Source: Erinaceus europaeus
Lineage: Eukaryota; Chordata; Mammalia; Eulipotyphla; Erinaceidae
DNA: 64,000 nt
NCBI RefSeq assembly: GCF_950295315.1
Contig: NC_080171.1
Location: 29,580,682 to 29,644,681, forward strand
Direction: 5' to 3'
In this document: piece after piece, positions 1 to 64,000 of the stretch
Position numbering within the stretch: the first letter of the stretch is position 1
How the letters are laid out: each line of letters begins with the position of its first letter
Notes under the pieces: generated by a model
Database searches by the model: none
What the model was told of the DNA's origin: nothing
The model's input: the letters and a program-made list of their open reading frames with translations, nothing else
Program-made: the position numbers and the translations under genes

Positions 1-1140
<1,140 letters not shown>

Positions 1141-1149
1141 AAATAGGTG

Positions 1150-1282
1150 CTCTCGGGGGATTGGGCAGTGGCACACCAGGTTAAGCACACATAGCACAAG
1201 GCCTCCAGGAGTGGTGGTTTGGTAGTGCAGGCATCAAGGCCCAGCGATAACTCTGGAGGCAAGTAAATAAATAAGTAAATAG
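1150..1282 (+). repeat. SINE-B, internally deleted copy
   Basis: The head (GGGCAGTGGCACACCAGGTTAA) joins directly to the 3' segment (GGCCTCCAGGAGTGGTGG... GATAACTCTGGAGGCAA) and an AAATAAAT tail. SINE-B is my name for the tRNA-derived SINE of this genome with GTCGCTTCAC in the body, CTATCCAACAACGACATCAA downstream, and in long copies an extra ATGGCCTCCAGGAGC tail. Confidence 0.75.
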
Positions 1283-1440
1283 GTGCTAGCCATCATTTAT
1301 TGCTTTATTGAAATAATTGGATTACTCATCCACTGTGCAGCTAAGTAATCTTAAAATTATAATCAACCTTGCTTCCCACTTTTGCTGTTTTTATGTTTCT
1401 AGATTGTCTACACTATTCAGTTACTTGGCATTCCTGCTTC

Positions 1441-1600
1441 TACTAATCTTTTTTTTTTTTTTTTTTTTAATAAGAGAGGCACATAGAGAAAGACGTAGAG
1501 AGATGAGGGCATTACTCAGCTTTGGCTTATAGTAGTGCTTGGGACTGAACCTAGGACCTCAGAGCCTCAGGCGTGTTGTCCCCTAGCCTTTTTATATATA
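1441..1600 (-). repeat. SINE-D (Tyr/Met-tRNA-like short SINE), minus
   Basis: On the plus strand the copy reads poly-T, GAGAGGCACATAGAGAAAG, CAGCTTTGGCTTATAGTAGTG, GGGACTGAACCTAGGACCTC. SINE-D is my name for the family whose minus-strand signature is CAGCTCTGGCTTATGGTGGTG; the tRNA origin is only presumed. Confidence 0.65.
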
Positions 1601-1609
1601 TATATATAT

Positions 1610-1790
1610 TTATTTATTTTCCCTTTTGTTGCCCTTGGCTTTTTTTTTCTTTTTGTTTTGCACACTATTTATTATTTTAACCAGTTCAGTTCTGGCTTAT
1701 GGTGGTGTGGGGGACTGAACCTGAGACTTTGGAGCCAGCCTCAGGCATGAGAGTCGCTTTGCATAACCATAATTCTATCTACCCCCCGCG
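1610..1790 (-). repeat. SINE-D, minus
   Basis: The copy has TTCAGTTCTGGCTTATGGTG, then GGGGGACTGAACCTGAGAC, TCAGGCATGAGAGTC and GCATAACCATAATTCTATCTACCCC. It begins with an imperfect T-rich tail. Confidence 0.7.
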
Positions 1791-1794
1791 CCTG

Positions 1795-2060
1795 TTTTAA
1801 TTTTTATTTGGTTATTTACTAATAAGAGAGAAAACCAGAGCATCACTATGGCACACATGATGCTGGAGATTGAACTCAAGACTTCATGCTTGAGAATCCA
1901 AACGTTATCTCTCCGTCTGCTAGAAATGTTTTTCTTGTTCTAGAGCACTCTCAGCCCTGGCTCATGGTGGTGCGGGGGACTGAACCTGAGCCGTCCAAGC
2001 CTCAGGCATGGAAGTCTGTGGCATCGGTTAAGTGCTGGTTGTGTGCCCCTAGTTTTTTTT
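1795..2060 (-). repeat. two SINE-C/D fragments in series, minus
   Basis: The first (to ~1920) reads AACCAGAGCATCACTATGGC and GATTGAACTCAAGACTTCATG. The second reads CTCAGCCCTGGCTCATGGTG and GACTGAACCTGAG. Together with the two copies before it this forms a SINE cluster of about 600 bp. Confidence 0.6.
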
Positions 2061-2064
2061 TTTT

Positions 2065-2600
2065 TTATATAATTTATTTCTTTATTGGGGAATTAATGTT
2101 TTACATTCAACAGTAAATACAATAGTTTGTACATGCATAACATTCCCCAGATTCCCATTTAACAATACAACCCCCACTATGTCATTCATCATCTTTCATG
2201 GACCTGTATTCTCCCCACCCACCCACCCCAGAGTCTTTTACTTTGGTGTAATACTCCAATTCCATTTCAGGTTCAACTTGTGTTTTCTTTTCTAATCTTG
2301 TTTTTCAACTTCGGCCTGAGAGTGAGATCATCCCATAATCATCCTTCAGTTTCTGACTTATTTCACTCAACATGATTTTTTCAAGGTCCATCCAAGATCG
2401 GCTGAAAACGGTGAAGTCACCATTTTTTACAGCCGAGTAGTATTCCATTGTGTATATATACCACAACTTGCTCGGCCACTCATCTGTTGTTGGACATCTG
2501 GGTTGCTTCCAGGTTTTGGCTATTACAAATTGTGCTGCCAAGAACATATGTGTACACAGATCTTTTTGGATGGATGTGTTGGGTTCCTTAATCTCTTTTT
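2065..2600 (-). repeat. L1 3' end, minus strand, 5'-truncated
   Basis: The left edge TTTCTTTATTGGGGAATTAAT is the reverse complement of an AATAAAGAAA-type L1 terminus. Further in are GACTTATTTCACTCAACATG and AGTATTCCATTGTGTATATA, the antisense of the classic mammalian L1 3' region. The open frame at 2305-2676 on the minus strand is a by-product of this repeat. Confidence 0.85.
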
Positions 2601-2624
2601 TATTTTTTAAAAGGTTTATTTTAT

Positions 2625-2760
2625 GGACTGGGCTAGATAGCATAATGGTGATGCAAATATGCAAAGAGACTCTCATGCCTGAGGCTCCAAAGTCCCAGGT
2701 TTAGTCCCCCACACCACCATAAACCAGAGCTGATCAGTGCTCTGGTAAAAAAAAAATAAT
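2625..2760 (+). repeat. SINE-D, plus strand
   Basis: The copy reads GACTGGGCTAGATAGCATAA, GACTCTCATGCCTGAGGCTC and AACCAGAGCTGATCAGTGCT, ending in an A-run. This is the family in its sense orientation. Confidence 0.75.
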
Positions 2761-2825
2761 AATTTTTTTTTTACTCTTACATCACAATAATAATTTTTTT
2801 TTTACTCTTACATCACAGTATTATC
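2751..2825 (+). repeat. ~37-bp tandem duplication at a SINE A-tail
   Basis: The segment TAATAATTTTTTTTTTACTC followed by TTACATCACA is present twice in direct succession. The duplication starts in the A-rich tail of the SINE before it, which suggests replication slippage. Confidence 0.8.
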
Positions 2826-2884
2826 AGTCATTATTAAATTACTAATAAAAATTTAAAAATATTATCATCCAACAATGAAAATTA

Positions 2885-3074
2885 TTTTATTTATTATTGG
2901 ATAGATACAGAGAACAATTGATAGGGGAGGGGAAGGTAGAGAGGGAGAAAGAGACAGAAAGACACCTGCACCTTTACTTCACAGTTCGTGAAGCTTTCCT
3001 ACTGCAGGTAGGGATCAGGGGCTTGAACCTGGGTCCTGGTCCACTTAACCAGGTGTGCCACCACCTTGGCTCCC
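2885..3074 (-). repeat. SINE-A, minus
   Basis: SINE-A is my name for the tRNA-derived SINE with GGTTGAGCGCACATGTTACA in the head, GGGGAAAGCTTCACGAG in the body and a CTATCCAATAAATAAA tail. Here it is antisense, with GGGGCTTGAACCTGGGTCCT and AACCAGGTGTGCCACCACC. Confidence 0.85.
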
Positions 3075-3207
3075 TCTTGTACTAATCTCAATCCTGACAT
3101 TTCTGTTTATTTGATTTTTATGTTTTATATTATGCTTAAGTAGCACATATCCTTCTCCCTTAAATAATAAATAATATTTATTTATTTTTAGCTTTTAAAA
3201 AATATTA

Positions 3208-3473
3208 ATTTATTCCCTTTTGCTGCTCTTGTTGTTTTATTGTTGTAGTTATGATTGATGTCGTTTTTGTTGGATAGGACAGAGAGAAATGGAGAGAGGA
3301 GGAGAAGATAGAGAGGGGGAGAGAAAGACAGACACCTGCAGACCTGCTTCACCACTTGTGAAGCGACTCCCCTGCAGGTGCGGAGCCGGGGGCTCGAACC
3401 GGGATGCTTATGCCGGTCCTTGTGCTTTGTGCCACGTGCGCTTAATCCACTGTGCTACCGCCCGGCTCCCCAA
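3208..3473 (-). repeat. SINE-B, minus, near full length
   Basis: The copy runs from TATTCCCTTTTGCTGCTCTT through GGATAGGACAGAGAGAAATG to GTGCTACCGCCCGGCTCCC. CpG sites in the tRNA-like head are largely kept, so it is a young copy. Confidence 0.9.
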
Positions 3474-3479
3474 TAATAG

Positions 3480-3726
3480 TTATTATCTTTACCAAAGCAT
3501 TGCTCTGCTCTGGTTTATGGTGGGGCATAGGGTTGAACCTGTGGGCCGGGTGGTGGCACACATGGTTAAGTGCACACGTTATAGTGCATAAGAACCAGAT
3601 CCCGGTTCCCACCGGCAGAGGGGAAGCTTTGTAAGCAGTAAAGCAATGTTGCAGGATTGAACTTGTGACTTTTGGTGCCTTAGGCATGCAAGTCTTTTTT
3701 GCATAACTATTATGCTATCTTTCCAG
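3480..3726 (-). repeat. SINE-D (minus) split by a nested SINE-A (plus, ~3542-3650)
   Basis: SINE-D sequence before (GCTCTGGTTTATGGTGGGGC) and after (GTGCCTTAGGCATGCAAGTC) surrounds a partial SINE-A (GGGCCGGGTGGTGGCACACA). The flanks GGTTGAACCTGTG and GGATTGAACTTGTG are an imperfect target duplication. Confidence 0.7.
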
Positions 3727-4239
3727 CACACTATAAAGTAGACTTTAAAAAGTTTATACCATGGCTTTGGTGAACACCTAGGTCTTGAATGCTAATGATT
3801 TCTGAGAAAATTTTTTTTTTTTTTTCTTGGAAGTCATCTCAGTAGAAGCCTCCCCTTTTACCAGCAAAATAAGTAGTACATAGGTGAGAAACAGAATTTT
3901 AAGGTAATATAAAATTAATCTGTTACCCAATTTTAGATTTACTTTAATCGTAAAGTGATATAAAATACTCCTATCATTGTCCTTATAAAGTTGGGTAAAA
4001 TAGCAGTGATCTGGGCCTTGTTCAGATTTTGGTAGAATTGTTTCAACTGCCAAAGGGTGAAACAGTTTACAGAAAATTATTGCTTCTCTCATGATTCTCA
4101 TCTTTTGCATACTAGAAATCATTAGTCAGTTAATTCTCTTTTCTTGCATTTCCTGCCATTAAACAGACTTGACTGCTTAATAAAAAAAGATTTTATTAAG
4201 GTGAAAATACATAGAATGTTTTTTCATGAATAAGGAATC

Positions 4240-4450
4240 TTGGGGCCGGGTAATGGGTGCTTCTGGTTGAACACACACATTACAGTATGCAAAAACCTAG
4301 GTTCAAGTCCCCTGTCCCCATCTGCAGGGGGAAAGCTTTGTGAGTGGTGAAGCAATGTTCAGGTGTCTCTCTATCTTTCTCTTTCTATGTTTCCCCTTTT
4401 CCTCTTGAGTTCTGGCTGTCTATCCAATAAAAAATAAAGATAGTACAAAA
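4240..4450 (+). repeat. SINE-A, plus
   Basis: The copy starts GGGGCCGGGTAATGGGTGC and includes GGTTCAAGTCCCCTGTCCCC and TATCCAATAAAAAATAAAG. It lies immediately before the minisatellite, whose unit is derived from the same SINE head. Confidence 0.85.
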
Positions 4451-4463
4451 AAAACAACTATGG

Positions 4464-4901
4464 GATTGAGCTCACATATACCATGTAAAACCTGATTGAG
4501 CTCACATGTTGCTGTGCGAAAACCTGATTGAGCTCACCTATTACTGTGTAAAAACCCGATTGAGCTCACCTGTTACTGTGCGAAAACCCGATTGAGCTCA
4601 CCTGTTACTGTGCGAAAACCCGATTGAGCTCACATGTTACTGTGCGAAAACCCGATTGAGCTCACCTGTTACTGTGCGAAAACCCGATTGAGCTCACCTG
4701 TTACTGTGTGAAAACCCGATTGAGCTCACCTGTTACTGTGCGAAAACCCGATTGAGCTCACCTGTTACTGTGCGAAAACCCGATTGAGCTCACCTGTTAC
4801 TGTGCGAAAACCCGATTGAGCTCACCTGTTACTGTGCGAAAACCCGATTGAGCTCACCTGTTACTGTGCGAAAACCCGATTGAGCTCACATGTTACTGTG
4901 C
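4464..4901 (+). repeat. 32-bp minisatellite (about 13.7 copies) derived from a SINE-A head
   Basis: Units begin GATTGAGCTCACCTGTTACT and end TGTGCGAAAACCC. Unit starts are at 4464, 4494, then every 32 bp from 4526 to 4878, the last being partial. The first two units are the most diverged and the middle ones nearly identical. The unit matches the SINE-A head (GGTTGAGCGCACATGTTACA then GTGCGCAAGGACCC), and the sequence runs on at 4902 into a SINE-A body. So the array is an expansion of part of a SINE. There are no unique spacers between repeats. Confidence 0.97.
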
Positions 4902-5015
4902 CCAAGGATCTGAGTTTAAGACTCTGGTCCCCAGCTGCAGAGGGAATACTTTGCAAGTGATGAAGCAGTGCTGCAGGTGTCTGTCTCCCTCTCCATCTTC
5001 CATAACAATCTCTCA
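4902..5015 (+). repeat. SINE-A body continuing from the minisatellite
   Basis: CCCAAGGATCTGAGTTTAAG and CCCCAGCTGCAGAGGGAATA continue a SINE-A in register with the last minisatellite unit. The SINE and the array are therefore one locus. Confidence 0.75.
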
Positions 5016-5019
5016 TGCA

Positions 5020-5300
5020 AACAAACCAGATGGAATATGGAATACATCCATCTAGTTTCACACATATGTGGAATATAGACTAAAGCAAATGCGCTTGTTA
5101 AAAAAAGTGAGAAGAGAGAGTGGCCATCAGGCTTGTCTCCTGGACTTTGTGAAAAATAAGATGGCTATGATGGTAGGGGAGCTTGGATTGTTGGGGGGGG
5201 TGCAACTTGCACACATCATATGTGGATATGAAAACACTCCTTAAATCTAATACTTTTTGAAACAATGCTAAATCACTAATAAAAAATTAAAAGATCTACA
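5020..5300 (+). repeat. L1-type 3' end, plus
   Basis: CACATATGTGGAATATAGAC and the terminus AATGCTAAATCACTAATAAAA resemble the 3' ends of L1-derived repeats seen elsewhere in the window. The match is moderate and the boundaries are approximate. Confidence 0.5.
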
Positions 5301-5304
5301 GGCC

Positions 5305-5425
5305 AGTGACCCAGGAAAGTGACACAGTGAATTAAGCATTGGGCTCTTTAATAGGATGTGCTAAGTTCAATCAAGCATCACATGTGCCAGAGTGATGTTC
5401 TGATTCAAAAAAAATTTATGGACCA
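5305..5425 (+). repeat. SINE-C, plus
   Basis: SINE-C is my name for a third short family. Here it reads GACACAGTGAATTAAGCATT, GTTCAATCAAGCATCACATG and TGCCAGAGTGATGTTCTGAT. Confidence 0.55.
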
Positions 5426-5479
5426 TTCAGTGTGTAGTTTAAATATCATGGTGATTTGGAATTTTAGAAATGAAGTTCA

Positions 5480-5695
5480 GGGGTGGGTGGTGGCCACCTG
5501 GCTGAGCGCACGTGTTAAAATTCACAAGGACCCAGGTTAGAGCTCCCAGTCCCTACCTGCTGGGGGAAAAGCTTTGCGAGCAGTGAGGCAAGGCTGCAGG
5601 TGCCTCTGTCTCTCTTCCTGTCTATCTCCCCTTTCACTCTCGATTTCTGACTGCCCAATAAATAAATAAAGGTAATTAAATTAAAAAAAATAAAT
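5480..5695 (+). repeat. SINE-A, plus
   Basis: It begins GGGGTGGGTGGTGGCCACCT and ends CCCAATAAATAAATAAAGG. It is flanked by similar GAAATGAAGTTCA / AAATGAAGTTCATA copies, a likely target duplication (left ~5468-5480, right ~5696-5708). Confidence 0.85.
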
Positions 5696-5904
5696 AAATG
5701 AAGTTCATACACAAAGCAACTCTAGGCCATGCTATGTCATCGAAGTTTAAAGTGTAGAAAGAAAGAAATGTGTAGTTTTAAAAACCTTGTTATGGAGCTA
5801 CTCAGACATTTGCAAAACAAAAGTTAGTATAATATATGATTATGTATTCATTCCCCAATTTTAAACAATTATGAGGATGTGTTTAATGAGTTTTTGCTTT
5901 ATCT

Positions 5905-6062
5905 CACCCCTTCTTTATAAGCCAGAGAGACATAGAAACACCTGTAGTACTGCTATACTGCTCATGAAGCTTCTCCCTGTAGTTGAGGACTAGGGGCTTG
6001 AACTGTACACTTTTGCACTGTAACATGTGTATTCAACAAATGTGCTACCACATTGCTCCTTA
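5905..6062 (-). repeat. SINE-A, minus, old
   Basis: AGAGAGACATAGAAACACCT, CATGAAGCTTCTCCCTGTAG and GTGCTACCACATTGCTCC mark a diverged antisense copy. Confidence 0.65.
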
Positions 6063-6169
6063 AATTTTTGCCCTTAATTTTTCTTACTGGGATATTAGTG
6101 GTTTACAGTAAATAAGTTATTGATACATGTGCAAAGTTTCTCAGTTTTCTACAAAAAATTCTTTTTTAA

Positions 6170-6322
6170 AAGATATATTTTTTAAATTTATTAATGACAA
6201 AGATAGGAGGAGAGAGAGAAAAAAACAGTCATCACTCTGTTACATGTGCTGCTGGAGATTGAACTCAGGACCTCATGTTTGAGAGTCCAATGTTTTATCC
6301 AATTTGCAATCTCCTGGCCCAC
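6170..6322 (-). repeat. SINE-C, minus
   Basis: GGAGATTGAACTCAGGACCT, CATGTTTGAGAGTCCAATG and CAATCTCCTGGCCC are antisense SINE-C. It ends about 170 bp before the exon at 6496. Confidence 0.6.
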
Positions 6323-6469
6323 TACGAAAACATTCTCACTCTCAGCCTAGGTCCTCCTTCACCATCATACGCCAGGACCTGGAAGCCTCTCTCCCCTTGC
6401 AAAATCTGTTTTTTATAGAGTATTTATTCTATCTTTTAGTGAAAGTAGCAAGAAAAATCATGTGGGTAA

Positions 6470-6652
<183 letters not shown>

Positions 6653-6734
6653 TAAATTGTGTTACAGCCATTTTTGTGTCATATGCTAATAGCTGAAGTT
6701 CAGATAGCTGAAGAAAACGTTCTTTTTCTTTTAA

Positions 6735-6890
6735 TTTTTTATTAGTGATTTAATGTTGATTTATAAAATTGTAAGATAATAGGGATATAATTCCATATGG
6801 TTCCCACCACCAGAGTTCTATGTCTCTCTCTGTATTGGAAACTGCAGTAGTTCTCCCAAGGTCACTGATAGGGCTGATTCTCTATCTATA
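6735..6890 (-). repeat. LR1 repeat, 3' end, minus
   Basis: LR1 is my name for a long non-coding repeat found many times here. On the plus strand its minus-oriented end reads TTTTTATTAGTGATTTAATG, ATTCCATATGGTTCCCACCA, GCAGTAGTTCTCCCAAGGTC. Confidence 0.75.
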
Positions 6891-6893
6891 GAG

Positions 6894-6896
<3 letters not shown>

Positions 6897-6926
<30 letters not shown>
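6897..6926 (+). repeat. (GT)n microsatellite
   Basis: About 15 GT units follow the LR1 fragment. It is a simple dinucleotide repeat. Confidence 0.95.
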
Positions 6927-6930
<4 letters not shown>

Positions 6931-6939
6931 TCTTTTCTT

Positions 6940-7075
6940 TTTTTTTTTTTAATTTCTTTATTGGGGGCTTAATGTTTTACAGTCGACAGTAAATACAATA
7001 GTTTATACATGCATAACATTTCTCAGTTTCCTATATAACAATACAACCCTCGCTAGGTCCTCTGCCATAATTAAT
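6940..7075 (-). repeat. L1 3' end, minus, short
   Basis: TTCTTTATTGGGGGCTTAAT and GTTTATACATGCATAACATT match the terminus of the copy at 2065. Only about 130 bp is present. Confidence 0.8.
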
Positions 7076-7079
7076 GTTC

Positions 7080-8100
7080 CAGGACATGAACTACCCTGCC
7101 TGACATTTCTGGTTACAGTCTGAAGTGAAACATGTTGAGGTGGTACTGATTTCATTGATTAGGTTGGGGTCAGCTGATGTAGTATCAGTTGGTATGAATT
7201 GAGAGAAGCATGCAGGAAAGTGAGCCCCACCCTAGAGGTTTCAGGACTGGGAGAAATATGGGCTTTATAGAGGAAGCAGGAGGTTTCTGCTATCTTAAGG
7301 TTTAAGAAGGCAATAGATAGATATTGCTATAACCAAATTATTTGTCAGTTGGGTTAACTTTGAAAATCCCATTGTTAGGATTTGCTGTGGCATACGAGAC
7401 CTAACCATAATCTGTCCTTTTATGCTGTTTACATATAGCTGTATTTTATAAAGTGACGGCAACAGTTGCTTATGTTCTCCCTGGTCTAAGCTTTTAGGAT
7501 ATTTAATATTTCAAAGAACAAGCCATTATTAGAAATGTATTAACACTTAGAGCCCACTGTTAAAATTCAACCTGATTAGCAATCTCAAGTTTTAAGTGCT
7601 TTAGATTGAAGGAACATATACTCAGAACTATGGTCTGCGCATCAAAAAGTTTGAGACCAATCATGGACCTAAAGGCTGGAATAGTGAAGATGAAGAGTTG
7701 AGGGGGTCCTCCATTTTGTAGATAGCTAGTAGGCATGTTTTAGTTATATTCCAAAGGGCCTGTGGCTATACTAGTTTTTTTTTTTTTTCTTCTTCTTCTT
7801 TCTTTTTCCCCTGAGCCTGAAATCTGATATGTAGGTGGATCCAAGTTATTGTCTGGGGGAGATGATGTCTTTCCTACTAGGGAAAGAGAGAGGCAGATTG
7901 GGAGTATGAATTGACCTGTCAATGCCCATGTTTAGCAGGGGAGCAGTTACAGAAGCCAGACCTTCAACCTTCTGCATCCCACAGTGACCTTGGGTCCATA
8001 TGACCAGGGGGTTAAAAAATAGGAAAGCTATCAGGGGAGGAGGGGGTGGGATATAGAGTTCTGGTGGAGGGAATTGTGTGGAGTTGTACCCTCTTATCCT
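7080..8100 (+). repeat. LR1 repeat, plus, ~1 kb with unrelated middle
   Basis: The left part (GAAGTGAAACATGTTGAGGT... AGGACTGGGAGAAATATGGG) is shared with 52140-52560. The right part (CCAAAGGGCCTGTGGCTATA, GCATCCCACAGTGACCTTGG, GTGTGGAGTTGTACCCTCTT) is LR1 in sense. The middle (~7320-7660) looks unique. No coding frame spans it. Confidence 0.65.
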
Positions 8101-8164
8101 GCAGGTGAGGACTGAGGGCTTGAACTGCGTCCATGCACATGGCAATGTGTGTGGTCATCTAGGT

Positions 8165-8545
8165 GTACTACTGCCCAGTCCATCATTTTTATTTGTTTAT
8201 TTATTTATTTTTTTGCTTCCAGGGTTATTGCTGGGGCTCGGTGCCTACACCATGAATCCACTGCTCCTGGAGGCTATTTTATTTCCCTTTTGTTTTTATT
8301 GTTGGTTATTATTGTTGTTATTGATGTCATTGTTGTTGGCTAGCACAGAGAGAAATGGAGAGAGGAGGGTAAGAAAGAGAGGGGGTGAGAAAGATAGACA
8401 CCTGCAGACCTGCTTCACCACTTGTGAAGTTACTTCCCCTCCAGGTGGAGAGTCGGGGGCGCAAACCGGGATCCTTAAGCCTGTCCTCACACTTTGCGCC
8501 ATGTACACTTAACCCGCTGTGCCACTGCCCAATCCCCCAGTCCAT
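8165..8545 (-). repeat. SINE-B, minus, long form
   Basis: It contains the long-form tail in antisense (TTGCTTCCAGGGTTATTGCT, ATCCACTGCTCCTGGAGGC) and the body TAGCACAGAGAGAAATGGAG. Open frames on both strands here are repeat artefacts. Confidence 0.9.
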
Positions 8546-8714
8546 CACTTTTATATTCCTAACATCTGGCACAGTTTCTAGAAATAGTGACTTCACAGTA
8601 AAGAATGACTGTATGAATGAATGTTAACAACAGTTTGGAAAAGAGTCCAAGTATCTAAAAATCAGGGATTTAATAATTGGGGGGATATAACCATATATAA
8701 AGTTATTCAAATTT

Positions 8715-8850
8715 GTGTCTTTTAAAGACGTGGGAGGTGGCACCGTAGCTAGAGTATTGGACTAGAACATGAGGTTCCAAGTTCAGTCCAGGGCATCACA
8801 TGCTTTGGCTTCTCTCTCTTTGTTCTCATATTAATAAATAAATCTTTAAA
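8715..8850 (+). repeat. SINE-C, plus
   Basis: GTGGGAGGTGGCACCGTAGC, GAGGTTCCAAGTTCAGTCC and a TTAATAAATAAATC tail define the copy. Confidence 0.65.
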
Positions 8851-9571
8851 AATTACTGCTTTAAAAGACATATTTAGAAACACATTATTTAACATGTTTC
8901 ATAGTATGACATAGTATTTATAATTATGTGATTATATGTGTGTATATAAATTCCAAGTTAGTAAGGGCAGGTTATAAAGAGTCATATGTAATTACTGTTT
9001 CCTTAATACACATTGGCATTTGTTAGTCATAATGCTGATGATGCCCTTATGAGTGTTTAATTTTTTTTCTTTGTACTTTGTGTCTTTCAGACATTGTACA
9101 ACATGCCTATGTTTGTCTAGAAACTGGGAAAAGTTGTTTGAAAATCTGTACTGATAATTTTCATTCTGTGCATTTAGTTGAGTGCTGTTACAGGTCAACT
9201 GTCCTTCATAATCCCAGAATTTAGAAGTCTTTGTAAACCATGACCCATTTGACAGCAAACTCTGGCCTGAATTGATGTGAGCCTAGCATATTGATTCCAC
9301 TTAGAGCGACTCTTCATAGTTTTTTTTCTGCAGATAGTAATGTGGTTATTATTACAGCTAAACTCACTTGTGGTGATATATAATTAATGGTATAAACACT
9401 GTATTTAACCCCTTTCTCAGGTTCCCCAGATACTGATATTTGAATCATATCTGTCCCATAGCAATTCAGAGAAGAAACTAGCAATCAGATTTGCTTCTAG
9501 TTATGTGTTACTTCTACATATCATAGGGGATTTTAAATTTTTGTATACTTTTCTTTAAAATTTTTATCTAG
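8851..9571 (+). other. intron, unique-looking
   Basis: The stretch is A/T-rich sequence leading into the exon at 9572. I found no repeat or conserved frame. Confidence 0.5.
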
Positions 9572-9862
<291 letters not shown>

Positions 9863-10034
9863 TGACCTACTTCTAGGCTTGTTTCATCATCTTAAAAATG
9901 AGGAAGCTACATGAGATGATCTCCGAGATTCCCCTTAGTACTAATATTCTGCAATTCTTACCCAATAGAAATCATAACCAAAGTGTTACTAGTTCATGGT
10001 GTAATAATACATCAATTAAAAATTTTATGGCAAA

Positions 10035-10375
10035 ATGTTTTTTAATCGCCACCAGGATGCTGGAGCCAGGTGCCTGCATGATGAATCTACTGCTCCTGGT
10101 AGCTACTTTTTTTCCCCCTTCTGGATAGAGACAGAAATTGAGAGGGGGGTGCAGGTGTAGGTGCAGGTGCAGGTGTATATAGAGAGGGAACAAGAGGCGC
10201 CTGTGTTATTGCTTCACTGCTTCTGAAGCTTCCTCCCACCCTGGATGGGGATGGCAGTGGGAGGGTGAAGAGGATGCCCAGCCCCCCTAACTCCTTGACT
10301 CCAGGCCCTTGTATGTGATGGTGTTGTGTGCTCTACTGGTGCTCCACCCCTGATCCTTTATCAAATGCTTTGACA
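10035..10375 (-). repeat. SINE-B/A composite, minus, with short (GCAGGT)n expansion
   Basis: The antisense long-tail segment (ATCGCCACCAGGATGCTGG... CTACTGCTCCTGGTAGCT) leads into a SINE body. At ~10147-10177 a hexamer-like GTGCAGGTGTAGGTGCAGGT run has expanded. Confidence 0.65.
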
Positions 10376-10564
10376 CTATTTTCATCTGCCATTTGCATTT
10401 TAAAAGCTACTTCAAATGTATCCTTGTAGTAAAAGGAAAACTTTGGAATTTGATTAGAAAGTAAAGAAGATAAAGACCATATTATGTGTCATGCATGAAA
10501 ATAACTTTGTCTACTTTGTAGACATGTCTGTCTGTACACTAAATATATAGTGGGATATATGTAC

Positions 10565-11098
10565 ATATTTATTTACTTACTTATTTATTTTGCCTCCAGT
10601 GTTATCCTCAGGCTCAGTGCAGCACTACAAATCCCACCACTCCTGGAGGCCTTTTTTTTTTTTCTTTCCATTTTTTATTCCATGGGACAGAGAGAAAATG
10701 AGAGGGAGGTTGAGGAGAGAGGGAGAGAGAGGATGAGAGAGACACTTGGAGATTTTCTTCAGTGCTCATAATGCATCCCCGCTGCAGGTGGGGAGCAGGG
10801 GCTTGAACCCTGGTTCTTGTGGGGTTCCTTCTTTTTTTAAAATTTATTTTATTATCTTTATTTATTTATAGGATAGAGACAGCCAGAAATTGAGAGGGAT
10901 GGGGGGATAGAAAGGAAAAGAGACAGACACCTGCAGCCCTGTTTCACCGCTCATGAATCATTCCCCCTGCAGGTGGGGACCAGGGGCTCAAACCGGGCCC
11001 ATGTGCATTGTAGCATATGTGCTTAACCAGGTGTGCCACCACCTGGCCCCGTTCCTTCTTCAGTACTAAGTGTGCTTAACACCTCCCGGCCCCTGTGG
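10565..11098 (-). repeat. SINE, minus, split by a nested SINE-A (10834-11050)
   Basis: The outer SINE runs from TTTTGCCTCCAGTGTTATCC to GCTTAACACCTCCCGGCCCC. The inner SINE-A, also minus, is bounded by the perfect 10-bp repeat GTTCCTTCTT at 10824-10833 and 11051-11060. The inner copy is therefore the younger one. Confidence 0.85.
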
Positions 11099-11204
11099 AA
11101 TAAATTTTTAGAAAATATCTGAGCAGATAAATTTTTAGCTCCTACCTTTGTCATAGTGACTAAAATTATGTTTTCCTTCCATTTCCTATGCCTTTTATAA
11201 AAAT

Positions 11205-11545
11205 ATATATATTTTTTGCCTCCAAGGTTATTGCTGGGCTCAGTGCCATAAATCCACTGCTCCTGGAGGCCATTTTTCCCCCTTTTGTTGCCCTCCTTGT
11301 TTATTGGTGTTGTTGTTACTATTATTATTGTTGTTGTTGTTGTTGCATAGGACAGAGAGAAATGGAGAGAGGAGGGGAAGACACAAAGGGGGAAAGAAAG
11401 ATAGACACCTGCAGACCTGCTTCACCATCTGTGAAGCGACTCCGCTGCAGGTGGGGGAGCCGGGGACTTGAACCGGTATCCTTAGGCTGGCCCTTGCATT
11501 TTGTGCCACGTGCGCTTAACCTGCAGTGCTACTGCCTGCCCCCCA
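11205..11545 (-). repeat. SINE-B, minus, long form
   Basis: It runs TTGCCTCCAAGGTTATTGCT, an expanded (TTG)n stretch, GGACAGAGAGAAATGGAGAG, CTGCTTCACCATCTGTGAAG. The 134-aa open frame over it has no gene-like features. Confidence 0.9.
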
Positions 11546-11839
11546 TAAAAAATAATTTTATACTTAAAATTCCCCCCATGTTTTCTTTCTAAAACCAGGA
11601 TTCTATTAGAGAGTGAGATTTACATGTTAGTTCACTAGAAAATGAATAACTCTCTATGTATGTATTATAGTCATATTGTGAACTCCCTACTAGTTCAATC
11701 CCATGAAGACAATGACTTGTATGGGTTTTGCACTATTTTACATCGTAGGTGCATGGTGAGTTCCACTACAATTTTTTGTCAATTCACAACTGAATAGAAA
11801 TACTGTAAAGTTCCAAGACAAACATCAAACAAAATTTCA

Positions 11840-12500
11840 GTGGCATACAGAAGCCATACCTTCTACCTTCTGCACTCCATAAAGAGTTTTGGTCCATTCT
11901 CCCAGAAAGGGAGAAATTTTTAGGGGAAAATGACCGGAATGATCATAGCAGCACTTTCAACTCCAGTTCCATCAAGACCCAGAGAGAGAAGAGGGAAAAA
12001 GAAAAAAAAAGAAGGAAGGACACTTAGGTGTGACTTAGAAAGGAAGTAGGACCCGAGGGGAAAAAAAAAGGGCAAATATATATAACTATAGATGGGTAGT
12101 TAGAGACTTAATAGTCAACCCATATCTGTGATCTTGGGAAAATCACTGCAGTTTCCAGTGGAAGGAATGTGAACACAGAACTCTGCTGGTGGGAAAGGTA
12201 TGGAATTAGGGGGCCTGGAAGTGGTGCACCTGGTTAAGTGCTCACATTACAGTGCACAAGGACCCAGGTTCAAGACCCTGGCCCTCACCTGGAGGGGGGA
12301 AAGCTTCAGGAGTGGTGAAGCAGGGATATACATGTCTTTCTGTCTCTCCCCCTTTCTATCTTGCCCTCCCCTCTCAATTTCTATCTCTAACCAATAATGA
12401 ATAAATAAAAATATTAAAAAAGGAAAGGCATGGAATTATATCCCTGTTATCTTATAATTCTGTAAATCAATATTAAATCACTAATAAAATTAAATATTTT
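11840..12500 (+). repeat. LR1 repeat, plus, with nested SINE-A (12209-12423)
   Basis: LR1 sense sequence (AAGCCATACCTTCTACCTTC... AACTCTGCTGGTGGG) ends with TTAAATCACTAATAAAATTA. A plus-strand SINE-A is inserted, flanked by AAAGGTATGGAATTA (12194-12208) and AAAGGCATGGAATTA (12424-12438), a 15-bp duplication with one mismatch. The repeat ends about 40 bp before the exon at 12543. Confidence 0.8.
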
Positions 12501-12502
12501 AG

Positions 12503-12724
<222 letters not shown>

Positions 12725-12744
12725 TAAGTAATAGTTGTAGAAAT

Positions 12745-13020
12745 ACTGTAACTGTGTTGGATCCTTGTAGGTTCAAACTCACATTCTATGGCCATCAGTA
12801 GGAACATTCTAAGTTGCACTAATTTCAGGACCCATCTTCCTCAGGCGGTAGATAGAGTATGTTATCCAATCCCCCTTCGGAGAATGGAACATTCTCTACC
12901 ATTGTTGATCCAGGTTGAGGACAAGGTCCTATGGGGGTCCCCAAAGGGGTCCATTACGTTGTTCCTGATGGAGATGACCAATGATAATGGAGAGAGGGAT
13001 CTGTTCGAGGTCTAGGCTTG
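12745..13020 (-). repeat. LR1 internal fragment, minus
   Basis: AACTCACATTCTATGGCCAT, AAGTTGCACTAATTTCAGG and GGAGAGAGGGATCTGTTCGA match the LR1 copies at ~15840 and ~51030. Confidence 0.75.
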
Positions 13021-13029
13021 TGGGATGAC

Positions 13030-13205
13030 TTTTTCAGATACAGACAGGGTCAGAAGGGGAGAGAGAGAGAGAGAGTGAGAGAGAGAGAGAAAGTGAAAGA
13101 GACCACAACACTGAAGCTTTCTATCATGTGATGGGGACTGGGCTCAAACTTGGGCCACACATGGCAAAGCAGAGCACTATTCAGCTGAGCTATTTGGCCA
13201 GAATT
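13030..13205 (-). repeat. SINE-C-like, minus, with (GA)n
   Basis: GAGAGAGAGAGAGTGAGAG, GATGGGGACTGGGCTCAAAC and GAGCTATTTGGCCAG are an antisense SINE with an expanded purine tract. Confidence 0.6.
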
Positions 13206-13747
13206 TAAATTTAATTTACATACAGAATTTAAATTCTCCTAGTGAGCTATTTCGTCTCCCCATATTTTTCTTAAAAACATTTTTGGTAGGGGATTCGTCT
13301 AAGCGTTTAAAATAGAAACATATTTTGTGTACTACTACTGATAATGATAACTGGAAGACTTATGCATTTATTCATGAGAATATGGTTTCATAAAATTTTT
13401 ATGTCTTATTTGAATTGTTTCAGAAAAAAAATCTCAACATCAGGATATGAGAACAAACTTCAACCCATATCTCTAATATACCTTTCTTTTTTTATTTGTC
13501 AATCCCGTTAGGTTGTTCTAAGATTAGGAACCTTCTAGAATTTCTTTCCACAACTGTGAAGTTTGCTACATCTGCAAACATAGGTTCTGTCCATAACAAA
13601 TGCTTAAGGAGTGTTTAATCAATATAGTACACATTTGGCTGACACCATCCATACCTGTTTGAAATATTTAGTGGGATAAAATTAAATCAAGTGTATATGA
13701 GTTTATTCATACCAACCTCTCTTTGTATTTCTATAATGTATGTGTAG
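13206..13747 (+). other. intron, unique-looking
   Basis: A/T-rich sequence before the exon at 13748. Nothing recognised. Confidence 0.5.
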
Positions 13748-13877
13748 TCATCGCTGTTCTTTAAGTGGAGAGGATTTGAACAGACAGTGGCAAAGTCCAA
13801 ATCCAGACTTACATCCCACAATCTTCCATGCAAAGGGGCTGCTACAATACCTGGCTGCTGTGAAGCGTTTACCTCTG
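13748..13877 (+). CDS. AGTPBP1: AGTPBP1 coding exon 5 of window (NR substrate-binding motif)
   Basis: The exon codes for [19 protein letters not shown] through [13 protein letters not shown]. The Asn-Arg pair (codons 13779-13784) corresponds to the conserved M14 residues that hold the substrate's terminal carboxylate. The acceptor TGTGTAG ends at 13747 and the donor GTAAGT starts at 13878. The 130-nt length is one base plus 43 codons and restores phase 0. The frame stays open for a while after the exon, but the homology to CCP1 ends exactly at the donor. Confidence 0.96.
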
Positions 13878-14104
13878 GTAAGTGGCAGTATTTGTACTTT
13901 GTATGGTTTGAAGAGATGATCTTACTGATTTCTAAGGCATTATCTTCTGTTTATAAAAGTGAAAGTGTTAATATTTTCAAAGGTGATTTCTTTAAAATAT
14001 CTTTTTCTGTTATAGGTCATTTGTGTGCTATTTAAGGCATCAGATGAGTGTAGTATTTCTGTAGTATTTCTGTACTGTTCATTTCATTAGGTTTGATTTT
14101 TAAA

Positions 14105-14262
14105 TAGTTTATTTATTTACTTTTAATGAGGAATACAGAGAGAACTGAACACTGCTCATCTCTGGTTTATGGAGATACTGGGGGCTGAGCCTGGGACCTC
14201 AGAGTCTCAGGCATGAAAGTCTTTTGCAGAATCCTTATATATCTCCATAGCCTGTAGGTTTA
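14105..14262 (-). repeat. SINE-D, minus
   Basis: GAACACTGCTCATCTCTGGT, GGCTGAGCCTGGGACCTC and TCTCAGGCATGAAAGTC are antisense SINE-D. Confidence 0.7.
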
Positions 14263-14754
14263 ATTTTAATTTTTATGTCTCTTTTGGTTATGAATTTTGG
14301 TCAGTTCTGGTTATGAGTGAGTTGTAGGTATTTCATTCTATTGCTTGAACACTAAGTTAACAATATTTTCCCAGACTCTCTAGTAGAAGTTTCTTTCTGA
14401 GCTCCGAGCTGCTGATTCTCTTAGTGCACACAGGGGAAAGCTGGTATAGGCAGGAAGGGAGTTTTGCACTCTATTGCACTAACCGTATGCTGCTTCTGTT
14501 TAGTGTATTGCCACTATAGAAGTGTTTAAATTAGTTAATCTCACCTTCGTAACAAGAAAAAACCTTGCAGGGGGTAAAATTGACATGTGGATTTCCACTT
14601 TATGTTTCATTTAAAAATGATGCTTTTACATGTTAAAATGAAGCCTCACCCTTTAGAGTTCTGTGTCCCATCCCCTCCATTGGAAACTTCCCTATTCTTT
14701 ATTCCTCTGGGAATATAAACCGGAATTATTTTCTTTTCGCATTCTGTTATTTTT

Positions 14755-16140
14755 AAAATTTTAATTTTATTAGTGATTTAATATTGATTTAATAATTTAC
14801 ATGTCAGTAGGGGTATAATTCCACACCATTCCCACCACCAGAGTTCTGAATCCTCAGTCCCTCTATTGTAAGCCACTGTAGTTCTCCCAAGGTTGCAGAC
14901 ATGGGTCAACTATCATGTCAATAACTGTCTACATTTGTACATAGTTGCCCCCTTTTTGTTCCAGGTCCACTCCTCTCTTCCCCTCCAAGCCACATTTAAC
15001 CCTGTTACTACATCTAAATGTACCTCCCTTTTTCCTCCTCTCTCTGTGGGTCCCGGTGGAGCTGGAGTTCAGAGCCCTTTTATCCTCTTCCTCCTGTCAC
15101 TTTTCCCCACTGGGAGTATGGATCAAAATTGTTTTTAGAGTACAGAAAGTAGTAATTCTGGCTTCTGTAATTGCTTCTCTGCTAGACGTGGGCATTGGCA
15201 GGTCAGTCCATACCCCCAGCCTAAAACCAAAATCCTTTATGGGGTGCAGAAGGTGGAAGGTCTGGCTTCTGTAATTGTTTCTCTGCTGACCATGGATGTT
15301 GGCAGCCCAATCCATGCCTCTAGTTGTCTTTCCCTAGTGGGGTAGGGCTCTGGGGAGGTGAGACTTCAGGACACATTGGTGAGGTCCTCTGCCCAGGGAA
15401 GTCATGATGGAATCATAGTAGCATCTGTAACTTGGTGGCAGAAAGGTTAGATATAAAGCAGAACAAATTGTTTAATAAACAGGAACGCAAAGGTAGGAAT
15501 AGAGCAGATGAAATGAGGGGTTTTTGGGTGGGAAGAAGCTAGGAAGTATATTTTAGGTATGTTCTTAAGGCCCATGACTTTACTAATTTTTGCCTGAGCC
15601 TGGTAGCTAACATTCAGGTAGACTAAAAATATTGTCTGGGAAGAAGGTGTCAGAGTTGAGAATGGGCTAGAAAGCTGGATTAGGACAGAAAATGGCTCCC
15701 AAACATGAGGAAAGTATATAAATACCACTACCTGTTTACCCCATCAACAGGTCCTATATGTATTCATATTTGTCACAGGAGCCTGTGTAACCTCTGAGTC
15801 CCTGTCTGTCTGAGCTCACAGTCCATAGTCACAGCTGGGAACATTCTAGGCTGCACTCATTTCAAACCAGTCTTCGTCTAGTGGCAGAGAAGGCTGACCC
15901 AGCCTCCCTTCCGAGAGTTGGGCATTGCCTAGCATTGTTGCTCTACAGTAAGGGCAAAGTTCCGGAGAGGCTTATGATGATATTCCTGATGGAAGTGACT
16001 AGTGATCGTGGAGAGAGGGATTTATTAGAGGTCTACGCCCTTTATATCTATGTGGGAATCCAAGGATTTTCTGACTAGAGCCCCAGATGATAGGGTGGCC
16101 TGGTGTTGACCAAAAGGCCATCATTAAAGTGAGTCAGTTG
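14755..16140 (-). repeat. LR1 repeat, minus, longest copy (~1.4 kb)
   Basis: The left terminus TTTTAATTTTATTAGTGATT is the 3' end. It continues ACCACCAGAGTTCTGAATCC, GGCTTCTGTAATTGCTTCTC, CAGGACACATTGGTGAGGTC, TTTGCCTGAGCCTGGTAGC, CACTCATTTCAAACCAGTC, GAAGTGACTAGTGATCGTGG, AGGGTGGCCTGGTG. Between ~15130 and ~15310 a segment of about 110 bp (CTTCTGTAATTG... CAGCC) is duplicated in tandem. I see no coding potential and cannot assign the family to a known class. Confidence 0.75.
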
Positions 16141-16152
16141 CTTGCCTTTATC

Positions 16153-16155
<3 letters not shown>

Positions 16156-16192
<37 letters not shown>
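16156..16192 (+). repeat. (GT)n microsatellite
   Basis: About 18 GT units abut the 3' side of a minus SINE-B, where its A/T tail would be. Confidence 0.95.
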
Positions 16193-16194
<2 letters not shown>

Positions 16195-16485
16195 CTCCAG
16201 GGTTATTGATGGAGTTAAGTGCCTGCACTATGAATCTACTGCAGCTGGAGTCTATTTTTTCCCTTTTGTTGTCCTTGTTGTTTATCATTGTTGTTATTAT
16301 TGCTATTGCTGTTGTTGTTGTTGGATAGGACAGAGAGAAATCGAGAGAGGAAGGGAAGACAGGAGGAAAGAAAGATAGACACCTGCACCTGCTTCACCTC
16401 CTGTGAAGTGATCCCCATGCAGGTGGGGAGCCAGGGGCTTGATCTGGGATTTTTATGCTGGTCCTTGTGCTTTGCCCGGCCCCCT
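16190..16485 (-). repeat. SINE-B, minus, long form
   Basis: GCCTCCAGGGTTATTGATGG, GGACAGAGAGAAATCGAGAG and CTTCACCTCCTGTGAAGTGA identify it. The head is cut after TGTGCTTTGCCCGGCCCCC. Confidence 0.85.
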
Positions 16486-16599
16486 TTATCAGCTATCGTA
16501 GTTCTCTCTTTATCTGATGAACTTTCTTCCAGTTGTTAAATCATTGAGTGTTATTTGTTGTACCCAAACTAATATTGGGTTTATGGGATCTGACCTCAA

Positions 16600-16760
16600 G
16601 TTGGGGAGGGAATAGAACTAGGGTTTAATACCAGATCACCACTCAGCTGTGGCTTATTGTGGTGCTGAGGATTGAACCAAGAACCAAGGAAAGTTTCTGT
16701 GTAGCCATTATACTGTCTTAACAGCCCCACAGGTTTTTTTTTTTTTTTTTTTTTTTTTAT
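16600..16760 (-). repeat. SINE-D, minus, old
   Basis: CAGATCACCACTCAGCTGTG and GAGGATTGAACCAAGAACC are diverged antisense SINE-D. A T-run of about 24 nt follows. Confidence 0.6.
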
Positions 16761-16865
16761 GAGAACATTTTCTTGTTTTCATGCCAGGGATCAAATCTGG
16801 CATGAAAACTATCAAATTTGATAGATCAAATCTATCACATGCATGTGAGACTTAACACTTTTGTC

Positions 16866-16945
16866 ATACCCCTAACCCCTATACCCCTATGTTCTTTAGA
16901 ATTATAGCTATACCCCTAACCCCTATGTTCTTTAGAATTAATGTG
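16866..16945 (+). repeat. short tandem duplication
   Basis: ATACCCCTAACCCCTAT and CTATGTTCTTTAGAATTA each occur twice within 80 bp, in direct orientation. Confidence 0.8.
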
Positions 16946-17241
16946 TAGACAGCTCCTGGAGTAGTGATGACCACAGTTATAGATTTGAATGATTTAATTC
17001 AAATTTAATTTATTCACTAAGTGGTAAATAAAAAACAAAGCCTGGAACTCATGACTTGATGTGGGAACTGCAGAGAATTTAGCCATCTTGGAACCAATAA
17101 CAAATCCTTTCTAAAACTGGACATTACACTTTATTGGTTCTGCTTGTTAAACAGTCACAATAAATGAACCAAGGGACTCAGACCATTTATTGGTTTGATA
17201 GTAACCAGATATCTTCGGCAGTATGTGTATTTAAAGGTTAA

Positions 17242-17406
<165 letters not shown>

Positions 17407-17984
17407 TGATGCATGAGTCAAGAATCTTTCAAGCTCTTACTTGTATAAAGCTGTAGAAAATAACTTTGCATATAAATTACCTGGATTCAGTAAATGCTGC
17501 TCTTTTGCCATGTCTGTTTTTGATATTTCATTACAAGTGTCTCTTCTAAGCACTTTTATATCTCATAATTAGAAGTACAAAATGGATGGACCCGAAGGTG
17601 ATTATGAAAGGAAGTGAAAGACAGCTGCTGGCTAGTTCCATAGTCCAACGAATAGTAGTGCTGTTTTTCTACACCTGTTTTCAACTACCTCATGCTATCT
17701 TGTTTGCCAGATGAAAAAGCTGATGGTTTGAATTTGTGCTTCTGTGACTTCAAATGAGGTTGAATTTTTTTTTTTAAATATATGTTTGGCCAGGTGTAAT
17801 CTCTCTTTAAAAATGTTTAATAGAAAACAATAAGGGCAACAAAAGGGAGAATAAAGAAATAAATATAAAAAAGTGTTTAGAAGACTTCTATAATTTCCAT
17901 GTGCTTTTTGTATTGGTCATCTATTATTTTTATTTTATTTTAGTCAATTAAAATATTAATTTTTTAAGAGAAACATTTTATTTT

Positions 17985-18180
17985 CTTTTACTTTTCTTTA
18001 TTTGATAGGAGAGAGAAATTGAGAGGAGAGGGAGAGAGAGAGGGAAAGAGACAGAGAGACACATGGAGACCTGCTTCACCATTTGCAAAACTTTCCCTCT
18101 GCAGGTGGGAATTTGAGCTTGAACCCTGGTACTTGCGCGTTGTAACGTGTGCTTAGCCAGGTGTGCCACTGCTCAGCCCA
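17985..18180 (-). repeat. SINE-A, minus
   Basis: TTTGATAGGAGAGAGAAATTG, CTGCTTCACCATTTGCAAAA and CCAGGTGTGCCACTGCTCAG identify it. Confidence 0.8.
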
Positions 18181-18269
18181 TATTTTTCGAAACTGTACTG
18201 GCTGAGCTATTTCCTTAGCCAATCTTCATAGCTTTAGACATATTCCCTCCTTCCCTTCTCTCTTCCTCC

Positions 18270-18525
18270 AGGTGGTTGCTGGGGCTCAGTGCTGGCGCTA
18301 TGAATCCGCCGCTTCTTGAGGCCATTTTTTCCTTTCCTTTTTTGTTTTATTCAATAGGACAGAGAAATTGAGAGGGGAGGAGGAGACAGAGAGGGTGAGA
18401 GTAAGACAGACACCTGCAGACTGACTTCACTACTTGTGAAGCATCCCTGTTTCAGGTAGGGAGCAGGGGCTTGAACCTGGGTTCTTGCTCATAGTATTAT
18501 GTGTGCTTAACCAGGTGCCCAACAT
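18270..18525 (-). repeat. SINE, minus
   Basis: It combines the antisense long tail (GTGGTTGCTGGGGCTCAGTG, GAATCCGCCGCTTCTTGAGG) with a body ATAGGACAGAGAAATTGAGA. The head ends GCTTAACCAGGTGCCC. Confidence 0.75.
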
Positions 18526-18529
18526 CTTT

Positions 18530-18815
18530 TTTTTAAATATTTATTTATTTATTTATTTATTCCCTTTTGTTGCCCTTGTTGTATTGTAGTTATTGTTGTT
18601 ATTGATGTCATTGTTGTTGGATAGGACAGAGAGAAATGGAGAGAGGAGGGGAAGACAGAGAGGGGGAGAGATAGATAAACACCTGCTGACCTGCTTCACC
18701 GCCTGTGAAGCGACTTCCCTGCAGGTGGGGAGCCGGGGGCTAGAACTGGGATCCTTATGCTGGTCCTTGTGCTTTGTGCCACATGCGCTTAACCTGCTGT
18801 GCTACGCACAGCCCG
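18530..18815 (-). repeat. SINE-B, minus
   Basis: It includes TTATTTATTTATTTATTCCC, GTTGTTGGATAGGACAGAG and GCGACTTCCCTGCAGGTGGG, with a near complete head. Confidence 0.9.
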
Positions 18816-18844
18816 ACTTGCCCCAACATTTTTTAAAATGATGT

Positions 18845-19037
18845 TTATTTATTTATTAAATAGAGCTATCGAGAAACTAAGAGGGGAGGGGGAAGTAGAG
18901 GGGACAAAGACAGAGAGACACTTGCAGCACTGTTTCACCACTTAAAAAGCCTTCCCCCTGCAGGTGGGGACCTGGGGCTTCAACCCAGGTCCTTGCGCCC
19001 TGTAATGTGTGCTCAACCAGGTGTGCCATCACCCGTC
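18845..19037 (-). repeat. SINE-A, minus
   Basis: It reads TTATTTATTAAATAGAGCTA, CCTTCCCCCTGCAGGTGGGG and CTCAACCAGGTGTGCCATCA. It is the third minus SINE in a row. Confidence 0.85.
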
Positions 19038-19039
19038 CT

Positions 19040-19238
19040 CCTCCAATATCTCCCCTGCCCTCCCCTCCCCTGTCTCCTCTCCTCCCTTCCTCTCTTCCCC
19101 TCTCCTCCCCTCCCTTCCTCTCTTCCCCTCTCCTCCCCTCCCTTCCTCTCCTCCCTCCCCTCCTTTCCCCCACCCCTTCCCTCCCCTTCCCCTTCCCTTC
19201 CTCTTTTCTTTCTTTTTCCTTCCTTCCTTCCTTCCTTT
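19040..19238 (+). repeat. polypyrimidine/polypurine tract (~200 bp)
   Basis: Almost every base is C or T. It shows imperfect repeats of CTCCCCTCCCTTCCTCTC with period about 28, then CCTTCCTTCCTTCCTT. Open frames on both strands are low-complexity artefacts (Pro/Ser/Leu or Glu/Gly/Arg). Confidence 0.9.
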
Positions 19239-19334
19239 TTAAATATGTTTTTGCCATATCTATTGATCATAGCTGTGAATGTTAACCTTTTTTTCATTGA
19301 ATTTGTAACATCATTTTTTGTAGTTTTATTATTA

Positions 19335-19512
19335 TTCTTATTTATTTACTGAACAGAGACAACCAGAAGAGGGAAGGTGGTGATAGAGAAGGAGAGAGAC
19401 AGAGACACACCTGCAACATTGCTTCACTACTTGTAAAACTTTCCCCCTGCTGATGGGGACAAGGGGCTTGAACCCTTGAGCATTGTAACATGTACATCAC
19501 CACCTGGCCCCA
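19335..19512 (-). repeat. SINE-A, minus
   Basis: TTATTTACTGAACAGAGACA, AACTTTCCCCCTGCTGATGG and CACCACCTGGCCCC identify it. Confidence 0.75.
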
Positions 19513-19921
19513 CTAATTATCTTAGTTTTGGGAAGCAGGAAATCCTACATTAGTTAGAGGTAAATTGGTATTTTGAGTAGCAGGGAATCTGCTAAGAACA
19601 TCCTTCCATGTGACCCTGCCCTAATCAGTTTTACTTTCATTAAAAATCTACTTTTTTTTAAATTTAAAAAGTTGATTCATTATTAGGGAGAGATACACGA
19701 GAACATTTAGCATGTGGTGCTGGATATCAAACCAAGAACCTCAGGTGAGCAAGTCCTTAACTCTAACCATCTGGGCCATTGCCCTCTTGCACCATCATCA
19801 AAAAAATTAAAACTTTACACTTAATTTTTTTCTTAATTAAAAACTCTTAAATGAGATTATTTTGAGAAAACAAGACACCCCAAAAACTTCTTGCTGTATT
19901 TTATCATTCCTCCTTTTACAG

Positions 19922-20098
19922 ACTTTGCCTAAAATATTGAGCAATATTGCCCCAGCATTTTGTATGAGCAGCTGTAGCTTTGTGGTGGAAAAATCTAAAG
20001 AATCCACAGCACGTGTAGTAGTTTGGCGGGAAATAGGAGTGCAAAGAAGTTATACCATGGAGAGTACCTTGTGTGGCTGTGATCAAGGAAAATATAAG
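19922..20098 (+). CDS. AGTPBP1: AGTPBP1 coding exon 7 of window (catalytic glutamate)
   Basis: The exon has 59 codons, [20 protein letters not shown] through CGCDQGKYK. The Glu in [10 protein letters not shown] (codon 20060-20062) aligns with the general-base catalytic Glu of M14 carboxypeptidases. [19 protein letters not shown] is a signature stretch of cytosolic carboxypeptidases. The acceptor CTTTTACAG ends at 19921 and the donor GTGAGC starts at 20099. The exon is in phase 0 at both ends with no disabling change. Confidence 0.97.
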
Positions 20099-20499
20099 GT
20101 GAGCCATTTCAGGACTTCTAAGCGTAAAAATGATTTAAAGACTTTTCCTTTTAGATAGTCACCAGTCATTTTCATGATCAGTAATACATGTGTTCTATCG
20201 AGCTAAATATAATTTGTAATAACGGGATTGAGTTGTATGCAACCTTAAGGAAAGCTTTGCTTTGTTTTTTATTTAGTTCCTTGAGCTAAAGAAATCTTGG
20301 TTGAGTTTTACAATTCTTAATAAAACACTGTGGTATATTTACTTACATGCTGATTAGCAATTTAAAATGAGCTGTGTATGTAGTGCATTGTTAATAGAGA
20401 TTTTCTTTACATTGTAATTTGTTGGATATATGTGCATTTAATTAATTTATTTATTTGAAAACAACTAAGTTTTTCCAGTAATTCTCTGTGTCTGCTTTT

Positions 20500-20658
20500 T
20501 AATTTTTTGTATTGGGAGGTTAATGGTTTACAGCACAGTTGTTGGCACAAGTAGAATTTCTCATCTCACCAAGCAAGATAGGTGTCCGCAAAACACTCTT
20601 ACCCTTAAAGTTCTATCCATCATCGTGCACAAGACTTGAAAGCCTCCCTCCCCCTCCA
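20500..20658 (-). repeat. old L1-type 3' end, minus
   Basis: TTTTGTATTGGGAGGTTAAT, GCACAGTTGTTGGCACAAG and CCATCATCGTGCACAAGAC match the repeats at ~23310 and ~61760. Confidence 0.6.
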
Positions 20659-20673
20659 CTGCCTTTCCTCCTC
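20659..20673 (+). repeat. target-site duplication (left) of short LINE copy 1
   Basis: CTGCCTTTCCTCCTC here is repeated exactly at 20868-20882. The 15-bp direct repeat brackets the insertion at 20674-20867. Confidence 0.9.
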
Positions 20674-20867
20674 CTTCTTCTTCTTCTAGCGTTTGCCCTT
20701 CTTCCGTAGCCAGTCAACAGCGTCAGGTTGAGCCTGATGTCTGCTTGTTGCTGGCTTTGAAAGTGACTGGGATCCATGTGGATTCAGTCGGCTAGGAAGG
20801 ATCGTCAGTTTCCCCAGTGAATGGGTACTCACGGGATGCACCACGAGAAGGTCGATCCAATGCATCC
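20674..20867 (-). mobile_element. short internally deleted copy of the novel LINE (copy 1)
   Basis: Read on the minus strand, the 194-bp insert starts at GGATGCATTGGATCGACC, runs ~125 bp through the family's 5' segment, then switches at about 20744/20745 (GCAG then ACATCAGGCTC) to the last ~60 bp of the family, ending CGCTAG and an (AAG)n tail. All coding sequence between is missing. Direct 15-bp target duplications flank it. Its 5' segment differs from the 45-kb copy by about 3 of 122 bases, so it is young. It lies antisense in an AGTPBP1 intron. A simple internal deletion and a template switch are both possible origins. Confidence 0.9.
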
Positions 20868-21189
20868 CTGCCTTTCCTCCTCTCTCTCTGCTCTCCAGAC
20901 CAGTCCAGATTTTACTTTTCTGTTTCCCCTTTCTGCTCTTGTTTTTAGATGCTGCTTGTGAGTGTCTTCTCTGACTGATGCTTCCTCTCATCATCTGCAC
21001 TTTTGTTGTGTTAAGGGTCTCACTTATTTCAGAGACTCATTTTTAACCCTAAGCATTATCTTGATTTGTAGTCTATCTTGTTTGTTTTCTGTGGTAACAT
21101 ATGACTGCTGGTAAACCTTGTGTTGTTTAATGGGAAGGTGTTGGATAAGTTGAAATGAAAAGACAGCCATTGGGTAGGTGACTAATCAG

Positions 21190-21290
21190 TCAGGACACAT
21201 TCCTCCCATACACGAGGCCTGGGGCTTGATCCCCAGCACCTGTCTGTGCTCACATTCTGTTTCTCTCCTATAAAATAAATAAATTTTAAA
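21190..21290 (+). repeat. SINE-C-like fragment, plus
   Basis: GGCCTGGGGCTTGATCCCCA and CTCCTATAAAATAAATAAAT give a short copy with a tail. Confidence 0.5.
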
Positions 21291-21399
21291 AGGGTCTTGG
21301 GGTTATAGTAAAAATAGTCTTTCGTCTTAATTTAGTAGCCATAGTTAGAAATAGGAATTAATTGATTTGGAGTATAGGAACTTCGTTTTTATTGAGAAA

Positions 21400-21635
21400 T
21401 TCATTTATTTTGTGGAGCTAGAACCTTGCCTTTGCTTGACTATGCTACTCTTGGCCACTTTTTCATTCAGATACGGGGGGGGGGGGTTTAGGGGAAGAGA
21501 GACACCACAGCATCTGAGCTTCTCCTATGCCATCGTGCCATGGCATTTCCCATCATGCCAGGGTTCAGCTCTGGACTGTGTGCATGTTACAGCGCGTGTC
21601 CTACCTGCGGAGCTCTCTCTCCAGCCAGCAGCTTA
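21400..21635 (-). repeat. SINE-like fragment, minus
   Basis: AGAGAGACACCACAGCATCT and GGGTTCAGCTCTGGACTGTG resemble antisense SINEs of this genome, with a (G)n run at ~21475. The assignment is tentative. Confidence 0.4.
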
Positions 21636-22204
21636 TTTTAAGTTTAATCGTCTCATTAGCTTAGGTTTGTTTGATTCTTTTCTCAATTTGAGTATACTCT
21701 ATTTTTACTTAAGAGTTTCTTTTACTAGATAGTATGAAAAATCTGTTGAAAAGGTAATGTGTATGAACTGGAATATGTAAGTTTGAGTGTAGGTATTAAT
21801 GTGATAACATTTCAGCAATGGCATCCAAGGTAGTGGAATACAAGAAAGACTAGTAAGTATTGTGAACATGTAATGCCACACATGAACGCTAGGGTAATAA
21901 AACCTAAAAATTGTTTTATACATTTTCCCCCTCTTTGAAAGGATGAGGGTTATTTACATATAGTTATGCAAATAGATATTTTAGAAATATTTTTACAAAG
22001 GTAACTTTCCTTTGCAACTCAGAATAATTTTTTACTAAGGCATTGTGTTCATTGAGTCCTAGTCCCATACAAATTGCCAGCCTTGTTACTTGATGAATAT
22101 AGTTATAAATTCTTTTTTTGTGTTTTTTTTTTTTCTCTTCTTGCCTGGGCTTCACTGCTCCAGGCTGACTTTTTTTTCTCCCTCCTAGTTAGAAACAGAG
22201 TGAG

Positions 22205-22432
22205 AGACTGAGAGAGGGTGTCAGGCAGTGGCACACTTGGTTAATTGCACACATTACATTGTGCAAGGACCCAAGTTCAAGCCCTTGCCCCCCACCTGCT
22301 GAGGGAAAGCTTCACGAGTGGTGAAACAGGGTTGCAGGTGTCTCTCTGCCCCCCCTCTCTATATATCACTCTCCCTCTTAATTTCCTTTTGTCTCTATCC
22401 AATAATAAATAAATATATTTAAATTTAAAAAA
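22205..22432 (+). repeat. SINE-A, plus
   Basis: The copy starts GTGTCAGGCAGTGGCACACT and ends TCTCTATCCAATAATAAATA. It interrupts a minus SINE-C-like copy: AGTGAGAGACTGAGAGAG precedes it and AGAGTGAGAGAGAGGAAG follows. Confidence 0.85.
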
Positions 22433-22560
22433 GAGTGAGAGAGAGGAAGACACCATAGCACTGAATCTGCCTCCAGTGCAATGAGGCCAGGCTTGAACCT
22501 AGGACAAGCACATGGCAAATCGTGCTCGCTATCCAGAGGACAGCAAATTTCCTGACCACA
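22433..22560 (-). repeat. SINE-C-like, minus
   Basis: GACACCATAGCACTGAATCT, GGCCAGGCTTGAACCTAGG and TTTCCTGACCACATG are an antisense copy ending ~30 bp before the exon at 22593. Confidence 0.55.
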
Positions 22561-22592
22561 TGTATAATAATTATGTGAATAATAATTTCTAG

Positions 22593-23300
<708 letters not shown>

Positions 23301-23309
23301 GTAGTGTTT

Positions 23310-23480
23310 AAATTTGTTATTGGGGGATTAGTGATTTATAGTAAATACAATTATTGGTACATGTGTAAAAATTTCTCAGTTTTCTGCAAAGCACTTTCAC
23401 CCCCAGCCTAGGTCTTCCTTCACCATCATGCACTATGGCCTGAAAGTTCCCCCCCTTTTACTTTGGTGCAATATACCACA
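23310..23480 (-). repeat. old L1-type 3' end, minus
   Basis: TTGTTATTGGGGGATTAGTG, TTCTCAGTTTTCTGCAAAGC and CTTCACCATCATGCACTATG define it. Confidence 0.6.
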
Positions 23481-24134
23481 TTATTGTAATCTTTAATCAT
23501 ATACCAGAGATTAGCATTTTATAGTTTGACATAAGGATGCCCTCATTTTATAGAACCTTCATGATTTTTATTGTTAGATACTGACTTGCCATCAGATTTC
23601 TTATTTTACTGCTTTGCTTCATTATATCTGTACATAAATATATAACAACTTAGCAGTGTTAATTGGAACCTAACTCTTTATAGTGTGGTAATTTATCACC
23701 TGAATTTCTATCCTTCAAAGTAGTTGTTAAATACTGATAGAAATAAGTATGAAGATTGTAAGTTGTTCTCACTAATATTTAGAAGTTTCCTTTTAAGTTA
23801 GTTGGTTTTTAAAAACTTTTTTTATTGAGGTTAATACTTGACAGTGCAGTCACTGACTTATACATATAATTTTATTATGTACTAGGCTCCCAAAGTTTTC
23901 TACTTCTCCCTCCAGGCCTTCCTTCCCTAGAGTCCTTTGTAAGTGAGTTAACTCTTTCCCCTCTTAAACTTTACTGAGGCAGAATTCACAAGCAAAGATT
24001 ATAAGATATTTAAAGTATAGAATGTGATGGTTTGATATGTGTGTGTGTGTGTGTACTTGCATGAGTTTGTGTCTTTGTGTGTATGTATAATGAAAAATTT
24101 TTTCCCATTGAGTTAAAATTTTTTTAAAAAATTA

Positions 24135-24318
24135 ACTATTACTGGATACAGACAGAGAAATTGAGGGGGAGATAGAGAAAGAAAGAGACAGAGAGACATG
24201 AGCACCTCTCTGCTTCACTTGAGAAGCTTTCCCTCTGCAGGTGAGGATCAGGGGCTTGAACCTGTCTTTGTGCACTGTAATGTGTGCACTTAACCAGGTG
24301 CATCACTACCTGGTCCCT
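24135..24318 (-). repeat. SINE-A, minus
   Basis: ATTACTGGATACAGACAGAG, TTTCCCTCTGCAGGTGAGGA and CACTACCTGGTCCC identify it. Confidence 0.8.
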
Positions 24319-24344
24319 CCGGTTGACCTATTGAGTTTTTTAAA

Positions 24345-24605
24345 AATATTTATTTATTCCCTTTTGTTACCCTTGTTGTTTATAGTTGTTGTTACTGATG
24401 TCGTCATTGTTGGATAGAACAGAGAGAAGTGAAGAGAGGAGGGGAAGACAGAGGGGGAGAGGAAGATAGACACCTGCAGACCTGCTTCACCATTTGTGAA
24501 GCTACTCCCCTACAGGTGGGGAGCCGGGGGCTCGAACCAGGATCCTTACACTGGTCCTTCCGCTTTACACCATGTGCGCTTAACCCGCTGCGCTACTGCA
24601 AGAGT
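24345..24605 (-). repeat. SINE-B, minus
   Basis: TTATTCCCTTTTGTTACCCT, GGATAGAACAGAGAGAAGTG and CGCTTAACCCGCTGCGCTAC identify a CpG-rich, young copy. Confidence 0.9.
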
Positions 24606-24629
24606 CTCCCTGTTGAGTTTTTAACATAT

Positions 24630-24675
24630 CCATCCATCCATCCATCTATCCACCCATCCATCCATCCACCCACCA
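24630..24675 (+). repeat. (CATC)n microsatellite
   Basis: About 11 imperfect CATC/CACC tetramers. Confidence 0.95.
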
Positions 24676-24899
24676 CCTCACTTACTGCTGTCGAGTGTGT
24701 ACATTTAGAAATGTTTTTCTGTTTTTAGCTAATACAGTGTCATTAGGTATAGTCACCATGTTATATATTACCTTTTCAGGCCACATTTATTTGCAACTTG
24801 AAGCTTGTACCATTTACCAATCCTTCCCGTGTCTCTTGCCCCAGCTTCTAGTAATCACTTTTCTTTTTTGTTTTTTAAAAGGTTAAAGGTAAATTTAAA

Positions 24900-25108
24900 A
24901 AACTTTATTATCTTTATTTATTTATTGGATAGAGATAGCCAGAAATTGAGAGGAAAGAGGAGATAGGGGGAAAGAGACACTTGGTACACTGCTTCATTAC
25001 TCACAAAGCTTCATTACTCACAAAGCTTTGCCCCTGAAGGTAGGAACTGGGGGCTCGAACCTGATCTTTGTTCACTGTGCTCAGCCAGGTGCGCCACCCA
25101 GCCCTGAA
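24900..25108 (-). repeat. SINE-A, minus
   Basis: TTTATTGGATAGAGATAGCC and GTGCGCCACCCAGCCCTGAA identify it. A 20-bp slip (CAAAGCTTCATTACTCA) is duplicated at ~25000-25025. Confidence 0.85.
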
Positions 25109-25149
25109 ATCACTTTTCTCCTCTCTAATTTTACCAGTTGACTTTTTAA

Positions 25150-25258
25150 AAAAAAATTTTAAATTTATTTTTGGGGGAATTAAGGATTTACAGTCAAAAG
25201 TAAAATATAATAGTTTGTACATGTACATTTCCACATAACAATACAACCCCTGCCTTTT
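25150..25258 (-). repeat. L1 3' end, minus, short
   Basis: ATTTTTGGGGGAATTAAGGA, AGTTTGTACATGTACATTT and ACATAACAATACAACCCC identify about 100 bp of L1 terminus. Confidence 0.7.
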
Positions 25259-25774
25259 TTTTTTAAAGCTTCTACTTGTAAGTGATATCATTCAGTATTT
25301 GTTTTTATCAGGCTTATTTTACTTAACATAATGCCCTATAGATTTATCCATGTTATAGCAAATGAGGTGACCTTCTATTTTAACATTATAAATAGTCACA
25401 AGTCAATGAAAAACCTCAGTCATGGTGGACACCATATAGGATGATGGAGATCCATAGGTGTATGGTAGGTTATTCCTTCTAGGTCTGAGTAATTACACTA
25501 TGACACTTATATAATGACAAAATCATATAATGTCATATTCTCAAAACCTATCACCACAGTTAAATAGTACATGACTATCAATACTAAATATTGCCACATT
25601 TCTTTCTTTTGTTATTCATTAGTGGATTTTAGGTTGTTTCCACTCTTAGCTATTGTAGCACTGCTATGAATGCAGGAGTATAAATATATCTTTTGAGGTA
25701 ATGACTTTGTGTCCTTTGGATATATACCCAGAGCTAAGATTTCTGGATCACATGACAATATATATTTCTCATCT

Positions 25775-26058
25775 AGGGTTATCGCTGGGGCTCAGTGCCT
25801 GCACTACAAATCCACTGCTCCTGGAGGCCATTTTTCCCATTTTGTTGCCCTTGTTATTGTTGTTGGATAGGATAGAGAGAACTCGAAAGAGGAGGGGAAG
25901 ACAGAGGGGGAGAGAAAGATAGACACCTGCCGACCTGCTTCACCACTTGTGAAGCGACCCCCCTTCAGGTGGGGAGCTGGGGGCTCGAATTGGGATCCTT
26001 GTGCCAGTCCTGTGCTTTGTGCCATGTGTGCTTAACCTGCTGCGCTACCTCTGGACCA
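25775..26058 (-). repeat. SINE-B, minus, long form, inside an L1
   Basis: AGGGTTATCGCTGGGGCTCA, CCACTGCTCCTGGAGGCC and ACCTGCTGCGCTACCTCTGG mark it. The L1 resumes directly on either side. Confidence 0.9.
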
Positions 26059-26201
26059 GCAACAGTTATATTTTTAATCTTAAGGAATCGCCTTACATAG
26101 TGTCATTACAAATCTGTATTCCCACCAGTGTTTTAGAAGGGTTTCTTCACTACCATCAATCTCTTCCCACACCTCTTTTTGATAAAAGCCAACCTAACAT
26201 G

Positions 26202-26435
26202 TTTGAAGTAATATCTCAGTGGTTTTTTGGTTTGTATTACCATGGTGATTTATGGTGCTGAGCATCTTTCCATGAGCTGGTTGGCCATTTGTGTGTCTTC
26301 TTTGGGAATTTATCTCTGTAGATCCTTTTCACATTTTTATTTAATTTTTGAATGTTTACCTACTAATTTTTTCGTTGAGGGGGTTGGTTAATGCTTTATA
26401 GTGCAGTCATTGATACATGAGTACAATTTTATTAT
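26202..26435. repeat. 234-bp duplicated block, copy 1
   Basis: Starting TTTGAAGTAATATCTCAGTG and ending GTACAATTTTATTAT, this block recurs at 28268-28501 with about 7 mismatches. It spans the end of an old L1 and the start of another repeat, so the junction itself is duplicated. Confidence 0.9.
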
Positions 26436-26590
26436 GTATCAGGACCCCACAGTTCTCTTCCACTTCTTCCCTCTCCTTCCCCAGAGTCCTTTGCCTTGAT
26501 GTAAGACACCAGCTGCAGCCCATGTTTCGTTTCATGTTCTCCCTTCCTGTCCCTGTTTATTAAGTCCCCCTTATAAGTGAGATTATTTGG
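26345..26590 (-). repeat. old L1-type 3' end, minus
   Basis: TTTTTTCGTTGAGGGGGTTG, CTTTATAGTGCAGTCATTGA and CCCCAGAGTCCTTTGCCTTG define it. Confidence 0.6.
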
Positions 26591-26859
26591 TATATAATTT
26601 CAGAGCATAGTTGACACATGTACATAAATGTGTGTATAGTACATCTGCTGTTGAGTATAAAGCTCCTGTTCCCTTCCACTTCCCTGACCCGATGCTTCCA
26701 CCCTCTGAAGAGGCACTTTGGTTACTGTTGTTTTTCAAGTTTGTTTGCTTTAGTTTCAGATGTGAATGAAGCCTTCTCACAGTTGTCTTTCACCTCTTTA
26801 CTTATAAAATGACTTCCAGTTCTATCCATATTCTATGAATGCTACAATGACTCTTAATG

Positions 26860-27560
26860 GCCTACATGAGAGTGATTGGGAATGGCAGATGGTAGTATGG
26901 ATGTGGAGGGAAAGGAGCTCTGGAGCACTGGTGGTGGGAATGCAAGTGCTGCAGCCTCATTGGAAAACAGTATGGGAGGCCTTAAACACATAAAAATGGA
27001 AATACTCTTTGATGCATACCCTTAGGTGTTGCTGAGGAGTTATTCTGATGCAGTCTCCGCCCCCAGGTTTTACTACGCCCCGCAAAATCCTAGCAGTGCC
27101 CCCTACAACCAGTCCTGGCCCTACACGTCACCCCTGGTTGTCGCCCAATAAAAAGCCCCCTCACCCCCCCCCCCCTCTGGGCTCTCAGCTCTCCCTCTCT
27201 GAGGTCTCGCTCCCTGCTCTCCCCCCCCACCCCCCGTGGTCAGGTAGTGGGGACGGCCATTGCCGGCTGGCTCCACGTGGTCTGAACCAAACCCCCCCCC
27301 CCCATCCTATAATAAAGATTTGTGTACCCCTTTGCTCTGGACGTCCGCTCTCTTCTCCGCGGTGCAGCCCGACACCAGACCGCCTCAACAACACTTAGGT
27401 ATATATCCAAAGGATAGGAACAGGGGGTCTGCAGGTTATGTTCCCCTCTATGTTCATGGCCACAGCGGTTCACAGTAGCCCAGATATGGAAGCAGCCTAA
27501 CTGCCCATCAGCAGATGATTGGATGAAGGAGTTAATGGTATATGTAGTCAATGGGATAAT
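26860..27560 (+). repeat. L1 3' region, plus, split by a solo LTR
   Basis: GGAAAACAGTATGGGAGGCC before the LTR and TATATATCCAAAGGATAGGA, GGTTCACAGTAGCCCAGATA, AACTGCCCATCAGCAGATG after it are sense L1. Removing the LTR and one target duplication gives continuous L1 sequence. Confidence 0.85.
27027..27393 (+). mobile_element. solo LTR of an endogenous retrovirus (367 bp)
   Basis: The element begins TGTTGCTGAGG and ends CCTCAACAACA, which are near-perfect inverted ends. It is flanked by the 6-bp duplication CTTAGG (27021-27026 and 27394-27399). Inside are an AATAAAAAGC TATA-like box (~27147) and AATAAA (27311-27316) followed by GT-rich sequence, in plus orientation. It is C-rich. No internal retroviral sequence is present, so it arose by LTR-LTR recombination. 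The class looks ERV1/ERV2-like from the 6-bp duplication. Confidence 0.92.
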
Positions 27561-27584
27561 AATGGCCTTTTCACTTTTCTTTTT

Positions 27585-27702
27585 AATTACCAGAGCATTC
27601 CTCAGCTCTGGATATGGTGGTGGTGGGTTGAACCTGAGACCTCAGAGCTTCAGGCATGAGAGTCTGTTTGCATAACCATTATTCTGTCTCCCAAGTGGGA
27701 AG
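27585..27702 (-). repeat. SINE-D, minus
   Basis: CAGAGCATTCCTCAGCTCTG and TTGAACCTGAGACCTCAGAG identify it. Confidence 0.75.
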
Positions 27703-27875
27703 TCTTACTCTATTTCTGTGTTCCCATGACTTTGCTTTAGTTCCCTACCTCTAGGACATTTTTTTTAGTGTCCCTGATGCTTTGAAGGCTGTCTGCATTT
27801 GGACCTGGTTTTCAAGAGACCCATGATCTGTTTTGTGCTTCAACCTTTTTTTCTGTCCAAGGAGATTCCCACTCT

Positions 27876-27936
27876 TGTATGTATGTATGTATGTATGTAT
27901 ACATACATACATACATACATGTATGTATGTATGTAT
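27876..27936 (+). repeat. palindromic (TGTA)n/(TACA)n microsatellite
   Basis: Six TGTA units switch to TACA units at 27900/27901 and back to TGTA at ~27920. The first switch is the centre of a perfect 40-bp inverted repeat. Confidence 0.95.
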
Positions 27937-28129
27937 CTATATTGGTTTTTATTTTCCTTTTAAATATTTTTAACTCTGAATTAATCTGTGCATATAGAAG
28001 GTGGTAAGAATCTCAAAACATGTATTCTTAAGAAGGCATAATGTGAGGAAAAGGATTAAATATTCTAACTGCTCTTTATAAAACATGATAAGCCAATTCT
28101 GTTTTCACTGAGGCCCATATTTTTATAAT

Positions 28130-28265
28130 TTAATTTTTTTATTTGTGATTAATCATAGGGTATAAGACTGTAAGATTACAGTGTATGATTCCATATCATA
28201 CCCACCACCAATGTTCTGTGTCCCCTCCTTCCCACTTCCCAAAGATAAACACTATAGTTCTCACA
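28130..28265 (-). repeat. LR1 3' end, minus
   Basis: TTTATTTGTGATTAATCATA, GATTCCATATCATACCCACC and ACACTATAGTTCTCAC match LR1 ends at ~6740 and ~14760. Confidence 0.65.
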
Positions 28266-28267
28266 CA

Positions 28268-28501
28268 TTTGAAGTAATATCTCAGTGGTTTTTTGGTTTG
28301 TATTTCCATGGTGATTTATGGTGCTGAGCATCTTTCCATGAGCTGGTTGACCATTTGTGTGTCTTCTTTGGGAATTTGTCTCTGTAGTTCCTTTTCACAT
28401 TTTAATTTAATTTTTGAATGTTTACCTACTAATTTTTTCATTGAGGGGGTTGGTTAATGCTTTATAGTGCAGTCATTGATACATGAGTACAGTTTTATTA
28501 T
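28268..28501. repeat. 234-bp duplicated block, copy 2
   Basis: It is the second copy of 26202-26435, same orientation, about 97% identical. It is inserted between two LR1-like ends, and I see no clear target duplication. Confidence 0.9.
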
Positions 28502-28568
28502 CATGTGGAATTGTACCCCTTTTATACTATCCTACTGATCATTATTAAATCAATAATAATAATAAAAA
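28502..28568 (+). repeat. LR1-like 3' end, plus
   Basis: CATGTGGAATTGTACCCCTT and TTATTAAATCAATAATAATA resemble the sense 3' terminus of LR1 (~12425-12500). Confidence 0.5.
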
Positions 28569-28739
28569 GGTGTTCAGTAGCTTCAATTCCTGAAAACGTC
28601 AAGGCATTTGTAATGTAAACCAACCCCCCCTCCATTTGGCCACTCTTCTCGTAGCGCATACCTAGCACACGAAAGGAAGTTGGAAGTCAGTTTCTTTGTT
28701 TCGTCCATGTGCCTTCGTATCCCATCTGTTTATTGATAC

Positions 28740-28872
28740 CATTTTTCATCATCTCTTCTCCATTCCCTTCCTCCCTCCCTTCTGTCCTCTCTCCTTTCCT
28801 CCCTTCTGTCTTTCCTTCCTTCTCTATATTTCCCTTTTTCTCTTTTCTCTCCCTCTCTCTCTCTCTCTCTCT
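28740..28872 (+). repeat. CT-rich tract
   Basis: The stretch is dominated by TTCCTCCCT, TCCTTCCTTC and (CT)n. The open frames over it are low complexity. Confidence 0.85.
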
Positions 28873-28904
28873 CATCACTTATTCATTCCTTCACTATTTA
28901 TACA

Positions 28905-29155
28905 GGTCTGGGGATTGAACCCAAGGACTCATGCATGGATGATACTACTGAACTGCCTCCCAGGTTCAGTTTTCATTCCACATGTTTTTCATAGAGGGAG
29001 AAACACCAGAGCACTGTTCCACATCCGCGGAGTTTCCTGCGTGCTGTCCATGGTGCTCCCAGGTGGTCCCGAGGCTCAAACTCAGACCTCATGTAGCAAG
29101 GTTAGGAGATGTCTCAGCAAGTAGAGCACATGCCTTGCATACGTATGAAGTGATC
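28905..29155 (-). repeat. SINE-C-like fragments, minus
   Basis: GGGGATTGAACCCAAGGACT and AGGCTCAAACTCAGACCTCA suggest two antisense SINE fragments. Confidence 0.5.
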
Positions 29156-29159
29156 TTTA

Positions 29160-29640
29160 GACAAATTTAAGTAAAAAAAAAAAAAACTTTAGTCAATATT
29201 TTACTGTCATCTGGATGTGTTTGAGATCCACTATGTTTTCCAGAAGTCATAAGAACTTACTTTTTAGTGAAATCAATAGCTGAAAATTGTTTTAAATTCT
29301 CAAAGCTCTCATGGAAAATTAGCACATATAAATCATCTATGTTTTACCTGCATATATTAACATATATAAATCATCTGTGTTTTACTTGTCATATAGTAAA
29401 AAAAAATACCATCTGATTAAACACTAAATCTGCATTATAGCTCCCCAAGAGGGTATTGAATGTTAAATCTCCATTATAGCTTTCCAGGGTATTTTTTTCT
29501 TCTAGATCAAAGGTGGGAATACCGGTGAACTCAGATGAGAATTTACGGCAAGGTACTAGTTTTGTAGTTATAGTAAAATATGCTTTTCTTGTCACCTGAA
29601 CTATTAACAGTCTTAACACTGATCCCTCACTTAAAGAATT
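29160..29640 (+). other. intron with two short tandem duplications
   Basis: ATATAAATCATCTATGTTTTAC (29327 area) is repeated at ~29360, and AATCTGCATTATAGCT / AATCTCCATTATAGCT lie ~58 bp apart at 29426-29485. Otherwise unique-looking. Confidence 0.6.
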
Positions 29641-29644
29641 TGAA

Positions 29645-29795
29645 GGGCATGAGAGATGGCTCTGCAACAGAGCACTGGGCTTTCATGGCTGAGGCTCTAA
29701 CTTCAGTCCCCAGCGCTACATATGCTGACATTGAACAGTAACCACGCTCTCACTCTGTCTCTCTCACAAAAAAATAAATAAATGATTGAGATAAA
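29645..29795 (+). repeat. SINE-C, plus
   Basis: GAGAGATGGCTCTGCAACAG, AACTTCAGTCCCCAGCGCTA and an AAAATAAATAAATG tail define it. Confidence 0.7.
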
Positions 29796-29912
29796 ACTAA
29801 GAACACATTTAATAATAAGTCTCAGTAGGACTTGGCACTGTGACTAAATTTCAGGACATCCTGCATATGAAAGAAGTGTTCGAAGTTTGAGTATGTTTAA
29901 AACTTTATACTA

Positions 29913-30214
29913 GGGAGTCGGGCAGTAGCGCAGTGGGTTACGCGCACGTGGCTCAAAGCCCAAGGACTAATCTAAGGATCCCAGTTCGAGCCCCCGGCTC
30001 CCCACCTGCAGGGGAGTCGCTTCACAGGTGGTGAAGCAGGTCTGCAGGTGTCTATCTTTCTCTCCCCCTCTCTGTCTTCCCCTCCTCTCTCCATTTCTCT
30101 GTCCTATCCAACAATGACATCAATAACAACAATAATAACTACAACAACAAAACAACAAGGGCAACAAAAGGGAATAAATAAATAAAATAAAATAAAATAT
30201 TAAAAACCTAAAAA
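29913..30214 (+). repeat. SINE-B, plus, nearly intact
   Basis: It has the head GGGAGTCGGGCAGTAGCGCA, GAGCCCCCGGCTCCCCACCT, the body GTCGCTTCACAGGTGGTGAA and tail CAACAAAAGGGAATAAATA. TTTATACTA at 29904-29912 and 30215-30223 is the target duplication. It is the best reference copy of the short form. Confidence 0.95.
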
Positions 30215-30329
30215 TTTATACTAAATCGAAGTTAAAAATACCAAACCTAATTGCCATAATTAAAAGTGCACATATGTTTAAATGAAGCATAATTAGTATC
30301 TTATTAGTATCAAACAGCATTTGGATTAT

Positions 30330-30605
30330 TTTTTTCAATTGAGATTAAATTCACACAGCATAAAATCAACCGGTTTATAGTGCATGGTGTTATTAAATGG
30401 TGTTTTGTATACTCAGCCCTAGTGCATGACCTTCTTATTTCTGTCTAGTTCTAGACCTTTATATTACCCCCAAAGGAGACCCTCATATTTACTGAACAGT
30501 CATTCCCAGAAGTGGCAACCTCTAGTTTACTTTCATGATTCATCTATTCTGGATATTTCAAGTTCATGAAATCACAATTCACCACAGTTTGCTTCTCACT
30601 TCTCT
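30330..30605 (-). repeat. ancient L1M-type 3' end, minus
   Basis: TTGAGATTAAATTCACACAG, AAAATCAACCGGTTTATAGT and ATTCATCTATTCTGGATATT follow the well-known antisense L1M pattern. Confidence 0.75.
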
Positions 30606-30639
30606 TTTGGTTTGTTTTTGAGGTTTATTTAGATTGCAG

Positions 30640-32290
30640 CGTGTATGGGTATTCAGTTTTTCTTTGTGCATATATAGCATGGACATTAGAAAAATTGGTG
30701 GCAAATTCTTAATAAACTAAGAATGATTCATTAACTAAGATAAATAGAGCTTAAAATGGGAAGTCTTTAAAAATATGCTTAGCATTATATTTTATGTTAA
30801 TTCAAAAAAATCTATTTTTCTGTTTTAATAAAGGGAGAGTAAGATTCTAATGTAGTCAGTGAGTGAGTTACAGGTCTGTCAGTAACATTATAATATTTCT
30901 TGGTTAAAAGTTCTACCTCTATTGCTAGTTACAAGAGAATCTGGCTGGAAGTTGATATATAGTACAGAAATACTGATCATTAACTTGGAAATGAAATATT
31001 TAAGCTCTGTCTTATTCTCACTTTATGTGAAGCTAGAATTCATTTGTAAATATGTAGGAACTACTTATTTGTAGAAAATTAGATTGATATTAAAGGAAAA
31101 AAAGTCATAACATTTGTTAAACAACAGGAAGGCAGACTGTGTTTAAGAGGATGCTACATTGATGGTTTTGTAATAGGAGAGATTAGGCTCAACTTGGAAA
31201 ACAGTAAGGACAAGTGGGGACTTATATTTAAGGAGGAGAACCAGCAGATAGGGCAGACCTTGTTAATCCTGTGTTGGGTAAGCTGACTCGATGTAAATTT
31301 GCAGAATTTATTTTATTCTTGGTTCACCCCTCTGCTCTATTTGGGTCATAGCCCTGCAGAGGCCACAGTTTTGAGCTTAGGCTTCTCCTCTCCTCAGAGC
31401 ACTAAATTGCCAACGTTTCTGTTACTTGTTTATTTTCTATAGTTTTGCTTTGCTGCTTTCTGCTTTGCTTTTTTAATTAACCTCTTGCCTTGTGTAGTTT
31501 CAGAATTATCAAATGTCTCTAGAGGCAAAATGTTGGGGTCACATCTCTGCAACTCCCTTCTTTCAGGACACTTGGCAGCTCTGAACTCCAATTTTTGCCT
31601 CCAGTTCTTTGACATTGCTGAAAGCTCTGATGACTTCTCTGCCTCTTAGCAGCTGCCCTTGCTTGGCCTTGGTTTCTTCTGGACTTGGCCCCATGCACCT
31701 TTTCTCTTGGTTGATTTTGCTTTGTATCCTTTCACTGTAAGAAGTCATAGATGTGAATGTGACTGTGTGCTGAATCCTATGATTCTTCTGAGAAAATCTC
31801 TAAACCTGGGATGGTGTTGGGACCTTAACACACATGCCCATAATGAGTTGCCATTAAGTTTTATTGTATCAGAAATTCTAGTGTTCTGCTGAGGATGATT
31901 GGAGATGGATGGTACTGTAACATCCTTAACATCATGTATGTGTAAGACCATGGCTCAGAGATGAAGTTACTCAAAGTTGTTCACTTACTAATTCCAGAAT
32001 GAGGAATTATGTCTGTCTAATCCTAAAACTCCTCTGGTCTTTCTTTATGTCTTTTATCCTCAGTTGAATGAGCAAAATTACAAATATGTCAAGGTTTCAG
32101 TTTGTCAAATTTGTACATTATTTGGGAATTTAAAAATTTAACCCTCTCATTACGTATACGAACAGTTGGAGTTTAGAGACTTAACTATTATTACTGTTTC
32201 CTAATGGCATTTTACTGTATTTCTCTCCTCCAACAAGAATATCAGTAATTTAGCAATTTGTTTTCAATTAGGTAATTGTTAATTTGCTAG
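30640..32290 (+). other. intron, mostly unique; possible old LTR remnant ~31400-31850
   Basis: Most of the stretch shows nothing. Around 31490-31800, GGCAAAATGTTGGGGTCACA, TTGGCAGCTCTGAACTCCAA and TTTGTATCCTTTCACTGTAA have the feel of an ancient mammalian LTR, but I cannot name it. Confidence 0.35.
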
Positions 32291-32307
32291 ATACACTAGC
32301 TTTCTCT

Positions 32308-32330
32308 GTGTGTGTGTGTGTGTGTGTGTG
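32308..32330 (+). repeat. (GT)n microsatellite
   Basis: About 11 GT units. Confidence 0.95.
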
Positions 32331-32409
32331 CTTTGTGTGTACCTTCATAGCTGTAACGAATGGCAAGTACTATTACATGTATTTTCTTTTTTTAAAAAGA
32401 AATTAAATT

Positions 32410-32602
32410 TTTTTTGTCTTTATTTATTGGATAGAGATAGTCAGAAATTGAAAGGGTGGGGAGATAGAGCCAGAGAGACACCTGCTACACTGCTTCATCA
32501 CTCACAAAGCTTTCCCCCTGCAGGTGGGGACAGGGGCTCAAACCTGGGTCCTTGCACATTGTAACATGCGTGTTCAACCAGGTGCACCACCACCAGGCCC
32601 CT
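32410..32602 (-). repeat. SINE-A, minus
   Basis: TTTATTGGATAGAGATAGTC, TTTCCCCCTGCAGGTGGGGA and CAGGTGCACCACCACCAGGC identify it. Confidence 0.85.
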
Positions 32603-32824
32603 ACGTGGATTTTCTATGAAAACTTTTGTTTCTGATATTTAGCAGATACTATGTCACAAGATAGGAGTCAAATTATATGACTATTGGGCTGTTGGAGAAG
32701 TCATGACACATTTTTGCATAGAAAAACAAAAAGGACATCATGACTTTTCTGACAAGTCAACAGAATGTTCTATTTACATAGGGAGAGATTTTCTTTCACC
32801 TTAGACCTGTCATTTTGGGACTTG

Positions 32825-32940
32825 TTTTTTTCCTCTGCTCAACTCTGGCTTATAGTGATGCAGGGGATTGAACCTGGGACTTTGGAGCCTCAGGTGTGAA
32901 AGTCTTTTTGCATAACCATTATGTTATCTACCCCACGACC
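32825..32940 (-). repeat. SINE-D, minus
   Basis: CTCAACTCTGGCTTATAGTG and GGGATTGAACCTGGGACTTT identify it. Confidence 0.8.
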
Positions 32941-33044
32941 ATCTGTCATTTCAACACAAGAAATGACAAAACTATCCAGTCACAAATTGCCAATGGGCTA
33001 TTTTTCTTTTTCAAAAAACTTAAAAAATTTTTTTTAACTTTTTT

Positions 33045-33218
33045 TTTTATTGGATAGAGACAGCCAGAAATTGAGAGGGGAGGAGACAGAGAGGGAGAGA
33101 GACAGAGAGATACTTGTAGACCTGTTTCACCATTTGCAAAGCTTTCCCCCCGCTCAAACCCAGGTCCTCGCACACTGTGACATATGTGATCAACCAGGTG
33201 CACCACCTCCCAGCCCCC
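33045..33218 (-). repeat. SINE-A, minus, with internal deletion
   Basis: TTATTGGATAGAGACAGCCA and ACCAGGTGCACCACCTCCCA bound it. The CTGCAGGTGGGGACCAGGGG box is missing (TTTCCCCCCGCTCAAACCC). Confidence 0.8.
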
Positions 33219-33219
33219 A

Positions 33220-34015
33220 ATGGGATATTTTTTGGTTTTGTATTAATTTAGAAATTTTCCCTAAAGAAAAGAAAAAAGAAATTCTCCCTCATGATTGTGT
33301 TGTTTTAAAATGACATTGTAGGTGTTTTAAAACATGTAATTTAGCCTCAGAATTGTAGATGAGTGCAAGGTTAAGGGAGTGCTGTGACTGACAAAGTCAA
33401 GGCAGTGTTTTTATTCTAGTGGACTTAAAGCAACCCATTGCCTGGACTCTAGAATTGAGAAAGATTTACTATTTTTATTTAACAAGATATGTTTTATTAA
33501 TATCTAATAACAGTTTGCATTTGTATCAGGTTGGTAGTCTACAAATAGCCTTCACATATACTATGTATGTTGAGCCAGAGCACTTAACTAAACTGTTTTA
33601 CACCTGAGGGAACTGATGCTGGGAGAAAGTAAATGGTTACTTAGGGCCATACTGCTGGTGAGAAGAAACAGACACAAATCCAAAACTTTAACTCCCTCTA
33701 TATGTGTATGTGTAATTTCAATACTTCCTGTTCTCCTTGGATGTCAGTTCAGCTCTCATGGAAATCGGTGACTATATACTTGAGGGAGAAGGTGACATTT
33801 TTAGGTTTAATTTTGACAGTGCTTAATAGTTTAACACAAGGACAACTTTAAGTCTGACTAAAGCAGATAAAAAAAAAAAAACAGTGGGATTTACAAGACA
33901 TTCTGCATGATAGTGACACCATACAGCAGAGAATTTGAGAATTTCGTCCTGCTTTGAGAAGCTCTATGGGTAAATGTTTTTCTGTTTTTCATGAAGCAGT
34001 TTTTCATGATTGGTT
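33220..34015 (+). other. intron, unique-looking
   Basis: Nothing recognised apart from homopolymer A and T runs. Confidence 0.45.
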
Positions 34016-34049
34016 TTTTTTTTTCCCTTGGTATTTTATTTTTTTATTA

Positions 34050-34660
34050 TTATTATTTTTTTAAAATTTTTTATTTAAGAAAGGATTAATGAACAAAAAC
34101 ATAAGGTAGGAGGGGTACAACTCCACACAATTCCCACCACCCAATCCCCATAACCCACCCCCTCCCATGATAGCTTTCCCATTCTCTAGCCCTCTGGGAG
34201 CATGGACCCAGGGTCGTTGAGGGTTGCAGAAGGTAGAAGGTCTGGCTTCTGTAATTGCTTCCCCGCTGAACATGGGCGTTGACTGGTCGGTCCATACTCC
34301 CAGTCTGCCTCTCTCTTTCCCTAGTAAGGTGTGTCTCTGGGGAAGCTGAGCTCCAGGACACATTGGTGGGGTCTTCAATCCAGGGATGCCTGGCCAGCAT
34401 CCTGGTGGCATCTGGAACCTGGTGATTGAAAAGAGAGTTAACATATGAAGCCAAACAATTTGTTGAGCAATCATGGATCCCAAGCTTGGAATAGTGGAGA
34501 GGAAGTGTTAGGGAGGTACTCACTGCAAACTCTAGTTTACTTCTGCTTTCAGGTATATATTTTGCAGTAGTTTATGGATACGTGTGCACATAAGCTGATC
34601 AAATTGTAAGTAGGGCACCAAAGTAAAAACCCAGTGGTGAGGGGTAGACATGCAGCTTCA
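34050..34660 (-). repeat. LR1-related repeat, minus, young
   Basis: It starts TTTTTTATTTAAGAAAGGAT, then ACAACTCCACACAATTCCCA, GGCTTCTGTAATTGCTTCCC, GAACATGGGCGTTGACTGGT, CAGGACACATTGGTGGGGTC and GTTTATGGATACGTGTGCAC. It is less diverged than other LR1 copies. Long open frames on the minus strand are not conserved in the other copies. Confidence 0.75.
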
Positions 34661-34679
34661 TGATTGGTTTTTGGATTAA

Positions 34680-36480
34680 ATGCTTTTCATTTAGGATGAA
34701 GTGCATCTTGCTGAACTGTATCTGATGCTTAGTCACCTTTACTCTGGAGTTAAAATCTGACTAGAAAGACTTTTAAGATGAGCTTTTAAAGTGGACCATT
34801 TCAAGATGTGTTTGAGATGCAGTTTGAAAGGAATATGAGTCATTAGGAGAATAAAGGGAGACATAAACCCTAAGAAGAAAACACTGTTGGTATAAAGTGT
34901 GAGGCCAAGAGGGTTGCCAGAACAGATCGATTGCCAGAACTTTCAAGGAGTTTTGGCTTTATGACTCCTTGGGTGAATTACTGAGAATGCTACAAGAGGA
35001 GAAGGCTTAGTGGAGAGCACAGCTGAGTTGCTTTCATTAGAGTGATGGAGGCTGTAATGTTCCTTCTCTCTCTCTTCCTCTAGCTCCAATATTCCCCTAG
35101 TTGCTTAGAACTAGACCCCTTGATGTCTCGTCTCCTGTCTTCACTTCCTCTCCTCACCCTTGTCTGCCCCTGTGATTACCCCCACTGTTTGGTCCTCCTT
35201 TGTGCACTGAGTTCTATAAATGGTAGTCTGGAGTTAGCATTGGTGGGCCCTGTTTACCTCAGACAGGCATATTATTTTGTTAGCATTTGCAGGAGTGGGG
35301 ATCAAATATCAGGACCAGTTTGGGTTACAGAACCAGTATGGGTTATATGAGTGAAATAAGTGTATGAAACTGGGTATCAGGATGGGTCATGCCAAGGACA
35401 GGGATGAAGTCTGTGGCACACTCAGGATGAACCATATGAATGAACTAAGATCAAGAACTGACAAGATCAGACTTTTTTTTTTTTTAATGCAGAAGTGTTT
35501 TTCTGGATCCAGAACCCTGAAAAAAAATTTTTTTTAAAGTTTGTCTTCCAAATTGTCCTGCTCTGTCTTAAAAGTAGATATGAGCATCTCATACCAGCAC
35601 TTGTAAATAACAAGGAGTTTCAAATCTCCTTGCTGTTTAGAAACTTTTGACTTGATCTTGGCATCTTTGCTGCTCCAGATCCATACCTCACATCTCACTG
35701 ACATATATCTTCTAAGACAAGGTTTTTTATTTAAATGATTTTCCTTAGTTCAGATTGACCAGTTCTGCAGTATCTGGCAGTATTTAGCTTTCTACGTAGA
35801 ACTTGATCTTTGCTCTGACTCCAGTATAGTGACCAGGCTGCCTGTAACCAGTTTTCTTTATGTCAGTCTGTTTCACTTGTTCTGCATGAATATTGTACCT
35901 ACTGGGAGATCAGCCTGTGATGATCTGGGCATTGACTTTGTGCTGGACTGGCTTCCTCACTGCCAGGCCGACATCTGCAGTCCTGGTTGGTTTCTCAATT
36001 CCCCTGTACAGTGTGGTGCATGCGCCAACAAATCTTGTCTCTTTCCTTGCAATTCTACAGTAGTTTCTTCTTGTTATGACAGTCTTGGGGGGTGGGGTGG
36101 GATATATGGCAAGAGAAACATCTTTTTCCCACTTTCTCTCTCTGCTTATTTTCTCCCACTTTGTTAGATAGGTTTCATATCTCTTAAGAATCACCAGAGA
36201 TGCCCTGAGAATGTGAAACCCCAAGGTTAACAAGGCGGAATGAATGATTATTTTTCAAATGAGAGAAAGGGGAGATCAGTCATAAAAAAAAAAAGGCAGT
36301 TACTCTTTTCCTTTAATATTATTTTCTGAAGACCCAACAGCTTTGTGATAAATATTTCGACTCCATAATTGAATACTGTGGAAATGTTTTTAATGAGTTT
36401 AGGCATGCTAAAAATCTCACACAGGCCACTCAGCTTGATTTATCAGGAACGAGCTATCTTAACGTAATACTGAACTTTTT
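34680..36480 (+). other. intron, unique-looking
   Basis: About 1.8 kb without a recognised repeat or conserved frame. The 112-aa open frame at 35829-36167 resembles nothing I know. Confidence 0.45.
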
Positions 36481-36494
36481 AAAAGGAAGTTCAC

Positions 36495-36792
36495 TGGGGT
36501 TGGGCAGCAGGTCAAGTGCACATGACGCAAAGCGCAAGGACTGGCATAAGGATCCCCACCTGCAGGGGGGTCGCTTCATGAGCGGTGAAGCAGGTCTGCA
36601 GGTGTCTGTCTGTCTTTCTCTCCCCCCTCTGTCTCCCCTCCTCTCTCAGTCTCTCTCTGTCCTATCCAACAACGACATCAATAAAACAGTAATAATAACA
36701 ATAACAACAACAAGGGTAATGACAAAATTGGAAAAATGGCCTCCAGGAGCCGTGAATTCATAGTGCAGGCACCGAGCCCCTGCAATAGATGC
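36495..36792 (+). repeat. SINE-B, plus, long form
   Basis: GGGGTTGGGCAGCAGGTCAA, GGATCCCCACCTGCAGGGGG, and the long tail AATGGCCTCCAGGAGCCGTG identify it. Confidence 0.85.
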
Positions 36793-36829
36793 TCCCCACC
36801 TTTTCTTTTCTTTTTTTTAATTTTTTTTT

Positions 36830-37065
36830 TAATATTTATTTATTTATTCCCTTTTGTTGCCCTTGTTGTTTTATTGTTGTAGTTATTATTGTTGTTGTCG
36901 TTGTTGGATAGGACAGAGAGAGAAATGGAGAGAGGAGGGGAAGACCGAGAGGAGGAGAGAAAGATAGACACCTGCAGACCTGCTTCACTGCCTGTGAAGC
37001 GACTCCCCTGTAGGTAGGGAGCCGGGGTTCGAACCGGGATCCTTATGCCGGTCCTTGTGACTCCC
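36830..37065 (-). repeat. SINE-B, minus
   Basis: TTTATTTATTCCCTTTTGTT, GGATAGGACAGAGAGAGAAA and GGTTCGAACCGGGATCCTTA identify it. With the plus copy at 36495 it forms an inverted pair about 40 bp apart. Confidence 0.9.
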
Positions 37066-37069
37066 CACC

Positions 37070-37915
37070 TTTTCTATAATGAACAAGATTAAAGCAATTC
37101 TATGGGGGGGAAAAAAACCAAAACTCTTGCCTGATGATTTTTTCTTTCTTGGAAAACTAGACGTGTAATTGTTTAACTTTCCTCTCTTACCTTAACTTCC
37201 AGATATCAGAACTGAATTTCATATTCAGTTGCATGAATTATTTCACGTTAGCTGCCTAGTGATGTCTCCTTGTTTGTTTATTTAACAGAGTATTGTTCCC
37301 TTTTTCTTATCTGATTTTTGGAGCTTTTTATTGCAGCTACAGAAAATCCTTTCTGGAAGCAGGTGGTATATAAATAAACATACATATATATGAAATTAAG
37401 ATATCCCTTGTTATGGAATATACTTATTGAAATGTTCCTTGATATACATAGATGTGCTTGTGTGCTTTAATAAAATCTCTCAAATGGATGGAGATCAGAA
37501 TATGATGATTTGTTTTAAGAGTATGTTGTAGACCCCTGTTGTAAGAGTCTTTGAATCTTGAACAATCTACCTAATGAAATATTTAGAAGCACTTACTGTT
37601 TTTAGGCAAGTAGTTCATTCTGTGTCCCAAGGGAAGATAATCTCTGTGTGGAGTGTTCATTTATTTATTTTTATTCTTGACTTACGGAAACTAAAAATGG
37701 GTCTATAGGCAGTTTTATGGCAAGTAATCACTTTAGAGACTTAGAACAAGTAGATTCATCATTACATTACTGCAGGAAACAATGGAATACCATGTTTTTA
37801 ATAAAGGCAGTTATTTGATTTAAAGTAATAAAGACTTTAAAGTCCTTTTCAAAATACATTTTTATTGAAGTATTATTGGTTAAGAACATTTATATCACTT
37901 TTTTTCCTTCTCTTT
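37070..37915 (+). other. intron, unique-looking
   Basis: A/T-rich sequence. Nothing recognised. Confidence 0.45.
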
Positions 37916-37924
37916 CTCCTCCTC

Positions 37925-38062
37925 CTTTTATTTTTTTATTTTTTTTTTTTACCAGAGCACTGCTCAGCTCTGGCTTCTTGTGGTGCGGGAATTAAACCTG
38001 GGAATTTGGAGCCTCAGGCAAGAAAGTCTCTTTGCATAACCATTATGGTTATCTATCCCCGC
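37925..38062 (-). repeat. SINE-D, minus
   Basis: ACCAGAGCACTGCTCAGCTC and CATAACCATTATGGTTATCT identify it, after a T-rich tail. Confidence 0.8.
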
Positions 38063-38405
38063 TCTATTTATATTACTTTTAGATATACAGCTGTATAGTT
38101 GATTTCTGTATACATTGTTATCAATACTGAAAGTCTAATTTATTCTGTCTATAATGAAATAAGTCGTCGTAGCCTACAGATTAGTGAAATACGTCAAAGA
38201 AGTAGCCAAGCAAGAGTCCACTGTTCTTTGTAGCTATGTAGTTGTAGGACATATATTGATACTTTTGTAATATGATTAAAGCAGCATTTCATTTCAACAC
38301 TTACTCCTAGGGCAAGGAAGTTTTGATTATTAAAATCTCTTATTTACTTGTGTAGCATTTTTAAAGTTAACCCCAAAATACTGAAATCTATATCCAGCAT
38401 GGTGA

Positions 38406-38654
<249 letters not shown>

Positions 38655-38795
38655 GTCCTCTGCCATCTTTTACTAACTCAAAAGAAGAAATGAACTATCT
38701 TGATTTTTGTTACACAGGAAGTTTGAGAGAAAAGAGTTTATAGAGAGCTGACTCAGAAAGGCAAAAAGTAGCTTGGGCCTATTTGGTTTCAAGAC

Positions 38796-38801
38796 AATAA
38801 A
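38796..38801 (+). promoter_or_regulatory. candidate proximal poly(A) signal AATAAA
   Basis: The AATAAA lies 142 bp after the AGTPBP1 stop, with TGTT and ATT-rich sequence downstream. It is a plausible proximal cleavage signal giving a short 3' UTR. Confidence 0.5.
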
Positions 38802-39184
38802 TGTTATTAATTCATGATAAAATTGGCACTTGTTTTATTTTAGATATTCAGTGCATTTCATATAGCATTGAATGACCAAATATTGGATTTACTTTTAAAG
38901 TAACGTGAGTATCATTGCATGGATTTTTATATCTTTAGGATTATACCCTGCATCAAATGGATAATTTTGAAGTATGTGGGAATATAAAATCTAAATTCCA
39001 GAGTTGTTGAAAATTCTGAGTGTTGAAAACCTATATATGTACACGGATTTCTATAGATGTGTGTATGTGGGTGAATAGATATTGAAGATAAGACTGTTCT
39101 TCAGAATCATGTTAACTGTTGAGTTGTGACTGAAATAATCCGACACTTGCCTTGAATCCATTACATTCTACATTTACCAAATTA

Positions 39185-39190
39185 AATAAA
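39185..39190 (+). promoter_or_regulatory. candidate poly(A) signal AATAAA
   Basis: The AATAAA is followed 15-25 bp later by TGCTGTGTTCATTT, a GT/T-rich downstream element. This is the best-looking signal of the set. Confidence 0.6.
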
Positions 39191-39295
39191 GACTATGTTA
39201 AATGCTGTGTTCATTTCGTCATTCTTTTTTAGCCAGCCTACATTATATGACCTGTGGAATCCTTGTGAGAATACGTTCATACATCTGTACGAATT

Positions 39296-39301
39296 AATAA
39301 A
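39296..39301 (+). promoter_or_regulatory. candidate distal poly(A) signal AATAAA
   Basis: The AATAAA sits just before a genomic 16-nt A-run at 39310-39325. The A-run would cause internal priming in oligo-dT libraries, so apparent 3' ends here need care. Confidence 0.4.
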
Positions 39302-39329
39302 AATTTGGTAAAAAAAAAAAAAAAAGCAC

Positions 39330-39730
39330 TTAATCTGTTATTTTTGTGGCATACCTTTACTCCCTCCTGTCATGAAGTATATATTTAAACAGCTCTTCTC
39401 TTGAGTATTTCTCATGGAGTACCTAACATATCAATGTAGTCAGTATGTTAAGAAGCTTTGCCAGTGCTGTGAGGAGATGCTATTCAAGTATATTCACATA
39501 TTCAGCTTATTTGGCATTTCCTGAACTGTGCTTATGAATCCATGGCGAGCACGCTGACTCTAGGCTCTGTCCTGGTCCTGGATGGCTGCAGTTTTGTGTT
39601 ATGCCTTCTGGAGACTAGGTTGCCCTGCTATGGGAAGGACTTTGCAAATAAAATACAGTGAAAACAATGAATTTGAGTAAGTGCTTTAAAAACGAACTTC
39701 TTAATGGTAATAAAAGAAATACCAAAAGAG
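39330..39730 (+). other. post-gene sequence with a further AATAAA (39647)
   Basis: Unique-looking DNA just past the AGTPBP1 3' UTR. An AATAAA at 39647-39652 could serve a longer UTR. Confidence 0.4.
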
Positions 39731-39734
39731 AGAC

Positions 39735-39838
39735 TGACCAGAACACTGTTCATCTCTGGCTTGTGGTGGTGCAGGGGACTGAACGTGAGACCAGGGCCTC
39801 AGCTACGAAAGCCTAGTGCATTTACATTGTACTAGCTC
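39735..39838 (-). repeat. SINE-D, minus
   Basis: CCAGAACACTGTTCATCTCT and GGCTTGTGGTGGTGCAGGGG identify it. Confidence 0.75.
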
Positions 39839-40009
39839 CCTGCCATTCATTCTTACAGTGATCTTTCAGTACATGTTACAGATTTGAATATGCTTTTTAT
39901 TAAAAAAATTCACAGTATTAAAGAGACCATCCTTATATGTAGGAAGTGATCTTTCTTAAGCAGCACACAACTTTGAAAAAAGTAAAAAAATAATTTTAAA
40001 CACTTAAAA

Positions 40010-40266
40010 AATGTTCCCTTTTGTTGCCCTTGTTTTATTATTGTAGTTATTATTATTGATGCCATTGTTGTTGGATAGGACAGAGAAATGGAGAAAGGAG
40101 GGGAAGACGGGGAGAAAAAGACACCTGCAGATCTGCTTCACCACTTGTGAATCGACTCCCCTGCAGGTGGGAGCCCGGGGCTCCCCGGGATCCTTACTCC
40201 GGTCCTTGCATTTTACGTCACCTGCGCCACCTGCGCTTAACCTGCTGCGCTACCACCCGACTCCCA
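40010..40266 (-). repeat. SINE-B, minus
   Basis: TTCCCTTTTGTTGCCCTTGT, TTGGATAGGACAGAGAAATG and CCTGCTGCGCTACCACCCGA identify it. Confidence 0.9.
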
Positions 40267-40483
40267 AAACACTAACTTTTTAAATTGGGAGTAAAATTAA
40301 GTTTCCTAGGCTAGTAGTAGCAGAAATTGCTCTTAATTTTGCCTCTATGACTTTGTAGTTTTCAAGATTTTCAGAGAATGACAGAGTTGTCTTCACTATA
40401 ATGTACATAGTTTATAATTTGGTATAGTGGTGGAGTTTAGATTTATTTGACTTGCTTTTGGGTTAAAGAACTATGTTTCTTAA

Positions 40484-40762
40484 GAGAGTCAGGCGGTAGT
40501 GCAGCAGGTTAAGCGCACGTGGTACAAAGCGTAAGGATCCCGATTCCGATTCCAGCCCCTGGCTCCCCACCTGCAGGGGGAGTCGCTTCACAAGCGGTGA
40601 GAGCAGGTCTGCAGGTGTCTTTCTCTCCCCCTCTCTCTCTTCCCCTCCTCTCTCCATTTCTCTGTCCTATCTAACAATGACGACATCAATAACAACAATA
40701 ATTACTACAACGATGAAAAACAAGGACAACAAAAGGGAAAATAAATATAAAAAAATAAAATA
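40484..40762 (+). repeat. SINE-B, plus
   Basis: GAGTCAGGCGGTAGTGCAGC, GGCTCCCCACCTGCAGGGGG and CAACAAAAGGGAAAATAAAT identify it. Confidence 0.9.
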
Positions 40763-40982
40763 GAACTATGTTTCTTTAATGTAGTTTTGGTCTAGTTCTG
40801 TAGACCAGAACTACATTGAAGTTTTTTTTTTTTTTTTTTTTTTAGTTCTGTAGTTCTTACTACTGTGTACATTAGAACCACGTTGAGAACTTGTGCCTCA
40901 GAACACAGATAACTGGCCATATAGATATGTATTTGCACTTCTTGTTTTTAACCCTAGAATTTTAATTTAAAATTTAACATTG

Positions 40983-41312
40983 GGGGTTGGGTGGTAGCGC
41001 AACGGGTTAAGCGCACATGGCGCAAAGTACAAGGACAGTCGTAAGGATCCCGGTTGGAACCCCGGCTCCCCACCTACAGGGGCTTCGCTTCACAGGCAGT
41101 GAAGCAGGTCTGCAGGTGTCTTTCTCTCCCCCTCTCTGCCTTCCCCTCCTCTCTCCATTTCTCTCTGTCCTATCCAACAACAACGACATCAATAATAATC
41201 ACCACCACAACAAAAGAAAACAAGGGCAACAAAAGGGGGAAAAGTAGCCTCTAGGAGCAGTGGATTCATGGTGCAGGCACCAAGCCCCAGTGATAACCCT
41301 GGTGGCAAATAT
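40983..41312 (+). repeat. SINE-B, plus, long form
   Basis: It runs from GGGGGTTGGGTGGTAGCGCA to the full long tail GTAGCCTCTAGGAGCAGTGG and CCAGTGATAACCCTGGTGGC. The tail continues into a (CCAAC)n run. Confidence 0.9.
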
Positions 41313-41317
41313 ATGCA

Positions 41318-41343
41318 CCCCAACCCAACCCAACCCAACCCAA
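41318..41343 (+). repeat. (CCAAC)n microsatellite
   Basis: Five CCAAC units stand where the A-rich tail of the preceding SINE should be. Confidence 0.9.
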
Positions 41344-41454
41344 TAGAAAGGTTTACCTTTATAATGTGGTCAATGGTTAAACACTCCAACCCAACCCCAT
41401 AATTCTCACAAAGTGTGAGACAGTTGAGTAACTTCTTTATTTCTCTCTCTTTTA

Positions 41455-41715
41455 ACGTTTATTTATTCCCTTTTGTTGCCCTTGTTTTTATTGTAGTTAT
41501 TGTTGTTATTGATGTTGTTGGATAGGACAGAGAGAAATGGAGAGAGAAGGGGAAGACAGAGGGGGAGAGAAAGACACCTGCAGACCTGCTTCACCACCTG
41601 TGAAGTGACCCCCCTGCAGGTGGGGAGCCAGGGACTTGAACTGGGATCTTTACTACAGTCCTTGCGCTTTCCACCACCTGCGCTTAACCCGCTGCGCTAC
41701 TTCCCACCTCCCAAC
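41455..41715 (-). repeat. SINE-B, minus
   Basis: TTTATTCCCTTTTGTTGCCC, GGATAGGACAGAGAGAAATG and ACCCGCTGCGCTACTTCCCA identify it. Confidence 0.9.
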
Positions 41716-41894
41716 TCCCTTTTTTTTTTTTTTCACAAGTTCACATGCTTTAACTATGTACATTTCACATGAGTGAAACTCACCCAGTAGTAGTAGTATT
41801 TTTTTAACCTTTGTACTTATTTCACGAAGCTTGAGCATCTCCAGTTTCATTCATTATTTTGCCCCAAAGAATACAATATCTTTTTTTTATGTTG

Positions 41895-42100
41895 TAAATT
41901 ATCTTTATTTGTTTATTGGCTAGAGACAGTCAGAAATTCAGAGGAAAGAGGGAGATAGGAAGAGTGACAGATACCTGAAGCCCTACCTCACCACTTGTGA
42001 AGCTCACCCTCTGCAGGTGGGGACTAGGGGCTTAAACTCTGGTCTTTGCACATTTTAACATGTGCGCTCAACAAGGTGCACCACCACCCAGCCCCCCAAT
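41895..42100 (-). repeat. SINE-A, minus
   Basis: TTTATTGGCTAGAGACAGTC and AGGTGCACCACCACCCAGCC identify it. Confidence 0.8.
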
Positions 42101-42744
42101 GTCCTCTTTTTTAAACTGTATTTGCATTGCTTAGAAGTTGTCAGGTGGAAATGCAACAGGAACCACATGTGAGAACCACTAGTGTGATCCAGTGTGCTCC
42201 TCCCACCCCCTGGCTTCCTAAGAGTCATAATCCCTGTGAACTGGAACTTGGCACCAATGATTTTGATGAAACACATTTGTAAAATCAAGAAACTAGACTC
42301 ATCAAGCTCAAAAATAAATAAAATGTCACTGGATCATTCAGGTTTAGTGTCAGGGTTTTGGTCCACAACTCCTGACAAGTAGCCTCCTGGTCGTACCACA
42401 AAAGGAGGAAATGCGGATCTTTGTGCTTCCCCCAAACTTGGAGGGTCTCTTTTAGGTATGTGAGGTTTACTCAGACAAGGCAGAATGAAAAGTACCCTGT
42501 GACAGTTTTCCTTTAAGGCAGTCATGGTGTTTGAATAGTGGGTGATGTCCTGCATTAAGCAATCCCTTTCTTAGCAGTTTCTGCCACATTTGCCAGTTTG
42601 TGTGTGGGGCTTAGGAATATGGACATTTGACTGCATCCTCACCTGAAGTCCCTTCAGATAGAGCGGTAACAGCAATGAATATGATACATAGGTAGATAAA
42701 ATACCCAAATTAAGATGTCCGTATCACAGCCAATGTTGATGAAC

Positions 42745-43090
42745 CTAGGCCAACTATCAGACACTTAGACCAGAAACTCTAAAATCCTAATCTTTGCCTC
42801 ATCCTGGTTGGATTCTGAAGGAAAAGTGTTGGGTGGAATGAGCCAGTAAGAAAAGAATGACTATTGGATGACCTCGCATGTAGGTGAAGACAGAATCGGG
42901 AAGGGAGAACAGGGTGAAACTTGGACTGTGTGGTGTTCTGCACTAAACCAAGGGACTGGGGTAGGATCGCAAGAGGGAGCTTTGGGGGTGGTGTTGGGGT
43001 GAGAGTATTTTTCAGATACCTGTCATGTGTAAATAACTGCTGTAAACCATTACTCCCCCCCCCCATAAAAAGTATAAAGAAAAAAAAGAC
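42745..43090 (+). repeat. L1/HAL1-type 3' end, plus
   Basis: AGTAAGAAAAGAATGACTAT, GGGACTGGGGTAGGATCGC and TGCTGTAAACCATTACTCCC then CCATAAAAAG are a sense terminus of the same type as the end of the HAL1-like copy at ~54850. Confidence 0.65.
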
Positions 43091-43311
43091 TATTACTCAA
43101 TATAGTATATGTGCCAATGGAATTATTTTTGTGTAAGATACAGAAATAAATGGCCATGACAAAACTTTTAGTGCATCCTTAGAAATCCTTTTGTTGTCCT
43201 ACATGTATTTTAATTTTTACAAGATATTAGTTGAAAACTGGTGAACCAAGAACATTTTGGTAAGGTTTTGTTTTAAAAAACAATAGTTCACTTCTTTAAG
43301 CATAAACGGGT

Positions 43312-43590
43312 CTGGGGCTGGATGGTGGCACACCCTAGAGTGCACATGTTACCATGTGTGAGAACCTGGGTTCAAGCCTCTAGTCTCAGCCTTCAGGGGG
43401 AAGCTTCACAAGGAGTAGAGCAGTGCTGCAGGTATCTCTCTCTCTCTCTTTTTTCTCCCTCTTGCTCCCTCCCCTCCACTCTCTTTCTCTATCTCTCAGC
43501 CTTTATCAAAAAAAAAAGAAGAAAATGGTTGCTGGGAAATGATGGTGGAGTATTGCAGGCCCTGAGCCTCACTGATAAACCTAGTGTCAG
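43312..43590 (+). repeat. SINE-A variant, plus
   Basis: GGGGCTGGATGGTGGCACAC, GTGAGAACCTGGGTTCAAGC and TTTCTCTATCTCTCAGCC identify it. A long-tail-like end (GCAGGCCCTGAGCCTCACTG) follows. Confidence 0.75.
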
Positions 43591-43624
43591 AAGAAACAAT
43601 TACCCATTGAGTAGGTTTATTTGC

Positions 43625-43775
43625 GTGACTCTAGAGACAGAACAGTGGGTAGAGCTTTGGACTTAGAATCATGAGGTTCTGAGTTTAATTCCTGACACCA
43701 TATTTCCCAGAGTGATGCTCTGGTTCTTTGTCTCACTCATAAAAACAAAACAGAGCAAAACAAAAAAAAAATTAA
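43625..43775 (+). repeat. SINE-C, plus
   Basis: GACAGAACAGTGGGTAGAGC, ATCATGAGGTTCTGAGTTTA and an AAAACAAAACAGAGC tail define it. Confidence 0.7.
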
Positions 43776-43789
43776 GAATAACTTGTTCT

Positions 43790-44685
43790 TATTGATGTAG
43801 AGGTATGAACTTGGCTTAGGATGTAAGAATAATCTGTTGCAAAGATTTTAATCAAAAGGTTACTACTTTATACATGGAAAGTTATTTGAAGAGTTAAATA
43901 TTTCTCTAACACTTTAAATTCCTGTAAAGCAAAAAAAAAAAAAAGTGAACTTAGAAGAAAAATCTTATTTTTTAAATGAGAATTAAGGTTTTGAATACTT
44001 AGTCCTTGAAGTATTTAGTTCCATTATTGATATTTATAAGCCACTTTTCCTTGAGGGCCCTCCTCTTTTCTGGACTAAACACTAACTGGGGCCTTCTTCC
44101 CCCCCCCCACTCCACTCCATATGCTTGCTTTCCCACCCCAGGCCCTTGTTACCTCCTGCCATCCTCTTAAATAGTTTTATATATGTCTTCAGAGCTTGGC
44201 CAGTCATTGAAGACTTCTGAGTAAAAAAAATATATATATATTATATATATATATAATATATATGTATATTATATATATATATATTTTTTTTTTGCTAAGT
44301 ATGCAGTACCTAAATCCAGATGCATAACCATTTATGGTGACATTTCAGGCCTCATGCTGACCTGTCAGAGTAATGTTGATACTTTGGGGTCTGAGATGTG
44401 GTCAACAATGAAATACTGACATGATCTTTGTATGCAATTGCTCACATACATCCTCAGGAACTCCCAGGAAGTGGAAATGGATTTGCAATGCCCTTCTGTT
44501 TGTAAATCCAGACAACTTTGAGGGGCTGAAGAGATATAGACGCAAATATTTAGAAAGGTTTATAATGTGAAAAATTGGGGCATCCCTTTAAATACATCTG
44601 TAGCAGATGAATATGAGGTGTGCAGCAGCAAAAATCTGTTTAGGGTATCAATGCATGATCATCAGAATTAAAAAAAAATTTACTT
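43790..44685 (+). other. intergenic, unique-looking apart from an AT palindrome
   Basis: Nothing gene-like. A run of C at ~44098 and the palindrome at 44223-44293 are the only features. Confidence 0.45.
44223..44293 (+). repeat. (TA)n palindromic microsatellite
   Basis: AAAAAAA, then about 50 bp of alternating AT with ATTATA interruptions, then TTTTTTTTT form a self-complementary block. Confidence 0.9.
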
Positions 44686-44687
44686 GA

Positions 44688-44852
44688 TTATTTTTTAATC
44701 TGACAGAACAGAGTGAAATTTTAAGGAAAGGAGAAAGAGAAAGAGCTACCTACAGCACTGCTCCATGACTTGTGAAGCTTCCTCTCCTGCAGGTGGGGAT
44801 AAGGGCTTGACCCCAGGTCTTTTTGTGCATGGTAATGTGTGCACTCAACCAA
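44688..44852 (-). repeat. SINE-A, minus, old
   Basis: CTACAGCACTGCTCCATGAC and CTGCAGGTGGGGATAAGGGC identify it. Confidence 0.65.
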
Positions 44853-44994
44853 TCATCAGATAATTTGTAATATAAAGATGTATGATGAATGGCATTATGA
44901 AAGGCAAAGATAGTCAAAGTTGAAAATGAAAAAATTTAAGACTAGAGCTTATTTAATGAATGCAAGTCTTCAATTTTGCAAGTATTTGGACTGC

Positions 44995-45142
44995 AGCCTG
45001 GGAGGTGTTACAGTGAATAAACTGCTGGATTTTCAAGCATGAGGTCCCAAGTTTAATCCCCAGCACTGCATGTGCCCAAGCAAGATTCTGGTGTGTGACC
45101 AACCTCTCTTTCTCTCTCCCTCTCTCTCTCCCTCTCTCTCTT

Positions 45143-45173
<31 letters not shown>

Positions 45174-45232
45174 TTCTCTCTCTCTCGTTCTCTCTTTCTT
45201 CCCCTCTGAAATAAATAAAGCCTTATAAAAAA
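44995..45232 (+). repeat. SINE-C, plus, with (CT)n expansion
   Basis: GCCTGGGAGGTGTTACAGTG, GAGGTCCCAAGTTTAATCCC and GAAATAAATAAAGCC are its parts. The (TCTC)n tract at 45103-45200 is the expanded pyrimidine stretch of the SINE. Confidence 0.75.
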
Positions 45233-45282
45233 TATAAACTTGTAGGAAAAGAAAAAACATTAGGCTTTTGTAACTTTTACTT

Positions 45283-45295
45283 AGTTGAAGATAAG
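45283..45295 (+). repeat. target-site duplication (left) of the 1.9-kb LINE
   Basis: AGTTGAAGATAAG here is repeated exactly at 47203-47215. It fixes both ends of the insertion. Confidence 0.93.
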
Positions 45296-45501
45296 AACGC
45301 GTTTGGCAAAGGACAGCCCCTCAACATTAAGTTGGAGGACTCGAAGAGCAGGACCAACAGCTTGAAAGCTGTCAGGAGCTACTTGTTGCTGGCTTTGAAA
45401 GTGACTGGGATCCATGTGGATTCAGTCGGCTAGGAAGGATCGTCAGTTTCCCCAATGAATGGGTACTCACAGGATGCACCACGAGAAGGTCGATCCAATG
45501 C
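45296..45501 (-). mobile_element. inverted 5' segment of the LINE (5' UTR and endonuclease start)
   Basis: Read on the minus strand it begins GCATTGGATCGACCTTCTCG, the same 5' end as the two short copies, minus their first four bases. Near its left end it codes for RVLQLNVEGLSFAKR, which matches the N-terminus of LINE APE-type endonucleases (a QxNxxGL strand). The segment stops there. It therefore supplies the family's 5' end and the beginning of its endonuclease. Confidence 0.85.
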
Positions 45502-45502
45502 T

Positions 45503-47192
45503 TTGAAGAGGGTTAAACCGGGAACGGCTGCTGGCTATGATAACATCACCCCAGAACTCATTCTTAACTTGGGCCCCGCGGCAAAGAAGTGGCTCACTTC
45601 ATTCCTGTCCCACATCTTGGAATCTGAATCTACGCCCAAAATTTGGCGTTGTGTGAAGATAATAGCGGTTTTGAAACCAAAGAAAGACCCAACACTGGCC
45701 GCCGGCTATAGACCAATTTCTCTCCTCTCCGTGTGTTACAAACTCCTTGAGAGGCTGCTTCTGTCACGTATTTCTCCTCTTACAGAGAAATTCCTATCAC
45801 CCGCCCAAGCTGGTTTCCGCCCAGGAAGATCTACCTGCGAACAAACCCTGGCCCTCTCAACTTACATTGAAAATGGATTCCAGAAGAATTTAAAGACGGG
45901 TGCTGTCTTTGTTGATCTCACAGCAGCCTATGACACGGTCTGGCACCGTGGTCTCCTAGTCAAGATCTCAAGATGCCTGCCTCCATGGGCGGCCAACACT
46001 GTATCGTTTCTTCTCCAAAACAGAAGATTCCGGGTGCATCTGGGTGACAAGTCTAGCAGATGGAGACTTGTCTCAAGTGGCCTCCCCCAGGGCTCTGTTC
46101 TGGCTCCTACGCTATTTAATATTTACATCAATGACCTCCCAGAAACTTCTTTAAGGAAGTTCATCTACGCCGATGACATCTGCTGTGCAACTCAGGCATC
46201 CAAGTTCGACATCCTCGAGGAAACACTCACGAAAGACATGTCTCTGATATCTGATTACTGTAAAAAATGGCGACTAATCCCTAGCACTGCAAAAAACGGT
46301 ATCATCTGTTTTCCATCTACACCATGCCTCGGCCTCGCGTGAGCTTAATGTGCAGCTTGGCGATACGAGAATCCGGCATGAAGCCCAGCCAGACTATCTT
46401 GGCGTTACTCTCGATCGCACCCTGTCATTTCACGAACATCTCATAAAAACTGCAGCAAAGGTGGGCGCGAGGAAAAACATCATTGCAAGACTGGCCAGCT
46501 CCTCATGGGGCGCGAGCGCTTCCACACTATGATCATCCTCTCTGGCATTATGCTATTCCACTGCAGAGTACTGTGCCCCAGTTTGGTTCCGTAGCCCCCA
46601 TGTCCACTTGGTCGATTCCAAATTATATTCCTCCATGAGGATAATTTCTGGAACCATCCATTCCACCCCGGTTCCATGGCTGCCAGTTCTTAGCAACATG
46701 GCCCCGCCAGATATTCGTCGGGATGCGGCATCATCTAAGTTCATTTCCCACGTCTACGCTCGACCGGACCTGCCAATATACGCAGATATCTTCGCCCACC
46801 CTGTCCAACACTTGATGTCTCGTCACCCAATCTGGTCCCCTATGCCTACACTGAACTTCTCTGTTCCAGACTCTTGGAAACAGAGTTGGCAGTCAGCTGA
46901 GGTAAAGAACAAACACCTCATCACAGACCCCTGCAGGCGTCAACCCAGCTTTGACCTAGCACGTTATGATTGGGCCCTCCTCAATCGCTATCGAACAGGC
47001 CATGGCTGGTGCGCTGCTATGTTCCATCGCTGGGGAGCCAGAGACGACCCGAACTGCCCCTGCGGCTCCAGACAGACAATGACCCACATAATCAATGACT
47101 GCCACCTCTCCAGATTCAAAGGAGGTCTCGAAACTTTACATCAGGCTCAACCTGACGCTGTTGACTGGCTACGGAAGAAGGACAAACGCTAG
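45503..47192 (+). pseudogene. LINE reverse transcriptase plus C-terminal domain, disrupted
   Basis: The frame opens LKRVKPGTAAGYDN (RT block 0/1 region). RT motif A is in FVDLTAAYD (~45908-45934), block B in GLPQGSVLAPTLF (~46078-46117), and the catalytic YADD is at 46166-46177. A one-base gain in the A-run 46291-46296 shifts the frame; the product continues in another frame with SRELNVQLGD and YLGVTLDRTLSF. A TGA at 46530-46532 stands where the family context predicts Arg (CGA to TGA, CpG decay). The C-terminus holds LNRYRTGHGW and a CPCG-x8-H-x4-C knuckle (~47065-47105), then WLRKKDKR and TAG at 47190-47192. This copy cannot make a full protein. I see no RNase H domain. Confidence 0.88.
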
Positions 47193-47219
47193 AAGAAGAA
47201 GAAGTTGAAGATAAGTAGG

Positions 47220-47345
47220 GATTTTTTTTTTCATCTCCCCCCACCCAATCACTTTATTTGGGAAATATAGTGATCATCAAGACCGCTGTTGTCACATGAG
47301 TGCAATTTCTTATCTCTCCGTGATAACTGTCTCCCATGTTAACAC
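47220..47345 (-). repeat. old L1-type 3' end, minus (tentative)
   Basis: After a T-run, CACTTTATTTGGGAAATATA and GAGTGCAATTTCTTATCTCT resemble the termini at ~20500 and ~61760. Confidence 0.4.
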
Positions 47346-47349
47346 ACAA

Positions 47350-48170
47350 ATAAAATATACAGTAAAAAAGATTGTTTAGGAAATAGAACCCTCTCCCCAA
47401 AGGGGGTGGTGTTTCTGAAAAGCAAAGGAAAAGGGCATTTGTGATGCTGAGCAGAGACTGGTCTCCTGGGGCAGGTGGAGGGGGGAACATTTACAGGGTG
47501 CTGGAAAAGTCCATTACAGAGCTGTCTGCCCAGGTCAGCACATTTGTCCAGAATCATTAGTACCTGTGAGAGCAGCTTTTAGGAAAGTAAAATAGTGCTC
47601 ACAAACAAGAGTATCAGGAAATAGATTCATTAGTCATTTACAATTTAAAAAGCCTTTTCTGTGATACATTGATATCACACCAGCACTGATGTGATGATAC
47701 TGTTAAGCAGAACAGTGAATTAGAAGTCATCAGAAAGATACATGGGGAGAGACATGAAACAGGAAGAGTTAAACCTATAAGAGGGTGGATGAAAACTGTT
47801 GGCAAGACACCCCATCAAGTTTGAACCTGCATGTTGGCATCTCTGAAGAGATGCTCAGCTACAGCAAGCAATCAAGGAAAAAAAAAAAAAAAGATGCGCT
47901 GTTGGGAACAGAAGCATACACAATGGGATGTAACGAATGGAAACCTTCCTTATTACAGGAGTAATGAGTTCACTGTTCACTCTTTGTTCTCTGTTCTGAA
48001 TTGTGAATTTATATTTTGTTGGGGAGTTTTCATTTACGTAAAAGATTTATCTTATTAATGAAAAATAAAACTACTCTGATCTGATCTGGAATGTGTGGTG
48101 TTGGAGGTCGAACCTCGGACCTTGTATGTATGTTCTGTGCTCCACTGCTAAACATTTTCTTCTTCTGGCA
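47350..48170 (+). other. intergenic, unique-looking
   Basis: No repeat or conserved frame recognised. Confidence 0.4.
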
Positions 48171-48177
48171 GGGAATT

Positions 48178-48865
48178 AAAAAAAAAATTATTAGCATTTA
48201 ATAATGATTAACTAGATCATAAAATAACAGGTACAATTCTACACAGTTCCTACCACCAGAGTTCCATGTTCCATCCCCTTCATTGAAAGCTGCCCTGTAC
48301 TTATCCCTCTGGGAGTATGGACCAAAATTTTTTGTTGTTGTTGCCCTTTTTTTTTTTTACTTGGGGAATTAATGTTTTACATTCAACAGTAAGTACAATG
48401 GTTTTTACATGCATAACATTCCCCAGTTTCCCATATAACAGTACAACCCCCACTAGGTCCTCTGAATCCTTCTTGGACCTGTATTCTCCCCACCCACCCA
48501 CCCCAGAGTCTTTTACTTTGGTGTGATACGCCAATTCCATTTCAGGTTCTACTTGTGTTTTCTTTTCTGATCTTGTTTTTCAACTTCGGCCTGAGAGTGA
48601 GATCATCCCATATTCAGCCTTCTGTTTCTGACTTATTTCACTCAACATGATTTTTTCAAGTGGACCAAAATTTTTTATGGGATACAGAAGGTGGATGGCT
48701 TGGCTTCTGTAATTGCTTCTCTGCTTGACATGGACATTGGCAGGCCAGTCCCTACCCCCCAGCCTGTTTCTATCTTTACTTAGTGGGGTAGGGCTCTGGA
48801 GAGGTGAGGTGAGACTTCAGGACACACTGATGAGGTTGATCTGGCAGGGAATTTTAAAATTGGAG
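48178..48865 (-). repeat. LR1 repeat, minus, split by a nested L1
   Basis: LR1 reads AATTATTAGCATTTAATAAT, TTCCTACCACCAGAGTTCCA, then after the nested L1 GATACAGAAGGTGGATGGCT, GGCTTCTGTAATTGCTTCTC and CAGGACACACTGATGAGG. Confidence 0.8.
48334..48660 (-). mobile_element. L1 3' end, minus, nested in LR1
   Basis: It runs from the terminus ACTTGGGGAATTAATG to CTCAACATGATTTTTTCAAG. The exact 16-bp repeat TGGACCAAAATTTTTT at 48318-48333 and 48661-48676 is its target duplication, so this L1 is younger than the LR1 copy. Confidence 0.92.
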
Positions 48866-48869
48866 ACTT

Positions 48870-49630
48870 TTTCCTTTTTTTTTTTTTATGCTCAGTGATA
48901 ATTTTTACTAAAGTCAAATTGTGGACTTTATAATGTCATCACTATATAATTTGTATTTCTATACTCTATATCATCTATACTTTTTCCTTATTGTTCTTAG
49001 ATGTTTGACATTTCATCTGTTTTATTTTTTCCTCAGAATGTGAGTACTTGAAACAGCGTGTGACTAGATTGGATACTTTCATATGAAAATAATGTAAAGG
49101 GTTATAATTTAGACTTAAGGTAGAGAAAAAAATGTCTAGTGTGTAACTACCTTTCTCAATCTTTGTTTCATCCTCCTGAAGAACTGCACAAGAATAAAAC
49201 TATCAATAAACAAGCTGCTGTTATTACATATGCTAAGATCCAGATCGATTACAGAGGGGATCTTTCAAATAGCTGTTTTCTCCAGTGTTGAGGATTTTTG
49301 TTTTCTGAGGTTTAGGAATGGCAAATGTGACCTGGACTGAACCATTCAGTACTATCCATCTGCTGACCATAAGGATTAGTCTGGGCTGGGCATGTGCTCC
49401 GTGTCACTGCAGGCAGAATGAAGTGTCTGGATTTGGGATGGGAGAGCTAGCACATAAGGTGGGAGAGCTCTGCTGGCAGCCACCAAGCGGCCCTGAGAAG
49501 CAAGTTCTCCTAGGACAACACCAGTACTGGAGGACCAGCCAAGACACTGAGAAAAACTGGGTCCTTCTCTCACTGGATCCTCAGAGCAAGTCTATCTAAA
49601 ACCTTGAATTGAATCACTTACAGGAACTTT
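48870..49630 (+). other. intergenic, unique-looking
   Basis: No repeat recognised. A 93-aa open frame at 49318-49599 has no known motif and no splice or promoter context. Confidence 0.4.
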
Positions 49631-49634
49631 TGAA

Positions 49635-49818
49635 AACAATTTCTTTATTGAGGAATTAATGTTTTACATTCAATAGTAAATACAATAGTTTGTGCATGCA
49701 TAACATTTCCCAGTTTTCCATATAACAATACAACCCCCACTAGGTCCTCTGTCATCCTTTTTGGACCTGTATTCTTCCCACCCACCCCAATCTTTTACTT
49801 TGGTGCAATAGGCCACCT
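49635..49818 (-). repeat. L1 3' end, minus
   Basis: TTTCTTTATTGAGGAATTAA, AGTTTGTGCATGCATAACAT and CTTTTACTTTGGTGCAATAG identify it. CACCTTACAGGAACTT after it resembles TCACTTACAGGAACTT before it, a likely target duplication. Confidence 0.85.
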
Positions 49819-49819
49819 T

Positions 49820-50490
49820 ACAGGAACTTATCGACTGCCTTCATTATTTAATCTGTTGAATGGGCTTTTTTGTTGCTGGTGAAGGTTTTTCTGCTACAGA
49901 GGTATCTCTGTAACCTACCTGAAAGAATGACTTCCTCCCAAAGCACACATCCTAGGGCAAGCTCAATGAGAGAGATACAATATTTTGCAAAGGACACTGG
50001 GAAGGCAGAAGATAATAGGTATCCCCTCATGCCAGACAAGTTTTCATTTTGTGTCAGAAATGAAATCATATTTTTGCCTCTAAACTCAGGAAGTGTCTTT
50101 GGTAATGAGATTCATCATTGGTTTGTTTGGAGATAATGTTTGGAGATAACTGACTTGAAAGTCTTCTCTAGTTGCAACTCTGTAAATACTATAAAATAGT
50201 GTCAGTGAGTACCTCTTCAACGACACATAACAAAATGGATCCAGGGAGCAGACAAGTAGGACCCAGACATCCCTCCCTTTATCGCAACAAATACATCAAA
50301 TGCATCAGTTAGATGAATGAACAAGTATACCGAGATGTATACTATTAATGTGGTCCAGTCACCACCTTCAAAGATTTCTGCCTTTTCATTCAAACTACAA
50401 TCAATCCTTGTCTTCTCGCCACACAAGTTTCACAAAGAACATATAAACAGCCCTTTAAATTTCAAGAAGTGCTTGAACTTTGAGCATCAT
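49820..50490 (+). other. intergenic, unique-looking
   Basis: No repeat or conserved frame recognised. Confidence 0.4.
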
Positions 50491-50494
50491 TTTA

Positions 50495-51440
50495 ATTGTA
50501 TCTCTGCTGGACATGGGTGTTGGCAGGTCAATCCATACCCACAGCCTGTTTCTATCTTTTCCCTAGTGGAGAGGTTGGGGTTCTTGGACACCTTGGTGAG
50601 GTCATCTGCCGAGGAAGTCAGGTTGGCGTCATGGTAGCATCTGCAACTTGGTGACTGAAAAGCATTAAGATATAAAGCAGAACAAATTGCTTAATAGTGA
50701 GGAACCAAAACCCAAGAATATATCAATTGAGATTTTAGGGTCTTCATGTTGGAAAAAGCTAGGAAGTCTGTTTTAGGCATATTCCAAGGAGCCCGTGACT
50801 TTACTAATTTTTTCCTGAGCCTGACAGCTAACATGCAGGTGGGCTACAGGTATTGCCTGGCGGAGACGGTGTCAGACTTGGACATAGGACTAGAAAGCTG
50901 GATCAGGGAAGAGAGTAGCTCCCAAATATGGGAAAGGTATGTAAATACCGTCAACTGTAAATCCCATCAATCTGATCTGAGGCCCATATTCAGCACAGGA
51001 GCCTGTGTAACCTCTGCATCCCTGTAGGTCTGAGCTCACATTCTGTGGTCATAGCTAGGAATATTCTAGGCTGCACTCATTTCAGGACCTGTCTTCCTCG
51101 AGTGGCAGAGTATGTTCATCCAGCCTCCCTTTGGAGAGTGGAGCAACTTCTACCATTGTTGTTCCACACTGAGGGCAAGGTCCTGTAGAGGCCCACAAGA
51201 GAGAGGATCTGTGATGCTGTTCCTGATGGAGATGGCCAGTGATGGTGGAGAGAAGGATCTGTTAGAGGTCTAGGTCCATCATTTCTATGTGGGAATCCTA
51301 GGATTCCCTGACTAGGGCCCTGAATGATGGGGTGGCCTGTGGTGACTAAGAGGGCCATCACTAAATTATGCTGGTCTCTTGCCCTTATCCAGTTTCTGTA
51401 CTCCTTATTTTATCTGACAAGGTTAGCCTTAGAGTGATTG
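50495..51440 (-). repeat. LR1 repeat, minus (~950 bp)
   Basis: It is collinear with 15170-16140: TCTCTGCTGGACATGGGTGT, TTTTAGGCATATTCCAAGGA, ATTTTTTCCTGAGCCTGACA, CACTCATTTCAGGACCTGTC, TGATGGAGATGGCCAGTGAT, GATGGGGTGGCCTGTGG. It lacks the 3' terminal part. Confidence 0.8.
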
Positions 51441-51594
51441 AGGGAAGTGAAATAGGAAGTAGGTAAGAAGGGTATCTAGGTCTAAGTAGAAACTATTTGA
51501 TTAAATAGTTATGGTATCTTTTTTTAGGTCTTCCTACTTGCTTGCAGTACTTACTGAGTCACTGCAAACTACTGTGCACTTTTACTTTTATTTT

Positions 51595-51925
51595 TTTTTT
51601 TGCCTCCAGGCTTATCACTGGGGCTCGGTGTCAGCACTATGAATCCACTGCTCCTGGAGGCTATTTCCCCCATTTTGTTGCCCTTGTTGCCCTTGTTGTG
51701 GTTGTTATTGTTGTCATAGCTGTTGTTGTTGGATAGGACAGAGGGAAATCGAGAGAGGAGGGGAAGACAGAGGGGGAGAGAAAGACACATGTGGATTTGC
51801 TTTACCACTTGTGAAGCAACCCCCCCTGCAGGTGGGGAGCTGGGGGTTCGAACAGGGATCCTTATACTGGTCCTTGCGCTTTGTGCCATGTACATTTAAC
51901 CCACTGTGCTACTGCCCAGCTCCTT
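51595..51925 (-). repeat. SINE-B, minus, long form
   Basis: TTGCCTCCAGGCTTATCACT, GGACAGAGGGAAATCGAGAG and CACTGTGCTACTGCCCAGCT identify it. TGTGCACTTTTACTTT before and TTTGCACTTTTACTTT after suggest its target duplication. Confidence 0.9.
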
Positions 51926-51934
51926 TGCACTTTT

Positions 51935-52560
51935 ACTTTAAGGCATATAGTTTCCTCTAACTTATGGATACATGTGCTCTGTCTCATGGGCCCTGGTCTA
52001 TATATATCCCAGTTCTGTGGCTTTGTTAGGAAGTGCACCACCCAAAATGGAACTAAGAAGTCCTATGAACTAGGAGAGTTTTCACCAGAGTAATGGAGCT
52101 GAATGGTTGATATCCCACACCTGGCATTTAAGGACACCGTCCCAAGTGAAATATGTCAAGGTGGCACTGGTTGCACTTCTTCTTCTTCTAGCGTTTGCCC
52201 TTCTTCCGTAGCCAGTCAACAGCGTCGGGTTGAAAGCTGTCAGGAGCTGCTTGTTGCTGGCTTTGAAAGTGACTAGGATCCATGTGGATTCAGTTGGCTA
52301 GGAAGGATCGTCAGTTTCCCCAGTGAATGGGTACTCACGGGATGCACCACCAGAAGGTCGATCCAATGCATCCCACTGGTTGCACTGATTTGGTTGAGAT
52401 CAGCAGATACAGCATCAAATGGTATAGATCGAGAGAAACATGAAGGAAAATGAGGCCCTACTCCAGAGGTTCCAGGACTGGGAGAAATGTGGATTTTACA
52501 GAAAATGGGGAAGGTTCCTGCTGCCTTGGAGCTTAAGATAGGAGGCGTGGTTTATGGAGT
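51935..52560 (+). repeat. LR1-related 5' part, plus, split by short LINE copy 2
   Basis: AGTGAAATATGTCAAGGTGG and after the insert GATTTGGTTGAGATCAGCAG, TTCCAGGACTGGGAGAAATG match 7100-7270. The insertion at 52178-52373 postdates this copy. Confidence 0.65.
52178..52373 (-). mobile_element. short internally deleted copy of the novel LINE (copy 2)
   Basis: The 196-bp insert lies between exact 13-bp repeats CACTGGTTGCACT (52165-52177 and 52374-52386). On the minus strand it starts GGATGCATTGGATCGACC, continues ~150 bp through the 5' segment to CAGCTTTCAA, then jumps to CCCGACGCTGTTGACTGG of the 3' end, CGCTAG and (AAG)n. The internal junction differs from copy 1 and has TCAA microhomology. The 5' segment differs from copy 1 by about 3 of 122 bases. 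No coding capacity remains. Confidence 0.92.
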
Positions 52561-52849
52561 AGCTGCGATCAGACCTTTGCTCTCCCCGAAACAACTATTG
52601 TACACAACAAGAGATCAAATTAGACACTTAATCTACAGCTGAAAAAAATCCACAGTCTCAGGTGGGTGCCAGCACGTGCGGTCGGGCAAACGGGAGCGGG
52701 TTGGAAGACACCACCGTCTTTCAGAGTTCTGGGCAGATGGTGCTCGGCACTGACCTGCACCATCTTGGACAGTAATGCAGTTACCAGACTCCCCAGAAAA
52801 AAGAAATTGGAGCTTTAATCCTCTCAATCTTTGACTCAAGGTTTTTGTT

Positions 52850-53525
52850 TTTATTATTATTTTTTGTGTGTTTGTTTTTTTCTCAGTCTGAGTTTAAGAC
52901 AAAGACATAAAACTTGTGAGAGTGAGTCACATGAACTATTCCATTTTAGAAGTTCTCCATTTTTACAGCCTGGTTGCCATAAGAAAAACAGACAGTTGAG
53001 AGGAACGCCTACCTCCCCCTTCTTTCAGGAAACCCTTAGGTCAACTGGGCAGTTTAGATAACCTATAACCCAGTCAAGCTTGCAAGAGTGATGTTGTTAA
53101 ATATGTTGTCATGTTTAAATTTGAAAGGTTGAAATTAACCCACTATATTTGCGTCTGTAATACTTGCTTTGCTTAGGTATAGATTGGCGCCTTAAGATAG
53201 AGTGCAATGTATACCTTAGATAAGGATGTGGAATGTACCTTTGGCTTGCACAAGAACGCCCCTCTGCCCTGTGCCACCGTAGGTAAGAGTGACCACCTCC
53301 ATCCCTGAGTGCTATAAAAAACCCTGGTTTGGAGAGCTAGAGGTCCCCAAGCAGCAGTGGCCATGCTGGCATTCCGGCTTGCGGAACCTCTCAGCTGAGA
53401 CCCTGTGAGTCTTTGTCTGTGTGAGTTTGTAATACTGGCTATTCTATATGCTTGTGTGAGTAAATATTTCAACTTTGTCAATTTTCTGCGTCAGCCTCAG
53501 TTTCTGATAGGGTTCCGTCAGTAGC
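52850..53525 (+). mobile_element. probable solo LTR (boundaries uncertain)
   Basis: GCTATAAAAAACCCTGG (TATAAAA at 53313-53319), an upstream CCTCTGCCCTGTGCCACC block and a downstream GAGTAAATATTTCAACTTTG look like the U3-R-U5 layout of an old endogenous retrovirus LTR in plus orientation. Candidate ends are TGTTTGTTTTTTTCTC (~52867) and GGGTTCCGTCA (~53520). I could not find a target duplication, so this is tentative. Confidence 0.55.
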
Positions 53526-53534
53526 AACTTAACG

Positions 53535-54905
53535 AAACTCAGCCCATACAATAGCCCAAAGCACCCCTCCCCCTCCCCACTACCGCAGATTATGCAAATA
53601 AGTAGACTGCCAAGACCACAGCAGCACCATCTGCTGGCCAACAATAGCCAACACCATACACGTGAAAACGAAGAGGTTGGCAGCTAAATAATATGCCACA
53701 AATAGAGAAAAGCAAACCAGACGAAATCCAAGAAATTCCAGATGCAGAGAGTCTATCAGAGATAAGCTATAGAATGTTTATGAGAACTATACAAGAATTT
53801 AAGCAAGAGTTGAAAAAGCTTTTTACCTTGGAATTAAGACATGCAAAAGAGGAATTTGACAAGAAGCTACAAAGCATGAGAGAAGAACTTCAAACAGAAC
53901 GGCAAGGGCTGAAAGACGCCGTTAGTGCAGTTCAAACTCAGGTAGAAGGCTTAGAAAATAGATTCACACATGCCGAAGAAAGAATTTCCAATCTAGAAGA
54001 CACCATTATCCCACTCTTTCAATTCAAAGATGAGGGAGAGGCAAGGTTTAGAAAAAAATGAAGCTACTCTCTGTGAAATTGCAGACTCCACAAAAAGGTT
54101 GAATATACGAGTTATGGGGATATATCTGAAGAAGTAGACTGGGTCAAAGGTCCAGAGGTAATTTTCAGAGAAATTTTAGATGAAAATTTCCCTCACCTAG
54201 GGTACATATTTCAGAGGCAGACCGGTCATCCAGGTTCACAAATCCAAAACGACCAACACCAAGACACATTATTGTAAAGTTATCAAAACTCAATGACAGG
54301 AAAAAATTTTTACAAGCTGCTAGGGAAAGGAAAGAAGTTACATACAATGGGAGAAATACCAGACTCTCATCAGATTTTTCTTCACAACCCTAAAGGCAAG
54401 GAGAGAGAGGAATGACATATTCAAGGCACTAAAGGAGAGGGAATTTCAGTCACGAATTTTGTATCCTGCAAAATTATCCTTCAAGTATGAGGGAGAAATA
54501 AAGGTATTCCCAAACATTCAAAAACTAGAGGAATTTGCCACAATCAACCCCACCTTACAGGAAATACTGAATGGAGTCTTACAGGAAAGGAGGAAGAAAA
54601 GGAACACACATTCTCAGTGAGGTGAACAGCAGTAGACTAGAAACAAGAACACAATAAAATAGGAAAGAACAACTAGCAAACAGGGAGGGAATTAAAAGAC
54701 AAAGAAGCCCTATCAAATGTTTGAGTTTAAGATAGTTAAGATAGATAATCATTCTTATAGCCAAGTTATTTGGGAAGTACTCCAAATGCAGTCAGTGTCT
54801 GCAGAGAACTTTTCCCAGGGAGATGAGAGATTGTACCCATGTTTCCAATGCACTGTAAACCATTACCGCCCCCACCAACTCCCACAATAAAAATGATTAA
54901 AAATA
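53535..54905 (+). mobile_element. HAL1-like element (L1 ORF1 without ORF2)
   Basis: A ~160-bp 5' part precedes an L1 ORF1 starting at 53693. After the ORF1 end (~54619) comes only a ~290-bp 3' UTR ending AACTCCCACAATAAAAATGA and an A-rich tail. There is no ORF2 sequence. This is the layout of 'half-L1' elements that are moved by an L1 in trans. Its 3' terminus (CACTGTAAACCATTACCGCC) matches the repeat end at ~43045. Confidence 0.8.
53693..54619 (+). pseudogene. L1 ORF1p-like coding region, frameshifted
   Basis: The first 122 codons are open: an N-terminal region, then a coiled coil (FKQELKKLFTLELRHAKEEF through HAEERISNLEDTI). A TGA at 54059-54061 after an A-run ends that frame. Downstream, in shifted frames, ORF1p RRM/CTD signatures continue: GRNTRLSSDFS (~54345) and LKEREFQSRILYPAKLSFKY (~54430-54490), ending RRKKRNTHSQ. 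ORF1p is an RNA-binding trimer; this copy is not functional. Confidence 0.85.
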
Positions 54906-55189
54906 CATCCTTATACATGTGATGGACGAGAGGCCTAGAGATGTTTAGTGACTTACCTGGACTTCCTGGTGTGCCGCAGACTCAGATTCAAACCTGCCTG
55001 TGGACAGCACCACATGAAACCAAACCATCACCCATGACGACTCTGTGAGTAAACTGGTCTGGTCAGTTTTTGATAACTACTTAGATGATGGAAGAGGGAT
55101 GTATCTGTTTTATCACTACAGCTCAGAGGGTCCCTACATAGGGTGAGGGAGAGCTAATCCTAGTATGTTAGATACTCTTATGGGTGTTT

Positions 55190-55312
55190 GGTTTTTTTTT
55201 AAATTTCTTTATTGGGGAATTAATGTTTTACATTCAACAGTAAATACAATAGTTTGTACATGCATAACATTTCTCAGTTTTCCACATAACAATACAACCC
55301 CCACTAGGTGTG
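55190..55312 (-). repeat. L1 3' end, minus
   Basis: TTTCTTTATTGGGGAATTAA, ACAATAGTTTGTACATGCAT and CAACCCCCACTAGGTG identify it. A minus SINE-B abuts it. Confidence 0.85.
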
Positions 55313-55317
55313 TTTTG

Positions 55318-55662
55318 TTTTGTTTTGCCTCCAGGGTTATTGCTGGGGCTTGGTGCCTGCACTACAAATCCACTGCTCCTGCAGGCCACTTTTCCCATTT
55401 TGTTGCCCTTGTTGTTGTGCTTGTTGTATTTGTTATTGTTGTCATAGCTATTGTTGTTGGATAGGACAGAGAGAAATTGGGAGAGGAGGGGAAGACAGAA
55501 AGGAGGAGAGAAAGATAAGACACCTGTAGACCTGCTTCACTGCTTGTGAAACACCCCCCCCTGCAGATGGAGAGCTGGGGGCTCAAACCTGGATCCCTAC
55601 ACTGGCCCTTGAACCTTGCACCATGTGTGCTTAACCTACTGCGCTACCGCCCAGCTCCCTCT
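55318..55662 (-). repeat. SINE-B, minus, long form
   Basis: TTTTGCCTCCAGGGTTATTG, GGATAGGACAGAGAGAAATT and CTACTGCGCTACCGCCCAGC identify it. Confidence 0.9.
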
Positions 55663-55705
55663 TCTGGGTGCTTTATGAAAACAATCTCAATATAAAGTTT
55701 TTGTG

Positions 55706-55935
55706 TGGAGCCAGGTGGTGTGCATCTGGTACAGCAAAATCACATGCAATGATCTTGTTCAAGTCCTATCCCCACCTGTGGGGGGTGAGGGGGGAGGTTT
55801 CTTTCACAAGTGATGAAGTAGGGCTGCAGGTCTCTCTCTCTCTCTCTCTCCCTCTCTTGTCTTTCCCTTCCTTCTCAACTTTTCTGCCTCTATCCAAAAT
55901 AAAGAAATAACATAAAAAATAGCACAAATATAAAA
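55706..55935 (+). repeat. SINE-A, plus
   Basis: GGAGCCAGGTGGTGTGCATC, AAGTGATGAAGTAGGGCTGC and CTATCCAAAATAAAGAAATA identify it. An ATAAAGTTTTT / ATAAAGTTATTTTT pair flanks it. Confidence 0.8.
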
Positions 55936-56375
55936 AAAATAAAGTTATTTTTAAGCCTGTGAAACAATCCGTATATTTTCCAAATTATTGTTCCAGTGGG
56001 TGGTTAGGAGGAAAATGGTGATCCAGCTTTTGTTTATAGTCATTGAATATATTTTTGTGAAAGGAAAGTGACTCACGAGCCTGTTTTTATGTTTAACAAA
56101 ATGGTTAGTGGTTTAGTACATGTTTTTCTCTATCTTATATTTCTGAACATGCTTTTGAACATGCTTTTATATAGATGATGAGGAGGTGGAAAGAATTTTG
56201 TTTAGTATGCTTGCCAAAAGTTTATTTTCCCTCACGGACTTAACCTAAAGTAAATTCTTTGCTTCATTTTTCTTAAATATTTTGTTTTTGTTTTTTTTCT
56301 AGGAAGATTTACTATATATATAATTACCAGTTTAATAGGCAGGACCAATAAGTAAGTTTTAGAAATAAGCCCAGG
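55936..56375 (+). other. intergenic, unique-looking
   Basis: Nothing recognised. Confidence 0.4.
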
Positions 56376-56440
56376 GGGCCGGGCTGTTGGTTATGCACCT
56401 GGTTGAATGTGTCTCTATCCAATAAATAAAAAAATTAGGA
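56376..56440 (+). repeat. SINE-A, plus, head joined to tail
   Basis: GGGGGCCGGGCTGTTGGTTA joins directly to GTGTCTCTATCCAATAAATA. The body is deleted. Confidence 0.7.
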
Positions 56441-56454
56441 AAAAAAAACCCTCC

Positions 56455-56619
56455 ATAATGCTGTATTGTATCAAAGCAAGGGACTCTGGGGAGTGAGGGG
56501 GAGGGAAGGGTGGAAGAGAACTTTGGGATTCTGATGTATAATGAAATTATACTCATGTCAGTGACTGCACTATAAAACATTAGCCCCACCTAATAAAAAT
56601 GATAAAAGAGAAAGAAGTT
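56455..56619 (+). repeat. L1-type 3' end, plus, interrupted by LTR
   Basis: GTCAGTGACTGCACTATAAA, CATTAGCCCCACCTAATAAA is a sense terminus of the old L1 group. Confidence 0.6.
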
Positions 56620-56625
56620 CACAAT

Positions 56626-57014
56626 TGCCCCGACCAGCAGGGCGGTGAACAGGGGCTAGGAACCTAAGAGACCTGGAATGACAGGGACAAGAGACACGAA
56701 AGAACGACAGCAAGACAAGTTTCTGATCAAGCTGCAAAATTTTATTGTGTTCACAGGCATTATAAGGCTTTGGGGAAGGAGAGGGGATGCTGGAGGGGGA
56801 GGAGGGGGAGCAAACTTCAAAGCGGAATGTTCCTTGCAACAAACAATGGCCGAAACCATGTTTATTACCACAACTGTGTGTTGACTCACTTGATTACTGA
56901 TAAATGGTTTACCTGAGGGGAAATGGCCTGCCCAGGGGGGAATTAACACTTGTCTCGAGGGATTCCATTGTTTCAAAGCTTATCATCTATCAAGCAGAGA
57001 AATGGTTCCTGGCA
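56626..57014 (-). mobile_element. solo LTR of an endogenous retrovirus, minus (389 bp)
   Basis: On the minus strand it begins TGCCAGGAACC and ends GGTCGGGGCA. It is flanked by the exact 6-bp repeat CACAAT (56620-56625 and 57015-57020). In antisense it has a TATA-like box (~56758-56765) and AATAAA (TTTATT at 56741-56746). It has no internal retroviral genes. It is unrelated in sequence to the LTR at 27027. Confidence 0.92.
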
Positions 57015-57020
57015 CACAAT

Positions 57021-57555
57021 GATCTGTTTTTCTACATTTAATTGTAGCTTAAGGGATATAGCTTTGAATAAGTATTATTACCTTATTTTATAGAGGCCAG
57101 GAATGACACAGGTAGTAAATTTTGGGAAATCTGTTGCTTCTTATTTAAATCAAACAGGAAAGTAGCTGACCATGTCAGGATTTTGACAACAGTGTCGTCC
57201 CATATGCTACAGTATCTGACCAATGAGCATGTTTCATAACCAGTATGGTTCCAGAATAGGCTTATTGCCAGAGGTCAGCTATTTATCTCCTAATGGACAG
57301 ACAATGTGCTTTGCTGTATTTCTGAGCATCAGGCTAGCATACTGAGGGCTAGCATACAGCAGATCCCATCAAAGGGTTCTTTATAGTAAAGAACGTTTAT
57401 TAAAATGAAAAAAGCTGTGGCAATCCAAGACAGGACACAAGGGTCAGGATAAAGGGCCAAAATGCCAAAGGGCCTTAAGGAAAGACCTATCCTGAAATAG
57501 GCCTTTGGGAAAGTTATGATGATTTGAGATGCAGTTATTCTTAAATTATGCTTGT
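57021..57555 (+). other. intergenic, unique-looking
   Basis: Nothing recognised; CATACTGAGGGCTAGCATAC contains a 9-bp direct repeat. Confidence 0.4.
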
Positions 57556-57561
57556 GGTAGG

Positions 57562-57768
57562 GGGCAGGTGGTGGTGCATCTGGTTAAGTGTACACATTAC
57601 AGTGCTCAAGAACCCAGGTTCAGGCCCCCAGACCCCACCCGCAGGGGGAAAGCTTCACGAGTGGTAGAGCAGGACTGCAGGTGGTTCTCTGTCTCGCTCC
57701 CTTTCTGTCTTCCCCTCCCTCCTCAATGTCTCTCTGTCTCTATTCAATAATAAATAAATAAAATCATG
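57562..57768 (+). repeat. SINE-A, plus
   Basis: GGGGCAGGTGGTGGTGCATC, GTTCAGGCCCCCAGACCCCA and CTATTCAATAATAAATAAAT identify it. Flanks TTATGCTTGTGGT (before) and TCATGCTTGTGGT (after) are its target duplication. Confidence 0.9.
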
Positions 57769-57769
57769 C

Positions 57770-59330
57770 TTGTGGTTATGGTAGATGGAGAAGGGTGAAG
57801 GTAGGGAAAGAGTAGTGTCAGAGAGAGGGAGAGAGAGGGAGGAGGGTGGTTATTCAGGGCGGAGGAAGAAGTAAGCAGATGGTGGAGGTCCAGTAGGTGA
57901 GGAGAGGCCAGCAGAATCTGGCCACCAGGGGACTTGAGAACTCCATAGCTTTGCCTCATACGTCTGTGGGGTGTTACAGCTGGGGTGTGCTTGTGGGAAT
58001 ACTCTATGCACATGGGCTTTTACTGAGGCTTCACAACATCTTCACTGTGGTGGATGCCCTGGGTTAAATTCAGAATGGAGTTGGAGAAACCTGTGGCTCT
58101 GTGAGGAGGGGGTAGCCTGGGAGAAGGCAGGGATTTCAGCTCTGGGTGGGACTTTCTACTCCTGAGTGTGAAAGACCTAAAGACAAACACTAGTGGCCAC
58201 CACCAAGACAAGGTTCTCACTGGGGCCCATCCCATCAGGTCTGTACAAGGGATGAGTAATCCTACTGGGGACTTCTGCCCTGTCTCCTGAGAAACACTAC
58301 CTGACTTCATCTCTCTGATTATAGTTACAGGAGCAAATAGTACTGCTCTTCTGTAAACCCCCCCCCCAATATCTGAAAGTTTCTAAGGTATCTCCTAGTA
58401 AGAGGTGTGTGTGTGTTCACTGTGCACATTGTATGTGGATATGTGTGTGTCCATGACAGAAGGAGAAAGAAAGTGCTGATGGAAGAGTAGTGAGAGAAAT
58501 GCTAAGATGAGAATCCAAAATACTTGCCTCACCCTGGCTGAGGAATAGAAGCTTTTCTTCTGTGTGTTTTATAGAAACATGGGGGATTCTTTGCTAAGAT
58601 TGTGCTTGTTTTCTCTGAAACAAATTTGAGACTTGCTGACTATAATGAGATTCCAACTTTCTGCAGACAGTACTCATAGGGTTGTTTAAAAGACCATGAG
58701 CAGTTGGTTTGGAATGGTTGTGTCGCATAAGAGGTGTGTGTGTGTGTGTGTGTGTGTGTGTACACTTGCATCTGCTTAGTGTATGTTCAATAAGTCCATG
58801 AATCTTCTGTGGCATCGGGCAGACACTGAAGCAGCCCGTGATCATGGCTTGTGCCACAGAGCTTATCTTCAGAGAAGTAAACACTTACAATCCATATTTT
58901 GCTTTGAGGAGACAATGGTTCAAAGGGTTAACCTGGAGGTCTGGAAGGAAAGTGATGTCACAGATGCTGGGAAAAGTTTCCAGATATTCTGGCAGACCAA
59001 AAGCCAGAATTCTGGCTTTTGTTTCTTTCAAAGTTGGACTCATTCAGAAAAGGAAAAAAAAACAACACCTGAGTGTTAAACCCCTTATTTCAGAAAAACT
59101 TTGATCTGTTCCTGGAGTGGGTTTCTCTCCTGTGGTTTGTCAAAGAGACACGACTGCTGTGAAGTCAGGAGATTGGATGGGAGTGAGGGAGATGGTACCT
59201 GGGCCACAGAATCCCCTCCTGATGGCAGGTGGCAGTAGCTCCACTCAGAGGGGTGGAGGGCTAGCCTCTTCCAAGTGAGGAGAAAAGAAGCTAAAAAAGA
59301 GGAAAAAAAAATCATCCTGTGCTGTGTGGT
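57770..59330 (+). other. intergenic, unique-looking, with (GT)n at 58734-58760
   Basis: About 1.5 kb with no recognised gene. A GA-rich block at ~57815-57850 and a (GT)n of about 13 units are the only simple features. Confidence 0.4.
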
Positions 59331-59344
59331 CTTAAAAAATGATC

Positions 59345-59688
59345 GGGGGTCGGGCGGTGGCGCAGTGGGTTAAGCGCATGTGGCGCAAAGCGCAGGGACC
59401 GGCATAAGGATCCTGGTTCGAGCCCCCGGCTACCCACCTGCAGGGGAGTCGCTTCACAGGCGGTGAAGCAGGTCTGCAGGTGTCTATCTTTCTCTCCCCT
59501 TCTCTGTCTTCCCCTCCTCTCTCCATTTCTCTCTGTCCTATCCAACAACGAATTGCGTCAACAAGGGCAATAATAATAACCACAACGAAGCTACAACAAG
59601 GGCAACAAAAGGGGGGGAAAAATGGCCTCCAGGAGCGGTGGATTCATGGTGCAGGCACCGAGCCCAGCAATAACCCTGGAGGAGGAAA
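59345..59688 (+). repeat. SINE-B, plus, long form, nearly intact
   Basis: The head GGGGTCGGGCGGTGGCGCAG keeps its CpGs and the copy extends to the long-tail end GCCCAGCAATAACCCTGGAG. AAAAAATGATC at 59334-59344 and 59689-59699 is an exact target duplication. It is the youngest-looking SINE in the window. Confidence 0.95.
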
Positions 59689-59924
59689 AAAAAATGATCA
59701 AAAACCTCTGGTTTTCACTCACTTGTAGCCGCTGAAGACTGTTGTGGCTTTCAAGAAGCAGATACATGGGAGCAGCTCTGAAGGTGTGTGTGGGAGACAC
59801 ACACTGAATTTGGTGGTAGTTCTAGTCTCCTTGCTGCCACATTGCATCTGTCCCTTGTTTATTTACTAGGGAGCACAAGTTGCAGTCAGCTCCTTTGACT
59901 ATTCTGACTCGCCACCTTTGTTTC

Positions 59925-60085
59925 TTCTTATTTATTGGATGGAGACAGAGAGGAATCAAGGGGCAATGAGGAGATAGAGGAGAGGGGGGAGGCAATTGTA
60001 CTACTGGGGACCAGCGGCTTGAACTGGGGTCCTTGCACATGGTCACGTGTGTGCTCAACTGGGTGAACCACCGCCTGCCCCCCCC
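59925..60085 (-). repeat. SINE-A, minus, old
   Basis: TTATTTATTGGATGGAGACA and TGGGTGAACCACCGCCTGCC identify it. A run of C at ~60078 follows. Confidence 0.7.
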
Positions 60086-60379
60086 CCCCCACCTTTTGAT
60101 GAGTAAGAGCAGAAGGAGAAGTAAAGCCATCAGAGTGTGTGGTGAGGAAGGGGTAAGGACAGAACTGTGACTTGCCCAGTTCCCTTTGGGAGTAAGGCTC
60201 ACTTCCTTCAGGAAATGCTTTCTGTTTGCATCCAGATGACCCCAGATGTGCTTGGTGTTTAGGTGTAAGACAGTGGGCTTCCTGGGAGTTGCTGGCAACC
60301 AATAGGCCTCCAGGGGAGACTTGTCTTCATTAGCATCTTAATTCACTTTTGCCCCCTTTCCTGGATTTCTTTTCTTTTT

Positions 60380-60592
60380 AATATTTTATTTTAATGATAC
60401 AGAGAGAGAGAGAGAGAAAGTTAGAAAGGGAGAGAGAGAAAGGGAGAGAGAGAGATAAAGAGATACAGAGAGAAAGTCCAGAGCTCAGCTCTGGTTTATG
60501 GAGGTGCTGAAGATTGAACCTGGGTCTTTGGAGCCTCAGGCATGAAAGTCTTTTGCAGAACCATTATGCTGTCTCCTTAGCTCCTTGCCTGG
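60380..60592 (-). repeat. SINE-D, minus, with (GA)n expansion
   Basis: A purine block (GAGAGAGAGAGAGAAAG) precedes CAGCTCTGGTTTATGGAGGT and GAACCATTATGCTGTCTCCT. Confidence 0.75.
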
Positions 60593-60594
60593 AT

Positions 60595-61750
60595 TTCTTT
60601 GTTCAGAACTGAGAGACTTGAGGCTGTTAATCTGACTTTAGCTGAAGCACAATATTTTTCTAGGACATTTCCAGGCAGAAGGAGGAGGACAGTTATGAGC
60701 GGAAGGAGTAGTGAGTCTTGCCATCCTTCTCAGAGAGAGGAGGGTGGTAAGATCGGGACTACCACACAAGGGCTAGAGCCTGACCCAGAGTTTTTCCCTC
60801 TCCTTGCTCTCTCTCAGTGGTTGCTGGGTGGCAACTACCACCCAGTGACTTCTTTCTAGGGGAGAAAGCCTCTCTAAAATGACCCCTCTCTCAATCATGG
60901 GGGCACAGTTAGGTCAGAGTGGGCCCTGTGAGAAGGGTAGCCTCTTCTCAGAAGGACAGAACTCCTGCCTCTGTCAGCTTTTGGATTCTACCTGCTCACT
61001 TCATCTTGCACTAATCTTGGGTTGTTTATGGTGTGGGCACCACTGGGCAATGTCAGCACCATGCACGTGTCCAGGTGATCTTCCCAGAGGAGGAGGTGCT
61101 ACCTGTGTTGAAACCTACAGAATGAGCTTCAGACTCTGGTGCCTGAGAAGATTATTCTAAATAGCAGGAGCAGAATATTCTAAAGGCTGCAGAGAGGTGG
61201 GCACAGAGCATGGGAGCAACGACAGGGACTGAAGCAACACGGACCATGAAAAAGTGGACAAAAAGGCTGGAGGGGTCAGTGGGGGCTGGCCATAGGGCCT
61301 GGCTGTGCTTGCTGGTTGGAGACATGCTCCCTGTCAGCACCTGAAGGCAGAAGTGTTTACTCAGGCTGGAGATGAGAGTCTGGAAGCATGCTGCATCTGC
61401 CATTTCTTCTTGCTCTCAACCCTTAGTGCACACAGGCTCCACTGTCAGACAGGCAGCACCCAATGGCTTCACCTTGGGGCTTTTTCTGTCTTTCAGCTTG
61501 ATTTGGATGCCAATCAATATTCAGGCTCCCTGTGCTGAAATACGCATGCGCTCAAGAGCTGGTCTCCACCAAACTCTCAGGAGTTAGTGGGTAAACACCC
61601 CAGGCCCCTCACCACCAAAGGTGCAATGACTGGAGCAGCCCTCTGACACCAGCTTTCACATGCAGCTCAGTTTCTCTAAATACAGACATTCAAATAAGCC
61701 CAGAACTCAAAGTCCAGCCTCCTGGCTCCCCTCACACTCTTCCTCTGCTG
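60595..61750 (+). other. intergenic, unique-looking, G+C richer
   Basis: This ~1.1 kb is noticeably richer in G+C than its surroundings and repeat-free to my eye. It might be conserved non-coding DNA, but I cannot test that. Open frames are under 95 codons with no motif. Confidence 0.35.
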
Positions 61751-61759
61751 CCCCCCTTT

Positions 61760-61918
61760 TAAATGATTTTCTTGGGGAGGGGGAAAGTTAGCAGTTTATA
61801 GTACAGTTGTTCACACATGGGTACAATTTCTCATCTCCCATGATAGGTGCCTGCCAGAACAATCTCACCCCCAACTTGCATCCTTTTCAACCATCATGCA
61901 CCATGGTGACCAGGGGCC
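61760..61918 (-). repeat. old L1-type 3' end, minus
   Basis: TTTCTTGGGGAGGGGGAAAG, GTTTATAGTACAGTTGTTCA and CAACCATCATGCACCATGG match 20500 and 23310. Confidence 0.6.
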
Positions 61919-62114
61919 TGAGTGTGTACGTGTATGGACAGGCCAGGGCTGAATCACCTCTATCAGCTGTTATGGAGACTGCTGTGCTGGGGTAGAGGTG
62001 GATGAGGATTTGGTGCCTGCATGAGAATGCCAGGACCTCACTTCCCCATTGATTAAACAAAGTGTAGTAGACACAAGTGGCCACATAGTTTTGGTTACTC
62101 TCCCCATCAAGAGA

Positions 62115-62615
62115 GGGTCTATCATGTTGATGTGCAAATGTCTTTTCCCAGTTGTTGGGTTGCTTGGTTATCCTTGTGTCATTTGCTTTTGATGTGTAGA
62201 AGCTTTTTAGTTTGATGTAGTCCCATTTATTTAATTGGGTTTTTGTTTCTCATGCCCATTGCAATTGCACTGAATGTCCAAATACATCTTTGATGTTACG
62301 GCCCTGCAATGCTTCACCATTGTTTTCTTCTATGTCTTCTGTAGTTTCGGGTCAAATATCCAGGTCTTTGATCCATTTTGAGCTGATTTTGGCACATGGT
62401 GTTGAGTGGTGGTTTTGTTTCATTTTCCTACATGTGGTTGTCCAATTTTTCTAGCATTGTTTGCTGAAGTACCTTTCTTTGCCCCACTGAATGGTTTTGG
62501 CCTCTGTTGTATGTTAGGTAGCTGTCTACGTGTGCGTTTATTTCTGGGCTCTTGATTCTGTTGCATTGGTCCAAGTGTCCATTTTTATTCTAGTATCACA
62601 CTGGTTTAATTACAT
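62115..62615 (-). repeat. L1 ORF2 C-terminal region, minus, decayed
   Basis: AGAAGCTTTTTAGTTTGATG, ATCCAGGTCTTTGATCCATT, TTTGAGCTGATTTTGGCACA, CTACATGTGGTTGTCCAATT and CTGTTGCATTGGTCCAAGTG are in the order of the antisense 3' part of L1 ORF2. It is decayed and non-coding. Confidence 0.8.
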
Positions 62616-62639
62616 TCCACTCCTGAATCTAGGCCAGCC

Positions 62640-63395
62640 TAGGAAACTTGATGACCTATGCGGTGTGGCTGAAATTCTGGAGAGAGTCCAAAGGAGATTT
62701 GGAGTCTGTGTGCTTCTTTCAGAAAATTTGCTCTTGAAATTTGTCCTTGGAACCCAGCTGTCATGCTGGAGCGTAGCCCAAGTTACTTGCTGAAATATGG
62801 AGAGATGCTCATGCTTCTCCCTCACCCAGCACCTGACCTGAGAGGGAGACAGCAACATCTCTGTGCAGTGGCCAGATAACCCTTCAGATGGTACATTCCA
62901 GCCAATATCTGTGTGCAGTCACTATAGTGAAGACCTTTCAGTGAGTCAAGTCAGCCCACTGAAAAATGAATTTGCAACTCTGGTCAAGTTCTGGGTGGCT
63001 TGTTTTGGGTGATATGGACTGGAACCGAAGGGATTCATTACAGATGTCTTTTAAGGGGCTTTGAAACTTTCACAAGTGCTGTTCAGTACACTGATAAACT
63101 TCCCCCAAAGCAGGTTAAGAGCCTTAGGGGTACCAAAGACCAATCATAACAGGCTTTGGAAGGCAAAGAAGTAAGGAAGAAGAGAGATGGAGGTGGGTAT
63201 GGTCCCAAATCCATAAAGTGCTCTTGTGAGGAAAAGTATGATTGTCTTAGAATAGGGACTGTTTTCTCCCTCATGTCTGTAGTGAAGGAAAAATGAAGGG
63301 AGTAGTGTCTGAAGATGAGAGAAGAGAGAGTACAGAGATGGGGCTGACTTTCTCCTGTCCTTACATTGAAGGTGACCAGAGATGAACTAGGTTAA
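62640..63395 (+). other. intergenic, unique-looking
   Basis: Nothing recognised. Confidence 0.4.
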
Positions 63396-63399
63396 ACAT

Positions 63400-63565
63400 T
63401 ATTTATTTATTTATGAGAGACAGAGACACAGCGAGAGCAGAACACTGCTCCGGAGCTCTGGGACAGCAGTTTAACTAGCACTTAAACCTGCAGTTTTATG
63501 CGTGGGGCCTCAGGCAGAGTCTGTCATGTTGCATTACCTTTGCACTATCTGCCTGGCCCATGGAA
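63400..63565 (-). repeat. SINE-D/C-like, minus
   Basis: ATTTATTTATTTATGAGAGA, GAGCAGAACACTGCTCCGGA and CACTATCTGCCTGGCCC are antisense SINE. Confidence 0.6.
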
Positions 63566-64000
63566 AGGATTTAATTTTCAGAAAAGCCAATAACTCCAGA
63601 AACTTCTTGTCCACCAGTGCATGGATGTGGAGGTCATTCTCTTTAGTCCTCTTGCTACAAAAGATTGAAAGAGTGCAGGTGTAGTAGAGCCACAAAATAA
63701 TTGTGGCAGGCACTCCCATTTCCCACATCTCAGCTACCTTCTTTCTTTCCTTCTTGGTTTAACGTCCGTGTGCATGCCTTGGGCCAGCTAGATGGGTCCT
63801 GTGAAGACACTACATTTTGCATTCTTCTTTGCAGTAATAAGTGTCTATGTGACATAGTTCTGACTGGAAGAGCTGTGAATGTAGCTTATTAGATGAACCT
63901 TATAGGAAAGTCTGTATGTGGGGGGTAGATTCACTTGAATGTGTGCTTGATCCTTCACTCAGCTCCCTCTGGACCATGTGGGGGAGCAGATATTTGCATT
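63566..64000 (+). other. intergenic, unique-looking
   Basis: Nothing recognised up to the window edge. Confidence 0.4.

Follow-up and report, generated by a model that had tools for sequence, protein, structure and literature searches.

The window, a stretch of 64,000 nucleotides from the genome of the hedgehog Erinaceus europaeus, contains a LINE copy that raises the question of what kind of element it belongs to and how the copy came by its present structure. An initial annotation had read it as one of three copies of a young LINE family that is unusual for a mammal. We conclude, with a probability of about 0.9, that the copy is dead and 5'-inverted and belongs to an endonuclease-reverse transcriptase (RT) LINE, most likely the Vingi-1 of hedgehogs, and that target-primed reverse transcription with twin priming likely produced it.

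The RT motifs FVDLTAAYD, QGSVLAPTLF, and YADD that had been annotated all lie within a single open frame, which matches Pfam RVT_1 with an E-value of 1.5e-32 (Table 1). Directly after the stop codon, TAG at 47190-47192, comes the (AAG)n tail, and an exact 13-bp duplication, AGTTGAAGATAAG, is present on both sides of the copy, both as first reported. For comparison, when 2000 random pairs of stretches from the window were put through a similar test, just 14 had at least 10 bp in common. The C-terminal knuckle, previously given as CPCG-x8-H-x4-C, has the spacing CPCG-x6-H-x4-C, as identified by motif only.

Alignment of the window copy with L061, a copy described below, runs inverted from about 217 to 7 of the element and then in sense from 1383 to 3086. 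The window copy begins with ~206 bp of the element's 5' end in reversed orientation, and is therefore a non-colinear, partly inverted LINE. ATAAG, the end of the 5' target duplication, matches the element at the outer edge of the inverted segment. The endonuclease half is absent from the copy, and its frame is interrupted by one additional A and by a TGA codon; the copy is dead.

Table 1. Coordinates of the parts of the window copy and of the two short derivatives in the window
Feature	Position	Strand	Remarks
Type B derivative	20674..20867	-	element 2-129 joined to 3020-3086; 15-bp target-site duplication at 20868-20882 and 20659-20673
5' target-site duplication AGTTGAAGATAAG	45283..45295	.	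ends in ATAAG, 5 bases shared with the element at the putative second priming point
Inverted 5' end of the element, about 212 to 7	45296..45501	-	reverse alignment to L061
Open frame, 295 aa, RT core	45455..46342	+	first ~16 codons fall in the inverted part
Sense part, RT through C-terminal knuckle to stop codon; element from about 1383	45502..47192	+	
Run of 6 A (5 in most copies), frameshift	46291..46296	+	
TGA nonsense codon in the downstream frame	46530..46532	+	
(AAG)4 tail	47193..47204	+	adjoins the stop codon
3' target-site duplication AGTTGAAGATAAG	47203..47215	.	two-base overlap with the tail
Type A derivative	52178..52373	-	element 1-146 joined to 3029-3086; target-site duplication AGTGCAACCAGTG at 52374-52386 and 52165-52177

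At the frameshift, the window copy reads A AAA AAC where five A are usual. Genome-wide, at up to 2 mismatches, the six-A form of this RT site has 397 matches versus 10,076 for the five-A form (reversed control for the latter, 0). In a comparison of 30 six-A with 9 five-A copies, no position differed in frequency by 0.5 or more, and mean distances were similar within and between the groups (0.038, 0.040, and 0.043). Because the two kinds of copies are alike in positions and distances, the sixth A looks like a recurrent length change and not a lineage. A programmed -1 frameshift site at the A-run was also considered, and was rejected on the site counts, the lack of separating positions, and the similar distances. 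As a separate observation, three six-A RT sites lie in a row at C8:24099416, 24100120, and 24100825; their spacing of 704-705 bp resembles a small tandem array of a piece of the element.

The organization of the whole element was drawn from other copies in the 2.72-Gb genome. An RT search scored 133 of 52,538 candidates, and the 132 besides the window were 90-96% identical to its RT frame. L061 spans about 3.08 kb, with TGGGATGCATTGG at one end and the (AAG)n tail at the other, and is flanked by target duplications recognized by eye. L059 has a 911-aa open frame with PF03372 and PF14529, an N-terminal AP-type endonuclease, followed by PF00078, the RT; this frame ends inside the knuckle. L060 has a 669-aa frame that lacks the endonuclease part, starts before the RT, and continues through the knuckle to the stop codon, with the terminus ...RKKGKS, stop, (AAG)n. 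The element has no 3' untranslated region before its tail, which adjoins the stop codon, and the knuckle with the x6 spacing also occurs in L060 and L061 (motif only). L059 and L060, which jointly span the element from endonuclease to stop codon, showed no RNase H at E-values up to 1. Among the copies shown, none has the entire frame open, L059 and L060 each being partial. Some RT hits have equal open-frame lengths on the same contig, namely C95:42422371, 43735600, and 51708757 (341 aa, one TAA) and C5:38356631/38362965 (542 aa), which suggests segmental or inverted duplications carrying copies of the element. The window itself also holds a 242-bp direct repeat, 96% identical, at 26194-26435 and 28260-28501, 2 kb apart.

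Vingi is an Ingi-related clade, the sister of Ingi in the RT tree, and differs from Ingi in the absence of RNase H; the published Vingi-1 family reportedly has no RNase H, as in the copies here. The jockey/I-like placement first proposed for the window copy agrees with this clade. Kojima, Kapitonov and Jurka are said to have described in 2011 a hedgehog Vingi that forms a sister clade to Ingi and lacks RNase H, together with 11 non-autonomous Vingi families, and Vingi was reportedly absent from 33 other mammals and present in Atelerix. The family studied here has these features of Vingi: a single ORF that encodes an N-terminal AP-type endonuclease and then RT (in one copy, L059), no RNase H (L059 and L060), and a C-terminal CCHC-like knuckle (motif only). 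Relatives of about 1000 aa among the 120 listed from our protein search also hold endonuclease and RT in one protein. In addition, the window RT shares 24% identity over 227 aa with the L1 ORF2 of the same genome, which places it outside L1; that L1, 52-72% identical to the L1 relatives listed, is of the placental-mammal type.

Based on its architecture, host group, and the literature, the family is most likely the Vingi (Vingi-1) already described from hedgehogs, and not a new one. The clade name rests on these three lines. The first reading thus stands as regards a young, non-L1 family, and gives way to a most likely known hedgehog Vingi as regards its novelty. Hedgehog Vingi was published in 2011, as cited in the accessible parts of PMC3183009 and PMC5753468, and the former lists hedgehog Vingi-1N3_EE with 311 copies under 1% divergence. 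Compared by description with Vingi-1_EE and Vingi-1N of hedgehogs as these parts present them, our family is likewise a non-L1 LINE of a placental mammal with recent amplification and short derivatives; it differs in its 5' inversions, of which the same parts of PMC3183009 and PMC5753468 make no mention for the published family.

Assignment to another clade, whether an Ingi without RNase H, Jockey, CR1, L2, or a still unnamed one, appears very unlikely. The nearest relatives among the best 120 of 878 protein matches carry no species name, and the clade was assigned from architecture, host group, and the literature, both of which would allow it. However, the absence of RNase H, the I/Ingi-like knuckle, and the occurrence in a placental mammal of a very large, recently expanded family with internal-deletion derivatives, as the accessible part of PMC3183009 reports for hedgehog Vingi, argue for Vingi.

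The size of the family was estimated from exact and near-exact matches in the genome. The 3' end, searched as a 39-mer with up to 2 mismatches allowed, matches 36,504 times versus 0 for the reversed control, and the family is therefore not a product of chance. A 5' end pattern, searched under the same mismatch limit, matches 8,563 times (reversed control 0), a count biased towards short copies, from which the pattern was derived. The RT copies have a mean pairwise p of 0.038-0.043, a divergence of about 4%. Type A short copies, described below, have a mean pairwise p of 0.024 (n=19), 18 of the 19 having been chosen through an exact 5' match that favours young ones. With mammalian rates of 2.2e-9 to 4.5e-9 per site and year and a star-like history, amplification would date to about 4.5-9 million years for the RT copies and 2.7-5.6 million years for type A. 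The few-percent divergence among copies dates the amplification and not the arrival of the family.

The two neighbouring copies in the window, which had been counted with the long copy as three copies a few percent apart, are indeed 95.7-98.5% identical to parts of the long copy. They are, however, colinear sequences of only ~190 bp, and represent SINE-like internal-deletion derivatives of two types, A and B (Table 1). Genome-wide, at up to 1 mismatch, the type A junction has 6,029 matches and the type B junction 1,682 (reversed controls 0). Short copies were sampled by taking the first 20 exact 5' hits listed for the plus strand of C1, of which 18 were type A and 2 type B; the 18 include L068 and L079, whose BLAST alignments break at 145/3040 yet which have the same junction with small changes. 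Target-site duplications above the length threshold, mostly of 10-13 bp, were found in 17 of 22 short copies, with three of the rest having none and two falling below the threshold; a 20-bp flank match at L078 belongs to a neighbouring repeat.

From the 5' end the short derivatives retain ~130-150 nt, and from the 3' end ~58-67 nt, a length that counts the tail. At the type A break, TCAA is common to both sides, and at type B there are no shared bases. Splicing as the origin of the internal deletions was rejected, since neither junction shows GT...AG by eye. A 3' RNA hairpin was not found, with 130 and 198 of 200 shuffles folding equally well or better. By description alone, the derivatives fit the published Vingi-1N families. 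They were likely copied in trans by the protein of the same element, which would have to recognize the remaining 3' end. If they were copied by it, the ~58 kept 3' bases, almost wholly coding sequence plus tail, set an upper limit on what this protein needs for recognition.

We next consider the inversion. Pooling two selected sets of RT-bearing loci, 5' inversions are present in 5 of 42. The best RT matches after the window (L010-L038) comprise 3 inverted copies among 29 (L012, L027, and L028), along with 6 complete colinear and 20 truncated ones. The second set, L086-L098, consists of the first 13 exact hits on C1 of the five-A RT site, 13 of 20 regions first chosen; it includes 2 inverted copies (L087 and L088), 2 complete ones (L095 and L098), and 9 others. 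The first set was thus selected by RT score and the second by an exact 37-mer. Seven more inverted copies, the window's included, came from the window itself or from searches with its inverted segment and have no bearing on the frequency.

Inverted copies commonly carry target duplications. Four of the five in the 42-locus sample have duplications of 11-12 bp, L028 lying outside the check. The check covered 10 of the 12 inverted copies known, leaving out L028 and L054, and duplications of 11-13 bp were present in 8 of these 10: the window copy, L040 (by eye), and 6 of 8 in a further set. L041 and L050 showed none with the ends used, the 3' end of L041 lying off the locus and the end tested in L050 not being the outer one. 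For L088, the automatic best flank match was a simple repeat, and a 12-bp duplication, AGTGTGTCTGTG, was recognized by eye.

The extent of the inverted part varies among copies. Almost nothing was lost at the junction of L088 (inverted 1250-1065, sense 1251-3086) or of L054 (inverted 1714-1, cut by the locus end, and sense 1738-3080). The outer edge of the inverted part lies at element 215-227, near CTTATT, in the window copy, L012, L040, L049, and L058. This region may be a favoured second priming site, the clustering being due in part to selection by a query that ends there.

The structure of the window copy is most likely the expected product of twin priming, a mechanism read here from its product. 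The element protein would nick the target and prime on the (AAG)n end of the element RNA. The second target end, ending in ATAAG, would pair with the RNA near position 215 and prime a second cDNA running to the 5' end of the RNA. Joining of the two cDNAs would then yield the inversion seen in the window copy.

Descent of the window copy from an inverted-head source shared with the copy at C1:147518158 (L040/L084), with no independent twin-primed insertion, is unlikely. In favour of it, the exact junction of element 7 to 1383, searched with up to 3 mismatches, is found at only these two places in the genome, each with its own, different target duplication, and among 38 copies the window copy ranks third in nearness to L040 (0.0482, range 0.0443-0.0655). 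The two nevertheless have one rare variant in common, while the window copy shares one or two with 12 other copies, and L040 is not one of the 12 nearest neighbours of the window copy. Their inverted extents also differ, reaching 217 in the window copy and 227 in L040, and 2 bases overlap at the shared junction.

Comparison with other LINEs puts the proposed twin priming of the window copy in context. In the accessible part of PMC4245944 (Yamaguchi et al. 2014), an assay study, all 5' inversions described came from L1 in human cells, with the exception of one Nimb-2_DR insert in chicken cells; it is also suggested there that overhangs of ~5 bases may be too short for inversion, since the duplications at inverted L1 inserts measured 10-20 bp. 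The copies analysed here resemble those twin-primed human L1 inversions in their inverted 5' and sense 3' segments, with target duplications of 11-13 bp, and differ in belonging to another LINE clade. They fit the overhang argument of PMC4245944 through a LINE other than L1. This inversion error is thus likely not special to L1, the usual mammalian LINE. We see about even odds for a broader claim, that an Ingi/Vingi-kind LINE inverts ~1/8 of its RT-bearing copies in a placental mammal and that the host and a 3' overhang of more than 10 bases, not the L1 protein, decide inversion. In the literature searched, which did not extend to the original 2011 Vingi description, no description of 5' inversions of Vingi was found.

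With respect to the origin of the family, a protein search gave 878 matches (7,986 candidates scored), and the best 120 were examined, 10 with and 110 without a species name. The named relatives among these 120 are all arthropods apart from a tunicate, and come from Uroleucon (4), Cordylochernes (3), Phlebotomus, Phallusia, and Diaphorina. No mammal name occurs among the 120 listed. As a control, the L1 ORF2 of the same genome matches horse, donkey, dog, rabbit, pig, and other named mammals at 52-72%; wherever a listed relative of this L1 carries a name, it is that of a mammal, and never that of a hedgehog. The database therefore holds mammalian LINE proteins, and that none in the Vingi list is named as mammalian is suggestive only, given the 110 of 120 without a species name.

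The closest listed relative, P0006, is a 582-aa protein from a 2,072-base sequence-archive contig, 95% identical over the aligned part and 97% in the RT. It may be DNA of the same host or a close relative elsewhere, and its host would bear on the question of transfer. Besides P0006, RT identity to the listed relatives does not exceed 66%. A quick RT tree was built from 105 of the 120 listed rows, with near-duplicates dropped and 8 of the 105 bearing a species name; in it, the window family groups with P0006 (support 100) and then P0107 (80), inside a clade of 25 rows (99). The other rows of this clade, all without species name, have 59-66% RT identity, and the 8 named rows fall outside it at 45-51%.

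Entry of the family by horizontal transfer appears likely; no donor was found among the 120 listed relatives of 878. The accessible part of PMC3183009 similarly regards hedgehog Vingi as a likely older horizontal transfer. An ancient Vingi lineage that was passed on vertically from early amniotes onward and disappeared from other mammals is possible though doubtful. It would accommodate the old Vingi trace X12_LINE in human (PMC5753468), one pre-amniote Vingi fossil in human (PMC9004415), and Vingi in Anolis (PMC7561263), each as given in the parts of these papers at hand, as well as the lack of a close donor, the best listed RT identity besides P0006 being 66%. Against it stand the invertebrate identity of all 10 named relatives with no mammal among the 120 listed, the many named mammals that the same database yields for L1, and the grading of transfer as likely in PMC3183009. 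Partial texts of other studies place Vingi in Heliconius and Bombyx (PMC4016481) and propose horizontal transfer for RTE1_Sar of the common shrew (PMC6542046). The latter resembles our case as an unusual LINE in another eulipotyphlan ascribed to horizontal transfer; it differs in being of the RTE clade with nematode relatives, whereas the Vingi-type element here has no known donor.

Since the family is most likely already known, the main value of this analysis is to correct the reading of the window copy, which is dead, probably twin-primed, and no colinear new LINE, with SINE-like derivatives as its neighbours. The 5' inversions of a Vingi-type LINE are most likely the new detail. As non-L1 5' inversions in a mammal, they would provide a natural test of whether overhang length and host factors, and not L1 itself, permit twin priming.
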